64,000 nt of DNA from Strigamia acuminata (lineage: Eukaryota > Arthropoda > Chilopoda > Geophilomorpha > Linotaeniidae): NCBI GenBank assembly GCA_949358305.1, contig OX442314.1, positions 39,157,211-39,221,210 on the forward strand, given 5' to 3'. Below, piece after piece: positions 1-64,000 of the stretch (its first letter is position 1; each line of letters opens with the position of its first letter). The notes below the pieces were generated by a model. The model was not told where the DNA came from. It was given only the letters and a program-made list of their open reading frames with translations, and searched no databases. Position numbers and translations under genes: made by a program.

Positions 1-247
1 GTCGTGGAAGCGACCGTCCGACTTGCTGGCTAGAAGAGAACTGTCTTCGCCTCGTGGGCCTCTGCGGGGCCCACCCACTTCCGGAAGGGCACTTCCGAGT
101 CCCAATTGGCCGAAGCCAACGGCCCGCAGCTCCACCTGGTTGCGGGGGACCGCAACAGGTTGCGCACGAGAAACCCGTGGTGCGCGAGAGCTGTGGAGTG
201 CCGTGTGTCGCAGGCAAGTGATCAGCCTGCGTGGGCAGCTGGTCACA
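1..247 (-). mobile_element. LTR fragment, TGTGACC...CTCACA family
   Basis: GC-rich segment ending in CAGCTGGTCACA. The same sequence recurs near 16.1, 24.4, 28.4, 35.4 and (inverted) 36.2 and 0.9 kb. The complete copy at 28444-29022 shows that this family is an LTR running TGTGACCAGC to ACTCACA on the minus strand. This copy is cut off by the window start. The open frame across it is an artefact of the GC-rich repeat. Confidence 0.7.
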
Positions 248-919
248 AAATAAAAAATTTAAAAATTTAATTACAAACAACAACATTTTTCACACAACCT
301 TTTTCTGCATCACCACTGAATCAATAAATAAATAAGTATAAACATAAATATCAATATAAATATATAAATAAAAATAAAAATAAATAAAATAAAAAATATT
401 TTTTGATTTACAGGCACATGTTGCGCTATTTGGGATTAAATTAATTAATTTCGTAGTAATTACGTTGTAATCAGTCTTAAAAATGACCCAATCAGTCGTA
501 AATAACTTAAATCCGATGTAATTAATCATATTTATAACGTATTTCGTGTTAATTAAATCGAATTAACACGTTTTTCTCGATTTTTGTCGTAAGTTAATGC
601 AAATTAACATGCTTTTCATGTGCCGATTTGAACAGTGTGCTTGGTATGGGAAAGTGAAACGTGCAGCCGTTTTGCTGTCATCATCATCATCATTGGTGAT
701 TTGGTGTGAACACTGGCAGCGGTTGCTTGAAGCATTTTGAGCCAAAGTGCGAGCCATTGCATAGGAAACAACCAATGTTAATGGCATGTTTTGTGGACAT
801 GTTATTCCTGGGCAGTTGAAACAGCCACCCACAAAAGTGTCGAATGTGTGTGTTGCGGCCCCGGATGTGGTCGTAAGTGTTGGTGTGAGCATATCTAAAC
901 TGTCGCCGGTTCTACATAT
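248..919. other. AT-rich stretch without recognisable gene
   Basis: Very AT-rich to about 640, then moderately mixed sequence with a short CAT run near 680. The open frames have no recognisable domain on either strand. Confidence 0.5.
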
Positions 920-1100
920 TGTGACCAGCTGCCCCTGCGCGCTGATCACTGCCCTGCAACGCAAGCTCTCGCATCTCTCGCGCACCTGTTGCGGTTCTCT
1001 GCAACCAAGTATAGCTGTGCGCCCTTGATTGTTTCAATCACGGAAGTGACCCTACCGGAAGTGGGGGGCCTCATAGCGACCCACGAGTTGTTACACAGCC
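920..1100 (+). mobile_element. LTR fragment, same family, opposite orientation
   Basis: Begins TGTGACCAGCTGCCCC and continues through the CGGAAGTGACCC and CGGAAGTGGG blocks that define this LTR family. It is inverted relative to the copy at 1-247. It is truncated: the CTCACA end is absent. Confidence 0.65.
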
Positions 1101-1466
1101 AGCAAGGCGAACAACAAAAAACTTCTGTAGTTGGATACCGCGAGTGATGCCGATCACAGGAACAGAATTGATTTGAGTCTCAACCCATGATGGGTTTTCT
1201 GAAGCAACATTCCTTCGGAACTGCTGCAGTTTCTCCATCATTCGCGAGATTGACTGTGCAAACATTTGTCCATAGCAAGTTGATTCGTAAGGTATCGTAA
1301 GGTGGCCAATTCCTAGAAATCTATGGTGTAATCTGTAACATTCATCATTTCAAGAGTGACGTCGTAACCACGCACCCATTGGTGCTTTGACATAATATTA
1401 TTTTTTTTTAATTTTTTAATTATGGAGTTATAGTTTACATCTTACTCGAAATGGGTAGTAAAACGT
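1101..1466. other. unassigned stretch next to LTR fragment
   Basis: A 64-codon minus frame (1071-1265) has no recognisable domain. It is probably residual retroelement sequence, but I cannot show this. Confidence 0.3.
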
Positions 1467-1548
1467 GTCGTGATGACCGAGTGGTTAAGGTGTCTGACTC
1501 GAAATCAGATGGGATTTTCCCGCACAGGTTCGAATCCTGTTCACGACG
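1467..1548 (+). tRNA. tRNA-Ser (anticodon CGA)
   Basis: The 82-nt sequence folds as a class II tRNA. A 7-bp acceptor stem GTCGTGA/TCACGAC is perfect. The anticodon stem TCTGA/TCAGA closes the loop CTCGAAA, with anticodon CGA at 1500-1502. A variable arm (GGGATTTTCCC) of the type expected for serine tRNA follows, then the T-arm with GGTTCGAATCC. CCA is not encoded, as usual in eukaryotes, and there is no intron. It reads UCG codons. The A-box-like (TGACCGAGTGG) and B-box (GGTTCGAATCC) promoter elements are both present, so it is probably functional. Confidence 0.95.
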
Positions 1549-1553
1549 ATTTC

Positions 1554-1562
1554 TTTTTTTTT
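1554..1562 (+). terminator. RNA polymerase III terminator
   Basis: A run of nine T starts six bases after the tRNA discriminator base, as expected for pol III termination. Confidence 0.85.
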
Positions 1563-2170
1563 ATTTATTCAATATTTTCTAATTGCATGTCAATAGGTAG
1601 TACCACTAAGAAACTGCGAACAATACATTTGGTTTATCAAATTTTAAATAAAATTTTAAAAAGCAACAGAATGTTTATTTTTGTCGAAATTACGAATTAG
1701 GAAGCTCTCAATTTCAAGAGTGAATCTGACAGCAGTTTTTTCGAGTTACGAGCTCGTTTAAACGAGTTGTAAAGTTTTATTTTTTCTGGCCGACGAAGCC
1801 TCCGTAATTTAGATATGAGTAGCCTGCAAGATTTATTCTCCTTCGAACACAAATCTTGTTTTTGCTGGTGAGAACCCCGTACTCATAACGTTGTCCTCGA
1901 CAATGGAAGGCAGGTTGACGCGGATTAACTTGAACGTCTGTGCTTCGTTTTACATGGAATTTCGTCCTCGTCGGTTATATTTTAGACACTCTAAAATGTC
2001 GTGTGATGCAGGGATAATTTGAAGTCAGACGGGTATATTTTAATCGTTATGAAAACGTAAAAAAAAAATTTTTTTTTAAATATTCCTAACAATTTTTATT
2101 TTCTTCTAGCGGAAAGTTTCCTTCAATGTTTGTATCTAATCTTTTTCTTTAGCTTTGAGCATTATTAAGT
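1563..2170. other. intergenic, no gene seen
   Basis: AT-rich sequence with no recognisable coding frame, downstream of the tRNA gene. Confidence 0.5.
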
Positions 2171-2290
2171 TAGGGGGTGTAAAATCCAACTCTCTACCTC
2201 CACGTGGTCACCCCTGGATAAACTGAGCTCAAGACTTGGCTCAGTGAAACCAGAAGAGAACTCTGGTCATTTCTTCTAATAATCTAATTG
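2171..2290. mobile_element. LTR end fragment, GGGGGTGTAAAATCC family
   Basis: The sequence GGGGGTGTAAAATCCAACTC followed by CTCTACCTCC and GTGGTCACCCCTGG recurs at about 48872 and 55317. There it lies beside minus-strand gypsy remnants and looks like an LTR terminus (minus-strand end CCCAACA). Here only about 100 bp are alike. Confidence 0.5.
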
Positions 2291-2400
2291 ATAATAATTG
2301 TGTATTGTAAGCCCGCACTCCTTAATGGATGCGGCATTTACCTTTTTAAAGTGGCATTGACCTGACTGGCGACGTGGTGTTTTGACTTTGTCCAATATCA

Positions 2401-2508
2401 TTCCGAAAAGCCAGCTTTTCCAAACTCAATCTCGAATGGAGTGATGAATGCCGTTTTGACTCGGTCATGTTTCGCTATTGGAACTTGCCAGAATTTATTA
2501 AAAAATAC
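2401..2508 (-). pseudogene. gypsy reverse-transcriptase remnant
   Basis: The minus-strand translation contains FWQVPIAKHDRVKTAFIT. This matches the conserved Ty3/gypsy RT stretch (YWQ-I/V-P then KTAF) just before the usual GLYEF-MPFGL motif. The frame is lost after TPF and no catalytic YxDD remains, so it is a degenerate fragment. Confidence 0.6.
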
Positions 2509-2699
2509 ATAGAAAAATTGATTTGGCCACATTCCTTGAGGTATGATGATCTTTCCTGTGCTGACCTGCACGTGAAAAGGAATTATTTTTACTTTTATTA
2601 CGACGAGGTACCTCCAGACCTTCATCTTCATCAGAACTGTTGTTGCCATACTGTGTTTTCAAGTTTTAAGTTCTAAGTGTTTTCTGAGTTGTCCTCTGC

Positions 2700-3055
2700 C
2701 TGGTTTTTGTTTTCATCGGATTGAATATTGTCCTGGCTTCTACGTGTGAGCAAATCCAAAATTGCTACATCGTTTTAGTCTGCTCTGCTGGTCACTCTAA
2801 ACAGTATTTTGTTTCCTTCAACTCATAAACAAAAATTTAATCTATTTTAATATATTCTTTCACAATAACAGGTATTTTTTTTATTGCATGGCAATTAAAT
2901 TTATATTTGATTAGTGATTACTGTCAAAAATAAAAAAATAATTTAAAATAAAAACAAAATTGCGTCATGACTTGGTCGCTGCATTTTGCACAAAAGTAAG
3001 CATGTGCGCAAGGCAACATGGCTGTATTTCTGTCCTCCACCAGACAAACAACACA
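2700..3055. other. AT-rich intergenic stretch
   Basis: No recognisable coding or structural signal. Confidence 0.4.
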
Positions 3056-3540
3056 TTAGCCGGGCGATCCCACTGCTGTAGCGTCGTCTACCGACTCTGC
3101 ATCCAGCTCTCCTGCGGTGGCCAGTTCAGCCACCTTGGTCGCCACCACATTAGCACGTCGAGTAGCAGCCCCGCAGCTGCCTGTAGTTGCCCCTTCAAAG
3201 TCCCGCCCAAAGCTAGGTGTTACACACATCATGCGCAGTAATACGTCAGGTACACTGAGTAGACCAGACCGATACTTATCGGCGACCCTGAGCACTCTGC
3301 GGTCCGCTAGTGTATATTTCATCGGCCGCTCACGCCTCGCCAAATTCCCAACAAGGAGTTGTGCATACTCCTTTGAGTATGCCAGCTCCAAGGACCTAAA
3401 TGTGTCCTTAAAAGCCCAGGCATTCGGGTGGGCGACCTTCAGCTTGCGTTGCAATGCAGAGTGGAAAGATTCCACTGCGTTGTTGGTTTGGGCGCACTGG
3501 GTCGAACACAGAAAAACGTTCAGCTGTCACTCCCTCAAGC
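3056..3540 (-). pseudogene. MULE transposon protein C-terminal remnant
   Basis: The minus frame reads TNNAVESFHSALQRKL, then HPNAWAF and a helical stretch with QLLVGNLARR. This resembles the C-terminal region that follows the MULE transposase core in many arthropod Mutator-like elements (family recognition from memory, moderate certainty). The catalytic DDE core is not next to it and no terminal inverted repeats were found, so it is a fragment. Ala-rich sequence at its end may be low-complexity linker. Confidence 0.55.
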
Positions 3541-3839
3541 CACGTTTCATTCACTTACCAGAGGAACAGGTAAATCAATCTGTATGACTTCTCCGATAAT
3601 GTTACACTGGCTGATACTACATACATCAGCAAGTGCGACGTTGCGCTTTTTAATCTTGTGCAGTCCCTAGCGAGATTGGTTGGTGCGAATTGGCATGTCG
3701 CGCCAACCAATCTCGCGAGTATTACGCATCACCCTAATTGAATATTAAATATATAAAAAAAAAACAAGTTATTCTAAAATAATAATTCTAATAAAATTAA
3801 TAATAATAATAATGAGGATGATTCTGTTTTTAGTAGTTT

Positions 3840-4310
3840 AAACAGTGTCCATTCTTGTCAACCACTTTTTGAATGTGTCTTGGCATTGAGAGGATCAAAT
3901 TGGGGAGCTGTGCATCCAGCTGTTGCCATACATCTTAGATTTGAACCCATAATTCCTCTCCATTTGGTTGCCATTGGCTGAAATAATTTACTGAATTTAA
4001 AAAAAAAACAAGAATTTATTTCTACCTGTAGTTAATTTACTCTCTTCTGCAGGTTGAACTTTAAAATTGCCCAGATATTTTCAATGGTGTTCAAATCCGC
4101 ATTTCTAGCTGGCCACTCCAAAATTTCAATATTTTGTCCCATGTTTTGGGCCATCCATTGTTGGGTATTTCTGGCTGTGTGTGGGGGTGCTCTGTCATGC
4201 TGAAAGACCCAAGGCTGGGCACCAAATCGTCGTTCAGCACTGGGCAGTAAGGCCCGGCCAAGTGTTTCAACATACAGTACATAACTGAATTCAAAAATTC
4301 CGCCCATTGT
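3840..4310 (-). mobile_element. Tc1-like transposase remnant
   Basis: The minus frame 4032-4307 contains WVFQHDRAPPHTA (second catalytic Asp region of Tc1/mariner DDE transposases). It then has EWPARNADLNTIENIWAI, normally W-P-A-x-S-P-D-L-N-P-I-E-N-x-W, carrying the third acidic residue region. The N-terminal DNA-binding domain is absent. The frame runs directly into gypsy integrase sequence near 4300, so one element probably inserted into the other and both decayed. Confidence 0.75.
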
Positions 4311-4647
4311 CCGATTTTATGACCTCTGACAAACCCAATTCTGCAAATCTCTTCCTCAGTATCGCCACAGTCCCCTGACACGCGGTCGACGCCACCCCAT
4401 CCACAAACGGAAACCGGGAGTATTTTTCCACTAACACAAACAACATCTTTCCATCTGGAAAAGGTCTCAAAAAGTCCACAGCCAACCTCTGCCAAGGGCA
4501 ATCCGGCAACTCAGTCGTTTGTAGCGGCGTTCTTGTTGTTAATGGCACACTAGTTAGGCAAATACAATTTGCCACAGCTTGCTCCACTTGCACATCCAAA
4601 CCCGGAAACCACACCTTTAGCCTATGCGTCCCTGCCATTGTAGTCAA
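4291..4647 (-). pseudogene. Ty3/gypsy integrase remnant
   Basis: The frame reads KVWFPGLDVQVEQAV with a Cys spaced as in the HHCC zinc domain. It continues PWQRLAVDFLRPFPDGK (first catalytic Asp) and VLVEKYSRFPFVDGV, and ends in VIKSDNGRNF (second catalytic Asp). The glutamate part is missing because the frame ends at the junction with the Tc1 remnant. It lies on the same strand as the primer-binding site at 5453-5490, so both could come from one element. Confidence 0.75.
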
Positions 4648-4989
4648 TCCCTAGACTGCAGTGGGTAAGACCATATCCAGTCACAATGCATTGCTTTCGA
4701 TACATGGTAAGAGCGATACGGGAGTTGTTAATAAGACGGAGACGTCTTCTTCTACACTCACGTACGACATCCGCCTCTCGGGGACGATGGTTCACGTGGG
4801 TGTTTTCTTCCTCGGCTCTTCGTACGACGGCGAGGGTGAGCGTTCGCGCGCTCACGATGGCGATGGTTCACGACGGGCCTCTTCTCCACACAGGACGGTA
4901 ATGCACGTGTTATTAGCAGCGGCTAATACGAGCGAAAGCAACGAATGCTGTCCTTGCACAAATAGGCACAAGGAAAGCTGAGTCTCAAT

Positions 4990-5345
4990 TCACAATACTT
5001 TAAACACTATTAATACTTGCAGGAGTTTGCCAAGCAGTGATGTTGTGTGTTTGTATGTGAAATCCAGATTGAGCATTCGGAGCGCAGGCGTGAGCCGGGC
5101 ACGCTTCGAATTTGCGCAGATAATCTGCGCAATTAGCTTAAACTTGTGCAACAAAGGATTTATTGCACCATAACGGCTAATTACCGTTTTCACCCCAGAC
5201 AACCTGGGGTGAGATGTGCCTCGGGAAGTTTTCTCCCCTTGGTCACATGATCTGACTTGGCGGGTGCCAAGCCAAATTAATTTAGGAAATAAATAGATTC
5301 ACTTCCTAAATAGTGATGATATTTCGAGATCACCACATTCTAACT
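4990..5345. repeat. LTR-like repeat, copy 1 (inverted partner at 6890-7290)
   Basis: This sequence, compared with the reverse complement of 6890-7290, shares CTGCGCAATTAGCT, GTGCAACAAAGG-ATTTATTGCACCA, GTTTTCTCCCC, GTCACATGA, and a closing block with GATATTT and CGAGATCACCAC. Similar blocks occur at 15059-15430 and 60420-60705. The GTGGTGA hairpin and AATAAA-like sites suggest an LTR with a TSS/poly(A) hairpin. The frames inside it are not genes. Confidence 0.55.
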
Positions 5346-5452
5346 GATAACATATTGTCAATAAGTATTTCATCGTTGACCAAACTAAAGCATCAGATTG
5401 ATGGCACAATATCTGAGCATACAATGACTTCAATGATCTCGATTTTATGAGA

Positions 5453-5490
5453 TGCGAGAGGTCCCGGGTTCAAATCTCGGATGGCCCCCA
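5453..5490 (-). other. tRNA-Pro-like primer-binding site of an LTR element
   Basis: The plus strand reads TGCGAGAGGTCCCGGGTTCA then AATCTCGGATGGCCCCCA. From memory this is nearly the 3' half of eukaryotic tRNA-Pro including CCA. Read on the minus strand it lies just downstream of an LTR end (CTCACAAT), where a primer-binding site belongs. The likeness covers about 38 nt, longer than the usual 18-nt site. Confidence 0.65.
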
Positions 5491-5492
5491 AT

Positions 5493-5640
5493 TGTGAGTG
5501 GTGGTCAGTCAGCTCATGGCCAGAGGAGGATGATGAGGTGTTTGGACACCATTCACGATTAGATTAAGAACAACACAGAAAACGCACAGTGTGGATTGAT
5601 TATCTTTATTGCAGTTGTCTAAGGGGTTGCGCGTTTAGTG
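5493..5640 (-). mobile_element. LTR 3' part (minus orientation)
   Basis: Starts TGTGAGTGG and runs through AACACAGAAAACGCACAG and TTTATTGCAGTTGTCTAAGG, resembling the U5 side of the LTR family seen at 14668 and 28444. The far end of the LTR could not be fixed. Confidence 0.5.
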
Positions 5641-6889
5641 TTATCGTCTAGGTCAATGGGTTGCCTTTCTGCAACGCAGGCCAGTCCAATTGTTGACCAT
5701 GTGGTCGGAGAAAACATTGCCTGTCGGCATTGCAGCACAGCTATCAAGTTGCATCAAGTCATTGCAGATTTGAGAGCGATTTTGCTTCTTGTTGCGATGG
5801 CCGTTACCATAGTCATCTTTTATTTTTTGGTGTGCAGTTCCTGCATGGATTGTGAAAATCTGTAGACTATAATCACTGAAAAAAAAAGCACTTGTAAAAA
5901 ATTGTAAATACATATCACACTCTGGCAGCAATTTGAAGCAGTATAAAAGCCTTCATTTTCTTGTTGATAAATTAAAAATTTATAAGTTTTGAAAGTAATA
6001 ATAATTCAAAAGTTATATACTAGTATATTCTATAACAAAGTTTAGTAGGGCAAAAAAAAATACAAACACAAATTACAAAAGTTACGAAAAAAAGGACAGA
6101 CCTCTATTTGTAAAAACTTAGAAAAACATCAAAATATTTATTATTTGAAAAAGATTTAAAATACAAAATTCACATTATTTGAAAAAATTTATAAAAAATT
6201 AAAATATAGCCTACATTATTATTAATAAATTTATTCAATAAATTACTTGCTTCTATCATTCCAACACTAAGCAGTGGCACCTGTCCAGAATTTTATAGCA
6301 CACTTTCTCGAGTGCCTTCATTATGATTCATGAACAATTGGAGTGATGATAAAGCTTTCATTATCAGATTGTCCATCTAATCTTTCGACTACAGATTGGT
6401 TCTCATATTGGTTTGAATCTTGTGTTTGAGCTGTGGTGTTGGATTTTCTAGAGTGTATACAAGTAAAGTTGGGCAAATGTTGGATCGCTCATCCAAAACA
6501 TTATTGAATATATCATACCATGGACACTTATATTGGCTTAAAACAAATTTAGAAACATTTTAAACTACAAAATACAAATAAAAACCTTGTAGGGAAGCAA
6601 ATACTTTAGAATCAAGTTCAACACCTGCTCTTGTGCTGTTGTCCAGCCAATGTTTCACTTTTTTGTACATACCCTCCATTGTTTAGAATTTGTTTTTCAT
6701 CTGTAATGGTGTCAGTTTGGGAATACATCAGATCCTTCATCCAAAAACTGTTTAAAAAAAATCAATTTTTACTGCAACCCGTTAACATTTTAAAATTAAT
6801 TTAACAATGGCACAGGGCAAATTAAATTTTACACAACACAGAATTCAGATTTGTATTTTTAGACGTGATCCATAAAGTTCGAAGATTTG
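5641..6889. other. AT-rich stretch between LTR-like repeats
   Basis: No recognisable protein domain on either strand; frames are under 95 codons. It is probably retroelement-derived or intergenic. Confidence 0.4.
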
Positions 6890-7290
6890 GGAAACTGCTG
6901 TTAAGAAGCATCCTATCTTGTGGTGATCTCGATTTATTTCTGTGTTTGTTGTAAATAAATATCACCACTTAAAATATAAATTGTGTTATTTTATTTCACA
7001 ATAGTTTGGCATGTGCCAAACTCAGTCATGTGACTTGGGGGAGAAAACTCCCCAAGCACAGTTCACTCCAAATTGGCTGGGCTTCCAGCTAATTAACCGT
7101 TTTGGTGCAATAAATCCCTTTGTTGCACCAAACTGAGCTAATTGCGCAGGTTTACTGCACAACTCAGAAGTGTGCCAGGCTTGGAACCCCAATTTTGGCA
7201 CACACTTGAATATACACTGAAACTAACAACACACCTTGTCACTGCTACGCTCGAGAAACTCGCTAGTATTGATAGTGTTAACATTCATGT
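6890..7290. repeat. LTR-like repeat, copy 2 (inverted relative to 4990-5345)
   Basis: Contains GTGGTGATCTCG and AAATAAATATCACCAC, able to pair as a hairpin, followed by short inverted repeats (TTTGGCATGTGCCAAA; GGGGGAGAAAACTCCCC; GGTGCAATAAATCCC-TTTGTTGCACC). Several nested stem-loops fit an LTR R/U5 region. Confidence 0.55.
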
Positions 7291-7538
7291 ATTTTGAGAC
7301 CTCTGCTTGCTTTGCCCATCGTGTGAAGTTAGCACCCGTTTGCGCCTCGCGTGAATTAGCAACCAAATTGAAATGCTCCAAATTGAAATGCTGAGCACAA
7401 TTCGATTGGACGGTTCATTACCTTCTGAATGAAGCTTTTCTCTGAATATCCCTACCGAGGTTAAAATGTTTTGTTCTTTATAAAAAATAGTGTTTAGAAA
7501 TAAATAAATACTGGTAGTGTGTTCAATTTCAGTAATTT

Positions 7539-7544
7539 TTTATT
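7539..7544 (-). terminator. poly(A) signal of the repeat-protein gene
   Basis: AATAAA on the minus strand, 18 bases past the stop codon of the large minus-strand gene; a plausible cleavage signal with a very short 3' UTR. Confidence 0.55.
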
Positions 7545-7561
7545 CACATTATTCTTAAAGC

Positions 7562-10500
7562 TCAGCCAAAAATTCCCCGGAATAAATTCCCAGCGGCATA
7601 TGCTACGTTTGCTACGTAGTTTGCGGCTACTACCCTTCCCACAACGTTCGCAGCAGCGTACACAACTCCAGACACATAACTGGCGGCCGTTACAATTAAT
7701 CCAGCAACAAGAGTGCGCAACCAAGCGTACATGTATAAAAATATGCCACCGTACAATCTAGAAATGTCCAAAATAACTCTCGACTGCACTCTAAACAGCC
7801 TTAAATCATAATGCAGTCTGGATGCTGGCAACCGGATGTAAAACCAAATCTGTCCAGAGGCACTCGTCTGCTGCTGGAATTGCAAATTCTTATATACGGT
7901 CGACAGCATAAGATACGTGACTGTTTCAACGTCCACATTATTCAGTTGCACAGCGCGTCCTCCGTTGATCGAAGTGGCCAATATCAAATTGTTTTTCGCA
8001 TCGCGGGTTATCAATATTAAAGATTCGGCGGCAGCGGTCAGTTGCAGACCCGTGGCTCTGGCGGCTGCACTCAAAGAACGGAATTGGTAATCTCTCTTCA
8101 AGTTGACGGCAGCAAACACGTACGTTCCGTCCGGGGCTATTTTAGCGGCGTAGCGGAAATTCGGATCGGCGAAGATGGCCACGAGCAACTCGATGACGAC
8201 TGCCGGTTGGAAGTGCTCGAATTGCAATCCTTTGGTGCCGTAGCCGAGAAGAAGCGTGAGATCGCTCTTTCGGTGGATCGTTATGGAATTGCCTTGCTTT
8301 CGACGAAGGTCGTTGATTAGCTGGATGAATTTGGCTTTGACGTTCGTGAAGACGACAATGTTCGCGCCTTGTTTCAACACACGTTTGACCACGTGCACCT
8401 GGTAGTTGGTTCCCTGGGATACTTTTTGAATTTCAGTTTTTCTTTGCGGGTGCAGCAAAAACTGAATGAAAAATTCAATGGCGGACGATGAAAAGTGGTT
8501 GAAAGCCATCTTGTGCGACGTTGTTGCTAGAGCTAAACTGTAGTCTTTTCCAGTCGCCGTCAAAGTGAAGCTGAGCGACGAAATTTCCGGTTGGATTTTG
8601 ACGAGGAAGTTGTAAAAGTCGGGACTGACTTTGAAATTGTTGGAAGTGACGGCTGCACTGGGGAGTGCGATTCGAAATTTGCCGTAAGAGTCGATGTAAA
8701 TACGAGTGTGCACGTTTTTGGTGAGAATCAAAAAGAGAGGTTCGAAAACCAGTTTGGGGATGCCGGGAATCGTGCGCGAGGCTCCGTTCGTGTAGCCTAC
8801 CGTCAGGTCGAACGTGCCTGGTTTTCCGTGTCTCGCAGATGCGGAAATGACGTTCTTGGTAATGAAGGTGATTAATTTGACACTGTCCCCAGAAATCGTG
8901 AAGTCTCTAGTCGGTAAATTGAATCGCCGTAGAACTATCACTTCAACTCCGTCGCTGTCACGCTCGGTTTCGATCTTTGTGTCCGGATGCGAAAACAAAA
9001 CGTTGATGAATTCGATCGCGTATCTGTCGAGGTAGTGGAAATGTTGAATCTTCTTGGCGTCGAGATAAAAGTCGACGTCGAATCGGCCCAGGTTTTGATG
9101 GTCGGGCGTGATGTCGAAGCTCAAGCGCGGGTTTTTCACTTCCTTGATGAGGAAGGAAAGAACGTTCTTTGGTAGAGTTGTGAATTTCGGTTCGCTCGGT
9201 CGTTTGGGAATGACCAGCTTGTAATCGTCGTCCTCGGAGTAAATGTAGAACGGGAGTCGGGGATTGGTGACCACGTCGACCAAGAACTGAGCGGCGTTGG
9301 GTTTGATGTGCTTCAATGTTTTCTTTCCTTCAGGTGTGTCGAATTCGATGTCGAAGTATCCTTGTTTGTCTCGGATCAGTTTGATGTGGTTTACCGGCTT
9401 TCTGCGAAGATCGTTGATAAACTGTACTTTGTCGCTGCTGATCTTTACTTGGGTCGTTTGCGGGCTTTCCTTCGGTACGATGGCGCTCATCGAACCGTCG
9501 GCCTCCGGTTCGATCTTATAGGTCAAATCGGGCTTGGTCACGAGCGCGACTAACAACTCCAAAAGAGACGGGGTAATTTGGTTGAATTGTTTGCCGCCGA
9601 CGGAAATGGTAAATTGTCCGTGTTTGTCTGGCTCGATGGTGAAATCTGGGTTTTTCATACTACGCACGTCTTTAATAGTGTTTTTGGTGCCTGGAAGCAA
9701 AGCTACTTTGCGCTTGGTGTCATCTGTTTTCGGTACGATAAGAGTGACGCCGTATTCGTTTGGTTTCACGGAAAACGGCAGGTTGTCGTTTGCTACGAAG
9801 TCGATAATCAGACGAACGTCATCTGGCTTTATTTTCTGGTAGGTTTTGGGCTGGCCGTGTTCGGTGAGAGTGATCGAGTAATCTTGCTTTGTGGGATGGA
9901 TTTTGAGGGTGGTCCAGGGTTTTGATTTGATGGAAGAAATGATGTCGAAAACACGGTTGGGTATTTCGTAGTGGTGGTCGCCGGGCTTCGAGTGGGAAGG
10001 TAAAAATTGAATGCTGCCGTCTTTGGTCGGTTTGATTTCAAAATCAACGCTCGGTGTGAGGTAGAGTTGGGAAAGGATCGGAATCAGTTCGAAGCTTATG
10101 TCGGGGTAGGTTTGAGTTTTTGCTCCGTCTTTTAACTCGATCGTGAACGACCGCGGTTTTTTACCGGGCAGAAGATTGAACGTTAGGTACGGGTTTTTCT
10201 TCACACGGCCTATCAGTTCGAGAATGTTCGGTGCGAGTTTTGTTTTCACGGGTCTAGGGTGCTGTTTCGGCACGATTAAGTCGAGCTTTCCATTTTTGCC
10301 TGGCTTGATGTTGAATGGAAGAGAGTCGTCAGATTTCAGCCGAATGAGGGTCTCTACCGCGTCCGAAGGAAGATCTTTGAGTTTGTGCTCTTTTCCATTC
10401 CTTTTCGTGGTAAGAGTGAAATGCCCGTTTTTGTCCGGTGTAATTTCCAGTTGGGTCTTAGGGTCGTTCCTTATTGCATCGGTGACTTCAAGAACATCGG

Positions 10501-13500
10501 GTGAAACGGAGAAGCGATTAGTGTCCGGAGAGTTTTCATCTGGCACCTTGATATTCACGTGTCCTGGCTTCTGCGATGGTAATATTTCAAAGGGAAGATT
10601 TTTGTTGCTTCTGACCTTGATTAAGCCAATCAATGTCGTTACAGGAATGTCTGGGTAAGTAGTCTTGTGGACTCCATCGTCAACGACAATGTCGTAGAAT
10701 CCTGGTTTCGATGGCTTTACGGAAATCTTCAGGTGGGGAGAATTTTTCACCGTGTTCAGCAAGTCCAGGGTGGATGGTTTGTGTTGTTTTGGACGGTAAA
10801 CTCTTCTTTGCTCGTGAGTGTTAAGTACAAGGTTTCGACCGGTTGGTTTCGGAGGACTTATTGCTACTTTGTTGGATTTAGGAGGACTGATCGCTGCTTT
10901 ATTCGGTTTAGGAGGACTTATCGCTACTTTGTGCGTGGACGGAAATTTAGTTGTTGATGGCTCGTGTTTCGTCGCAGGCTTTACTTTTAATGGAATTTCG
11001 TTTCCAACCGGTTTGTTAACGGTAAGTGTGTGCTTCGGTGTGTGAGGTACGTCTTTGGTCGAGTGCTTACCAGGTGTATCGTGCTTGGTAATTGTATGCG
11101 GCGTGTTCTTTGGCTCGTTGACGAAGTTTATGAAAAACTGCACAAAGTTGTTCGGTAGGTTCTTGAAAACGTATTTCTTAGTGTCTAAGGTTACGGTGAC
11201 GTCGTACTTCTTGTCAGCAGTAGGTTGTATGTTGTAAGTTATCTTTTTGGCTAGATCTGGATTTTTCTCCAACTTTTTGATAAAGGTGACGAAGGTGTCG
11301 TCAACGGGACGCGTGGTGGTCTCGGGCTCGGTATTCAAAGAGATGTGAGGATTTTTGCCATTTTTCGACAACACGTGATAACGAGGTTTGCCGTCCTTTC
11401 TTTTCGGAGTTTTCAGCAGCTGTACTACCACTGGAATCAATGATTTTGGTACTTTGTACGTTTTCTTGCCAGTATCGTCTTCCACTACCAATTGGAACTC
11501 GCCGGGCTTCGGTTCTTCGATTTTCACTGTGATTTTAGGATCTTTCAAGATTTTCTCCAGCTTGGGGAGAAAATCGATTGGAATTGCACTTGTTGTCGGT
11601 GTGTTGTCTGCATTCTTCGGTAAGACAATCGTGTATTTGCCGTCGGATTGCGGCGTGACTTTAAAGTCCAGTTTGGGATTTTTGAAGAGGAAAATTATAA
11701 GCTGTGCTAGACTCAGATCTACATTTCTGTATGTTTTTGGTTTGCCATCGAATGTGATGGTCAGTGTGTAGCTGTTATCTGGCTCCTGTTTGACTTTAAT
11801 TTGACTCGTTGGATTTTTCTTGAGGAAGTTGTATGCTTCTAGAAATTTCGGGCCGATAGTGTAACTCGTTCGGATTGTCGTCGAGGTGACAGGAATGCTG
11901 GCTTTGCCCGAACGAGACAAGTTGATCTTTGAGTTTGGGTGTCTGGCCTTGTAGATAATAAGTTGCGCCACTTTAGACGGGATCCCGGTAATGGTTCTCG
12001 GCTTTCCCTTATCCAAAAATGTCAAAGTGTAGACACCGTTCTTTTTGCTCACGTGGGTCAACTTTAGATCGGGATTGGTTTGGAGATCTTTAATCAGTTG
12101 AATGGTTTCAACGTTCAGTTGTACTGGAGAAGATCCGTCGGAATCTTCGCTAACGGAGATTTTAGCGTTTGGACCGCTTTTAGAATCGAAAGTGATTTTC
12201 AAACTCGGATTCGTGTATAATTGGATGAAAAAATCGACCAAATTCTTGCGGATGTTCTTCAACACACGCTTGCCTTTGCTCGTCGTGATTGTTATCGTGT
12301 ATGTCCCATCCGAATTAGTCGTGATTATGGGCTCGCCGTACACTACTTTGTTTCGAGCTTCGGTGATGAAATCGTAGAATTCTATAGTTACCGTGTAAGA
12401 TCTGACCTCCTGAGATCCATCACGGCTTACGGTGCCACTTCCAACGACGCTTGTCCTGGAAGTATATGTGTACGATGTCGACGAGTCTTCGACGACGGAA
12501 ATTTTCACGTTTGAACCGCTTTTTGAGACGACAGAAATCTTTAAATTCGGATTGCTAAATAGCTGGGCAAAAAGATCGACTATATTCTTGGGAACATTTT
12601 TCAGCTCGCGCGTGCCTTTGCTCGTGGTGATTGATATCGTGTAAGTCCCGTCCGAATTAGAGGTAATTGTGGGTCGGACATTCACTCCACCATCTCGAGC
12701 GTCAATGAGGAAGCTGTAGAATTCGGAAGTGACTGTAAATTCTTTGGCGCCCCCGCCGGATGAAAAACTGGGTGAATAAGTGTAGGCTGATCCTTCGGAT
12801 TCTTCGACGACGGAGATTACCACGTTCGAACCGCTTTTTGAAACGAGAGAAATCTTTAAATTCGGGGTGGTGAATAACTGGGCAAAAAGGTCGACTAAAT
12901 CCTTGCTGATATTTTTGAGCTCGCGTGTGCCTTTACTAGTGGTAATTGATATAGAGTAAGTTCCACCCGAATTGGTGATTTTGGGTGTGACATTCTCTCC
13001 GCCAGCTCGGGCTTCAGTGAGAAAACTGTAGAATTCAGAAGATACTGTAAACTGTTTGGCGCCCCCACCAGATGAAAACTTGGAAGAAGTGTAGGTTGTT
13101 GATGTTGCAGAGTTTTCACTGATAGATATCGTAACATCTGAACTGCCTTTCGTATTGACGGAAATTAATTCATTTGGATTGATGTATAACGAAGTAAACA
13201 GGTCAACTGAGCGCTTGTCAATGTTCTTGAGTTCACGTGTACCTTTGCTCGTGGTGATTGATATTGAGTATGAGCCATCCGAGTGATTGGTTATTCTCGG
13301 GTGAGCAGATGCGCCGCCGGTTTTGGCGTCCCTGATAAATTTAGCAAATTCAGATGATACCGTGTAGTATTTGACGCCTCCACTAGAACTACTGTTGCCG
13401 ACAATGTGGGAACGTCCATTTGCATGTACAAATGACACTGGAAATAAATAATTAAAAAATAAATGATTATAAAAATGGCTACTCCACCGGAAACAATAAT

Positions 13501-13651
13501 TCACAAAGTTTTTCGTAAGAATCTGAGGTGGCCAATTCCCTGGTCTCCTCGTTCCCCCAGACATAACACCCCTGGATTTTGTGAACACCCTGTGATACTC
13601 ACCTCCAATGAAGAGCGCAAGAAACAAGAAACTGAGGTAGTGGTTTGCCAT
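7562..13651 (-). CDS. giant secreted repeat protein, cysteine-free, unknown family
   Basis: I do not recognise this family. Exon 1 is 13603-13651 and exon 2 is 7562-13437. Removing the intron gives a typical signal peptide (MANHYLSFLFLALFIG then VSFVHA) and a protein of about 1,974 aa. The body is about 19 tandem units of 85-105 residues. Each unit is a doubled alpha-beta-beta pattern: a short strand, a helix (FYSFLTEAR type), two strands ending in a GKxxTYKNI-like turn, a second helix (LVQLLI type), an NP turn, and two strands ending IVPK. The first four units are far more alike (shared TTSKGTRELKN) than the rest, suggesting recent expansion at the N-terminal end. A Pro/Lys linker with three VAISPPKPNK-like repeats follows unit 8. 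The last 60 residues are Ala/Val/Gly-rich and hydrophobic. I see no Cys in the spliced product and very few Trp. A secreted structural, adhesive or coat protein is an inference. Confidence 0.85.
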   Translation of the reverse strand: MANHYLSFLFLALFIGGEYHRVFTKSRGVMSGGTRRPGNWPPQILTKNFVNYCFRWSSHFYNHLFFNYLFPVSFVHANGRSHIVGNSSSSGGVKYYTVSSEFAKFIRDAKTGGASAHPRITNHSDGSYSISITTSKGTRELKNIDKRSVDLFTSLYINPNELISVNTKGSSDVTISISENSATSTTYTSSKFSSGGGAKQFTVSSEFYSFLTEARAGGENVTPKITNSGGTYSISITTSKGTRELKNISKDLVDLFAQLFTTPNLKISLVSKSGSNVVISVVEESEGSAYTYSPSFSSGGGAKEFTVTSEFYSFLIDARDGGVNVRPTITSNSDGTYTISITTSKGTRELKNVPKNIVDLFAQLFSNPNLKISVVSKSGSNVKISVVEDSSTSYTYTSRTSVVGSGTVSRDGSQEVRSYTVTIEFYDFITEARNKVVYGEPIITTNSDGTYTITITTSKGKRVLKNIRKNLVDFFIQLYTNPSLKITFDSKSGPNAKISVSEDSDGSSPVQLNVETIQLIKDLQTNPDLKLTHVSKKNGVYTLTFLDKGKPRTITGIPSKVAQLIIYKARHPNSKINLSRSGKASIPVTSTTIRTSYTIGPKFLEAYNFLKKNPTSQIKVKQEPDNSYTLTITFDGKPKTYRNVDLSLAQLIIFLFKNPKLDFKVTPQSDGKYTIVLPKNADNTPTTSAIPIDFLPKLEKILKDPKITVKIEEPKPGEFQLVVEDDTGKKTYKVPKSLIPVVVQLLKTPKRKDGKPRYHVLSKNGKNPHISLNTEPETTTRPVDDTFVTFIKKLEKNPDLAKKITYNIQPTADKKYDVTVTLDTKKYVFKNLPNNFVQFFINFVNEPKNTPHTITKHDTPGKHSTKDVPHTPKHTLTVNKPVGNEIPLKVKPATKHEPSTTKFPSTHKVAISPPKPNKAAISPPKSNKVAISPPKPTGRNLVLNTHEQRRVYRPKQHKPSTLDLLNTVKNSPHLKISVKPSKPGFYDIVVDDGVHKTTYPDIPVTTLIGLIKVRSNKNLPFEILPSQKPGHVNIKVPDENSPDTNRFSVSPDVLEVTDAIRNDPKTQLEITPDKNGHFTLTTKRNGKEHKLKDLPSDAVETLIRLKSDDSLPFNIKPGKNGKLDLIVPKQHPRPVKTKLAPNILELIGRVKKNPYLTFNLLPGKKPRSFTIELKDGAKTQTYPDISFELIPILSQLYLTPSVDFEIKPTKDGSIQFLPSHSKPGDHHYEIPNRVFDIISSIKSKPWTTLKIHPTKQDYSITLTEHGQPKTYQKIKPDDVRLIIDFVANDNLPFSVKPNEYGVTLIVPKTDDTKRKVALLPGTKNTIKDVRSMKNPDFTIEPDKHGQFTISVGGKQFNQITPSLLELLVALVTKPDLTYKIEPEADGSMSAIVPKESPQTTQVKISSDKVQFINDLRRKPVNHIKLIRDKQGYFDIEFDTPEGKKTLKHIKPNAAQFLVDVVTNPRLPFYIYSEDDDYKLVIPKRPSEPKFTTLPKNVLSFLIKEVKNPRLSFDITPDHQNLGRFDVDFYLDAKKIQHFHYLDRYAIEFINVLFSHPDTKIETERDSDGVEVIVLRRFNLPTRDFTISGDSVKLITFITKNVISASARHGKPGTFDLTVGYTNGASRTIPGIPKLVFEPLFLILTKNVHTRIYIDSYGKFRIALPSAAVTSNNFKVSPDFYNFLVKIQPEISSLSFTLTATGKDYSLALATTSHKMAFNHFSSSAIEFFIQFLLHPQRKTEIQKVSQGTNYQVHVVKRVLKQGANIVVFTNVKAKFIQLINDLRRKQGNSITIHRKSDLTLLLGYGTKGLQFEHFQPAVVIELLVAIFADPNFRYAAKIAPDGTYVFAAVNLKRDYQFRSLSAAARATGLQLTAAAESLILITRDAKNNLILATSINGGRAVQLNNVDVETVTYLMLSTVYKNLQFQQQTSASGQIWFYIRLPASRLHYDLRLFRVQSRVILDISRLYGGIFLYMYAWLRTLVAGLIVTAASYVSGVVYAAANVVGRVVAANYVANVAYAAGNLFRGIFG
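13438..13602 (-). other. in-frame intron of the repeat-protein gene
   Basis: The donor GGAG|GTGAGT and acceptor TTTATTTCCAG|TGTCA are both strong. The intron is 165 nt (a multiple of 3) and lacks stop codons, so the frame reads through it. The retained version would insert 55 basic/aromatic residues, including the only cysteine, into the signal peptide. That makes splicing the sensible reading. Confidence 0.8.
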
Positions 13652-13700
13652 GGTTGCTCTCGTAGAAAGAGCTGATGCATTTGGGAGAATATTTCGGGGG

Positions 13701-13708
13701 TATATATA
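13701..13708 (-). promoter_or_regulatory. TATA box of the repeat-protein gene
   Basis: TATATATA lies 50 bases upstream of the start codon, so a start site 25-30 bases downstream would leave a 5' UTR of roughly 20-30 nt. A strong TATA box and short leader are typical of highly expressed, tissue-specific secreted-protein genes. Confidence 0.7.
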
Positions 13709-13711
13709 CTA

Positions 13712-14526
13712 CAAAAGGCAATTGTTTGCAGCTGTAGCTTACTATTATTTTGTTGTTCGATGTTTACTCTATTACTTCATTTCCAACTGTTAATTACTGG
13801 TTTTTCAATTTTCGGTATTGTTTTCTTCAAAATTATCAAAGAGCTGAAGGGCACCAGTACAGAACTAATTATTTTAATTGAAGAATTCGCCGCGAACAAT
13901 TAAAACTTGTTGAATTCACGCACAATGCGGGAAGATTCTACTTTGAGGGCCTTTTCACATACCTTAGAATTTTTTTTAAAGTAAGATTAAATATCATTTA
14001 TTTATACTTTTTAATAAGGGTTGTGACATCACCTTTCCTGCGAGAAGATGTCGAAGCATTTCTGCTGTTGTGGCTGAGTTCTTAGTCAATTCTTTTAGAG
14101 AATTTTTTTTAATGATATAAAACTATTTTCAATCATAGGTATGAAATTACATCTTTTGATTTCCATATGTTTCCCATCTAGTAGCGAGTAAACGAACTCA
14201 ACTACCTAATTTCTTGGTTTCTTGACTAACCAGCTGAACCAAAGCAAAGTTTTATGTGTTTTATTTTTCTTGATTTATGTTAAAACAATTTTTATAATTA
14301 TCGTTGTTGTTATTATTTCCAGAAAAAGAGAACAGATAAACGTCATCGAACATTTCCATTTCTGCAGGACTATCTGTAGCACAAAAACCAGGTCTGAGGA
14401 CAATAGAGATTTTGCGATTGCACTTTTTTCAAACTTATCAGACGATGGTGGTGGACGAGCACATCAGCGCTTGTGACTTTGCAAAGAAATTATATCGCTA
14501 CTCAAAAACTGTAAGTACAGTCGTAT
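13712..14526. other. intergenic, no gene seen
   Basis: AT-rich sequence; an 84-codon plus frame (14222-14476) has no recognisable domain. It may hold upstream regulatory sequence of the repeat-protein gene, but no motif stands out. Confidence 0.4.
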
Positions 14527-14633
14527 TGTGAGTGTTCGGACGGACTCCACATGGTCAGGTGAAAGCCACGAGACGCTGGACGCAACACACACGATGATTA
14601 ATCCACGAAATTCACAAAAGACACAAGTTTAGG
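14527..14633 (-). mobile_element. LTR fragment, TGTGAGTGTTCGG end
   Basis: Starts TGTGAGTGTTCGGACGGA, the same terminus as 28444 and 35433, with GACGCAACACACACGATG and ACACAAGTTTAGG. Only the U5 end survives; it abuts a second copy of the same LTR end at 14668. Confidence 0.7.
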
Positions 14634-14665
14634 CCAGAGAATTCAAAATCCTGGACGGGCCCACA
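14634..14665 (-). other. degenerate primer-binding site
   Basis: AATTCAAAATCCTGGACGGG then CCCACA sits immediately outside the LTR terminus at 14668. It resembles the T-arm and acceptor end of tRNA-Pro, as at 5453-5490 but more diverged. Confidence 0.45.
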
Positions 14666-14667
14666 AT

Positions 14668-15058
14668 TGTGAGTGTTCGTTCGGATGCCACGTGGTCAGG
14701 GGGGGCCACGAGGCACTGAACGCAACACACACGATGATTCAATCCACGAAATACAACAGAGACACAAGTTTAGGTTTTGGTTATTGCTTTATTGTTGTCT
14801 AAGGGTATGATATGGTGTCTGAAGGTGTATTTCCCAGGTGTAATGGCTGCCTAGCAGCCATTCCTGATTCGACCGCATGTCACTGCAATCTTGAGATTGC
14901 CATGACACTTGAGATTGATTGAATGCAGTTCGGCCGCGTCGTCGCAACGTTCTTAGGAACATGCGACGAAGACGGCGTCTTGGACGCTCAGGTCCCGGTG
15001 GGCGACAGAGTCGCCACGCCGATCGTTCGAGTCACTCTTGTCATCAGGCATGGGAAGA
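14668..15058 (-). mobile_element. LTR, truncated at one end
   Basis: Same family as the solo LTR at 28444-29022: TGTGAGTGTTCG terminus, GTGTCTGAAGGTGTATTTCC, GGACGCTCAGGTCCCGGTGG and CGCCACGCCGATCGTT. It stops at about 15058, where a different LTR-like sequence begins, so the TGTGACC end is missing. Confidence 0.7.
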
Positions 15059-15430
15059 AGGTGTGGTGACCTCAAATATTCCTATTTGAGTGTGCACCAT
15101 ATTTCCAAATCATCTTAGAACAATAACAAATAATATTCTATGTTCTATTTCAATGTAAGTTGAAATAAAACATATACTGCCATAGTTAAATAAAAGACAC
15201 AATATTACTCAAATAATATTGTCTCTTGCAGCAAGTTTTGGCCCAGCGACAGCGTCAACCAATCACGCTGCGGCATGCATTGCTTTGATGATGCTGCTGG
15301 CGCATGCCTGGGCGGAGCATCCCCTCCTCTAGCGCGTGCCTGGCTCAATTGTTGCACACGACCCAAAGGCGGCCGTGTGTGATCTATACGCAACTCGTCA
15401 TCTGCGCAGCTTTACTGAACAGATTTCGGA
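15059..15430. repeat. LTR-like repeat of a second family
   Basis: GTGTGGTGACCTCAAATATT followed by GTGCACCATATTTCC closely matches the reverse complement of 60540-60600, beside the copia remnant. It continues through an ATTACTCAAATAATATTGTC hairpin as at 60430-60460. Position and structure fit an LTR promoter/R region; the element body is not intact. Confidence 0.5.
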
Positions 15431-15639
15431 GTGAGCCAAACGGTTTTGGCCCACTCTTCCCGCACTCTTGATTCCACTTCCAAACTGTTCACAACCGTGT
15501 CAAACTTCTGCCTAAAACTGCAAAGTGTGACCTGTGATTTACTGGAAGAATTGAGATTCATTGCTGGTCCGTGCCAACTGTACGGAATAGCGCCCTACTG
15601 CTTGAATTACTACGTGTAATTTAAGCCATATCTGTGTGA

Positions 15640-15801
15640 AACTGACATTGAGCTTGCTCTGTCAGTTAGAAGTGTTTTGTGTCGAGTTAAACTCCACAAA
15701 GCGATCTGTGTAAAGACGGATTATTACGTCGAGCTTGCTCCGTGATAATCAACCCGCTGTGTGCAAGACGTATTCTCGTGTTGAGCGTGCTCCACGGGAA
15801 T
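15640..15801 (+). ncRNA. array of four stem-loops with one shared architecture
   Basis: Four consecutive hairpins at 15640-15667, 15674-15702, 15719-15750 and 15772-15801. Each has a lower stem of 8-10 bp whose sequence differs every time, then a 2-nt 5' bulge (TT or TC). Above it is a 3-bp GAG/CTC stem and a 4-5-nt loop (CTTG, TTAAA, CTTG, CGTG). Lower stems are AACTGACA/TGTCAGTT, GTTTTGTG/CACAAAGC, GATTATTACG/CGTGATAATC and ATTCTCGTG/CACGGGAAT. Conserved bulge and cap over changing but paired stems indicates selection on RNA structure. They lie in a non-coding stretch just after LTR-like sequence. A packaging or protein-binding signal of a retroelement leader is an inference. Confidence 0.55.
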
Positions 15802-16119
15802 TTAGGTGTATTTAGAGGTAGGATTTTGGCATCAAGTTTACCCTGTCAAACTCCCGCGCTCACGCGACACCATCGACGCCATCTTGGAGCCGACCGTTAT
15901 TGTGAGTGTGTATTTGAAGAAGAAGCCAGATCGACCCAGTCATTACATTTATTTAACTTCATATTCACTCTGTATTTTAGAACAATTAAAGCAATCTAAT
16001 TTTTCCTTTACTTTTGTGTGTAAAATCATTCCCCTAGACAACCATTTGGCCACAGAGTAGAAGTCCTGTACGGCATCTCGACGACGATTACTTATTAGAT
16101 TTAACTAATTTAGTAAGTG
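15802..16119. other. non-coding stretch after the hairpin array
   Basis: No convincing gene; overlapping plus frames (15742-16060) lack recognisable domains. It may be the remainder of a retroelement leader. Confidence 0.35.
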
Positions 16120-16378
16120 AAAACCCGGATCGCCGCAAAGGTCGGGAAGCGACCGTTCACCATGCTGATCCAGAAACAACTGCCTGGGCCACTGCGGGGC
16201 CCACCCACTTCCGAAATGGCACTTCCGGGTCCCGATTGTCCGAAGCCAACGGCCCGCAGCTCCACCTGGTTGCGGGGAACCGCAAACAGGTTGCGCACGA
16301 GAAACACGTGGTGCGCGAGAGCTGTGAAGTGTCGTGTATTGCAGGCAAGTGATCAGCCTGCTTGGGCAGCTGGTCACA
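16120..16378 (-). mobile_element. LTR fragment, TGTGACC...CTCACA family
   Basis: Over about 240 bp it is nearly the same as 1-247 (shared CACCTGGTTGCGGGG, GTGGTGCGCGAGAGCTGTG, ending CAGCTGGTCACA). The other end is cut at about 16120. Confidence 0.7.
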
Positions 16379-16711
16379 GTATTAAAAAAAAACTGGACCC
16401 TCACTCTATGCTGGCAATTGAAATTGTGAGTAGTTTTGTGTTTTGCCACTAGGTGAAGAACCAGACATCAACAGGTGATATTATAGCCTTGCCTACAGTC
16501 ATCCTTTATCCTTTCATAATTAAGTGGACAGTTTTAAAAAGCAAAATGTAAATTATTCTCATAAAAAACTGTATCAATGTGAAATATTACGAAATAAAAA
16601 GTTAATTTGTTCAATATTTTTTAATAATAAACAATTTTTTTGAAACACAATATAAATTTGCATATTCAAAATCATTTGTAATAAATAATTTTATATTTTT
16701 AATTATATTTG

Positions 16712-16811
16712 TTTAAAAAATTGTATCTTTGACTAAAAAATTGTATTTCTGACTAAAAAATTGTATTTCTAACTAAAGAATTGTATTTTTCATTAAAAAT
16801 TGTATTTTTGG
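16712..16811. repeat. short tandem repeat, about 26 bp x 4
   Basis: Diverged copies of ACTAAAAAATTGTATTTCTG within AT-rich intergenic DNA. Confidence 0.6.
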
Positions 16812-16947
16812 CTCTGAGACTTTTACTATGATTTCAATCTGCAATACACTTAAATACCTGATATTTGTTCATATATTTTTTCAGTTTTTTGTTGATTTCA
16901 ACTTTTATTGATTAAATTTATTTGTTTTTATAATTCTAATATTTTAC

Positions 16948-17085
16948 TCGGGGCGTGTCATCTAGCGCGCAAAAATCTACCGCGACACGAATCTACTGCA
17001 ACTTTGGAAACTGCGACTAGGTATATTTTAGGTAAAAATTTTCAATTGTGTCCGGGCCCCACTTAAAATTACTTGCCGACCCCTG
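16948..17085 (-). mobile_element. hAT-like element end
   Basis: The minus strand starts CAGGGGTCGGCAAGTAATTT followed by a GGGGCCCGGACAC block, the common terminal sequence of non-autonomous hAT elements. The other terminus was not found, so it is a fragment. Confidence 0.45.
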
Positions 17086-18046
17086 TTCTAATGTATTGTC
17101 TGCCATATTGGGTTTTAGCTGTACCCAACTAATTCGAAAGTGTGATGAGAAATGTGTCCAATTCGTATCATTAAATGAATTTTTTTAAATAAAGTGTAGT
17201 CAACAGCATTTTAATACTCAAAAGTACACAAGTCATTTCTTGGTTTCCTAGCTGTTATACAATTATGGATGTTTCAGCATATTGATGATAAAACAAGTTG
17301 ACTCCTTAGGCTGTCTCCATTTTGTTTTGAGTTTGACAAATCACAAAACTGCAAAAACTATCTTTTACATGATTTTTGGATTTTGTTTTCATTCACTTGT
17401 ATTTTAGTGATTGTGAATGTGATTGGTGAAACAGATACCACATGACAAACCAAAATAAATTACCAGAATGTCTAGATTCGCCAGATCACACAATCACAAA
17501 ATTGACTGGTTTAATGGAATGTAATCCCCCTTTTTGGAGCCGTCAATAATAATTGATTTTGTGATTAATGAAAAATCACAAAATTGCAAGCTCGTACATT
17601 TAATGAAACCCCCTATTGTTTTGTATAACTCGAGGTTTTGAAAATTCTAATACAGATAAATTTTCTAAAAAATATTTTCATTTAAAAAAAAATCAGAACA
17701 ACATATTAATAGAATATAAATGAAATAGTGACTATTCAAACCATCCTTAACCGAATATTCATTCCAGTAGCAGCATTTAAAAATAAAAATAAAATTTTAA
17801 TTTAAGTGTATTTCAGTTTAAATTTCAATTTATAATAATAAATTAATTATAAATACATAATTATAATTATAAATAAGTAATTAATATAGTTTAATTTAAA
17901 AAATAGGACAGAAAATGATGTCATTTTTGTTTTAGAATTTAAGTAAAGCACAAAATATTTTAATTTTTGAATGCAGCTACTGATTTGTCGACTCAAAATC
18001 ACATATTTTTGAAATTATATTTTAGCGTTGAAAACAAACTTCGAAA
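17086..18046. other. AT-rich intergenic stretch
   Basis: Contains scattered AATCACAAAATTG repeats in both orientations near 17330-17580, perhaps an old MITE. No gene recognised. Confidence 0.35.
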
Positions 18047-18160
18047 ATGAGCAAAGTCAATAAAGTTGCGCAGTTATTAGACGATGTTTTCGACGGAATT
18101 AGTAACGATGAGGTATTAGAAGGTTTTGCTGTCGGCGAAATAAATTATTTTCTTTCATAA
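18047..18160 (+). CDS. small open frame, 37 aa, unknown
   Basis: ATG in a good context (CGAAAATGAGC) opens a 37-codon frame (begins MSKVNKVAQLLDDVFDGIS, ends TAA) with acidic, non-repetitive composition. A pyrimidine/AG-like site lies just upstream. It could be an exon or remnant of a larger gene; no family is recognised. It sits just past the 3' end of INSIG on the opposite strand. Confidence 0.25.
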   Translation: MSKVNKVAQLLDDVFDGISNDEVLEGFAVGEINYFLS

Positions 18161-18259
18161 TAAAAACCATAAAAAATCAATTTATTTCAATCAAAATTGG
18201 GTTTGTGGTCAAACACAACATCGTGCTGAAAACAAAATAAAAATACTTATATACAAACA

Positions 18260-19429
18260 TTAATAACACTTGAACTGATTGAATTGAATTGAATGTGCAC
18301 GTACATTTGCCAACTGACGACCTAAATTTCCGATCGTGATTCCCGCTGCAAAAAAAATATATGGCAACCAAGAATAGGCCTCGTATCGTAAATTAAAAAA
18401 ATCTCGCTCAATATATCTGCAAAAGAAAATAAACCGTCAATTTTACTTCTATTTAAATTTTATCAATAGTATTACTTGTACAAAGCGGAATAAGTTAAAA
18501 GTTGAGTAATGGTGGTGGCAATGAGCGCCGTGCTTAAACCAAGACCAAAACCGCGCCGACTCCTGTCGAACAACCACCAAAGGCCGACCGACATGCCGGC
18601 CAACGTCAACGACAAATGCAAATTATTAGCAAAATCTAATTTCTAGTAAAAGTAAAGGTAAAAGAAAAACATTCTTTTATTATTTTTTGTTATGTGTATC
18701 GGAAATGATCAATTCAAGGATACGGCATTCGCTTGATTGATTCCCATGTAAATGACGATGCATCGCATGACGCTGGCCCAATCGACAGGAAGGGCCCACG
18801 AATGACCAGAACGATTTAAATGAGGATATAAAAGTCCAATTAGAACTGAAAACAAAATGAAAAGAGAAATGTTGATTAAGCCAGGGTTTCCCAAACGGTG
18901 AGGCGCGCCTCACTGGTGGGGTACGAGCTGTTTATTGGTGGGGCGCACCCATCATACATGCCTAAATAAAACAAGCTTATTTTGCAAACTTTTATAAATT
19001 TTTAACCAAAATTATATAAAATTATATAAAAAATTATACAGTTTTATGCAAATTTATATTAAAATTTATTTTTTTCTTTTTAGTAGTATATTTTTTAAAA
19101 ATTTAATGCACTGGTAGATGAAGTGGGACGCAGAAGATCGCCTTGCTTAAAAAGTGGGGCGCGATGCTAAAAAGTTTGGGAACCCCAGGATTAAGCAAAT
19201 GTTGATTTGATTTGATTTGCACACCTGACAGCGTTCCAGTCATGGCGGAAACTCCCAACGTGCACAGAAAGGCAGTGGTGAAATGACTGTTGAGTACACC
19301 CTGTTTGCGCTGCAGTTGCAAAATGCGAAAAATGAAAGTGAAGAAAACTCCAACCGCGAACAGAATGATGCCGCGGTAGCACGTACGCGCCGACGCCGGC
19401 GACAGCAACAACTCGCGGAAAAATATCAT
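18260..19429 (-). CDS. INSIG: INSIG, insulin-induced gene protein
   Basis: Coding exons 19225-19429, 18724-18845, 18476-18642 and 18260-18416 join in consistent phase to 216 aa (human INSIG2 is 225). INSIGs are polytopic ER membrane proteins. With sterol they hold the SCAP-SREBP complex in the ER and promote HMG-CoA reductase degradation. Family blocks present: [79 protein letters not shown] and SWLPYIFFA followed by [13 protein letters not shown]. Six hydrophobic segments fit the family topology. The chosen start follows an acceptor-like site (TCTCTCTCGGCAG), so a 5' UTR exon is likely upstream. A hAT MITE sits in intron 1. The gene is divergent from CCDC93. Confidence 0.93.
18882..19188. 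mobile_element. hAT-type MITE in INSIG intron 1
   Basis: A 307-bp element with terminal inverted repeats CAGGGTTTCCCAAAC and GTTTGGGAACCCCAG. It is flanked by a perfect 8-bp target duplication GATTAAGC (18874-18881 and 19189-19196), the hAT hallmark. No coding capacity. Confidence 0.92.
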
Positions 19430-20382
19430 CGTCGTCGTCTTCCTTTTTCTGCCGAGAGAGAAATAACCACAAATTAATTAAATTAAATAAATAAATAAAT
19501 AAATAAACAAATAAATAAATAAATAAATAGACCACACGTTACAACTGGCGAGCAATTAATTTCAATACAAAAACCACCAGCTGCGAATAAAATGAATAAA
19601 AGAAAACCCAGAATTTTCAATTTCAATTTCATTCATTGAATTCGGCACGTGGCATTTGTTTTCAAAACAAATTAACTCACTCTCAATAAACACAATAAAA
19701 CATGTCTTCAAGAAGCAATTTCGCCACGTTCACATCATTCTTTGCATTCTACGGGTCTACGCTTCATTCCCTAAGTCCTTTCCGCCCGTTATCTTGACGC
19801 GATACGTTTCATTCGAGTAGAAACTGCCAAGTCTGCGGGAGATACAGCGATGAGGAGAATCAGCTGAGCTCGGTCGTCGAGACAAGTTGGCTCGTCACCG
19901 GCCAGACGGTCATTATTTACCAATCAGCATCGAGGAAAAAGTCTGGTGACGTCAGCTGATTCCGACGAGCCAATAAATGGTGGTGATTAATGAGCTATCT
20001 TCGGATAAAAATGGTGTGTTTGTGTTGACTACAAAATCACGTTATCGACGCATGATATCGATATCAGTTGCTATTATATTCCTTCACCCGGTAAACACCA
20101 CGCGATGGCAACTCAGTGTCGGTTCTTTAATGTTGCTGAGACTCAAGGACGTCATTGCTCAGTGGCGCCACCGTGTAGACGGCACGGGAGATAATAAATA
20201 TAAAAATATATTCAATACGGTAAATTTAAGTAGATAAAGTTGAGAAATTGTATTTATATATTAATTTATCTTTTTTTTTTCGTCTATTTCATAATTTATC
20301 GACAGTGGGTCTGGACTCGAGAGTGAATCGTAGATCGAGACGTCGATCGTGATTGCGAGCGGAGCCAGAGTAAAAAGTCAAA
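19430..20382. promoter_or_regulatory. divergent promoter region of INSIG and CCDC93
   Basis: The two housekeeping genes start about 950 bp apart, head to head. The interval holds TATCGATA (20056-20063, identical to the Drosophila DRE core), a perfect CRE palindrome TGACGTCA (19947-19954) and two CCAAT boxes (19920-19924 and near 19970). No TATA box is obvious near CCDC93. A TAAA/AAATA low-complexity run lies at 19480-19530. Whether one shared element drives both genes is inference. Confidence 0.55.
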
Positions 20383-22464
20383 ATGGCGCAGAAGGGGAGT
20401 TTATTTCAGCAGCGAGGACGGACGGATTCCAAGATTTTGTCCAAGAGATACGACGCCGATGGAAATGTCGTGGACGTAATAATACTACCCAATTTACTAT
20501 TTCCGAATACATATGTGTCGATTGAAATGGCAACGAAACTAAACGAGGAAATTATTCGTTCCAATTAGGTGGAGTCGCGAGAAGACGACGAACAACACGA
20601 GAAACTCGAAGCGATCGTGTCTCTGCTGCTCGCAGCCGGCTATTTCCGAGCCAGAATCAAAGGACTGTCTTCCTTCGACAAGGTGGAACCATACACAAAT
20701 AATTATCGTTGTTACTCCATTTTATTTCGTTGCTTGCAGGTGGTCGGAGGAATGGTGTGGTGCATCGAAACGTGCAACTTCGACGTCGACATCGATTTAT
20801 TGTTTCAAGAGAATTTGACAATCGGACAAAAAATGTAGAGAAATATATAAGTGAACAAAGATTTGATTTGATTTAATTTTTTTTACTAGATCGCTCACGG
20901 AGAAAATCGTTGGCGTGCTGCCACGAATGAAATGCCCGCATCGGTTGGAGCCGCATCAGATCCAGGGATTGGATTTCATTCACATATTTCCAGTCGTTCA
21001 GGTGTTGTTTGAGATGGAAATTGGAATAAAAAAAAATAAACCTCTTTTAGGGGGGAAAATCTAGTCAAAATGGGGGTTAAATAATTTGTGGCCGAATCAA
21101 AATGTCGGTCTCACTGAGAAATTTTGTCGTTGCAGTGGCTCGTGAAGCGTGCGATCGAGACTCGCGAGGAGTTGGGCGATACGATTCGATCGTTTTCCAT
21201 TTCGCAGTTTAATAAACATTTCAGCGCACCGCAGGATGAAACGTTTAATAATCTGAAGGCAAAATCCATGTCGACCGTTGCTCACGTGTTGGTGAGGTTC
21301 TGCGAGTTTTTCTTGTCGTTTGTTTTGAATTAATGGCGAATTAATCGGTTGTTAAAGGAGGTGTACAAACCGCGGCGTCGGTATAAGAGGAATGCGGCTT
21401 TGCAAACGCGGGAGGAAATGTTGAAAGTTCATTGCACGCTTTTGGAGTACGGCAAAAGCGTTTTCGTCCCGTCTTCAAAGCCTAAGGTTTGGGAATAAAT
21501 AAATAAATACGGTAGAGCCTCGATTATCGGAACACCGGTTATACGAACTATCGGTTATTCGAACAGCTGTAAAGCAATTTTTTTATCGACTTTAATCGGT
21601 TTTTTTTATTGATTTTATTGTTTTTTGACGATTTTTACATAATTTTAGTAGGTTTTTAATGTTTTTTGACGATTTTTATCCATTTACAATCGGTTTTTAA
21701 TGTTTTTTGACGATTTTTACATAATTTTAGTAGGTTTTTAATGTTTTTTGACGATTTTTATCCATTTACAATCGGTTTTTAATGTTTTTGGACGATTTTT
21801 ATCCATTTTTTGATGGTTTTTATCCATTTTTTGGTGATTTTTATCCATTTTTTGACGATTTTTATCCATTTTTAATTGGCTTTTAATGTTTTTTGGACGA
21901 TTTTTACATAATTTTAATCGGCTTTTAATGTTTTTTGGACGATTTTTACATAATTTTAATCGGTTTTTAATGTTTTTGGACGATTTTTATCCATTTTTTG
22001 ATGGTTTTTATCCATTTTTTGGTGATTTTTATCCATTTTTTGACGATTTTTATCCATTTTTAATTGGCTTTTAATGTTTTTTGGACGATTTTTACATAAT
22101 TTTAATCGGCTTTTAATGTTTTTTGGACGATTTTTACATAATTTTAATCGGTTTTTAATGTTTTTGGACGATTTTTATCCATTTTTTGATGGTTTTTATC
22201 CATTTTTTGGTGATTTTTATCCATTTTTTGACGATTTTTATCCATTTTTAATTGGCTTTTAATGTTTTTTGGACGATTTTTACATAATTTTAATCGGCTT
22301 TTAATGTTTTTTGGACGATTTTTACATAATTTTAATCGGTTTTTAATTTTTTTGGACGATTTTTATCCATTTATTGACGATTTTTATACACTTTTAATCG
22401 GTTTTTAATGTTTTTTGACGATTTTAAAACATTTTTAATTTTTCGGATAATCGAGGCTCTACTG

Positions 22465-22495
<31 letters not shown>

Positions 22496-24191
22496 ATACC
22501 CGTAAATAAAAATACAACGAAATAATCAATTAATTACTTCCTTTAGGAGAACGAAGGGGACGACGGGACGAGAAGCAACGACGACAAAATCGCGGAAGAA
22601 GTAAAGCCATTTTATATAGAGTATTGCGTCATGTGATTTTTGAAGCCCGCTTTTGCTTTTTAAATAAATAGCGTGAAAAAAAATTGATGACCGGAATGGC
22701 AGCTGCCGAAGATTCCGAGGTTGTTAACGAGTACGGGAATTGAAACTTTTCGATCATTAATTCGTTGGTTTAATTGTAGCTGCGGCTTTCGGCCAGTGTG
22801 GTCAATTCAATCGTGAATTCGGCAGACATTCAAAAGTTGGCGTCGATGGATGATGCAGGAAATAATTTACCGAGAATCGAAAGATTGAGCGTGGAAGAAC
22901 GACACCGGCGAATTGTTTCGTCATTGAACAAACAAACGGCTCAGAAACAAAACCTTTACGACGAAGTAATTAATTAAATTTAAAATTAAAAATTAAAATT
23001 AATTAATTAAAAATTAAATTTGAGATGACAAGTAAAAATGACGAACTGCAAGCACAACTTACGTCGCAGCGGGAGAAATTAAATCAAGTGTTGAATCGAA
23101 AAGAGACATTTGAGAAAGACTTGAGAGAGTTCGAGGAACTCGAGTCGGGAGATAAAAAGAGGTGATTTATTTGATTTATGTGATTTATTTGATTTATTTG
23201 TTTAATATATTTATTCATATTTATTTTGCAGCGTGATTGAGAAATTACGTTCCCTCGTCGCCATGAACGATTGCTTGAAGAAGCAGGAACAGGACTTCAA
23301 AGCGCACTGCAAAGTACACGCGTAACAAAATGTCGTCAGCATAAATTGAATTAATTGAATGATTCGTACACAGGAAGAAATGCAACGCCTTAATGCCGAT
23401 TTGGAGGAATTGAAAAATGAAAACCAGGGCGGCGATGCCGAAGATCTGGAGAGAAGCGAATTGGTCGACACTCAACTGCGAACGGATAAAGAAAAATTCA
23501 ATAAAATACGTCTACTGCTCGTAAGCGAATCGAGCCTGAAATGAGAAGAAAATTGCGAATGCTAATCCTATTTAACAGGCGAAGAAGAATCGAGAAATTG
23601 CCACGATCCAGAGAAAACTGGACGAAGTTCCGTCGCGAGCCGAACTCGGTCAGTACCAACGAAGGTTTATCGAGCTCTACAATCAAGGTAAATAATAAAT
23701 AATCTAATTGGTAAATAAATAGAAATTTTAATCGTATAAATTCGTTTGCAGTGGCTGCCACGCACAAAGAAACAAAACAGTTCTATACGTTGTACAACAC
23801 TTTGGATGATTCGCGTCTGTATTTGGCGAAAGAAGTGAAGCTGCTCAATTCCATTTTGGAAACATTTACGCAGTAAAGCTCATTTTTCATTGGTTATTAC
23901 TTGTTATTACGTATTCTTACGTATATTGTTAATTTCAGAGCAATGGCGTCGCCCACCAGTAAAGAACAATTCCTCAAGCAGTTTGAGCTGATCGTGGAAG
24001 GAATTCGAGCGAACAAAGCAAAGTTGGAGAAGAAAAAACAGGAAGAGAAAATGCGACGGGATCACTTGAGTGACGTCTATTTGGACTTGGTGGAGAAGCA
24101 ACGACTCTACTTCAAAACCGTCAAGAGTTTGAAGGAGGAGTGTCGAAAGAACGAAATACTCATCACCAAGATGAAAAGTCGCGGCGAATAG
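20383..24191 (+). CDS. CCDC93: CCDC93, CCC-complex coiled-coil protein
   Basis: Fifteen exons: 20383-20475, 20569-20682, 20740-20834, 20890-21001, 21136-21291, 21358-21486, 22547-22600, 22672-22719, 22780-22965, 23025-23161, 23232-23313, 23374-23520, 23579-23687, 23752-23872, 23939-24191. All junctions keep frame and give 611 aa (human about 631). CCDC93 is part of the COMMD/CCDC22/CCDC93 (CCC) complex, which works with WASH and Retriever in endosomal recycling. The N-terminal domain holds [55 protein letters not shown] and [20 protein letters not shown]. The C-terminal half is coiled coil, ending in the conserved [20 protein letters not shown]. The start context is CAAAATGGC. ATTAAA at 24199-24204 is a likely poly(A) signal. 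Exon 10's acceptor is the least certain junction. Confidence 0.95.
21510..22464. mobile_element. pogo/Tigger-type MITE with internal minisatellite
   Basis: Termini GGTAGAGCCTCGATTATCGG and CGGATAATCGAGGCTCTACT are inverted repeats of the pogo/Tigger type, flanked by TA (21508-21509 and 22465-22466). The 955-bp element lies in CCDC93 intron 6 and has no transposase. Its interior is almost wholly variants of GACGATTTTTAT and TTTTTAATGTTTTTTG. Confidence 0.85.
21886..22262. repeat. 188-bp tandem duplication inside the pogo MITE
   Basis: 21886-22073 and 22074-22261 appear identical (the same 62-residue frame occurs twice, 188 bp apart), and related shorter units flank them. The frames encode only FYPFF-type low complexity and are not genes. 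Confidence 0.85.
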
Positions 24192-24439
24192 TGAATTGAT
24201 TAAAAGTTATAACAGAAAAGAGATTTTTATTTGTTTACATTTACTACAAAATACATAACAAAGGAAGGAACGAAGGGGTAAATGGAACACGATTCGGAAT
24301 GTCAAAATTGCACATACTGTTAAACACGTACGTTGAACCGCTTGTTTCAGTTGTAAGTTAGACACGTTTTGAATTTCGCGTGGTTACGAGTACACTCGAA
24401 GAGCTGGTTCTGAGCACCTGCCCGTCTTTGAAATTATGC

Positions 24440-24772
24440 CGTAACGTGCGGTGGACATGGCGCAACTGGACGCTCAGGTCCCGGTGGGCCACAGAGTCGC
24501 AACGCCGATTGTTTGGGTTGCCATTGTCATCAGACTGGGTGAGACGGTCGGTATGCGACCGTTCACCATGCTGGTGCAAGGAACAACTCGTGGACCGCTA
24601 CACTTCCAGGAAGGGTCACTTCCGGGGCCCGATTCCACCAATCAAGGGCCCGCAGCTCCACCTGGTTGCAGAGGACCGCAACAGGCTGCACGAGAGACGT
24701 GAGGCGCTGGAGCTGCGCCAATTTCGTTGCCATTGCAGTGCAGTGATCAGCGCGCAGGGGCAGCTGGTCACA
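24440..24772 (-). mobile_element. LTR fragment just downstream of CCDC93
   Basis: Shares GGACGCTCAGGTCCCGGTGG, the GACGGTCGGTATGCGACCGT block and CAGCTGGTCACA with the solo LTR at 28444-29022, but lacks its CTCACA-side 250 bp. Confidence 0.75.
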
Positions 24773-24924
24773 AAATAACTTCTGGTTCTGTGTAATGGCA
24801 TCTTAGTTGAAATTACTAACAATTTACCTGTTCTTTAGTAGATTCAACTTGGTTGTCTGAAATGTAAAAAATGTTAGCACGTTGTGGTACTTTTTAACCA
24901 AGCTTATTGGCAGCTTTGGCTTAT

Positions 24925-25170
24925 TTGATCTGGACACTTGGATAATCGATGGATACTGTAGTATATTTTTACAACAAAAACGTTAAAATGCAGTAAATAC
25001 ATACATGCATTGCTGCATCATTATTCATTAGTTAGGGCTTTATCATTTGAAATGCACTGAAATGAAGAGGTTGAAAATTCCTTTTAACATTTTATTCTAC
25101 ATTTACATAGATAAATTTGTTTATACGGTAAGGAACGTTACAAATAATGCGTGAATATTTTACATTTAAG
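24925..25170. repeat. inverted duplicate of 34022-34270
   Basis: Both contain, in opposite orientation, ACTTGGATAATCGATGGATA, a TTTTTACAACAAAAAC-like run, GCAGTAAATACAT, TTGAAAATTCC and a TAATGCGTGAAT block. This is old duplicated intergenic sequence beside the DEG/ENaC gene. At 34.0 kb it is interrupted by the copia element. Confidence 0.7.
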
Positions 25171-25464
25171 AAAGTGTTATTACAAGGTCCTAGACACGTG
25201 CCGTTGGGATCCGAGGCTTCTTCCCAACTGTACGTGTTGAAACCGAGTATAACTTGAATAAATTTAACACACTGATTGATGTCAGTAAAATAAGAAAAGA
25301 AATGAATGATTAGAAGTTTGATTTTGCTTATACTGTATAACAAACAGTGTTTGCAGCAAATAAAACCATAGATTGTTGAGAAGTTGAATGAAACATGTGC
25401 TAACTTTGATTTAGAACGGGAAGGGGTGAAGTCAAGAAATATTTGAAAGAGCAAAACACAAGGT

Positions 25465-28400
25465 TCACAGATTGTTTCGTTTCCTATGCAGTCTTATGAA
25501 ACATTCAACCAGTGCAAATGTTGAGAGACCCGTAAAAATGCCAATGATTGATCCAATTTGACAGAGCAGTTTGACAATCTCAAGTTTTTTCTCATCCTTA
25601 ATTATTTCCCGAAGGTTGCTCCCAATACAAAATGAAAGACTTATCATAAGGTTATGTTCGAATTCTTTTTCTACTGAAGATAGGAATATTGTTTCTTCGC
25701 AGCGTTCTGGACAGTCACAGTCTTTGTGAGGGTCCGTTTTGAACTGAGTCTCCAAATACATATTAACAGTCTTTTTGGCCGTTTTAAGGGTCAGACAAAG
25801 AGGTAGCGTACTCGTCTCCATGAATGGCAATCTAATTGTACATTAAATTTTGAATGAATATTTATGAAAATCAAAACTTGTTTAAAAAATCATTGTTTTA
25901 AATCAATGTTTTAAAAACACATACGTGCAATTGAATGGTTGCATCTGCAGCTTGGCTTTGTAGCATTGTTCTTCACATTCCGACACATGATCATTTGCTG
26001 CGCAAGGCTTTTTTGGGGTGTTTATCCGAACCAACTAAAAAGAAGAAACATGCAAATACATAGTGGATTTTTTTAATACAAATATTACCGTTTGACGCGA
26101 AATATCAATTCGAGTTAAACCTATAGTGGGTGTGTAAACAATATGTTTCGGGTGAAGAAATTGGTTCTGTGGTAGAATGAAGTTCTGCAATGAATGGCAA
26201 TCAAAATAAAAACACTAAATAAAAATTAAAACGTCAGTAGAGCTCACTGGTTGAATTTCATTCCATTTGAATGTGTAAGGCATATGAATCATATGATTTA
26301 CAAAAATCTTTAAGCGATTTTTGTTTGGATAATATGGTAGGTCAACTGTAAAAATTGAAAAGTGAGAAGAAAGTAATGTGTTTAGTGTTTATCTCTACTT
26401 TTCGTAAATTGAGCGCAAATTCCAAATACTGTTGACACAGCGGACATATTGCTCCAATCCATCGTTTGATTGAACTTACGATACAACTATAATAACAGCC
26501 ATTTGTAATTGAAAATATTAAACTAAGCATGGTTACCATCAGGATTTTTTGAAAGGTGAACCACACTACCTAACATAAGTTGGTACGACTTTTCACGTTA
26601 CTGATGGCACCCATGGTACCAAGAAAAAAGCAATGGTTAATTGTTGTGAAATAATAAACATTGGGTTTATGTGAAATATGGGCTGGCTGGGAAAAATGGT
26701 AGTTTGAAACCTAAACAGGAATGACTGTCGTTGATTTTTCATTGGGTTCCGATTATTTCGGAAAATTTAAATTGCCGGAACTCGAAAGGGGAAATTAGAG
26801 AAGAGTGAAATGAAAGAAATTACAAAGTTTAATCGATAATTGTGTTGCTTACTTGGAGTACTTCATTATAGTGAACAAGAATCGAAGAGGCATTCCATAA
26901 TTTAAGAGGATTGTTTGCGAATTTAGATTTCGGGTGGAGTAAATGAAAAAGCTTGTTATGAGGAAAATCGTAGTGCAGTAGATCAGTTAAATTTTTCCTG
27001 GCTTCTAATATCTCTCTAGATTCGTAGCAATTGATAATGAGTGGAAAACGAATGATTTCGTCTCTCTTCAGTTCAATTGTTTTGACGAGTGGGTAATCAA
27101 AATAAGAATCAATTGAAGTGTAAACTAAGTAAACCGAAATGAATGTCAAGAGTAATAATGCGATGATTTTCAGTTTATTTTTTTCCGGTGTTTTCTGCTC
27201 TTTTTCTTGGATTACTCGAATTATTTCTTGCAAATTGTTCTTGGCTTTATTTGCTTTTCTGAACTTTATGAACGGCATTTTGCAGCAGTGAACAAATATT
27301 TCGACGAGTGTCAAACAAGACACCCCGAAGTAGAGTCCAATGTTTCCGCCAATGTCGCAAAGTAAAGAGATTATGTCGTAAGAAAATCGTTCTTGCAATG
27401 TGCGAACGTAATTATTCATAACAGAAAGTTCGAGGATATTCTCAGGATAGGGCATTATTTCGAAGGAATTTTGGTTTTGTGTCACATCGCATGGATCGAG
27501 ACATTTGCACAGCTTTTTTCTATCCTCATCATTATAGAACATTGAAGACCGCACTTTTATGCGCTGCTCTCTTGTTGCTTTATCTTCACATTCTGGTAGG
27601 TTTCTTGCATCGTAAAATGGATATCTAAGAAATGTTTTAATGATTTGTATTTAGAATGAATAGAAAACTAATGCATTTGAACTAGTTACAAACGTAACTT
27701 TCTAAATAAACAGATTACAGTCAATCTAATGACCTCCATTGAAGCTCAATCTTAAATGTTTTATGTTACTAATATTCAAAAAAATGTTCACATTTGCATT
27801 TTGCAACTACCAGACTGACTGGACATTTGATTAATAAATCCAAAACATTGTAGACTTGTTCAAACTTTTTGGTGGTCACAAATAAAAACGTTTGCTTCGA
27901 AATGGAGTAGCACGAAGCTAACTTAAAGACAATTATTGTGCTCTCAATAGTTCTTTTCTAATGGTTGTAATAATTTTGTGAATGTCAAAAATCTACCTGC
28001 AAGTCATCTTTTTCACGAGACAACGACGTAAGCATCCATCTAAGTTGTTATGACAAGGATTCCTCTTCGTGTTGAGGAAGTGATACTAGAGACAATAATA
28101 AACTATTAAGTGTGATACTTAATCTAGGACATCTAGGACAGTTTTAGTATTTTGGATAACCAAAGGAGATTCCAATAAAATGGTGCCCATGAGAGAGTAG
28201 ATGTGGGTGAAGAATGTGAAAATATATGTATTTTGTGTAACTTCTTTCATTTTTATTTAAAATCTGTTCGTTTACTTACTTTTTCCAAATTAGTTTTAAA
28301 GGTATATTTTGCACCAGTGGTTCTATAAGCTCTTTTTCTCAGATTTAAAACAATCCTTTTCATAGTGTTTGAATTATACTCGACTGGTGAAGGATCTATT

Positions 28401-31330
28401 CTTGCCTGAAAATTTTAAAAACGAATTAGGGTAGGGTTTATACTGTGAGTGTTCGGACGGACGCCATGTGGTCAGGGGAGGGCCACGGGTCGCTGGACGC
28501 AACACATACTATGAAATATTATACGAAATACACAGGAGACACAGGTTTAGTTTTTTTAGCTTTATTATGTCTAGGGGTATGATGTAGTGTCTCATGGTGC
28601 ATTTCCCAAATGCGATGGCTGCGATAGCCATCCCTAATCAGATGGTGTGTCACGGCGACCATGTGGTTGCATGACACGCGTGGTCGATGTTACGTTTGGG
28701 CCACACCGTCGTACGTTATCGCCCAGAAACGTGCGTCGGACGTGGCGCAACTAGACGCTCAGGTCCCCGTGGGCGACATAGTCGCCACGCCGATCGTTTG
28801 GGTCGCCATTGCCATCAGACTGGGAGAGACGGTCGGGATGCGACCGTTCGCCATGCTGGTGCAAGAACTGCTTGAGGGTCTACCCACTTCCGGCAGGGTC
28901 ACTTCCGGGGTCCGATTCCGCTAATCAGGGGCCCGCAGATCCACCTGGTTTCGGAGGACTGCAACAGGCTGCACGAGAGACGAGAAAGGCACTGGAGCTG
29001 CGTACAGGGGCAGCTGGTCACAATACAAGTACTGCAAAACCACCTAGCACAAGAGCCATGTACAGCAAAGGGAAATGCAACAAATAATTGAACACGTTTG
29101 TATAAGCTCGAGTCACATAAAATGCTCAGACTTAACGTTTTCAAGGTTGCGTTTCGTTTGGTCTATCCAGACGAAACTCAAGTCTTAAGTGTAAAACTCA
29201 AGCGCATGAAATGCAAAGCTTGGAATAACGGACAGTGTGGACTGAAACATGAAGGTTGTGTTTTGTTATGAATTTTTCATTTGCATTTCGTTGAGCCAAT
29301 GGTGGATCCACATACCGAATGAATTCAAAACGTATTTTATTTGCGGTTCGTCCGTTTGCGGTATATTCATTTGTACATTTTCTTTTGCAGCATATGAATC
29401 ACTCTGACAGTTAGCACCAAGACACGAATTTTATAACTTGAAATCTTACTAAAACTGTTGTGCATTCAGCTGGGAATTTTAGTTTGATCACCATCTTGTA
29501 ATCGGAATATCCATATGGGAGCTGTAATGCTAATCAATGATAATGGATTGAGAAATATATTATAAATTATAAATATATTATAAATATATTATAAATTATA
29601 TGACAAATTTTTGTTTATTTTTTGACGTAGAATTATGTTTTTCTCCATCTACCACCAACCATTATTGTTACATTTTAGGTGGTTAAGTTACCGTGATTGT
29701 TACATTTTCGGTGGCTAAGTTACCGTTATCGTTAAATTTCCGTTAAGTTACCGTTACATTTGCGCAAATTTTATCTTTCGGTTTTACATGTGTTTAGTTT
29801 ATTTTATTGAATTTTTGTGAATAAATGTTTATCTTTCTTACATTACAATTATATTATGATATTTCCATCTTGTTTTTGTATTTATTGTAAAAATAAAATA
29901 AAACTACTATCTTTTAAAATTAATAATTTTTCAAAACCAACCGTTTGACAACATTTTCCATTACAAAACATTTAGAGGGGTTGTAGCCATTTTTGTGTAA
30001 CATTTTTAATATAATATATTGTATTGGTAACGGAATTTTTAATAACGGTTAGCTATTGCTTAAATAGTAGAGAGTTTGCGGGATGCATTTTTCTCTTATT
30101 TTGTGCCACGTTACACTATTTTAGTGCCATATTGTAAAGAAAAAATCTTTAGTGTATCGTTTTCAACACTAAATTAAAATATAGCGCAGCCAATCAGAAT
30201 TGAGAACACTAAATTGTTAGCTCTGCCCATTGCAAATGGCGATTATTTTGTTGTCCCGATCAAACACCACAGTCATAGGTACTGTCAGTAGTTGGCTGAA
30301 ATAGTGTAGTGATAAGGGAAAAATGCAGCCCGCAAAAACTTAATTTATCATTTTTCCCTTACACTATTTTTATACTGTATAGTCTTTAACTGTAAGGGAA
30401 AAATGCATCCCGCAAACTCTCTAGTAACGGATTACCATTACGTTAAGCTGTCCGCATTGTGTAACGCATAGCCATTACTGTTATGTAACGATAACATCGT
30501 TATTGTAACGGTAACACATGCTACAGTAAGAATGTAGTACAAACACATTTCTTCCTTTTCCCACCACAAACCAATAATCACAGCAAACACGGACAACAAC
30601 AAAACCACATCTTAAACTTCCACAACCTTATCTATATAAGCAGACATTGCTCCAGACATAGTTCTACGTTGCGGCACAGTAAAGACTGCGCCCCGTTATA
30701 ATTTTATACTTACAACTTGAAACTTGAGCAGTAGGCAGATCAATATTATCGTAATTTTTAATTGTCAGATTAAAGCGTGATTTTTTCTAAAACGAATCGC
30801 TCATTAATTGGTAAAAAGAAGGAGAGAAAATGGAGCTTTACCATTTCAAAGTGTGCATCGGTTATATAACTAAGTGTACTCATATATTTTATGGCATCAA
30901 GCAAATTGTGGAAATTCTTTTCGCGACCGCTAAAATCAATACCATTGATATGGTCTATGCCATTACAAAGGTCGCGACTTCCCCCTCGCATTTTAACATA
31001 ATAATCATTGAATTCTTGTGTTGTTTCTGGGAAAATATAAATGTATGGGAAAAAACCATGTGTTGTTTCAATGATGTAAGCATCGACTACTGTTGGTTCA
31101 TCCATGTAATGCAATATTCGATCTGCAGTTTGGTAAACACACACTGACAAATTGAGAATGAGCAATGTGAAAAACAGGTAATGAGCACAATTTTTCTCAT
31201 TTGAAATATTTTTTAGTGAAGTGATAAATGCTGGTATCTCCGATTGCTCAGCCATGACAGTGCCAACAATGTGTTGCAGTCTTCTTCTTCCTAATTTTCG
31301 AATTCCGCCAATTGGCTGAAACACAGCCAT
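25465..31330 (-). CDS. DEG/ENaC-type cation channel, two subunit modules in tandem
   Basis: Exons recognised (minus strand): 30842-31330, 29450-29521, 28280-28405, 27997-28085, 26853-27624, 26399-26486, 26248-26345, 26090-26184, 25925-26034, 25465-25831. DEG/ENaC (pickpocket) subunits are trimeric sodium channels with two membrane helices. Module 1: exon 1 has TM1 (YLFFTLLILNLSVCVY, then DEPTVVDAYI). Later exons hold Cys-rich ectodomain, CKCLDPCD, and TM2 (ISLLCDIGGNIGLYFG followed by VSCLTLVEIF). Without a stop the same exon continues into module 2 TM1 (KLKIIALLLLTFISVYLVY). Module 2 continues FGICAQF, CDCPERCEE, LLCQIGSIIGIFTGLSTF and a stop. The piece of module 1 between 29521 and 30842 was not found. 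The 26090/26034 junction leaves the frame off unless a weak donor is used, so decay of one module is possible. Confidence 0.65.
26853..27624 (-). other. fused exon: TM2 of module 1 and TM1 of module 2
   Basis: The 772-nt exon (acceptor TTTCTTAG, donor CAA|GTAAGC) is open throughout. In order it encodes a CxCxxxC ectodomain end, the TM2 selectivity-filter region GVSCLTLVEIF, a basic cytosolic linker of about 45 residues (KFRKANKAK to EKNK), then TM1 and the DYPLVKTIELKRDEIIRFPL segment that opens DEG/ENaC ectodomains. Both modules place the linker in the cytosol, so the topology is consistent for a covalent dimer. Confidence 0.8.
28444..29022 (-). mobile_element. solo LTR in a DEG/ENaC intron
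   Basis: The 579-bp sequence runs TGTGACCAGCTGCCCC to GAACACTCACA on the minus strand. It is flanked by the 4-bp duplication ATAC (28440-28443 and 29023-29026). It defines the full length of the LTR family seen in fragments across the window. No internal region accompanies it. Confidence 0.88.
29527..30067. other. AT-rich intronic stretch
   Basis: Contains ATTATAAATATATTATAAAT repeats (29560-29600) and GTTACATTT-type repeats (29650-29770). Missing ectodomain exons of module 1 should lie between here and 30842, but none was recognised. Confidence 0.4.
30068..30423. mobile_element. MITE with TAGAGAGTTTGCGGG inverted repeats
   Basis: The ends TAGAGAGTTTGCGGGATGCA and TGCATCCCGCAAACTCTCTA are perfect inverted repeats. 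The GGGAAAAATGCA(T/G)CCCGCAAA motif also occurs internally near 30315. No coding capacity. The superfamily is uncertain because the target duplication is ambiguous (AGT or none). Confidence 0.75.
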
Positions 31331-31340
31331 ATTTTTGTCT

Positions 31341-31625
31341 TCCTTTTTTCTGTCTATAAAACAGGCGACACTGAATCATTATAAATTTAATGAGGGGTGT
31401 TAGCTAAAGTATAATTTGTGATCAGTTTTAATTTATCGCTTTGTTACAATGAAACTAAAATATATTTTTACTCTGAATGATTAGAGTCAGGTTTCTGTAT
31501 TGACTAAGTGCCACCAAAAAATAAAATTTAGGCAATTTAATTCACTTCTATTGATTTTATATATTTTTCAAGCTTATAATTTGAAATACAGATTTAGCAG
31601 TTATATGGTAAGGTAAGGAAATGAC
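31341..31625. repeat. upstream part of duplicated DEG/ENaC exon-1 segment
   Basis: Matches 51167-51422 almost base for base (AAAACAGGCGACACTGAATC, TATTTTTACTCTGAATGATT, GATTTAGCAGTTATATGGTA) apart from small gaps. With the exon itself, a block of roughly 750 bp was copied to 50.7-51.4 kb. Confidence 0.85.
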
Positions 31626-31689
31626 ACCAAAAATGCTGTAAAATGTGTGTGTGTACGAATGATATAGTAAGTAAGTTTTACTAGTAATA

Positions 31690-32113
31690 CAGGGTGTCCC
31701 AAAAATAACGCAAGATTTGAATTAGCCGCCATTTGTGCAGTAATTTGTTGGCAACCCTGAAACAACAACGATTTGACAGCTGAAAGTTTAGGGTTTTATC
31801 TGCCGAAATTGGATTATATTGATGTGGCCAATTTGTGGTTTCAACAAGACGGTGCCACATGCCATATTGGCATACAACCATGGAAACAATTCAATTACTG
31901 CATGAGACATCACCGGTTTCGGTGATCAGAATTGGCCCCTTTTTCTTGCATCGTCTTTTTGAAACCACATATTGGCCACATCAATATAATTCAATTTCGG
32001 CAGATAAAACCCTAAACTTTCAGCTGTCAAATCGTTGTTGTTTCAAGGTTGCCAACAATTTACTGCACAAATGGCGGTTAATTCAAATCTTGCGTTATTT
32101 TTGGGACACCCTT
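31690..32113. mobile_element. mariner/Tc1-derived palindromic element
   Basis: The ends AGGGTGTCCCAAAAATAACG and CGTTATTTTTGGGACACCCT are inverted repeats flanked by TA. The inverted homology extends inward for well over 100 bp on each side. Between the arms the plus strand encodes NLWFQQDGATCHIG, the second-Asp region of a mariner-group transposase. So it is a rearranged, non-autonomous derivative that retains a sliver of its parent gene. Confidence 0.85.
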
Positions 32114-32182
32114 TATATCATTGGTGTGTAGGAGGGGCAATAAATTTAAAAGGAAAGCTTATCTACAATTTGTATGTTTTGT

Positions 32183-35100
32183 TGTATAATCGGATGTCAA
32201 TAATGAGAGTGGATGAATGAATATAAAAGGTCAAAAGTTTAATCTACACTTGGCCTCGACGCGTGCTTGGCATGAGAACATTCCAGCGAGTGAGCAAGTG
32301 CCTCGAGGCGTCTACACAACTCCACCTAGAGGTGGATCCCTCATTCGAGAATTCCCCTTCCCCCTGGGCCATATCGGATCAAGGTGACCCAAAAACAACA
32401 ACATTCACCTTCTTCACCTGATCGATATTAAGGCAGAATTCCCCAAAATAAAATCACTACAATAAAAATGAAAACACTCCTGCAAATACTAGATGAAAGG
32501 TTAATACAAAATCAAATGAAATTTTTCAATTCAATACACTTCCAAAATTAATCTAATCTGCTGCGCTTCGAGGACCAACATTGCTTTTTCAATGTTACTA
32601 TTTTGGTGAGCATGTCTGCCACCATTTGCTCATCCCCCGCGTGTCGCAACTCTATCTTCCCGTTCTCAACCTCATCTTTGACGAAGCAATATCGTAGATT
32701 TATGTGTTTCGTCCTCTGGTGTTGCGCAAGCCCCCTTGCTAACATCTCTGCCGATTCGCTGTCGGTGTGTATCACCGCCTTTGGTCTCATTAGGTGCTCA
32801 GCCCCAGCTCTTCCAAGAATTTTCTCAGCCAAAGTGCTTCCTTCACGGCTTCGCTAATCGCTATGAACTCTCCAAAATTTGGCTGGATTGCTCATTTTCA
32901 ACAGTGTGAAATGGCCGGCGCGCCATTTTTCCAGATGGACAGTGGTTGCAAGGTGCTGCATTCTTCTGGGCCTTTTCCAGACCGAATACCGCATTCGTTT
33001 CTTTCATTCTTTGGAGCGTCGTCGCGTTTATGTGCCCCATCTTGCCGTGCCATTGGTCGATTTTTGTAGACGGCTTGCATTCTCCCTTTTTTGGTGATGG
33101 TGCGCACACCTTTGCGTGCTCCCGTACGATGGTGCGAACGTGCAAACGATAGACATCTCCAACTTTTGAAGCTGTCATAATTACGCGCTGCCCAGATGAG
33201 ATTGAGCACTTCCCACCCTCAAAAGTTACAAGCAGCCCTGCGTCGTCCAATTTGGGAACTGAAATCAAATTATCGTTTAAGTCAGGTATGAATAACACAT
33301 CTTTTACAATCAAATTGACTTCATCATTCATAAGTCGAATATTCCCTGTCCCCATAATGTCTATTTTCCGTTCATCTGCAAGCGTCACTTTTCGGCTTCC
33401 GTCGTCAGGCGTGAAGGTGTCAAAGAAGTCTCGATTCGCCGTCACGTGTCTGGTGGCGCCCGAATACAGGTTCCATTGACAGCCTTCAACGTCATCTACT
33501 CTGACCTGAAAGGCAAACTCGTCCCGGGCTGTCACTGCTTTTGCGTTTGCCCCCGGCTGCTCGTCCTTCCGGTCGTTTGGTGTCGTTTTGGGGCTCGCAT
33601 CATGGGTGTTGTTGGTTGTGGCCCGACCTCTGCAGTTCCTCGCAATGTGCCCAACCTTTTGGCAATTGTAGCATTTTACATGCTTCTAATCCTTTTGGTC
33701 GCCCTTTTGGTTCTCTCGTCGATCGCCTCGGTTTCCACGTTCGTCTCGATCGCCTCCACGGTTGTTGCTTTTATGACAAGTTCACCTTGTGTAGTTTCTC
33801 CACGATCTGGTCATCGTTCTTTTGCCGCATCTCCTCTTGTAGAATCATGTGGCGCAGCTTGACCATCGTGATTTCGTCATTGTCGCACATGTCAAATGCC
33901 CTCGGGATGCTACAATAATTTTTAGGTAAATTTTGAATTATTAATGTCCCGACCTCCTGCTTGCTCATGTCGCCTCCGACTGCTCGAAGTTGATTCACGG
34001 TCGACTCCACCCGCTGTAGGTATTTCTTAAATGTAAAACATTCACGCATTATTTGTAATGTTTCTTACCACCGTTTAAACAAATTTATCTATGTAAATGT
34101 CAAATAAAATGTTACAAGGAATTTTCAACCTCTTCACTTCTTCATTTCAGTGTATATTTTCAAATGATAAAACTCTAACTAATGAGTAATGACGCAGCAG
34201 TGCGTGCATGTATTTACTGCATTTTAATGTTTTTGTTGTAAAAATATACTAGAGTATCCATCGATTATCCAAGTGTTTGTCTCCACTCTTAAAGATCGAG
34301 ATTATTGTTGGACATTTACACGCAGCCGGATAGACAGTCGAGACAATGCTTGATTCACAAATCCTCCAAAGGGATGGACAACACTGAGATCAAGTTACTA
34401 ATTAGTAATTACCAAGCCAGGAAGTCCATTGGGGGAGTACTTCGATGTAAGGTTAGTTTTGGCAGCGGAAAGTATTAATTACTTCAGAGCTAAAAACATG
34501 GTTTCTCCCACTTCATTTTCGTCAATTCTCGTCGCAAAATCGTTTGCCGCTGCCTTGCTTTGCCACGGTGGACTTCCTCCAGCTTGTCCCAACACTGCTT
34601 GGCCGTCTCCGCATTTATCACGTAAACAGTTTGTGCCGAGGAAAGCCACTACACAATTGCATTCATGGCCTTCTCGACCTTGCCACGCCATGCATTTCGT
34701 ATGCCCACCGCCGCCCCGTTTGCTGGCTTATCATCAACAATGACTGTCCACCACTCAGATTTTTTTAAATAAATTTTTAATTTGAAAGACCATGTGGCGT
34801 AATTATCTTCATCCAATCGCTCAATCCGTCATCTTCTATGCTTTCTCGTTAAACCACCACAAATATTTCTATTTTTGTTAGGCCTATCGCCTCGTGGTCA
34901 GTCAGCGGTCAGTGTCTAAAAATGCCCGAATTTAGACATTTTCTGGTTCAAAAACTCACGTTTTTACGTACTAGGCCCATAACCCATTTTTGTATAATCG
35001 GATGTCAATAATGAGAGTGGATGAATGAATATAAAAGGTCAAAAGTTTAATCTACACTTGGCCTCAACGAGTGCTCGGCTTGAGAACATTCCAGCGAGTG

Positions 35101-35208
35101 AGCAAGTGCCTCGAGGCGTCTACACAACTCCACCTAGAGGTGGATCCCTCATTCGGGAATTCCCCTCCCCCCTGGTCCATATCGGATCAAGGTGACCCAA
35201 AAACAACA
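32183..35208 (-). mobile_element. Ty1/copia element with internal deletion
   Basis: Two nearly identical 218-bp LTRs (32183-32400, 34991-35208; TGTTGTTTTTGG to ATTATACA on the minus strand). The primer-binding region after the 5' LTR (ATGGGTTATGGGCC) resembles the initiator-tRNA type used by copia. Minus frames give part of gag (33771-34049). Then comes the protease/GAG-pre-integrase region (32861-33535; NLYSGATRHVTA with Ser for the usual catalytic Asp, then HGKMGHIN and CNHCPSGK). The end of RNase H follows (32548-32832; IHTDSESAEMLARG, TKHINLRYCFVKDEV). Most of integrase and all of RT are deleted. It inserted into a repeat whose empty form is seen at 42.7 and 43.7 kb. Confidence 0.88.
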
Positions 35209-35432
35209 AGATGTTTTACGTGCTAGCGCCAGCAGAGTAGAGATGAGTCTATGCTGTTTAAATTTCAAATTTACATTTAGAACTATTCATTTATTATTCA
35301 TTCTGTAATGTTAGTACGCCCACAGAAGAAAATAATATTGATGTCAGTCTTTTTAAATTTGCTCTCCAGGTGCATGCAACACCATTAAAATCTAGTGATA
35401 TTAGTAACTGGGCATTTGCTTCTTGATAGAGG

Positions 35433-36708
35433 TGTGAGTGTTCGGACGGACGCCAAGTAGTTAGGGGAGGGCCACGAGGCGCTGGACGCAACACACAATG
35501 ATTTAATCCACAAAATACACAAGAGACAAAAGTTTAGGTTTTGGTTATTGCTTCCCCTTGGCGATCAATCACGATACCGGATTGGTTTTTGTGGATTTCT
35601 AATTGGTCGCTTGGAGTTTTGTTGCAATTTTGGCCAAACTGTTGTGGATTGTTGAGGATCCTTATTTTGCAGAGGCAAAACCACTTTTTTCTTTGATTTC
35701 CTCAAAGGTTCAAGGGGTATTATGGTGTCTCAAGGTGTATTTTCCAAATGTAATGGCTGCTTGGCATCCATTCCTGATCGGACCCCGTGTCATGGCGATC
35801 CTGGGATCCTGGGATCGCCATGACACACGAGGTCGTTTGATTGCAGTTCGGCCGCATCGTGGTAACATTCTTAGGAATGTAGGACAAACACGGCGTCTTG
35901 GACGCTCAGGTACCAGTGGGTGACAGAATCGCCACGCCGATTGTTCGGGTCGCTCTTGCCAATGATCGTGGAGAGACGGTCGGTATGCGACCATTCACCA
36001 TGATAATCCAGAAGATAACTCTCTGGACCACTGCGGGGTCCACCCACTTCGGAAAGGGTCACTTCCGGGGCCCGATTGGTCCTGCGCCAAAGCGCCGCAG
36101 CTCCACCTGGTTGCGGGGTCTGTAACAGGCTACGTGAGAAACAAGAGACGCGAGAGCTGCACCAAGTTGATGTGCGTTGCAGGACAGTGACACAGCCTGC
36201 GGTTGCAGCTGGTCACTCGAAAATAACAACATGGTGTTGTATTCGAGTAATCAGCTGTTGCTGCAAGCTGATCACAGCACTGCAACAACAATGCACTTAT
36301 GCAGCTCTCGTGCCTCATGTGGTTCTCGCACTCCTGTTGCGATCCTCCGCAACCAGTTGGAGCTGCAGGACCTTTATTGGTAGAATTGGGAACCGGAAGT
36401 GACCCTTCCGGAAGTGGGTAGGCCTTGTAGCGGTCCATGAGTTGTTCTGGTAGCCAGCATGCCGAACGGTCGCAATCCGACCGTCTCTCCATCCCTGACT
36501 ACAATGGCGACGCAAACAATAAGCGTGGCAACTGTCGCCTATCGGGACCTGAGCGTCCATGTAAGCCACATCCAGCGTATGTTCTCAATAATGTTATGGC
36601 AGGGTGGCCGAAACGTAACACCAACCTCGTGGATATTTTATCGTGTGTGTTGTGTCCAGTGTCTTGTGACCCTCCCCTGACCACGTGGTGTCCATCCGAA
36701 CACTCACA
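35433..36708. mobile_element. head-to-head LTR pair forming a 1.3-kb palindrome
   Basis: The left arm begins TGTGAGTGTTCGGACGGACG and the right arm ends in its inverse (CCGAACACTCACA). Both arms carry the LTR-family blocks (GCTCAGGT, GAGACGGTCGG, TCACTTCCGG) in opposite orientation. The centre near 36225-36250 is itself an inverted repeat (ACTCGAAAATAACAAC / GTGTTGTATTCGAGT). It is either two LTRs abutting by rearrangement or a foldback element. No gene. Confidence 0.75.
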
Positions 36709-36944
36709 ATTCGTATAAAAATATTTAAAACGTACGGTATATCGGCGTTTTGGTTAATTTATATATATTTTTTGTTTTTTTTAATTAGCATAATGAATAC
36801 AAATTAATAGCGTAAATAACAATTTTACTTTTTCGGCAAACTTACATGATATTGGCTGAATATAACACCATGGTGTTGTATGTGTTATATTTGAATTCAA
36901 CACCATGGTCTTATTTTCAGGTGAAAACAATAAAATGTGAGGTG

Positions 36945-37157
36945 TGAAGAGTTCTTACAACTCGATGTGACTCTCTAATTTAGACACGGAAAACATGTTC
37001 ACTCTCATTTATTGAACTCGTCATACACAACTGAATTCTAGAATATATGTTGCCATGGTTAGCTTTCAAACAATCACCAACCATGGCACATTGTTACAAC
37101 AATCATATAATACCGTCAATTCACACTTAATAGTTAATTTACAATCAGAATCTAACA
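36945..37157 (-). repeat. gypsy 3' LTR
   Basis: Contains a GGTTGGTGATTG/CAACCATGG hairpin region and AATAAA-type signals; matches 42479-42691. Confidence 0.93.
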
Positions 37158-37386
37158 TTCCTCCCCAGTTACAATGTTTACCACTTGTAATTTCACACTT
37201 TTCAAATTAACCCAAATAGCCACATCTAATGATTAAAGCTTCTCCAATAAAACACTTTACAATTTTCAATTTGAGCCAAGAAAACACAAACTACAATTCT
37301 TATCTCATTTCTAATAAAAACGACCTTTTTATACAATTTCAAACAGTTTTCTTTACTTTTCACAACAACACTATTTAGCTCCATCA

Positions 37387-40300
37387 TTACTTTTCTTTGT
37401 CTGCCATCCGGCGCAACAACAGGCGAGTCCGCTCCGCGTCCTCCTTACTGTAGAGTTGCGCTTTTTCTGGGGCCCCTTTACCAGTCTTCTTGGTTGGTAA
37501 GGTGGTGCGTGGTGCCCCTCTCTCCAAAGGATCCGCCGTCCCACTTGGACCAGGTTGGTCTGGATCTTGTATGGGTTCCATCCGCACCATTTCAGCGACC
37601 TTTAGTCCGTGTTTGGGTAGTCTCGCCACTGGTGCATTGCGGTAGCTGGCCAAAACCGTTTCCTCGTCATCCTCCTCCTCCCCCGAGGACAGGTCTTTAT
37701 AATTAATCTCGATGTTCCTGGCCGCGCGCGTCCTCGGTCTCGGTTGCGAGTTGACGGCGTCGCGGTGGGGTTCCTCCATCTGCTGGTCGACCGCTACCTC
37801 CTCGGTCATCGTCAGCACGGGTGGCGCCTCCGGGGCTAGCACTGGAGCTTGACCGCCCACTGGTACCACTTGGGCTCCAACAGGTGTCTGCCCGGGTGTT
37901 GGGAGCCTCGCAACTTGCGGTGGGGTGAGAAAAGGTTGCGGTGGCGTCTGTGGTGTTGGTGGTGTCGGGGGCAACGGGACGGGTGGCGTCCCTAACAACG
38001 GCGCGTACGTGTAAAGCCTCAGCTCGCCCCCGCCCTCGGGAGTAACCGGCGCCACGACCGGCACCGGAGTCACCACTTCGCTCGGGTCCGCCGCATCGCG
38101 TCTCCTCACGTGGTTCAGGTGTCTGACCACTTGCTTGTTGGTCTGGACATCCCTCAAGCGATAGACGACCTCGCCGCTCCTCTCCAAAACAATCCCCGGC
38201 CGCCACGGCGGGGTACTTGCCGGGAACGACTTGTACCATAGTCTGTCGCCCACGGTAAAGTTCCTGAAACGAGAGTTAGTAGCCGCCACACTCACCGCGC
38301 ACCTGGGTTTTACCAAATCCAAAAAAGTAAACGGCTGTCGCCCTATGAATAGCATCGCTGGCGACTGATTGTCCCGTCCGCGGAAACTCGTATGTTGGTA
38401 AAGCATGAGTCTGAGCAAGCGCAGTTCCAGATCTCCCTTGGTGAACTTTGCTAAACGGTCCTTGACCCAACGCACCGCACGTTCCGCCTGCCCGTTAGAC
38501 TGGGCGTGGTATGGGGGGGAGAACATATGCTCGACCCCATTTCTCCTCAAAAAACTGGCAAACTCTGCAGACGTGAACTGGGCTCCGTTGTCGCTGACCA
38601 AAAGGTGCGGGAGCCCAAAAGTACTAAACACACGCCTGAGAATCAAAATTGTGGTCGCTGAAGTGGCCGTTCGCGTCGCCCTCGCCTCGATCCATCCAGA
38701 GTAGGCGTCAACCAACACCAAAACCATCTGGGACTGAATGGGACCGGCGTAGTCAATGTGCACACGGGCCCACGGCTCCTCGGCACGCGGCCATGAAATA
38801 GGCAGTGCGTGTGGCGGCAAAGATCTGCTTTGCGCGCAGATGACGCACTTCTGCACGAAGTTAATGATTTGCGGGGTAATTCCCGCCCACCACACGGCCC
38901 TGCGGGCCCTCTTTTTCATGGCCACAATGCCGGGATGGCCTTCATGAAGGAGCCGCAGCATCCTAGGCTGCAAGGCCCCGGGCACCACCACTCTAGCCCC
39001 CCACAAGAGGACTCCCGCCATAAGTGAGAGTTCCTCAAAACGGTTGGCATAAACAGCCAACTCGGGGCGACCTGCAAGCGAGGCGAAATCTCCTCCACGG
39101 ACCGCAGCAACCACCACAGTCAACTCTGTGTCGACTGCCGTCGCCTTCGCGACTTCCACCGCTGTCAACAAGTTCTCCCCCTCCATCTCGACCAAAAATA
39201 CCGGTCGGTCATCAACCTCAGCTGGCGCCGGATCGCAAGGGAATCTGCTGAGGACATCAGCATTGGAATTGTCGGCTCCCCTGCGATACCGCAACACATA
39301 AGAGTAAGCTGACAAAAGGAGGGCCCAGCGGAGCATTCTGGGGCTGACCACCAACGGAATTGGTCGGTCAGACCCCAAAATGCCCAACAAGGGCTTGTGG
39401 TCGGTGTAGATGGTGAACTCCCTGCCCATCAGATATATATGGAACTTTTTCACCGCGAATACCACCGACAGCGCCTCCTTGTCGATGTGCGCATAGTTAC
39501 TCTCGGCACGGCTGAGGGATCTCGAGGCAAAAGCAACTGGATGTTCTCTTTCCAGTTTGTCAACGTGGGCCAAGACCGCCCCTACCCCATAAGGGGACGC
39601 GTTCGCAGCGATCACCAGCGGACGATGAAGATCGTAGTACGTCAAAATGGGAGCGGACGTTAAAGCTCGTTTGATCACGTCAAATGCCTGCTGCCTGCGC
39701 TGGTTCCAGACCCAAATTGCCTCCGCACACAATAGTTCGTATAGCGGGGTCGCCTTGTCGGCCAAGTGTTCAATGAACACGGCGTAAAACGCCACCATCC
39801 CTAAAAATGTCCTAAGCTGCTTCACGTCAACAGGAGGTGGGATTGCCAAAACTGCCTCAACTTTTGACGAGATCGGTCTGACTCCCTTCTGGCTAATTGA
39901 GAAACCCAAAAAATTTAGGCCACTCTCACAAAACAAACATTTTTCCCTAGCCAGGTGTAAACCCCTATCAGCCAATCTACGAAAAATCTGCTCCAAAACC
40001 CACAAATGTTCCGGCAAATCCCACGTTGCAACAAGAATGTCGTCCAAGTAGACGAAGATGCGGGGCACCCCGTCCAGGACTGAGATAATAATCCGCTGGA
40101 AAATCCCAGGGGATGGCATAGTCCCAAACGGGAGCCTGGTAACGGCTATAAGGCCTTTTGGGGTGTTCACAGCCGCAATAACAGCCGACCTCTCTGATAG
40201 CGGAATTTGCAGATACGCTTGCCTGAGGTCAAGCGCACTGAAGAAACGCGCTCTGCCAATAGACGCAAGCAACTCGGCTATGCGAGGCAGGGGGTACGGG

Positions 40301-42387
40301 TCAGGCTGTAAATTGGCGTTCACGGTGGACCTGTAATCCCCGCACAGGCGAACCCCCCCGTCTTTCTTTTGCACAGTGACCAGGGGAGTCCCCCACACGG
40401 AGAACGGAATCGGCTTGAACACCCCTTTGGAAATCAAATCGTCTATCTCCAAACTGACCGCCTCTCTAAGCGGTAGTGGAATAGGCCTCGGCCTGTAAAA
40501 TCTGGGAACCGCATCTGGTCTTAAAATAAGATCAACCGGTTCACCCTTGTAAGTTCCAAGACACTCACTAAACACGTGTGCGTAACGCAATAACAATTCA
40601 CTCAAGGAACCAGCTCTCTGGGCACTCGCACTCGACACTTCAACGTGATCCACTGGGCTCGCCGACGGGTGTTGACCACTCACAGCAGCTCCGTCACCCT
40701 CCGCTGGCGGCGCCGGGTCACGTCCATCTCCTGAAATTAAAGCGGCAGAAATATTATGCCAACCAAACTTGTGTACAGCATCCCGACCAATAAGACTAGG
40801 GCCCTGACGCCCCACCACTACAAAATTTACCCTTGCTGTTACCTCACCCATATGCATATTCAGCCACACCTGCCCCAACACCTCAATGGGCTGGTGTTGG
40901 TATGCAAACAGCTTAACTGAAGTGGGGGTAATCGCCCTCCTTGAAATCAATCGCTTGGTCAGCAAGACGTTGCAATCAGTCGCATTCAGCACCGACAGCT
41001 CACTGCCGGTATCCAACAATAGGTTAAGCCTGAAAGAATTCAAAACCACCTGCACAATAAGGGGCGGCGACCTCACTCTCGCTCCAACGACATGGAACAA
41101 GGCGAAATCCTCGTCTTGCTCCTGTATCACGTTGATTGGAACGTTCCGCTGCCTCCACTTCTCATCAGAACCTCCTGCTCCACCAAAACTGCCGTCAACC
41201 TCGGCTGGAAACGTCGCCGGTGGGCATGCTCCCTCCTGATCGTTCGCCTTCTTGCGCCACTCACCAATCATGCGGCCACCCGGTCGTTGATCTTGACCGG
41301 CTCTTGGTCCCAATGCTGGCTCAAAAGGGCAATCCCTAACGAAATGCGGTCCGCCGCAACGAAAACAGTCGACGGGCGTGCCATCCCTTTTTACAGGTTG
41401 GCCGCCTCGCCCACTACTCTGCCCCTGGCGCCCGCGCCAAGGTCGCTGAAACGAACCACGTTGAGCACTGGTCCCTGCGCCTGAAAAACCGGGTGAACCG
41501 AATTGGTTGGCTCTTCCACGGCCCCTCTGCGGACCGCGGCGGCCACCCATCGACAACTGCATCAACGCCGCCGAAGCTGGCGCTTTGGTCGGCTCTTCAT
41601 CCGTGAATGGCAACGGTTCTTCGCGTCCCGACGCCGCAATGTGGGCCATCTCGTGGGCGACGGCACGTTTTGTCACCTGTTCTGCCGTCAACGGCATGTT
41701 GAGAAGAATCTCGCGGACCAAAACCTCATTCCGCGATCCTCGTACCACCTGATGGACGATCGCCCCGTCCGTTTCTTCCTTGGTTGCGAATCCGCAACGT
41801 TGAGACAGAATCCGTAACTCTGCTATGTGTTTTTCCACCGACTCTCCCTCGTGGCGTTTGCGCGCTCCGAATCGCTGCCGAGCCATATACGGGGTGTCAA
41901 CTGACGTGTAGTGCTCCTCAACCACGTCCAAAATCGCATCCAAACCCATCGTGACGACTTCCTTCGGGTGCGCCCACCGTTTGATTTTATCAAACATTGG
42001 TATGCCAATCACAGTCAAAAGTAGCGGGACCTGTCTGTCTGCTTCCACCTTATTCAACAGGACAAACTGCTGGTAAGTTTGCTTCCAGCTTGTCCACTCA
42101 TGCAGCGTGGAACCGGAAAACGGCGGAATGCCGCCAAGCATCAATTGTGCCATGACCAACAGCAACACAAAACCACACAAACCGGTAAACCTCGCGTTCG
42201 ACGACCCGTGTTCGATCACGTAGGCCCGACGTTCGTCTCGACGTCGAAATCTCTCTTGCGCACGTCTACACGACGTCGCCGACGGCTCGCACGCCGCACG
42301 CCACCAATAAGAGTCCAAAGCTCCGCCCGAACGTCGACTCGCCGACGCGGCACTCATCAATTGCAGCAAAAGTAGGCAAAAACTCAC
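37387..42387 (-). CDS. gypsy Gag-Pol polyprotein
   Basis: One open frame of 1,666 codons. Met79 (42151-42153) aligns with the gag start of the second gypsy copy at 55.6-57.0 kb, so it is probably the true start. Order: capsid-like Gag (79 to about 300), an Arg/Gly-rich tract, zinc knuckle CFRCGGPHFVRDC (341-353), protease LLLDTGSE (456-463), RT with FVYLDDILVAT (YLDD 780-783), and RNase H. Then integrase with HEGHPG and CVICAQ zinc ligands, catalytic HIDYAG, SDNGAQF and NGQAERAV. A Pro-rich tail follows. Gag and Pol share one frame with no shift. The first RNase H Asp is replaced by Asn929 (AANASPYG; codon 39601-39603). Related to the Mag/K02A2.6-like gypsy group by general RT features, not proven. 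Confidence 0.93.
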   Translation of the reverse strand: MSFCLLLLQLMSAASASRRSGGALDSYWWRAACEPSATSCRRAQERFRRRDERRAYVIEHGSSNARFTGLCGFVLLLVMAQLMLGGIPPFSGSTLHEWTSWKQTYQQFVLLNKVEADRQVPLLLTVIGIPMFDKIKRWAHPKEVVTMGLDAILDVVEEHYTSVDTPYMARQRFGARKRHEGESVEKHIAELRILSQRCGFATKEETDGAIVHQVVRGSRNEVLVREILLNMPLTAEQVTKRAVAHEMAHIAASGREEPLPFTDEEPTKAPASAALMQLSMGGRRGPQRGRGRANQFGSPGFSGAGTSAQRGSFQRPWRGRQGQSSGRGGQPVKRDGTPVDCFRCGGPHFVRDCPFEPALGPRAGQDQRPGGRMIGEWRKKANDQEGACPPATFPAEVDGSFGGAGGSDEKWRQRNVPINVIQEQDEDFALFHVVGARVRSPPLIVQVVLNSFRLNLLLDTGSELSVLNATDCNVLLTKRLISRRAITPTSVKLFAYQHQPIEVLGQVWLNMHMGEVTARVNFVVVGRQGPSLIGRDAVHKFGWHNISAALISGDGRDPAPPAEGDGAAVSGQHPSASPVDHVEVSSASAQRAGSLSELLLRYAHVFSECLGTYKGEPVDLILRPDAVPRFYRPRPIPLPLREAVSLEIDDLISKGVFKPIPFSVWGTPLVTVQKKDGGVRLCGDYRSTVNANLQPDPYPLPRIAELLASIGRARFFSALDLRQAYLQIPLSERSAVIAAVNTPKGLIAVTRLPFGTMPSPGIFQRIIISVLDGVPRIFVYLDDILVATWDLPEHLWVLEQIFRRLADRGLHLAREKCLFCESGLNFLGFSISQKGVRPISSKVEAVLAIPPPVDVKQLRTFLGMVAFYAVFIEHLADKATPLYELLCAEAIWVWNQRRQQAFDVIKRALTSAPILTYYDLHRPLVIAANASPYGVGAVLAHVDKLEREHPVAFASRSLSRAESNYAHIDKEALSVVFAVKKFHIYLMGREFTIYTDHKPLLGILGSDRPIPLVVSPRMLRWALLLSAYSYVLRYRRGADNSNADVLSRFPCDPAPAEVDDRPVFLVEMEGENLLTAVEVAKATAVDTELTVVVAAVRGGDFASLAGRPELAVYANRFEELSLMAGVLLWGARVVVPGALQPRMLRLLHEGHPGIVAMKKRARRAVWWAGITPQIINFVQKCVICAQSRSLPPHALPISWPRAEEPWARVHIDYAGPIQSQMVLVLVDAYSGWIEARATRTATSATTILILRRVFSTFGLPHLLVSDNGAQFTSAEFASFLRRNGVEHMFSPPYHAQSNGQAERAVRWVKDRLAKFTKGDLELRLLRLMLYQHTSFRGRDNQSPAMLFIGRQPFTFLDLVKPRCAVSVAATNSRFRNFTVGDRLWYKSFPASTPPWRPGIVLERSGEVVYRLRDVQTNKQVVRHLNHVRRRDAADPSEVVTPVPVVAPVTPEGGGELRLYTYAPLLGTPPVPLPPTPPTPQTPPQPFLTPPQVARLPTPGQTPVGAQVVPVGGQAPVLAPEAPPVLTMTEEVAVDQQMEEPHRDAVNSQPRPRTRAARNIEINYKDLSSGEEEDDEETVLASYRNAPVARLPKHGLKVAEMVRMEPIQDPDQPGPSGTADPLERGAPRTTLPTKKTGKGAPEKAQLYSKEDAERTRLLLRRMADKEK

Positions 42388-42478
42388 AATTTCCTAATGT
42401 GTCCCATTTAGGGAGCTTCCTCTGTCCAACATACTGTCCAATTGTACTACTCAGGCTTCTTTTTATCGTGGATACCAC

Positions 42479-42691
42479 TGAAGAGTTCTTACAACTCGAT
42501 GTGACTCTCTAATTTAGACACGGAAAACATGTTCACTCTCATTTATTGAACTCGTCATACACAACTGAATTCTAGAATATATGTTGCCATGGTTAGCTTT
42601 CAAACAATCACCAACCATGGCACATTGTTACAACAATCATATAATACCGTCAATTCACACTTAATAGTTAATTTACAATCAGAATCTAACA
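42479..42691 (-). repeat. gypsy 5' LTR
   Basis: Same 213 bp as 36945-37157; followed (minus strand) by the primer-binding site. Confidence 0.93.
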
Positions 42692-42692
42692 A

Positions 42693-43105
42693 GGTGTACC
42701 AATGATATAGTAAGTCAGTCTTAATATATCATTGGTGAGTAGGAGGCATAATTAATTTAAATGGAAAGCTTACCTACAGCGTGTGTGTTTTACGTGCTAT
42801 CGCCGGCAGAGTAGAGATGATGTCTAATGCAGTTTAAGTTTCAAATTTACATTTAGAACGATTGATTTATTATTCATTCAGTAATGTTAGTACGCCCACA
42901 GAAGAAAATAATATTGATCTTAGTGTTTCTAAATTTGCTCTCCGGGTGCGTGCAAAACCATCGAAAATTAGTGATATTAGTATCTGGGCATTTGCACCTT
43001 GATACGGGGACAAAGCTAGTGGTGAGTGGAGCTCTCTTTAAGCGACCCTACCAACACTGAGGTAGTTTAATCTCTACTTGCCGAGCACAAATTAAAATAT
43101 TAATT
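42693..43105. repeat. 410-bp interspersed repeat, copy 1
   Basis: Begins with a hairpin (ACCAATGATATA/TATATCATTGGT) and includes TTTACGTGCTATCGCC, GTACGCCCACAGAAGAAAAT and ATTAGTGATATTAGTATCTG. It ends AATATTAATTTCTATCTGT. A direct copy lies at 43682-44100, and a copy split by the copia element lies at 32114-32182 plus 35211-35432. No coding capacity. Confidence 0.85.
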
Positions 43106-43681
43106 TCTATCTGTTGTGACTGGTATGGTCTTCCCCAAGCTAACCCGGGGACTGGTTAACCTGGTGTGGGACGCATACTGACGTGAAGTAACTAAGACTC
43201 CCTATTATTGGTTGTTGACCTTTAATACTTGTTGACTAGGGGTATGGGGAATCCTATCACCTGTTGCAAGGGTGCCACCACACCGGCAAGCGACCGTCAC
43301 ACAAAGGGCATGAGCCCCATGGGTATTGTTGTCGGTTCAACATAACATTCATGTCGTACTCAATACTCATCTACGACCCAGGCAACCACTCATGGTGGGT
43401 GCAGTACGGGCAACGCCTTACTACTGAGCATCACCATGGTGAATGGTGAGGAGAGCAGAGTTCACACAGGACAGGCTTGCCCTGGTTCACTTCAGGCCTG
43501 GGACACGTCTTGTCCCTTTGGTGGTCGCAGCTCCTCTCTTTTACTCACACCTCTACTCACACCCCACCACACCACTCTGCTCCCTCCTCCCCCGTACTGG
43601 GTCAGTCCCTGCAAGGTGACTGGCCTTATGGACGTAAGGCGGTGTGTGGCAGTGAAGCAGGTCACTGGGTGGCCAGGCGGT
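43106..43681. other. unique GC-richer segment between direct repeats
   Basis: 576 bp flanked by two copies of the 410-bp repeat, starting TGTGACTGGTATGGTC. Short overlapping plus frames show no recognisable domain. The layout resembles a small element whose flanks are long terminal direct repeats, or a tandem duplication unit. Confidence 0.4.
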
Positions 43682-44100
43682 GTACCAATGATATAGTAAG
43701 TAAGTCTTTATACATCATTGGTGTGTAGGGGGCACAATTAATTTAAAAGGAAAGCTTACCTACAATGTGTATATTTTACGTGCTACCGCCAGCAGAGTAG
43801 AGATGATGTATGATGCAGTTTAAGTTTCAAATTTACATTTAGAACGGTTGATTTATTATTCATTCAGTAATGTTAGTACGCCCACAGAAGAAAATAATAT
43901 TGATCTCAGTCTTTTTAAATTTGCTCTCCGGGTGCGTGCAAAACCATCGAAAATTAGTGATATTAGTATCTGGGCATTTGCACCTAGATGCTGGGTCAAG
44001 GCTAGTGGTGAGTGGAGCTCACTTTAAGTGACCCTACCAACACTGAGGTGGTTTAATCTCTACTTTCCGAGCACAAATTAAAATATTAATTTCTATCTGT
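43682..44100. repeat. 410-bp interspersed repeat, copy 2
   Basis: Direct copy of 42693-43105 with scattered differences (for example TGCTACCGCC versus TGCTATCGCC). Confidence 0.85.
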
Positions 44101-45877
44101 ACATGGTCCAAATCAATATTTAGAACTCAATATTAAAATGTTTTGCATTTAGAATGCTTGCGACAATTATTTATTCATGAAATTCGCTGCTGGTGCTTTT
44201 GATAATAAATTTTCTGAAGTAGAGAATTTCAATTTCGCGATTGGCACAGCAACATGTTTAACTGCAATTTTAAGCTGACGTTTCAAATGCAGCTCAATAA
44301 ATGGATTTTTTTAGAGTAGAGTCTGCCAACAAAAACAGACATCACTGAATTAGATTAAGAAGTTTGGATCAATTATTCATTTTGTGATAGAGGCTTGCCT
44401 CGTGAACAAAATAAACTCCCTAGAATTACAACATCTAAAACAAAATCAATATTTGGCTTTGTACTAAACTATTTATGGCGTTTTATGATTGCAACAGTTT
44501 TGCCTGCGTTTATGTAATGCGGACCACAGAAATCATACATTCGTGAATTATACGCTTGGTGATTGCTTTTGCTGCTAGTCAATATTTGCTGTTGGTTTTC
44601 TTTGGACAGCCAACAAAAGCCTGACTGCTGTGACCTGTCTTGAAGTGTTCAAGGCTTGGACAGAGTGATCATTTATTTCGGTTTGGATAGAATCAAACAC
44701 ACTACTTTTAACAAAATAAAATCTAAAAGAAGAATTTTTTGGCAAATCAAAAAATCACCTACCTTGGTTTGTTGCAATGCACCTGCGCGAAGCATGTTGT
44801 TCGCCGAGTTGTTCCCTCCTGACTCCATCTGGTCCTTGGGTCGCTTCTCATCTCTTTGATCATCTGGTTCCTCGAGTGGTTTCCCCGGTTTCCTCGTGTC
44901 TCCGCGCCGCACACTACCATGCACCTTGTGTATGCAGAATGACGACGTTGCTCCTCTGCATGTCGTACCCAGTACGGCTGCCCGCCAGTACAAGCGGGGT
45001 TACGTAGGGTGTCTCAAAAAAATTACCGTATACATTGTTCAATTCCGAGTATGAATTGTCAAGCTTAATTATTGCAAGACGGGAGTCCACGGTTGAATCC
45101 AATATCTCGTATCAATTCAAAAAGCAATGTGGTTTTCAGAAGTGAGTTTGTTCAAGTTGTTGTTGGTTTCAAAGTTGTTGTCAGACTGAGGAATCTCCTC
45201 AGGGTGACAGGAAATGGCATTTCCTGCGAGTTCGATTTCTCAATGCTTCTTGTGAAATCATAGGGGTTACATCCGTTAATAAAAAATATACTTTGCGATT
45301 GATTGTTTATTTATTTTTTATTTATTTAATTTCCTAATCATTCTACAGAAATTCCTTTTTATATAATAGTGATTTTCAGGATCACTACAAGGAATGTCAT
45401 CAAAATTACTGATTAACATCTTAATGCAGGGGGTCTCAAATTTTTTAGCAATGCGACAGGTCTTGCAAACAGACTTGCCACAAACTTGAACATAAATTGG
45501 TTTGGATCGCAATCAATTGAAGAGCTAGTACGATGAAGCGAGAGAAAACCTGCGGAGAGAGAAGCACAGAAAAAATTCGCAAAAATATTACTTTCTATTT
45601 GATATCATCTTCAATCATCTTCACTCTAATATGTTACTGGGCAACAGTTCTTATTGATTTTGGTTAAAGAGTAAATCAATTTGTTAATTTCTCAACACAA
45701 TTTTTAATGCATTTCAATTTGCTTTGTTTTAATCAGTGTCAAATTATACTTCAATAAAGACCCATTGGATTGGGAACGTCTTGCAGTCATCAAAGTACGG
45801 TACGTCGTTGCGACGTGATTACTCTCACACTCATATAAAAGTAAAGGGTCCACCCATTAAGGTGTTATATAGCAACT
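44101..45877. other. intergenic; possible minus-strand exon at 44764-45000
   Basis: Mostly AT-rich. One GC-richer minus frame (44764-44993) reads RRGDTRKPGKPLEEPDDQRD and then MESGGNNSANNMLRAGALQQ, ending at a good donor (CCAAG|GTAGGT). It may be a first coding exon of an unidentified gene; no partner exon was found. The rest holds nothing recognised. Confidence 0.3.
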
Positions 45878-46192
45878 ATGGCAGCAGAAGAAGGCGATGT
45901 GAGGCAAATATTGGATGTAATATTCCAAGCCAGATTGAGAGCTGCACAGCAACGTTCAAACATCCTATTTGAGCTTCCACCTTTGGTTGAATTAATTTCC
46001 AGGATGTTAGAGGCTGATCTACCAGACATGTGTGCTATCTGCAGGGAAGAGCCCAAATGCGGCCAGTTGGTTACAAAGTTACCTTGTGCGCATGCATTTC
46101 ATTCGAATTGCATCGACACTTGGCTAGCTCACGACAAAACTACGTGTCCCGTGTGTAGGATGAATCTGCGCCAAGCGGTGATAACTAACTAA
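45878..46192 (+). CDS. small RING-H2 finger protein, putative E3 ubiquitin ligase
   Basis: An intronless 104-codon frame. The C-terminal half is a complete RING-H2 (C3H2C3). Its ligands are C52, C55, C70, H72, H75, C78, C90 and C93, with the usual LPCAHAFHSNCIDTWL core and CPVCR end. RING-H2 proteins bring E2 ubiquitin conjugates to substrates. The N-terminal 50 residues are helical (VRQILDVIFQARLRAA), probably a substrate or dimer interface. There is no membrane segment. The ATG lies in a fair context (CAACTATGGC). Being single-exon it could be a retrocopy, but the frame is intact. The gene lies 500 bp upstream of RBM22 on the same strand. Orthology to a named RNF gene is not clear. Confidence 0.85.
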   Translation: MAAEEGDVRQILDVIFQARLRAAQQRSNILFELPPLVELISRMLEADLPDMCAICREEPKCGQLVTKLPCAHAFHSNCIDTWLAHDKTTCPVCRMNLRQAVITN

Positions 46193-46692
46193 GTTGAATC
46201 TTCGTCTTTTGTTCTCACCTTGTCTCAACAAAATAGAATTCGACGAGGAGATTGCGTTTATGTGAATTAAGAATTTGAATATTTGAAGAGTGCAAGGAGT
46301 CACAATTTACAAAACTGTAGAAATTGCACATGTTTCGACGTGGTTATCGATCTGTGAATCTTCCTACTTGTTAGACAGCAAAGAAAATAGAAAGATTGTG
46401 TAAAGTTATGTCAGAAAGTCCAAAATGGTCAATAGCATTTAAGAAGTTATACAAAAACAATTTTATTTACATTCTACTTCCATCTACGTCTATAGAATAA
46501 TTCTTCATCCAGTTTCCAGAGGTAATATTGTATGAATACATACTTGTAATTCAATAGGATTCAAAAAATGTCACCAGAGGTCACTACAGAAACTAAAAAG
46601 TACGTCAGACGAACGTTCGCCGTTGGTCAGATGGACACTGATATACAAACACACCCGGATGGGATTAGATCATTGCGAAAGGAAGCGTCAAG
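46193..46692. other. spacer between the RING gene and RBM22
   Basis: Holds the 3' UTR of the RING gene and presumably the RBM22 promoter. A plus frame opening at 46568 overlaps RBM22 in another frame and is not a gene. Confidence 0.45.
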
Positions 46693-47889
46693 ATGGCGAC
46701 ATCCAAATCATCCAACACTTACAACCGTCAAAACTGGGAGGACGCCGAATTCCCGATTTTGTGTGAAACTTGTTTGGGCGATAATCCCTACGTGCGTATG
46801 ACCAAGGAGAAATACGGAAAGGAATGTAAAATCTGCGCGCGACCGTTCACCGTATTCCGTTGGTGTCCGGGCGCAAGAATGCGTTTCAAGACGACGGAAA
46901 TTTGCCAAACATGCTGCAAACTGAAAAATGTTTGTCAAACTTGCATACTCGACCTCGAATACGGACTGCCCATCCAAGTACGCGACTCCGCAGAACCGTT
47001 AAACGAAGACATGCCCAAATCCAACGTAAACAAAGAATACTACACCCAAAACATGGACCGAGAGTTGGCGAACAATGAACAGACGGCCCTGACGGGAAAA
47101 TCACAAGCTCCGAGTGATTTATTGCGCAAATTAGCCCGAACAACGCCTTATTACAAGAGGAATCAGCCTCACATTTGCAGCTTTTGGGTGCGAGGTGAGT
47201 GTAAACGCGGCGAACAATGTCCCTACCGGCACGAAAAACCTTCGGATCCCGACGACCCGTTGGTCGATCAGAACATTAAGGATCGTTATTACGGTGTAAA
47301 TGATCCCGTAGCGGATAAATTGCTGCGTCGAGCCTCCGCCATGCCGCATTTGGAGGCTCCGGAAGACCGGACCATAACCACATTGTACGCGGGCAATTTA
47401 GGAGACACCGTTACGGAACAAGAGTTACGGGATTTGTTTTACCAGTTTGGGGAAATCCGTTCGGTGACGGTGGTCAGTCGTCATCAGTGCGCTTTTATAC
47501 ATTTCGCGACTCGGACGGCGGCTGAAGCGGCGGCCGAAGGAACGTTTAATAAGCTGGTGGTTGGTGGTCGGCGGTTGAGTATTAAATGGGGGCGGTCTCA
47601 GGCGAAGATTGGAGCGGCCAGTGTGATGGGAAATAATGCAGACGGCGGGAAAGAGTTGGCTCCGGTGCCTGGATTAGCTGTTCTACCGCCGTTACCCGAA
47701 GAACTGACAAATAACTACTTCAACTTGAACCAACCACTCGGGTTAAGTCCGAGTTTGATGGGTCCACTCGTCGTCCAGTTGCCTCAAGTTGCGCAAGCGG
47801 TGTGTAATTCGTTAATTCCTAGATCAGTTAAACCAACGATTCATTATCCGTCTCAAGATCCGCAGCAAATGGGCTCTAAAAAGTTGTAA
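46693..47889 (+). CDS. RBM22: RBM22 / Slt11-type pre-mRNA splicing factor
   Basis: A single open frame of 398 codons (human RBM22 has 420). RBM22 (yeast Cwc2/Ecm2-Slt11 related) is a spliceosome component that contacts U6 snRNA and the pre-mRNA near the active site. The N-terminal Cys-rich zinc region ([42 protein letters not shown]) is followed by a CCCH finger (C162 to H180, [19 protein letters not shown]). Then come [14 protein letters not shown], an RRM (about 229-303, with TLYAGNL and CAFIHFATR) and a variable tail. No introns are present, unusual for this otherwise spliced region. The poly(A) signal AATAAA is at 47918-47923. A short duplicate of its 3' coding part lies at 50290-50352. 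Confidence 0.96.
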
Positions 47890-47917
47890 TTTTAATAATC
47901 AAAATTGAATTAAATGA

Positions 47918-47923
47918 AATAAA
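47918..47923 (+). terminator. RBM22 poly(A) signal
   Basis: AATAAA 28 bases after the stop codon. Confidence 0.7.
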
Positions 47924-47997
47924 ATTGATTGAAAATTTCCACACATCTCTAAACCAAAATTATTACTATAAGTCTCATTACACAGTGTAAATACATT

Positions 47998-49255
47998 CAT
48001 GAGGCCAATTCTATTCTGTTCTTTGTCTATTTTTCTATGCAAACCAATCGACGGTAATTGGCGCCGGCTGCTTCGTAAGTTACGTGCCTCGAGCAGTATT
48101 TTTGGTTTATCAAATTTTGTGTTAGTAGCGGTGCCAATTTTCCCATCAAATCTGTTTATTGAAGTAAAGCTTACATTACTTCAAATTTTCATTTATTATT
48201 TATTAGTATCAAAATTCAAAATTCCCTCTCACTGAGGTGCAATGCCGCTCTGGTGGGAACAAGTGTAATTAAATGAGGATGACGTTGAGCCAATCGCGAT
48301 GCTTTTTCATCGTCCTAGCAACAGTCGCGTGTTTGTGTTGTGCATTCCATTTCGCTCTGCTCTCGTTGTCGTTGTTTGCTCTCGGATTCATGCATTTTCG
48401 GTTCGAAATTTTTCAAAATTTTCATTGGTTTTGATTGTATTGATGAAGAATTTAGTTTATGACCAAGGAACTGGATTAAGGTTGGTTTTTGAGGCGATGG
48501 TTTTAATTACCGGTAATATTGGCTGTGATAGAATCTAAGCCTTTTCGCCAATAGAACCAATTCGCCATGTGCTTTCGAGCTTTCCTCTCTCATTCTGTTC
48601 TATTTTCTACGGTTAGCTTTGTCTGTTTGATTGCTTAATTATTTGGCTTTCTGTCTGTTTAACATTCAGTCCAGTTCGATTTTTTTGAATTTATTGAATA
48701 GATGCTTGAAAAATATATATGTTTTTAAATGTGTATTCGAATTTAAGCCTAATCTTAATATGAATTGAGTTAAATTGTAGAATATTTTATTGACATAACT
48801 CAGTCAATCTATTTCAAAGTATGTTCCAAATGAACGTTTTCTTGACTTGTTCAATGTTTTGAGTTAATGTTGGGGGTGTAAAATCCAACTCTCTACCTCC
48901 TTGTGGTCACCCCTGGGTCACTCTAAAAGAGAGCTCTGGTTGAAATAATGTTGGTATTTGTTTGATTGCACTCCACATGTAAGAGTGTAGCATTTGCCAA
49001 TTGTCATGAATTTTGCTGTTTGACTTTCATAATTTCACTTAATTGCTTTCTTGTCTTTTCCTTATCTAAATGGTCACATGGAAAACATTTATGTTAATGG
49101 TTTCCTCAAGTTTCTCGACTCGATGACCCACGCGTAGTATTCTGGTGTTCCTACGAGTTAAAGTGCTGACATCATTTCATAATTAATTGATGACTCTTTC
49201 TCGGTTCGTTTCCTTCCCTCTTGTCAAGCTTGGTATATCGTCAGTGCAAGATTTT
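47998..49255. repeat. segmental duplication, copy A (partner 54081-55650)
   Basis: Shares with copy B CAAACCAATCGACGGTAATT, GCAATGCCGCTCTGGTGGGA, ATGAAGAATTTAGTTTATGA and the LTR-like block GTGTAAAATCCAACTC (48875 here). Small indels and substitutions separate them. Copy B carries an extra insert at about 55045-55300. The end at about 49200 leads into gypsy integrase remnants. Confidence 0.85.
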
Positions 49256-49660
49256 TTAATACAAAACTTTTTCCTTGCCAAAACGGAGGTGAAATCTTGT
49301 TTCTTTGAATAGCTGATGGAAATCAGTTCCATGCCCTTTCTTACCCATCCTTACCTGTGCTACTGCAATCTCCAATTGCACATTCTGCGATTCAAAATGC
49401 TTGCGTTTTATATACCCCAGCACAATGAAATGTTTGATTTGATTAGCCTGGGGAAATTGTTTCATCTCCCCGGAACTAAATTGTGGTCCATTGTCCGTGA
49501 CCAAGATTCGAGGTATCTCTTGGGTGGCAAAAACTGATCTGAAAACTTTGATAATTGCTACGGAAACAGTTGTTCGCATGGCAACGGCCTCTATCCACGC
49601 TGAAAAAGCAAGGAAGAGCGCAGCGACGTGAAGCTCGCTTTTGTAGATCGACTCAAACAC
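49256..49660 (-). pseudogene. gypsy integrase remnant
   Basis: The frame holds AFSAWIEAVAMRTTVSVAII and RILVTDNGPQFSSGEMKQF, the second catalytic Asp region of gypsy integrases. It is related to, but distinct from, the intact element at 37-42 kb. The frame then turns into unrelated sequence and the catalytic Glu is not recognisable. Confidence 0.75.
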
Positions 49661-50289
49661 TCACCACTCACCACGGCCTTGGTGCCTGGTGTCCAGTTCG
49701 TGTGCGGATTAGATGTCTGCACGGGTCGGATGAAGAACTGGATCAGATGGAAAAGAACTAAGCCTAAACCAAATTAAAAGCAAGCAAAAACACACGTGTT
49801 TATCACTTTGTGTATTTGGCAACTGCATATACAAAACTTATTACTTCATAACATAAAAAACAATACAACTAACGTCTGTGCATGCTTTGATGGTGATTTC
49901 ATTATTGCGGGTGTGTACATGGTAGCGACTTTCCTGCACCCTGTGCACAAAAGGCTCGTTTCTTGTCTCAAAAGTCTCCAAAAGCGTCCTGGTCGGCGGC
50001 GAATTCAAATACACGGGCATCATCTTCTTCACCACCGTGAGCGGCGGATCGGTTGAGATGGTGGCGGTCTTTCCTTTGGTTGGCATCCTGTAGCTTTAGA
50101 CCTCATGAATCTGCGCCAACAGCATGTGGTGTAAGCCTACCCATGTGGTCTGTGTTCCCTGACTCTGCTGTGGTGTAGAAGTGCTGTCGTCAACAGATTT
50201 CCGCCTATAAATTTTAAAAAAAGTTTTAAAAAAAACCTTGAGTTTTTAAAAAAAAATTACATTCCCAAATCAAGTTCTTCAAACAAAAA
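49661..50289. other. unassigned stretch
   Basis: Minus frame 49841-50086 and plus frame 49796-50056 have no recognisable domain. Confidence 0.35.
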
Positions 50290-50352
50290 ACAAAATGGGG
50301 GCGGTCTCAGGCGAAGATAGGAAAATATGCGGACGGTGGGAAAGAGTTGGGT
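50290..50352 (+). pseudogene. fragment of RBM22 3' coding sequence
   Basis: AAATGGGGGCGGTCTCAGGC and GACGGTGGGAAAGAGTTGG match RBM22 at 47584-47663, with an internal deletion of about 20 bp. It is joined to sequence like 48190 and then to integrase-tail sequence (50377-50607) matching 49256-49370, so a rearranged partial copy of the RBM22-integrase interval lies here. Confidence 0.8.
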
Positions 50353-50376
50353 CTATATAAAACACATTTATTAGTA

Positions 50377-50607
50377 TCAAAATTCAAACTTTTGTTGGGA
50401 CCGCGTATATTTGTAAATATGTGGTCTTGACTTTACAAAAGTATGTTCCAAAACCTTTTCCTTGCTGAAATGGAAGTGAAATCTTGTTTCTTTAAATAGC
50501 TGATAGAAATCAGTTCTATGCCAATCTTTACCTATCCTTACCTGTGCTACTACAATCTCCAATTGCACATTCTGCAACAAATGTCTTTGGTCAAAATCCT
50601 TTGGCAT
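50377..50607 (-). pseudogene. duplicate of the gypsy-remnant tail
   Basis: Encodes NVQLEIVVAQVRIGKDWH and LFKETRFHFHFSKEKVL, matching the end of the 49256-49660 frame. It is part of the same mosaic duplication. Confidence 0.7.
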
Positions 50608-50677
50608 TGGTTAAATAGACGTAAGCTCTGCTTTCACCCTTAATCCGGTCTTAAATTTTGTGGTCACATTTTCGCCG

Positions 50678-51152
50678 TTAGGTTATATAACTAAGTGTAC
50701 TCGTATATTTTATGGTGTCAAGCAAATTGTGGAAATTCTTTTCATGACCCGTAAAATCAACACCATGGATATGGTCTAGGCCATTACAAATGTCGCGATT
50801 TCCTCCCCGCATTTTAACATGATAATCATTAAATTCTTGTGTTGTTTCTGGGAAAATATAAATGTATAGGAAAAAACCATGTGTTTCAATTAAGTAAGCA
50901 TCGACTAATGTTGGTTCATCCATGTAATGCAATATTCGATCTGCAGTTTGGTAAACACACACTGAACAAATTGAGAATGAGCAATGTGAAACACAAGTAA
51001 TGAGCACAATTTTTCTCATTTGAAATATTTTTTAGTGATTTGATAAATGCTGGTATCTCCGATTGCTCAGCCATGACAGTGCCAACAATGTGTTGCAGTC
51101 TTCTTCTTCCTAATTGTCGAATTCCGCCAATTGGCTGAAACACAACAGCCAT
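50678..51152 (-). pseudogene. frameshifted copy of DEG/ENaC exon 1
   Basis: Nearly the same as exon 1 at 30860-31330: it encodes FQPIGGIRQLGRRRLQHIVG, MAEQSEIPAFIKSLKNISN, then SVCVYQTADRILHYMDEPTL and the following ectodomain. A one-base insertion in the TM1 region (near 50964) splits the frame in two. The copy stops at about 50678, before the splice donor, and no further exons follow. It is a dead partial duplicate. Confidence 0.88.
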
Positions 51153-51166
51153 GTTTTTGTTTTCCT

Positions 51167-51422
51167 TTTTTCTGTTTATAAAACAGGCGACACTGAATCA
51201 TTATAAACTTGTGATCAGTTTTAATTTATCGCTCTCTTACAAAGAAACTAAAATATATTTTTACTCTGAATGATTAAAGTCAGGTTTCTGTATTGACTGA
51301 CTACGTGCAATAAAATAAATAAAATTCAATTTAGGCAATTTAATTCACTTAACTTCTATTAATTTTATATATTTTTCAAGCTTGTAATTTGAAATACAGA
51401 TTTAGCAGTTATATGGTAAGGG
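51167..51422. repeat. duplicated upstream flank of DEG/ENaC exon 1
   Basis: Partner of 31330-31625; ends at TTATATGGTAAGG where a GGGCCGTCCATAAATTACGT element end follows. Confidence 0.82.
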
Positions 51423-51472
51423 GCCGTCCATAAATTACGTAACGCTCCAAAGGGGGGAGGGGGGTTTCACAT
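51421..51472. mobile_element. DNA-transposon end, GGGCCGTCCATAAATTACGT
   Basis: This terminal motif followed by AACGC and a G-run is a widespread arthropod repeat end. Only one terminus is visible, so element length is unknown. Confidence 0.45.
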
Positions 51473-51916
51473 TTATTTTCCACGAAACCGCTGAAACACG
51501 CACCTCAATATCACAAAATGGTTGGCGTGGGTCGTTGACGGCATTAGCATGTCGCCTTGATATGGACGCACCTCCGCTATGTCTCGAAATTCTTCCTCTA
51601 TGGTCCTTTCAAATTTGCCAGCAGCTGTGATTATCCCAAAGGGCATGCGGGTAACGCGGAACAAACCCATATGGGTGTTTACAGCCACTAAATAGGACGA
51701 TTCTTCGTCCAATTCGCGTTGCTGGTAGGCTTGTTGGAGGTCCATTTTGGACAATAATAACTGCCAACGTTTCCTCACTTCAACTCTTTGACAAGATCTC
51801 TCTAATTTTTTGTCAACATTTTTAAATATAAATACTTTATTATGGAATGGGTCATTCGTGATCTCCAAAAGACTTCTGAGTGTGTTCTTAAAGACAAGGT
51901 GTAGAATCAAGAACAA
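51473..51916 (-). pseudogene. gypsy reverse-transcriptase remnant
   Basis: Encodes MDLQQAYQQRELDEESSYLV, then AVNTHMGLFRVTRMPFGI, the RT core before the YLDD motif. Where the active site should be it reads PYQGDMLMPS, so the catalytic aspartates are lost. Confidence 0.72.
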
Positions 51917-51994
51917 GCAGAAACACCTAAAATAATATGATCAAAAATTAAATTAAATTAAAATTGAATTAACGTTACACATTATATAATTACA

Positions 51995-52120
51995 CTTTTC
52001 CAGTGTTAAATGTCATTTTTTGTGTTAAATAGTACTTTTTCCGTGCAAAACGACAGTTTTTTCGAGCAAAACGCCAGTTTTTCCATGTAAAATGACAGTT
52101 TTTCCGTGCAAAACTAAATT
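51995..52120. repeat. tandem repeat, about 26 bp
   Basis: Diverged units of CAGTTTTTCCGTGCAAAA (about five) just upstream of the gag-like gene. Confidence 0.65.
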
Positions 52121-52301
52121 TAAAAAAGATATTGCATTTAATGTTTCGGGTTTAAGACGGACGACAACACGTCGTTAGAGGGCAGTCGGACGTAACACAC
52201 ATAGGTTGAGACGCCATTAGACGTTCGATGGGAACCGCCAATCACGAATGAGTGTCCGAATATTTAAGCCTGTTGAATTGTAATAAAGAATCACTTTTGA
52301 A

Positions 52302-53870
52302 TTGCTGGGACAACACGTGTTACGAGAAAGGTTAAACCGAATTACGAACATACAGATGGCCGGAGGACGGGCAATTTTAGCGAAAATCCGACGCGGAGAA
52401 TTTCCAGCGGACGACGAATGGGAGAAGCTGAGCATTCGGGAAATCAAGCCATTATTACTTGCGCGTAATATTGTGCCGCCGAAATTAAAATGCGGAATGT
52501 TATACAAACTACGACAAGCATTATGTGCGGAAGCGGGAATCGTAGAAGAAGAAGAAGAAGACGAAGATGAAGACGAAGTAGAAGATAACAGGATAATCGA
52601 AGAAGAGAATGATGACGGAAGACGCGAGGTGAACGTACAACCGGGGGCGAACGGGACGATAAGCGCGGCACAACTGGCGCTGATGTTGAGTCAGTTGATG
52701 CGAAAAGAGCCGAAAGAAGTGAAGAATGCGCCGAAACTGCCACGATTTTCGGGCGATTGGAACGAGCTGCGTACGACAACGCAATGGTTAGAAAACGTTC
52801 ACGAATACGCGAAAGAGTATAAGTGGACGAACACAACCAAAGTAACGACGGCGGCAGCGGCGTTGGACGGACCGGCGAAAGTGTGGAACGATAACGCGGG
52901 AACAACGATACGGAAGTTTAACGAGTGGGCGACCGAGTTAAAAAATAATTTTCCGGATCGACAACTTACTTGTGAAGAGAAGGAAAGATTGATACGAGAA
53001 CCGCAAAGGAACGACGAAGCCGCCGAGACCTATTTGCGACGAAAATGGGCAACGTGCGACAAATTGGGAATGACGATCGAAGATGCGAAGAATTTTTTGT
53101 TGGACGGACTGAAAATTAAGACAGCAGCGTCGCAGATGTATTTTCAACAATACCAACATATCAGCGAGATAGTTTGGACGGTGCGTGACGTCGAAGATCG
53201 AGTGAACAGAGCGTTGTTCGAAACGAAAGGGAAGACGAATGCAGCGAAGCCAACAGGCAGGGAACCGAGACCAAAATGCTTCAGATGCGGCGAGAAAGGA
53301 CATCAAAGGGCGGATTGCACGAACGAACTTAAGTGTTTTAAATGTCGGGAGCCGGGGCATTTATCATCGGCGTGTCCCAACGGGGTGAAATGTTTCAACT
53401 GTAACAAATTTGGACATATGGCGAATGTGTGTCCAGAACCGAAGAAGGAACGGAAGCAACCGCCGAAGACGAAGGAGGAAGTGCAGCCATTCCAGGTCGT
53501 GATGCGAGTTGACGGAAAAGAATGTCGCGCGGGAATCTATACACAGAGCGAAGTGTGCCTAATCAGCAAAACGTTTTCACAACGAATTGAAGTCGACGAG
53601 CCAGACTACGAGCATATGATCGTGGATTTTAACCAAGCCGCAAGTTGTTACCGAGGGCGAACAAAGTGCGACGTCGAATGCGCAAACGTGAAGTTAAAGG
53701 ACGTCGTATTTTACGTGGTCGACGATGCAAAGATGTCGACGGAAGTTGGCATCGGGAACTCGTTTTTGAAACACCCATCGATCACCATGCTGTCGGAAGG
53801 AGGTCGAGTAACGTTCCGACAGATGATAGAAGTACGGGACGAGTCGGATATCGCCAAAAATCTACACTAA
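52302..53870 (+). CDS. free-standing Gag-like protein with three CCHC knuckles and a dead protease-like domain
   Basis: Intact 522-codon frame; Met19 (52356) may be the true start. Residues 40-75 resemble a SAP-like helix-turn-helix, followed by a Glu/Asp-rich linker (81-102). Residues 144-305 resemble retrotransposon Gag/capsid (PKLPRFSGDWNELRT, AAAALDGPAKVW, ETYLRRKWATCDKL). Three zinc knuckles follow at 326-339, 345-358 and 364-377 (CX2CX4HX4C). Residues 395-510 look like an aspartic-protease fold, but the active-site DTG is AGIYTQSEVCLIS: Tyr413 replaces Asp and Gln415 replaces Gly. No RT, RNase H or integrase follows before unrelated duplicated sequence at 54.1 kb. Either a gag-only remnant of an LTR element or a domesticated gag gene. 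Confidence 0.75.
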   Translation: MLGQHVLRERLNRITNIQMAGGRAILAKIRRGEFPADDEWEKLSIREIKPLLLARNIVPPKLKCGMLYKLRQALCAEAGIVEEEEEDEDEDEVEDNRIIEEENDDGRREVNVQPGANGTISAAQLALMLSQLMRKEPKEVKNAPKLPRFSGDWNELRTTTQWLENVHEYAKEYKWTNTTKVTTAAAALDGPAKVWNDNAGTTIRKFNEWATELKNNFPDRQLTCEEKERLIREPQRNDEAAETYLRRKWATCDKLGMTIEDAKNFLLDGLKIKTAASQMYFQQYQHISEIVWTVRDVEDRVNRALFETKGKTNAAKPTGREPRPKCFRCGEKGHQRADCTNELKCFKCREPGHLSSACPNGVKCFNCNKFGHMANVCPEPKKERKQPPKTKEEVQPFQVVMRVDGKECRAGIYTQSEVCLISKTFSQRIEVDEPDYEHMIVDFNQAASCYRGRTKCDVECANVKLKDVVFYVVDDAKMSTEVGIGNSFLKHPSITMLSEGGRVTFRQMIEVRDESDIAKNLH

Positions 53871-54080
53871 TTCGTATTGGAGAATTTGGATCAAACTTGC
53901 GCCCCTCTGTTGCTTCACTGCCGCACAGGGTGCATTGCAAATTCTAAATGTAACAATTTTCCGACTTGGTAAAGAATATGGTTGAAATTTGTAAAAAAAA
54001 TAATAATAAAATAAAATAATAAATTTGTCAAAACTTGTCAAGCCATGACAATCAAATAAAAGGTTGTATCTATTCAGCTT

Positions 54081-55650
54081 TGAATTTTAATCTATTCTGT
54101 TCTTTGTAATTTTTGTCCGAGCATTTTCGCTCAAATGTCCATTTTTCTTTGCAAACCAATCGACGGTAATTTGCGCCGGCCGCTTCGTAAGTTACGTGCT
54201 TCGAACAGTATTTTTGGTTTATCAAATTTTGTGGTAGTGGCGGTGCCAATTTTCCCATCAAATCTGTTTGTTGAAGTAAGCTTACATCGAACTTCAAATC
54301 TTCATTTATTATTTATTAGTATCAAAATTTGAAATTCAAAATTCCCTCTCATTAAGGTGCAATGCCGCTCTGGTGGGAACAACTGTTAAAAGAAGGATGA
54401 CGTTGATTCGATAGAGCCAATAGCGATGCTTTTTCGTCGTCCTAGCAACAGGTCGCGTGTTTGTATTGTGCATTCCATTTCGCTCTGCTCTCGTCGTTTT
54501 CGTGTCGTTGTTTGCTCTCGAATACATGCAATTTCGGTTCAAAATTTTTCAAAATTTTCATTGGTTTTGATTGTATTGATGAAGAATTTAGTTTATGACC
54601 AAGGAACTGGATTAAGGTTGGATTAAGGTTGGTTTTTGAGTCGATGGTTTGATTTTAGTTACCGGTAATATTGGCTGTGAATCACAATCTAAGCCTTTTC
54701 ACCAATAGGAATAGAACCAATTCGCTTTGTGCTTTCGAGCTTCTCTCATCCTGTTCTATTTTCTACGATTAGCTTTGTCTGTTTGATTGCATAATTATTT
54801 GGTTTTCTGTCTGTTCAGTTAGTTTTTTTTAAATTTTTTGAATATATGCTTTGAAAATATGTTTTTAAATGTGTATTCGAATTTAAGCCTCATCTTAATA
54901 TGAATTGTGTTAACCTCTCGTTAGGACCGCGTAGTTTTCAAAGGGCTGAGTCTAAAATTGTTTGTAGAATATTTTATTGACATAACTCAGTCAATCCATT
55001 TAAAAGTATGTTCCAAATGCACGTTTTCTTGACTCTGTTCAATGTTTTGGGAGTGATACAACCGCGTCCCCTCAAGTGTTGTCATAAATCCCATTGTGGG
55101 TGATATGGTCTAATCATTAAATAACTCCCACGCCATGTCCATCGTCAAATTTTGTGGCTTTGTCCCTTCCTGTTGGACTTGCGTCTCGGTTATTGTCGCT
55201 TCTCACCTCGTAGGCGCGTAGTGCGCTTTCCTGTTTTGGTCCTCGTTTTGAAAGTTCGAATTTCGCGCTCTCGATCTCAAGCACACGCAACACGTTGGTT
55301 TTTTGAGTTAATGTTGGGAGTGTAAAATCCAACTCTGTACCTCCTCGTGGTCACCCCTGGGTCACGCTAATAGAGAGCTCTGGTTGAAATAATGTTGGTA
55401 TTTGTTCGACTGCACTCCACATGTAAGAGTGTAGCATTTGCCAATTGTTATGAATTTTGCTGTTTGACTTTCATAATTTCACTTAATTGCTTTTTGTCTT
55501 TACTTTATCTAAGTGGTCTGGTTTTCTTAAGTTTCTCGACTCAATGACCCACATGTATTCTGGTGTTCCTGCGAGTTAGAGAGCTGACATCATTTCATAC
55601 TTAATTGATGACTCTTGCTCGGTTCCGGTTCCTTTCCTTCGTATGTGCAA
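54081..55650. repeat. segmental duplication, copy B (partner 47998-49255)
   Basis: Carries the same landmarks as copy A, plus an insert at about 55045-55300 not seen in A. Its far end again leads into gypsy-derived sequence. The short minus frame 54070-54297 differs between copies and is not supported as a gene. Confidence 0.85.
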
Positions 55651-57017
55651 GATTTTTTAATACAAAACCTTTTCCTTGCCAAAATGGAGGTGAAATCTTG
55701 TTTCTTTGAATAGCTTTATACAACTGGGACGCCTCTGCTCTCGTATTGGTCACTACTGGGCTCTGTTCAACCTGCGTCTGCTGACCAATAGTTGGCGCCG
55801 GGACCATCATGTCCGCCACACGTAGTCCTCGCTTCGTGGTACGTTTGCTTGCAGTCTGTTGTTTATAGTTGACCGAGATTAAATCTTCGTCGCCTTCCTC
55901 CTCCCCGACGAAGAGTCTCTATAATTGGGGGCGAGGTTTCGGGTTGCTCTAGTTGTCGTAAGCGAGACCCGACCCAGCGTCTTAATGGGGTGCCTTTGAT
56001 ACGCAAACAGCTTCAGACTGGTTGGTTTGATCTCCTGAACCGACAATAAACCCTTAGCCAACAACACATCACAATCCTTAGCATTTAGGACGGATAATTC
56101 GCTACCAGTATCTAACCATAAATTAAAACTTAACAAATTCAAAATTACCGGCGGGGAGCGCAGCCTCGCAGGCGCCAGTTGAAACAATGCGAAATCCTCA
56201 TCCTGTTCTTGACGTTGGGATCCGCACCGCAATAACCGAAATCAGTATCTAACGGAAAAGTCGGGGGAAGTGGGCTAGTCGCACCACTTGGTCGACAATG
56301 GCATTGTCGGTCTCTGCTTTGGTATCAAAACCGCACTTCTCTGACATAACTCTAAGCGTTGCGATATATTTCTCAACCGTCTCTCCTTCTTGCCTTTTTC
56401 TTCCGCCAAACTTCTGTCTGGCCATATATGGCGTATTAATCGACTCGTAAAACGAATCAACAACGCCCAGTATCGCGTCCAAATCTATCTTAGTTACGTC
56501 CTTCGGGTGAGTCCACCTCTTAATCTTTTCATACATCGGGATCCCAATAACAGTCAGTAGCAATGGCACTTGTTTCGGCCCTAAAACGTCGTTGAGGATC
56601 ACAAACTGTGCGAAAGTTTCTCGCCAATTCTTCCACTCATGTAAACTCGATCCCGTGAACGGTGGGATAGTCCCGAGCGTAACTTGCGCCATTATTTCTG
56701 GCCGACCCAACGCTCCACACCAATAAACCTCGTTACGTTCGATACGCGTCAACCACACTCTGAACTCGTTCCAAACGCCGAACTCAGATCTCACGCTCTC
56801 CAATCGGTCGAAGAATACGTTATTCTCGAACTCAAACGGCAAAAACTCACTGTCGTACTTCGCCTCGTCTCTCCAACCGAAAATCGAACTTGCCTCGAAC
56901 GAAACTCTCAAACTCCTCGTCAAATAACACAGGAAAACCGTCCACACAAAAATCCATTCACAACTCTGCTTGGCCTTCATTTAAATCGAATAAATATTAA
57001 TCCCATCGTGGATACCA
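55601..57017 (-). mobile_element. second gypsy element, 5' half only, decayed
   Basis: Minus frames match the intact gypsy. Gag: 56249-56980, with MAQVTLGTIPPFTGSSLHEW and PYMARQKFGGRKRQEGETVE. Protease region: 55879-56232, with LWLDTGSELSVLNAKDC. Tail piece: 55601-55819. The zinc knuckle, RT and integrase are deleted. A primer-binding site GTGGTATCCACGAT near 57004-57017 matches that of the intact element, so its 5' LTR should start at 57018. That LTR has a different sequence (ACTTAACA end), so this is a related but distinct family. Confidence 0.82.
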
Positions 57018-57440
57018 CTGTTAAGTTTAAGTAAAAGTCTGTCATTCGATTTTACCATTCACTGACACACACGTTTATTCTCTTAGGCCAATTTATGCAC
57101 ACTGAATACGGTATATTGTTCACGTTGTCATAGTGACTCTCCAAACAATTAGTACTAATCCGCATGCATGACATCAATTCAATTGGGAATGTACTACATA
57201 AATGACATGGACAGAGTACAGTGGTGGTAATGTATTGCATCTGTGATGGCGCCTTCATCTTGATCTTGTGGCAAATGTGGTTTTGGAATTTCTCCAATCC
57301 CAAACAAAACCAACGAGATGACTGCTCAAACGCCTCCTAAACAAAATTTTGATTTAGATTGAAAGAACCTCATTCGGTATTTTTTCCGGGGATCCATTTT
57401 TCTATGTTTCTTCTGTTTCTACCTGTGTTAAAAATCAAAA
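57018..57440 (-). mobile_element. probable 5' LTR of the second gypsy element
   Basis: Begins TGTTAAGTTTAAG right beside the primer-binding site. A Cys-rich 83-codon minus frame inside it (57052-57303) is probably chance. The outer LTR end was not located. Confidence 0.4.
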
Positions 57441-57486
57441 ACTTAAAATAAAGTATGTCTTTATCTTTCCGACTATATCCTCTAAG

Positions 57487-57678
57487 TCATATCCGCAAAA
57501 TCTTTGTCCGGGCAGTCAACTTGTGTAGCAGGGCATGGGTATCGGCGCCCATCGAGGCCACAAGAAAAATCTTGAAATTGTCCTTGTCCGAATGGAATTT
57601 GTGCAACTTGGCCATGAACTCGAACCGTTCCACCCACAAACTCCAATCCGTCTCGGTTTTGCCTTGAAATGGGGGCAC
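57487..57678 (-). pseudogene. gag remnant of another gypsy-type element
   Basis: Encodes MPPFQGKTETDWSLWVERFE and DNFKIFLVASMGADTHALL, a typical Gag N-terminal segment. An overlapping frame on the same strand continues it, indicating a frameshift. Confidence 0.6.
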
Positions 57679-57899
57679 ATGCGCTACATAGGTTGTCCCA
57701 ACTCCGCTCCTGACGCCATTCCGGATACACTTGTCTGGGACTCCTGGTTTACACCAGCTACCAATTCCTCCGGGTCATCGTCACTATCCACCGCCACCGG
57801 GTAACTTGTCAGTCCTGACTCTGTGGTTGCAATGAAATCCAGTCCAACAATCCAGTTGGATACAACAATCCTGTGAGTGCTCTCACTTTCCAAACCTGC

Positions 57900-58600
57900 C
57901 CTGACCTCCTTTCCGTAAGTACTTCTCCGAGGAGCTAAGCTGGGTTCAGCACGGCCACACTCTCCTGGGAGGTGGCTTGTGGTGTGCAGCTTTTGTCCCC
58001 TTACCGTACCCTAACAGGACAGAAAACCCTAACACTACCTAAGCTAGAGAGCAAATAGATAACATAGTATTGCGTTGGCATGGTTACAGGTCATTGTTGA
58101 GGTCATTCCTGGGATCTTTGTTAGCTGGAGTCATTGTTGAAATCCTTGCTGTTCAAATGATGGCTGGGGTCATTGTTGACCCCCTGGTGAATTAATAACC
58201 CTACATAAGCCTAACAAGGCTTTGTAGCTCTAACTGGAATGCAATTAACAAAACAAATGTAAATGACAAGATAACAATTTTCAATTTACAAATCCGATTT
58301 CGTTTTTATGGTGAAAAAATCGTCACTACTGGCCTCCTGAAATCAAGAAAAACAGCGAATTGAACGCGCCTAATGTCTTCATCGCCCAAAAACAGGTGGA
58401 CACATTTGACGGCTGAAATTTCCTGCTCATTCACCTCTCTCCAGACCGTCGCAGATGGTTTGCACAAGCGCAATCAGATCAGGAGGAAATATGCGGCTTT
58501 ACTGCTACTTGCTGCTTTCTCTTCTGATGCAACTAGTCAATTTGGGCCTTTGTCCGTGGGGTCACGTCGAATGAGGGCGGTGCAAGTATCCTCCTAACCG
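57900..58600. other. unassigned stretch
   Basis: Contains three loose GTCATTGTTGA repeats (58090-58180). No recognisable gene. Confidence 0.35.
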
Positions 58601-58608
58601 GTGGATTT

Positions 58609-58866
58609 TTACTTTGCACTAAAAACATGATCCCACTTTTTATTACTGTGGTTAAATGGTACTTTTCTCTGTGACTTTTGTGAGTGTGGATCAAGTCTGT
58701 TGCATGTTTCCAACGCCATAACTTTAGTTTGAACTGATCGACTTGTCTCATGTTTAATTATATTATCCAAATACGTTATCAGGCATTTGGCGGTGTTCAC
58801 GGCAACCACAAATGATGACCTTTCTGTTAAAGGTATCTGCTCGTAGGCCTGGCAAAGGTCCAACAA
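58609..58866 (-). pseudogene. gypsy RT remnant
   Basis: Begins MLDLCQAYEQIPLTERSSFV then AVNTAKCLITYLDNI. This is RT core with an internal deletion joining the LTERS block almost directly to a damaged YLDD motif (YLDN). Confidence 0.65.
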
Positions 58867-58886
58867 GGTGAAAAACCTCGCCCGTG

Positions 58887-60082
58887 TTACACGTTTCCCA
58901 ATCTGACTTCTTCTCGAACAAACATGAGATGTCGGTTGATATGCTTTGTTCTCCCGTACTGGTTTGAACCACTCAGTATCTGGATCGCAGACGTGCTGTC
59001 AGTGAAAATCGGTATACTCTGCGGCACGCAAACTCCTTGACCCAAATCATGCAGAATGCTGCGGACCAACTTCATGCATTTAAGCAACTCGCACATCGCC
59101 AAAACTTCACTTTCACAAGAAGAGAGCGCGATGAGATGTTGTTTCTTTGTCTTCCAACAAATCGTGGCTTGTCCTATCTTGACCAGCACTCAAGAAAAAG
59201 ACTTTGCTTGTCTGGTTGAATACCAGCTTGCGTCGGTGTATCCGGCAACAGTACCGTCCGTGGATGGGAAAAATAAACGCAAATCTCTTGTCCTTAGCAA
59301 ATAGCTTAAGACTCGCTTGATGGCGCGAAAATGCATTTCGCGTGGATCCTTTGAGTACGTGGACAACTTGCTGACCGCGAACGAGAGATATGGGCGCAAA
59401 ACGATCATTAAGTGCATGACCAAACACAGAATCTGCTGGTAGACACATTTGTCGATTTTCTTCGATTTTTCGAAGACATCCAAGTCTTGACCGACTTGTC
59501 GCAAACCATATAGACTTCTCTGCAGTTTGCAAACCAAATCCTCCTGCTGTTCTTCAGGTTGTTGTATCTTAAGACGGTTTCCAAAAAACTATGTTGAAAA
59601 CCTTCGGGCAGTTCCATGTATATATCTTCATCCAGGCTACCATAAAGGTAGGCGGTTTTAATATCAAACTGTCTTGTTTTCAGCTTGAGTTTCGCCATCA
59701 AATAGAAAATGATCCGCAATGATTCCATTCGCACAACTGGCGAAAAAGTCTCTCTAAAATCGATTCCCGGACGCTGAGAATAGCCAACAGCCACTAACCT
59801 GGCTTTGTATTTGTTTATGCTCCTATCAGGGTTCAACTTGATTCTGTCGATCCATTTGCTACGAACTGTTTTCATTCCCGGTTTACGTTTAACCAACAAC
59901 CAGACTTGATTAACCTTCAACGAGTCTATCTCGTTTTCCATTGCTTCAGTCCACTTCTTGTGATCTGGACAGTTCACTGCCTCATCCCACGTCTCCGGTG
60001 TAAACAGCTCGCAGTCCACGTCATCCGCTGTTGTTGCAAGAATTACTCCCGTCAGCCCAGCGATAAATGTGCAATCCATCAT
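58887..60082 (-). mobile_element. Ty1/copia pol remnant (RT and RNase H)
   Basis: The frame 59408-60082 holds KKWTEAMENEIDSLKVNQVW, KARLVAVGYSQRPGIDFRET, FSPVVRMESLRIIF and TRQFDIKTAYLYGSLDEDIY, the copia RT N-terminal half. The frames 59190-59537 and 59113-59532 give the shifted RT end. 58887-59189 gives RNase H (LIALSSCESEVLAMCELLK, TKHINRHLMFVREEV). The RT catalytic YVDD segment is lost in the broken region, and gag, protease and integrase are missing. Confidence 0.85.
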
Positions 60083-60419
60083 TTCTGTTCAAGAAGAATT
60101 AGAGGTATAAGGAAGTGGTTCGAGGGTGGTTGAATGAGGTTGCTTCTTCAGCTGATGTTTGTTTATTGAGCTGTTGATGATTTGTGGCCGGTGGTTGAAT
60201 TGTCAGCGGCATTTACTAACAAATTGGCACAGTAATCATCTTTCAACTTAAATTTAAATTACATTTATATTTTCTAACCTAACCTATGAAGAACTTTGTG
60301 AATTGTTGTTTCTTATGGAGCAGCCATTTTTGTATACTTTTCCATTTTTAATTATTTTTATGTCTTAATTGATCTTCAAAATAAAAAACATAACACGAAT
60401 AAAACTGTTGCTAAGTCAA

Positions 60420-60705
60420 AACTTAGCTCACAATATTATTTCTCCAGAATAATATTGCGTTTATTCTGTTACTAAATAGAATATATTTTATTCCAACTCA
60501 AAGTGGAATAAAATAAGAACTAGTATTTCACTGATTTATTTGGAAACATGGTGCTCACTCAAATGGGTACATTTGAGGTTACCACACTTTAACTGCCATG
60601 CGTTAATTCACACGGACGCAATTACAATAACTCTCAATACATACTCAACCAATTACAACAGTACAGTCGACTAGCGCCGACTAGTGGCAATATTCGAACT
60701 TAACA
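60420..60705 (-). repeat. LTR-like repeat upstream of the copia remnant
   Basis: On the minus strand it starts TGTTAAGTTCGAATATTGCC. It carries GTGTGGTAACCTCAAATG and GTGAGCACCATGTTTCC, matching 15059-15430 in outline, with AATAAA signals and an AATATTATTCTGG-AGAAATAATATT hairpin. It lies on the 5' side of the copia remnant and is plausibly its LTR. Confidence 0.5.
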
Positions 60706-60967
60706 TATCTAAACAAACACTACAGACACATTTATTGTTGTAAATATGCAAAGAAGGTTAAAAAGTTCACTTAAATTTCCTGGAATGTGTGTGTAAATTT
60801 ACATGAAATTTTCTGGAATGATGATTAAAATCTTTATTCACTTCGGACGTGAACGTAGCCACTGCCAATTTAATTAAACCTGTTGTAAATATGAAGGAAA
60901 ATATGTTTGTAAAGTGTGTGTTTACAACTTGATAAATCCATGTTAAATTCCATATTTAACAATCATA

Positions 60968-61427
60968 GTAAACACAGTTAATGGTATGTAAACACAGTTA
61001 ATGGTATGTAAACACAGTTAATGGTATGTAAACACAGTTAATGGTATGTAAACACAGTTAATGGTATGTAAACACAGTTAATGGTATGTAAACACAGTTA
61101 ATGGTATGTAAACACAGTTAATGGTATGTAAACACAGTTAATGGTATGTAAACACAGTTAATGGTATGTAAACACAGTTAATGGTATGTAAACACAGTTA
61201 ATGGTATGTAAACACAGTTAATGGTATGTAAACACAGTTAATGGTATGTAAACACAGTTAATGGTATGTAAACACAGTTAATGGTATGTAAACACAGTTA
61301 ATGGTATGTAAACACAGTTAATGGTATGTAAACACAGTTAATGGTATGTAAACACAGTTAATGGTATGTAAACACAGTTAATGGTATGTAAACACAGTTA
61401 ATGGTATGTAAACACAGTTAATGGTAT
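60968..61427. repeat. 20-bp minisatellite, 23 uniform copies
   Basis: The unit GTAAACACAGTTAATGGTAT is repeated exactly 23 times with no visible difference between copies, then a partial GTAAAC. The unit itself resembles the flanking sequence (GTGTTTACAACTTG, AACAATCATAGTAAACACAG). Confidence 0.97.
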
Positions 61428-61438
61428 GTAAACTTGAT

Positions 61439-61545
61439 GTATATATATATATACATTTATATAACTTATATATATTTACATATATATATATTTACATATA
61501 TATATATTTACATATATATATATTTACATATATATATATTTACAA
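61439..61545. repeat. TA-rich microsatellite
   Basis: Runs of TATATATA punctuated by TTTACA about every 17 bp directly after the minisatellite. Confidence 0.9.
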
Positions 61546-62234
61546 TAAATTTACAATTTGTAAATATTAATTTTCAAGCAATGGATGAAATTTCTTTTTA
61601 AATTTAATTTTTATAATCACTTTTACAATTAATCTTACAAGCATTTAAATGTTTAATTCCAAACATATTCAATTTTGTAAAGTTTATGTTTCCAACACTT
61701 TGTAAATTGTTCTTTTACAAAATTAAATTTTCAGATAACTTTCATCTTTAACAGAATTTGTAAATTTAATTTACAACATGTAAACATGAAAATTGCAGTT
61801 CCTTTACAACACCTTTAATTGAATTCAATCTATTTTATTTGCAGTGGCTGACAGATGTTTTATGTTTACATTCTAGATAAAATTGCGATCAATTTTCAAT
61901 TAGTGTTGCCTTAGTGATCTCGATCCCTAATTCCACAACAAACATTGACCAAACAACTAAGAATTTTCATCAATATTGCTTTCACAGTGCTCTGCGCATT
62001 TGAACAGGTAAGTGTGTAGAATTGTATTCTCAATTTTCAAAGAATGTCTTTTTTATCATTGCCTAGTTCTATTAATTCTAGCAAAGTATAAACTTTGCTC
62101 GCTAATAAGTAATAACTTTACTCAGCCTAACAATTTGTTAAAGATAATACACCCAGTACAGTAAATTTGAAACCGGCTATAAATTATTGAAATTAGACCG
62201 TTACCGGTACGTTTAGTGATTCAAATAACTTGTC
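61546..62234. other. AT-rich upstream region of DEG/ENaC paralogue
   Basis: Rich in TTTACAA/TTGTAAA motifs (61550-61810). Probably includes the promoter of the gene starting at 62.3 kb; no clear TATA box. Confidence 0.4.
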
Positions 62235-62324
62235 ATGGATTTTCTTCGCTGTTGTGTACCTTTTGATTTTATTTATTATGAATTTAGATTTATAGCTTCA
62301 TTTTTATATAATTTGGCGATAAAA

Positions 62325-62792
62325 ATGCACACAATGGGTGAACACACCCCGATTCAACAACGAATCCAACAACGTCGACAAAGAAAATTGCATCACCTTG
62401 TTGGCAATGTGATGGAACTGCATTTGGCGATGCCAGCATTTATCAAATCTATGAAGGAAATTTCAAAAAAGAAAAAAAAGATGTCTATTCTATTTTTCAC
62501 ACTACTCATTGCGAATTTGGCAGTTTGTGTTTTTCAAACCACAGAACGAATTTTGCATTACATGAGCGAACCAACAACGGTTGATGCACATTTAATTGAA
62601 ACCAGACATGGCGCTTTTCCATATGTTTATGTTTTCCCACCGATAATACGAGAATCTGAAAACAGGAGCGGAAAAGTTGAAGACCGATGTCACGCATTTT
62701 GGAATCTGCTGCATGCTGATAAAGATGCTATTGAAAAAAGACTAAAATACTTTCGTATACCTACTTACTTAACTGACGCACATTTTTCAATG
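62325..62792 (+). CDS. DEG/ENaC-type channel paralogue, first exon
   Basis: Opposite strand to the other family members. Protein from Met at 62325 (an upstream in-frame ATG lies at 62235) has a basic N-terminus (QQRIQQRRQRKLHHLVGNVM), MPAFIKSMKEIS, TM1 (MSILFFTLLIANLAVCVF) and ERILHYMSEPTTVDAHLIET. The exon ends YLTDAHFSM followed by donor ATG|GTAAAT. The 30842-31330 exon ends at the same place (DAHFEM|GTAAAG), so gene structure is conserved. Downstream exons were not found before the window ends. The conserved FPYVYVFP replaces the usual FPAVTIC motif in both paralogues. Confidence 0.75.
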
Positions 62793-63550
62793 GTAAATTT
62801 ACATTTTTCATTTCTGACCACCAAATAAGCTGTGACGATGACTACCCGGGATAGGAATTATTGCTAAAAGGACAAGTGAAACTGCAGAGTGTGTGTAAAG
62901 TGCAAAATAACGAAACATTTTTGTTTCTCAAAACATAGAACATTTATTCAAGTCAGATAAAGTTATATAATAACTATGGCCGACAAATGGCCAGTAAAAT
63001 ACGGGTGTAACTAGCTATACAAACGAGTGGCTCAAAAGCCCTAAAATAACGTTAACAGTTGTGTTCAGCCTTGAAATAAGAGTGTGTAAAGTTCTTATTT
63101 CGGGCGTAAAAGGTGTCGTCTGCAATCGGACTGATTGTCGTCTGCTTCGGTTGGTTCTGTGTAACTAAATTATCCGAGAAGTGCGGTTGACTTTGCCGCA
63201 TCGTCACAACTTTGGGTGACCATTGGTTTAAATATCTATTCGTAGATATTTACCAATTGGTCTATTTATGATTATCAAAATAACCATAAATATGAGTTAC
63301 TCAAAGTTAGACTTCGAAAATCATGTCAAATTTACGAATAAATCCAAACATGCAAAGGTATGAATTGAGTTATTAAATTACAAATAATCTAATAACCAAA
63401 CATAACTAAAACCTGTATAAATAAAAACGATTATGAAAAGACCCTGTCGATTCTGTTGCACCAAAGTACAACCAGCCCAGAATTGAATCAATGGCGCTCA
63501 CGTCAATCCAACACTAGGTTTGACCCTAATGTCTCAGCGGAAAAAGGAAT
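62793..63550. other. intron or intergenic sequence, no exon recognised
   Basis: Contains an AGTGTGTGTAAAGTGCAAAA-like repeat with 63070-63100. No recognised coding sequence. Confidence 0.35.
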
Positions 63551-63730
63551 TGAGCACGGCATTTTACTGCACATGCCCCTACAACGGAATGTTGGCATGA
63601 AGTACGGAAAGGGTTTGAGCACGGAATTTAATGCACGTGCCCCTACAACGGAATGTTGGCATGTAGTCAGGTAAAGGGTTGAACACGGAATTTAATGCAC
63701 GTGTCCCTACAACGGAATGTTGGCATGAAG
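63551..63730. repeat. tandem repeat, about 60-70 bp x 3
   Basis: Three copies of GCAC(A/G)TG(C/T)CCCTACAACG followed by GAATGTTGGCATGAAG and a GAGCACGG(A/C)ATTT block. An open frame through it (63456-63674) is repeat-driven. The rest of the window to 64000 shows only a duplicated AGGAAGTGGATACAGGGGAC-type motif (63904 and 63947). Confidence 0.8.
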
Positions 63731-64000
63731 CGAAGCGAAGCTAAGCGTAGAATATGGGCTCAAGTAAGTATCAAACAGAAAACAAAAATAAGAGCGAGCT
63801 ATTTCCGGTTTACACTGGAATATATGCTCAGTAGAAACAATGAGTTGACCATTGCTCCAATAGGAACACTGGTCACTCAAAACTGTCCAATCCTAGTAAA
63901 TAGGAAGTGGATACAGGGGACACAGTCTTCTACTAGGTCTGTCCCAGGAAGTGGATACAGAGGACACATTTGCAATTAAGGCTATTGTCTTACTCTGCAA

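What the first reader, a model, noticed from the sequence alone, without database searches (positions are those of the whole stretch)
15640..15801. Four consecutive RNA hairpins with one conserved cap and bulge but different, compensating stems
Seen directly: each of four adjacent hairpins has an 8-10 bp lower stem of unrelated sequence, a 2-nt 5' bulge TT/TC, a GAG/CTC clamp and a small loop (CTTG twice, CGTG, TTAAA). Four independent stems that all pair perfectly or with single G-U wobbles, under an invariant top, is hard to get by chance or simple duplication. It implies selection on RNA shape. The location right after LTR-like sequence suggests a retroelement leader, so a Gag-binding/packaging or translation signal is an inference. 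I know of no described motif with this exact form.
Basis: partly seen in the sequence, partly recalled or inferred. Interest (0 to 1): 0.88.

Follow-up and report, generated by a model that had tools for sequence, protein, structure and literature searches.

The report
TAR-like hairpin array in centipede LTR
A jumping element in a centipede-like genome carries a row of RNA hairpins whose stems change in matched pairs while their tips stay fixed, and the fixed tip resembles the spot that arginine-rich proteins grip in HIV TAR and 7SK RNA.

Summary
The four hairpins (15640-15801) lie inside, not after, an LTR: a solo LTR (15062-16137, 4-bp target duplication) of a Ty3/Gypsy element of about 12.8 kb with many copies, in a centipede-like host. 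Most other copies read carry a fifth hairpin, decayed here (15824-15851).

Over 42 divergent arrays, 98.5% of 2625 stem cells pair, with 85 double-change cells (shuffle mean 26). On a tree, 23.9 double changes keep Watson-Crick pairing (0-1 in slid controls), and single changes go to G.U about three times as often as to A.C (48.7 vs 16.8; p 0.002 against the linker background). This points to selection on sense-strand RNA.

The conserved tip reads purine - U - Y - G-A-G-Y / R-C-U-C. The first bulge base is U in 207 of 209 cells while the second varies freely; the base below is a purine in 208 of 209. That is the sequence signature of the arginine sandwich motif of HIV TAR and 7SK, without TAR's apical loop.

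Best reading: a tandem RNA platform for an arginine-rich protein, perhaps the element's own Gag. RNA-level selection is supported; binding, partner and transcription start are not shown.

The parts
15062..16137 (+). Solo LTR of a Ty3/Gypsy element (TGTGGTGAC...GCCGCA) that holds the array; target-site duplication AAGG at 15058-15061 and 16138-16141
   Evidence: blastn between copies, termini and 4-bp duplications in other copies, window sequence
15600..15626 (+). H0: plain 11-bp hairpin without the bulge or cap, directly upstream of the array
   Evidence: 96.5% of cells paired in 50 sequences, G.U 68 vs A.C 3 cells; on the tree 7.0 vs 1.0 events (p 0.07) and 2.0 double events
15640..15667 (+). 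H1: 8-bp lower stem, UU bulge, GAGC-UU-GCUC cap
15674..15702 (+). H2: 8-bp lower stem, UC bulge, GAGU-UAA-ACUC cap
15719..15750 (+). H3: 10-bp lower stem, UC bulge, GAGC-UU-GCUC cap
15772..15801 (+). H4: 9-bp lower stem, UU bulge, GAGC-GU-GCUC cap
15824..15851 (+). H5: fifth hairpin, intact in most other copies read, decayed in this copy (clamp reads AAG/CCC)
15632..15638 (+). Linker motif CTGTGTG before H1 (CTGTGTR also at 15706-15712 before H3 and 15757-15763 before H4); the first and third are nearly invariant
   Evidence: minor-allele fractions 0-0.03 in the first and third copies, up to 0.4 at the ends of the second
15985..15990 (+). ATTAAA, the likely polyadenylation signal, downstream of the array, with a GT-rich stretch after it
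   Evidence: invariant in 15 of 15 aligned LTRs; that it is used is inferred
16088..16120 (+). 14-bp hairpin in U5 near the primer-site end of the LTR, also pair-conserved on the sense strand
   Evidence: WC to G.U 20.0 vs WC to A.C 3.9 events and 11.5 double events

Best explanation
The array is a cis-acting RNA element of a Ty3/Gypsy retrotransposon, encoded in its LTR and, lying upstream of the polyadenylation signal, present in its transcripts. Each unit is a stem whose sequence may change but must pair, topped by a fixed recognition head: a purine, a bulge U plus one free pyrimidine, then G-C, A-U, G-C and one more pair closing a 2-3 nt loop. The head has the sequence features of an arginine sandwich motif, in which a bulged pyrimidine forms a triple with the A-U pair above it and an arginine stacks between that pyrimidine and the purine below. 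Five such heads in a row (4, 5 or 7 in relatives), some joined by conserved CUGUGUG linkers, form a multivalent site for an arginine-rich protein. The likeliest partner is the element's own Gag, whose N-terminus carries the basic patch KRxRGRPSTQKR, to gather or package the genomic RNA; a host arginine-rich protein is the alternative. Shown: LTR location, the array, selection for pairing with a sense-strand bias, the conservation pattern of the head. Inferred: transcription through it, sandwich geometry, protein partner, biological step.
For: Pairing: 98.5% of 2625 cells paired, 85 double-change cells (shuffle mean 26.0, 0/500; slid versions at most 11) over 42 arrays. On a tree of 49 LTRs: 23.9 double changes to another Watson-Crick pair, against 0-1 in four slid controls (one parsimony resolution each); WC to G.U 48.7 vs WC to A.C 16.8 events, p 0.002 against the directional background of the linkers, 97.8:79.0; 15.4 vs 2.9 on internal branches, p 0.017 on the same background. 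Head, 5 hairpins x 42 rows: bulge base 1 is U in 207 of 209 (mean variability 0.010), bulge base 2 is the most variable class (0.273, U or C in 206 of 209), base below is a purine in 208 of 209, A of GAG 209 of 209; clamp 0.012, lower stems 0.076, linkers 0.14. TAR and 7SK: bulge U23 or U40 forms a triple with A27-U38 or A43-U66, the base preceding the bulge is the floor in TAR, R52 contacts G26 and R49 contacts G28 (PMC6189040, passages). PMC10970485 (passages) calls the first bulge uridine indispensable together with the G-C and A-U pairs above. Gag N-terminal basic patch in 4 of 4 copies read.
Against: The sandwich is read from sequence alone; no 3D or binding data. The invariant third G-C pair and the covarying loop-closing pair are not needed by floor and triple alone. 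In free 7SK the floor of the U40U41 motif is sequestered until Tat binds (PMC6189040, passages), so the fold need not be preformed. No Tat-like gene was identified; Pfam has no match for the Gag N-terminal 431 aa or the 756-aa third ORF, and the Gag patch does not align meaningfully with the host HEXIM (score 19 in its frame). The patch also contains an AT-hook-like RGRP (recalled), which would suggest DNA binding. No Rfam match. Whether the array is at the 5' end of the RNA is unknown. About 17 single events break pairs as A.C and 13 as other mismatches, mostly on terminal branches. Slid controls also lean to G.U (16:8, 11:7, 24:17, 25:3), and transitions over all lower-stem sites are no more skewed than in linkers (77.6:60.2 vs 97.8:79.0), so the strand bias rests on changes at true pairs and is moderate; the double changes are the stronger evidence.
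Confidence: 0.45

Rival explanations
1. Gag packaging or assembly signal of ordinary kind: the hairpins are read by the nucleocapsid zinc knuckle or by Gag shape recognition, and the resemblance to an arginine sandwich is coincidental.
For: Gag with Retrotrans_gag and one CCHC knuckle. Only 71-72 nt separate the primer-binding site from the gag ATG in 4 of 4 copies, so leader signals would lie in R/U5 or in gag. Several similar hairpins fit multivalent Gag binding. For yeast Ty3, packaging needs both UTRs and POL and the sites are not precisely defined (PMC11381356, passages).
Against: Zinc knuckles usually read unpaired G (recalled), and these loops expose almost none. It does not explain why the first bulge base is fixed and the second free.
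Confidence: 0.25
2. Post-transcriptional regulator read by a host protein: nuclear export, stability or translation control, with the UGUGUG linkers as part of the site.
For: Two of three CTGTGTR linkers are about as invariant as the clamp. The array lies upstream of ATTAAA in the LTRs aligned (15 of 15). Nematode Cer1 needs its own protein CERV for export of its genomic RNA (PMC10309623, passages).
Against: No direct evidence. The export elements named in that paper (MPMV CTE, the Rev-bound region) are single structured regions, not arrays of short hairpins (recalled).
Confidence: 0.18
3. DNA-level element: palindromic binding sites for a dimeric transcription factor, or cruciforms in the LTR promoter.
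For: The GAGCNNGCTC core is nearly palindromic DNA and LTRs are promoters. Double changes alone would also fit a cruciform.
Against: Arms outside the core pair but differ between hairpins. The 2-nt bulge is on the 5' side in the intact hairpins read. Single changes keep G.U about three times as often as A.C on the sense strand (p 0.002 on the linker background). A palindrome elsewhere in the LTR (15429-15456) shows no such bias: 6.3 vs 10.0 events.
Confidence: 0.06
4. Mutational artefact: template switching across imperfect palindromes makes matched changes in both arms with no selection.
For: Such switching can correct quasi-palindromes and could give double changes in one event (recalled).
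Against: It would be expected to erase the bulge, which the intact hairpins keep, and would not favour G.U over A.C. H0 and the U5 hairpin lean the same way while the LTR helices 15071-15090, 15199-15222 and 15299-15340 do not; one U3 helix, 15146-15167, does (10.0 vs 0, 2.0 double).
Confidence: 0.05

Closest known systems
HIV-1/HIV-2 TAR hairpin (Tat-binding bulge)
   Same: 5' pyrimidine bulge starting with U, G-C and A-U pairs directly above it, then a G; purine directly below; located in an LTR
   Different: No apical hexaloop for cyclin T1 (loops of 2-3 nt instead); 4, 5 or 7 separate hairpins in tandem with linkers; no Tat-like gene found; position relative to the transcription start unknown; different host lineage and element class
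Arginine sandwich motifs of 7SK snRNA stem-loop 1 (HEXIM/Tat binding)
   Same: Several sandwich motifs clustered in one RNA; the U40U41 bulge with its A43-U66 triple matches the U-Y-G-A head (PMC6189040, passages)
   Different: In 7SK the motifs share one stem-loop; here each has its own hairpin. No Rfam match; a 7SK search of this genome did not complete
Yeast Ty3 genomic RNA structure
   Same: Ty3/Gypsy class; structured 5' end with sites for tRNA annealing and dimerisation (PMC11381356, passages)
   Different: The Ty3 dimer site proposed there is a palindrome in a hairpin; nothing like an array of bulged hairpins appears in the passages read
LTR stem-loops in general (Benachenhou et al. 2013)
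   Same: Conservation in long R regions linked to stem-loops (PMC3601003, passages)
   Different: No repeated cap motif described in the passages read

Membership tests
Ty3/Gypsy LTR retrotransposon | RT, RNase H, then integrase order in pol | tested here: met
   RVT_1 (partial and below its cut-off, because the fetched piece starts inside it), RT_RNaseH, Integrase_H2C2, rve in that order; named Pol relatives include Ty3/Gypsy proteins
Ty3/Gypsy LTR retrotransposon | LTR with TG...CA ends, short target duplication, tRNA primer site, polypurine tract | tested here: met
   4-bp duplications, polypurine tract with seven G, primer site 2 nt after the LTR (tRNA-Pro-like; the tRNA assignment is recalled)
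Arginine sandwich motif (ASM) | Bulge pyrimidine able to form a triple with the A-U pair above | tested here: met
   sequence precondition only: U in 207 of 209, A-U pair conserved
Arginine sandwich motif (ASM) | Paired nucleotide directly below the bulge serves as floor | tested here: met
   sequence precondition only: purine in 208 of 209
Arginine sandwich motif (ASM) | Actual base triple and arginine intercalation | not testable with these tools
   needs NMR or binding work
Lentiviral TAR | Apical loop that binds cyclin T1 | tested here: not met
   loops are 4-5 letters whose outer bases pair in 105 of 112, leaving 2-3 nt
Lentiviral TAR | Located at the very 5' end of the transcript | not testable with these tools
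   no transcript data; array is in the LTR upstream of ATTAAA
Lentiviral TAR | A Tat-type transactivator encoded by the element | tested here: inconclusive
   Gag basic patch and a 756-aa ORF without Pfam match
Any Rfam family | Score above the family's gathering cut-off | tested here: not met
   none in the array; none at E up to 10 in 15600-15900

The most novel reading that the evidence does not exclude
An arthropod Ty3/Gypsy element has independently evolved a TAR/7SK-like control system: a tandem array of arginine-sandwich hairpins in its LTR that captures an arginine-rich protein (its own Gag or a HEXIM/P-TEFb-type host factor) and so couples its RNA to transcription elongation or to assembly.
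Probability: 0.25. Interest if true: 0.9.

Novelty: new variant of a known kind. Interest (0 to 1): 0.72.

Why it matters
Cis-acting RNA signals of animal Ty3/Gypsy elements are poorly known (recalled); even in yeast Ty3 the packaging sites are not precisely defined (PMC11381356, passages). Here is one with strong evolutionary support, a defined unit of about 28-32 nt and natural variants in copy number (4, 5, 7). If the head really is an arginine sandwich, the TAR/7SK mode of recognition exists outside lentiviruses as a repeated module in a mobile element. That would make convergence of Tat-like recognition directly testable.

Tried and rejected
Tried without result: Rfam; Pol relatives in IMG/VR (none); Gag piece in the protein collection (none at E up to 1e-3 among 7993 scored candidates); solved structures for the third ORF (none at E up to 1); Pfam for the Gag N-terminal part and third ORF (none at E up to 10). 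A pattern for U-A closed caps only gave 2 matches, both one unrelated 21-bp tandem repeat. Literature: no report of such an array in what was listed: searches found 0 papers; one search found 5, on HIV/7SK; some searches listed 20 of 275, 10 of 18 and 10 of 332, seen as titles and abstract starts only (passages of a few were then read). 7SK in this genome: not answered.

Rejected: DNA palindromes and template switching (see rivals); kissing-loop dimerisation, because loops of 2-3 nt are too small (recalled). An attempt to place the transcription start from where the RNA-type bias begins was dropped, because U3 is also in the RNA at its 3' end and one U3 helix (15146-15167) also shows the bias. 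One search selects helices by pairing, so its G.U counts are biased and are not used as a test. The upstream palindrome was indexed one base off; one search repeats it correctly. The clamp letters counted are partly fixed by the scan and that list holds some false positives, so (alignment columns) is used for the head.

Rows dropped: A1 uses 33 of the 40 hits (7 partner copies left out; 29 distinct rows). A2 uses 42 of 61 unique arrays (60 plus the window); dropped were 7 four-hairpin sister arrays, 2 seven-hairpin arrays, 2 truncated ones and 8 further five-hairpin ones close to rows kept. The tree holds 49 LTRs (those aligning over at least 600 bases).

Full report
Where it is. The window is C1:39157211-39221210 of a 237.5-Mb genome in 157 contigs. 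RBM22 in the window (46669-47889) is closest to the centipede Strigamia maritima (77% identity, 749 bits against 637 for the next hit), so the host is probably a centipede-like myriapod. The array's DNA gives 40 scored matches of 262 candidates in the genome, many in pairs about 11.7 kb apart. Comparing one such pair shows that the repeat is an LTR: L003 and L004 are 99.5% identical over 1084 bp with no other match in 3.2 kb. The window copy is a solo LTR, 15062-16137, between AAGG duplications. Of 35 other loci examined, both LTR ends were found in 22: ten solo LTRs have matching 4-bp duplications, two (L209, L217) do not, and the other ten are one end of a full element or repeats of the same copies. 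Full elements have a primer site 2 nt after the LTR and a G-rich polypurine tract, gag with a CCHC knuckle, and pol with RT (partial in the piece), RNase H, integrase in the Ty3/Gypsy order. A third ORF of 756 aa is open in three of four copies read and interrupted in the fourth.

What is there. Each unit is a lower stem of 8-10 bp, a 2-nt bulge on the 5' side, a GAG/CTC clamp and a small loop. Under fixed criteria no other hairpin of this form occurs in the 64 kb on either strand and none in 20 shuffles. Relatives mostly show five hairpins, a sister group shows four with different stems (for example L073, L211), and L083 shows seven. The genome-wide pattern for two C-G closed caps 25-50 nt apart has 271 matches against 4 for the backward control; only the first places were listed. 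Mixed caps gave 9 matches, all of them LTR relatives.

Selection on pairing. In 33 near copies (29 distinct), 99.6% of 1479 cells pair; 3 pairs have changes on both sides, 12 vary on one side through G-U, and 6 cells are unpaired. In 42 divergent arrays, 98.5% of 2625 cells pair; double changes fill 85 cells (shuffle mean 26.0, none of 500 shuffles reaches it; the best slid version has 11). Against this, the number of pairs with a double change, 9, is reached by 38 of 500 shuffles, and the count of pair types does not exceed the shuffles. Cell counts are inherited, so I also counted events on a tree of 49 LTRs built from columns outside 15600-15860 (means over 20 parsimony resolutions): in the lower stems, double changes to another Watson-Crick pair 23.9; single changes from Watson-Crick to G.U 48.7, to A.C 16.8, to other mismatches 13.1. 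On internal branches, that is in lineages that went on to multiply, G.U and A.C are 15.4 and 2.9.

Controls. Four slid versions (one resolution each) gave 0-1 double changes to Watson-Crick pairs. They also lean to G.U (16:8, 11:7, 24:17, 25:3), probably in part because they re-use the same sites. A directional check on the linkers gives A>G plus C>T 97.8 against T>C plus G>A 79.0, and all lower-stem sites together 77.6 against 60.2, so there is a mild directional background and no extra skew in stems as a whole. Against that background the excess of G.U at true pairs has p 0.002, and 0.017 on internal branches; at an even null it is 1e-4. G.U on this strand is A.C on the other, so the bias points to the sense RNA, with moderate strength; the double changes are the stronger evidence for pairing.

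Other helices of the LTR: 15429-15456 6.3 vs 10.0, 15071-15090 1.0 vs 6.0, 15199-15222 2.0 vs 2.5, 15299-15340 7.0 vs 6.0 (G.U vs A.C), with no double Watson-Crick events in these four. H0 (15600-15626) shows 7.0 vs 1.0 and 2.0 double events, a hairpin in U5 (16088-16120) 20.0 vs 3.9 with 11.5 double events. One U3 helix, 15146-15167, also shows the bias (10.0 vs 0, 2.0 double). So RNA-type constraint is concentrated in the array, its plain neighbour and U5, but not confined to them.

The head. Counted on alignment columns (5 hairpins x 42 rows), the first bulge base is U in 207 of 209, the second is U or C in 206 of 209 and is the most variable class of position (mean minor-allele fraction 0.273 against 0.010 for the first), the base just below the bulge is a purine in 208 of 209, and the A of GAG never varies (209 of 209). 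Clamp 0.012, lower stems 0.076, linkers 0.14. The loop's outer bases are C-G or U-A in 105 of 112 unique hairpins. A fixed first and free second bulge base is what an arginine sandwich predicts: in TAR the bulge U23 joins A27-U38 in a triple, A22 is the floor, Arg52 contacts G26 and Arg49 contacts G28; in 7SK U40 of the U40U41 bulge joins A43-U66 (PMC6189040, passages). PMC10970485 (passages) calls the first bulge uridine indispensable, with the G-C and A-U pairs above it, and prints an HIV-2 Tat site that I read as having a two-U bulge. The match is to sequence preconditions only. TAR's cyclin T1 loop is absent, so this is not a TAR; it may work like one at the bulge.

Who binds. The gag ATG lies 71-72 nt after the primer site and Gag begins with a basic patch, KR[QL]RGRPSTQKR, in 4 of 4 copies read. 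It could be an arginine-rich RNA binder; its RGRP core also resembles an AT-hook (recalled). The genome has HEXIM (two matches over the cut-off), with its own basic stretch, to which the Gag patch does not align meaningfully. These are leads, not evidence of partnership.

Where in the RNA. ATTAAA at 15985-15990 is invariant in 15 of 15 LTRs, so the array should be upstream of 3' end formation and in the transcript at least at its 3' end. I could not locate the transcription start, so a 5' position like TAR's is open.

Novelty. No Rfam family matches, and the literature searches listed no report of such an array in a retrotransposon; three of them listed only part of their hits, and subscription papers and Repbase were not searchable.

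Noticed in passing
window 15632-15638, 15706-15712, 15757-15763: The linkers before H1, H3 and H4 carry CTGTGTR; the first and third are nearly invariant over 42 arrays. A UG-rich site that a host RNA-binding protein could read.
   Followed up: partly
window 16088-16120: A 14-bp hairpin in U5 near the end of the LTR shows the same sense-strand pairing bias and 11.5 double events; possibly a U5 hairpin next to the primer site.
   Followed up: partly
L250:946-3213 (+), also L251 and L252: A third ORF of 756 aa after pol, open in three copies and interrupted in L256, with no Pfam or PDB match; two pieces of the interrupted copy showed no transmembrane stretch.
   Followed up: partly
L209 (reverse strand, LTR positions about 115-550): A copy whose U3 interior is replaced by unrelated sequence while the LTR start and the array-to-U5 part are kept.
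   Followed up: no
window 37387-42393 (-): A 1668-codon open frame with RT, RNase H and integrase, another Ty3/Gypsy-type element; no hairpin of this form lies near it in the window, but its LTRs were not mapped.
   Followed up: partly
window 7562-13708 (-): A 2048-codon open frame with no Pfam domain over its cut-off; 12141-13285 holds four repeats spaced 312-342 bp.
   Followed up: no
window 21572-22457: Tandem array of 21-bp units, with copies 188 bp apart 96% alike.
   Followed up: no
window 46669-47889 (+): RBM22 in a single open frame; closest to Strigamia maritima.
   Followed up: partly
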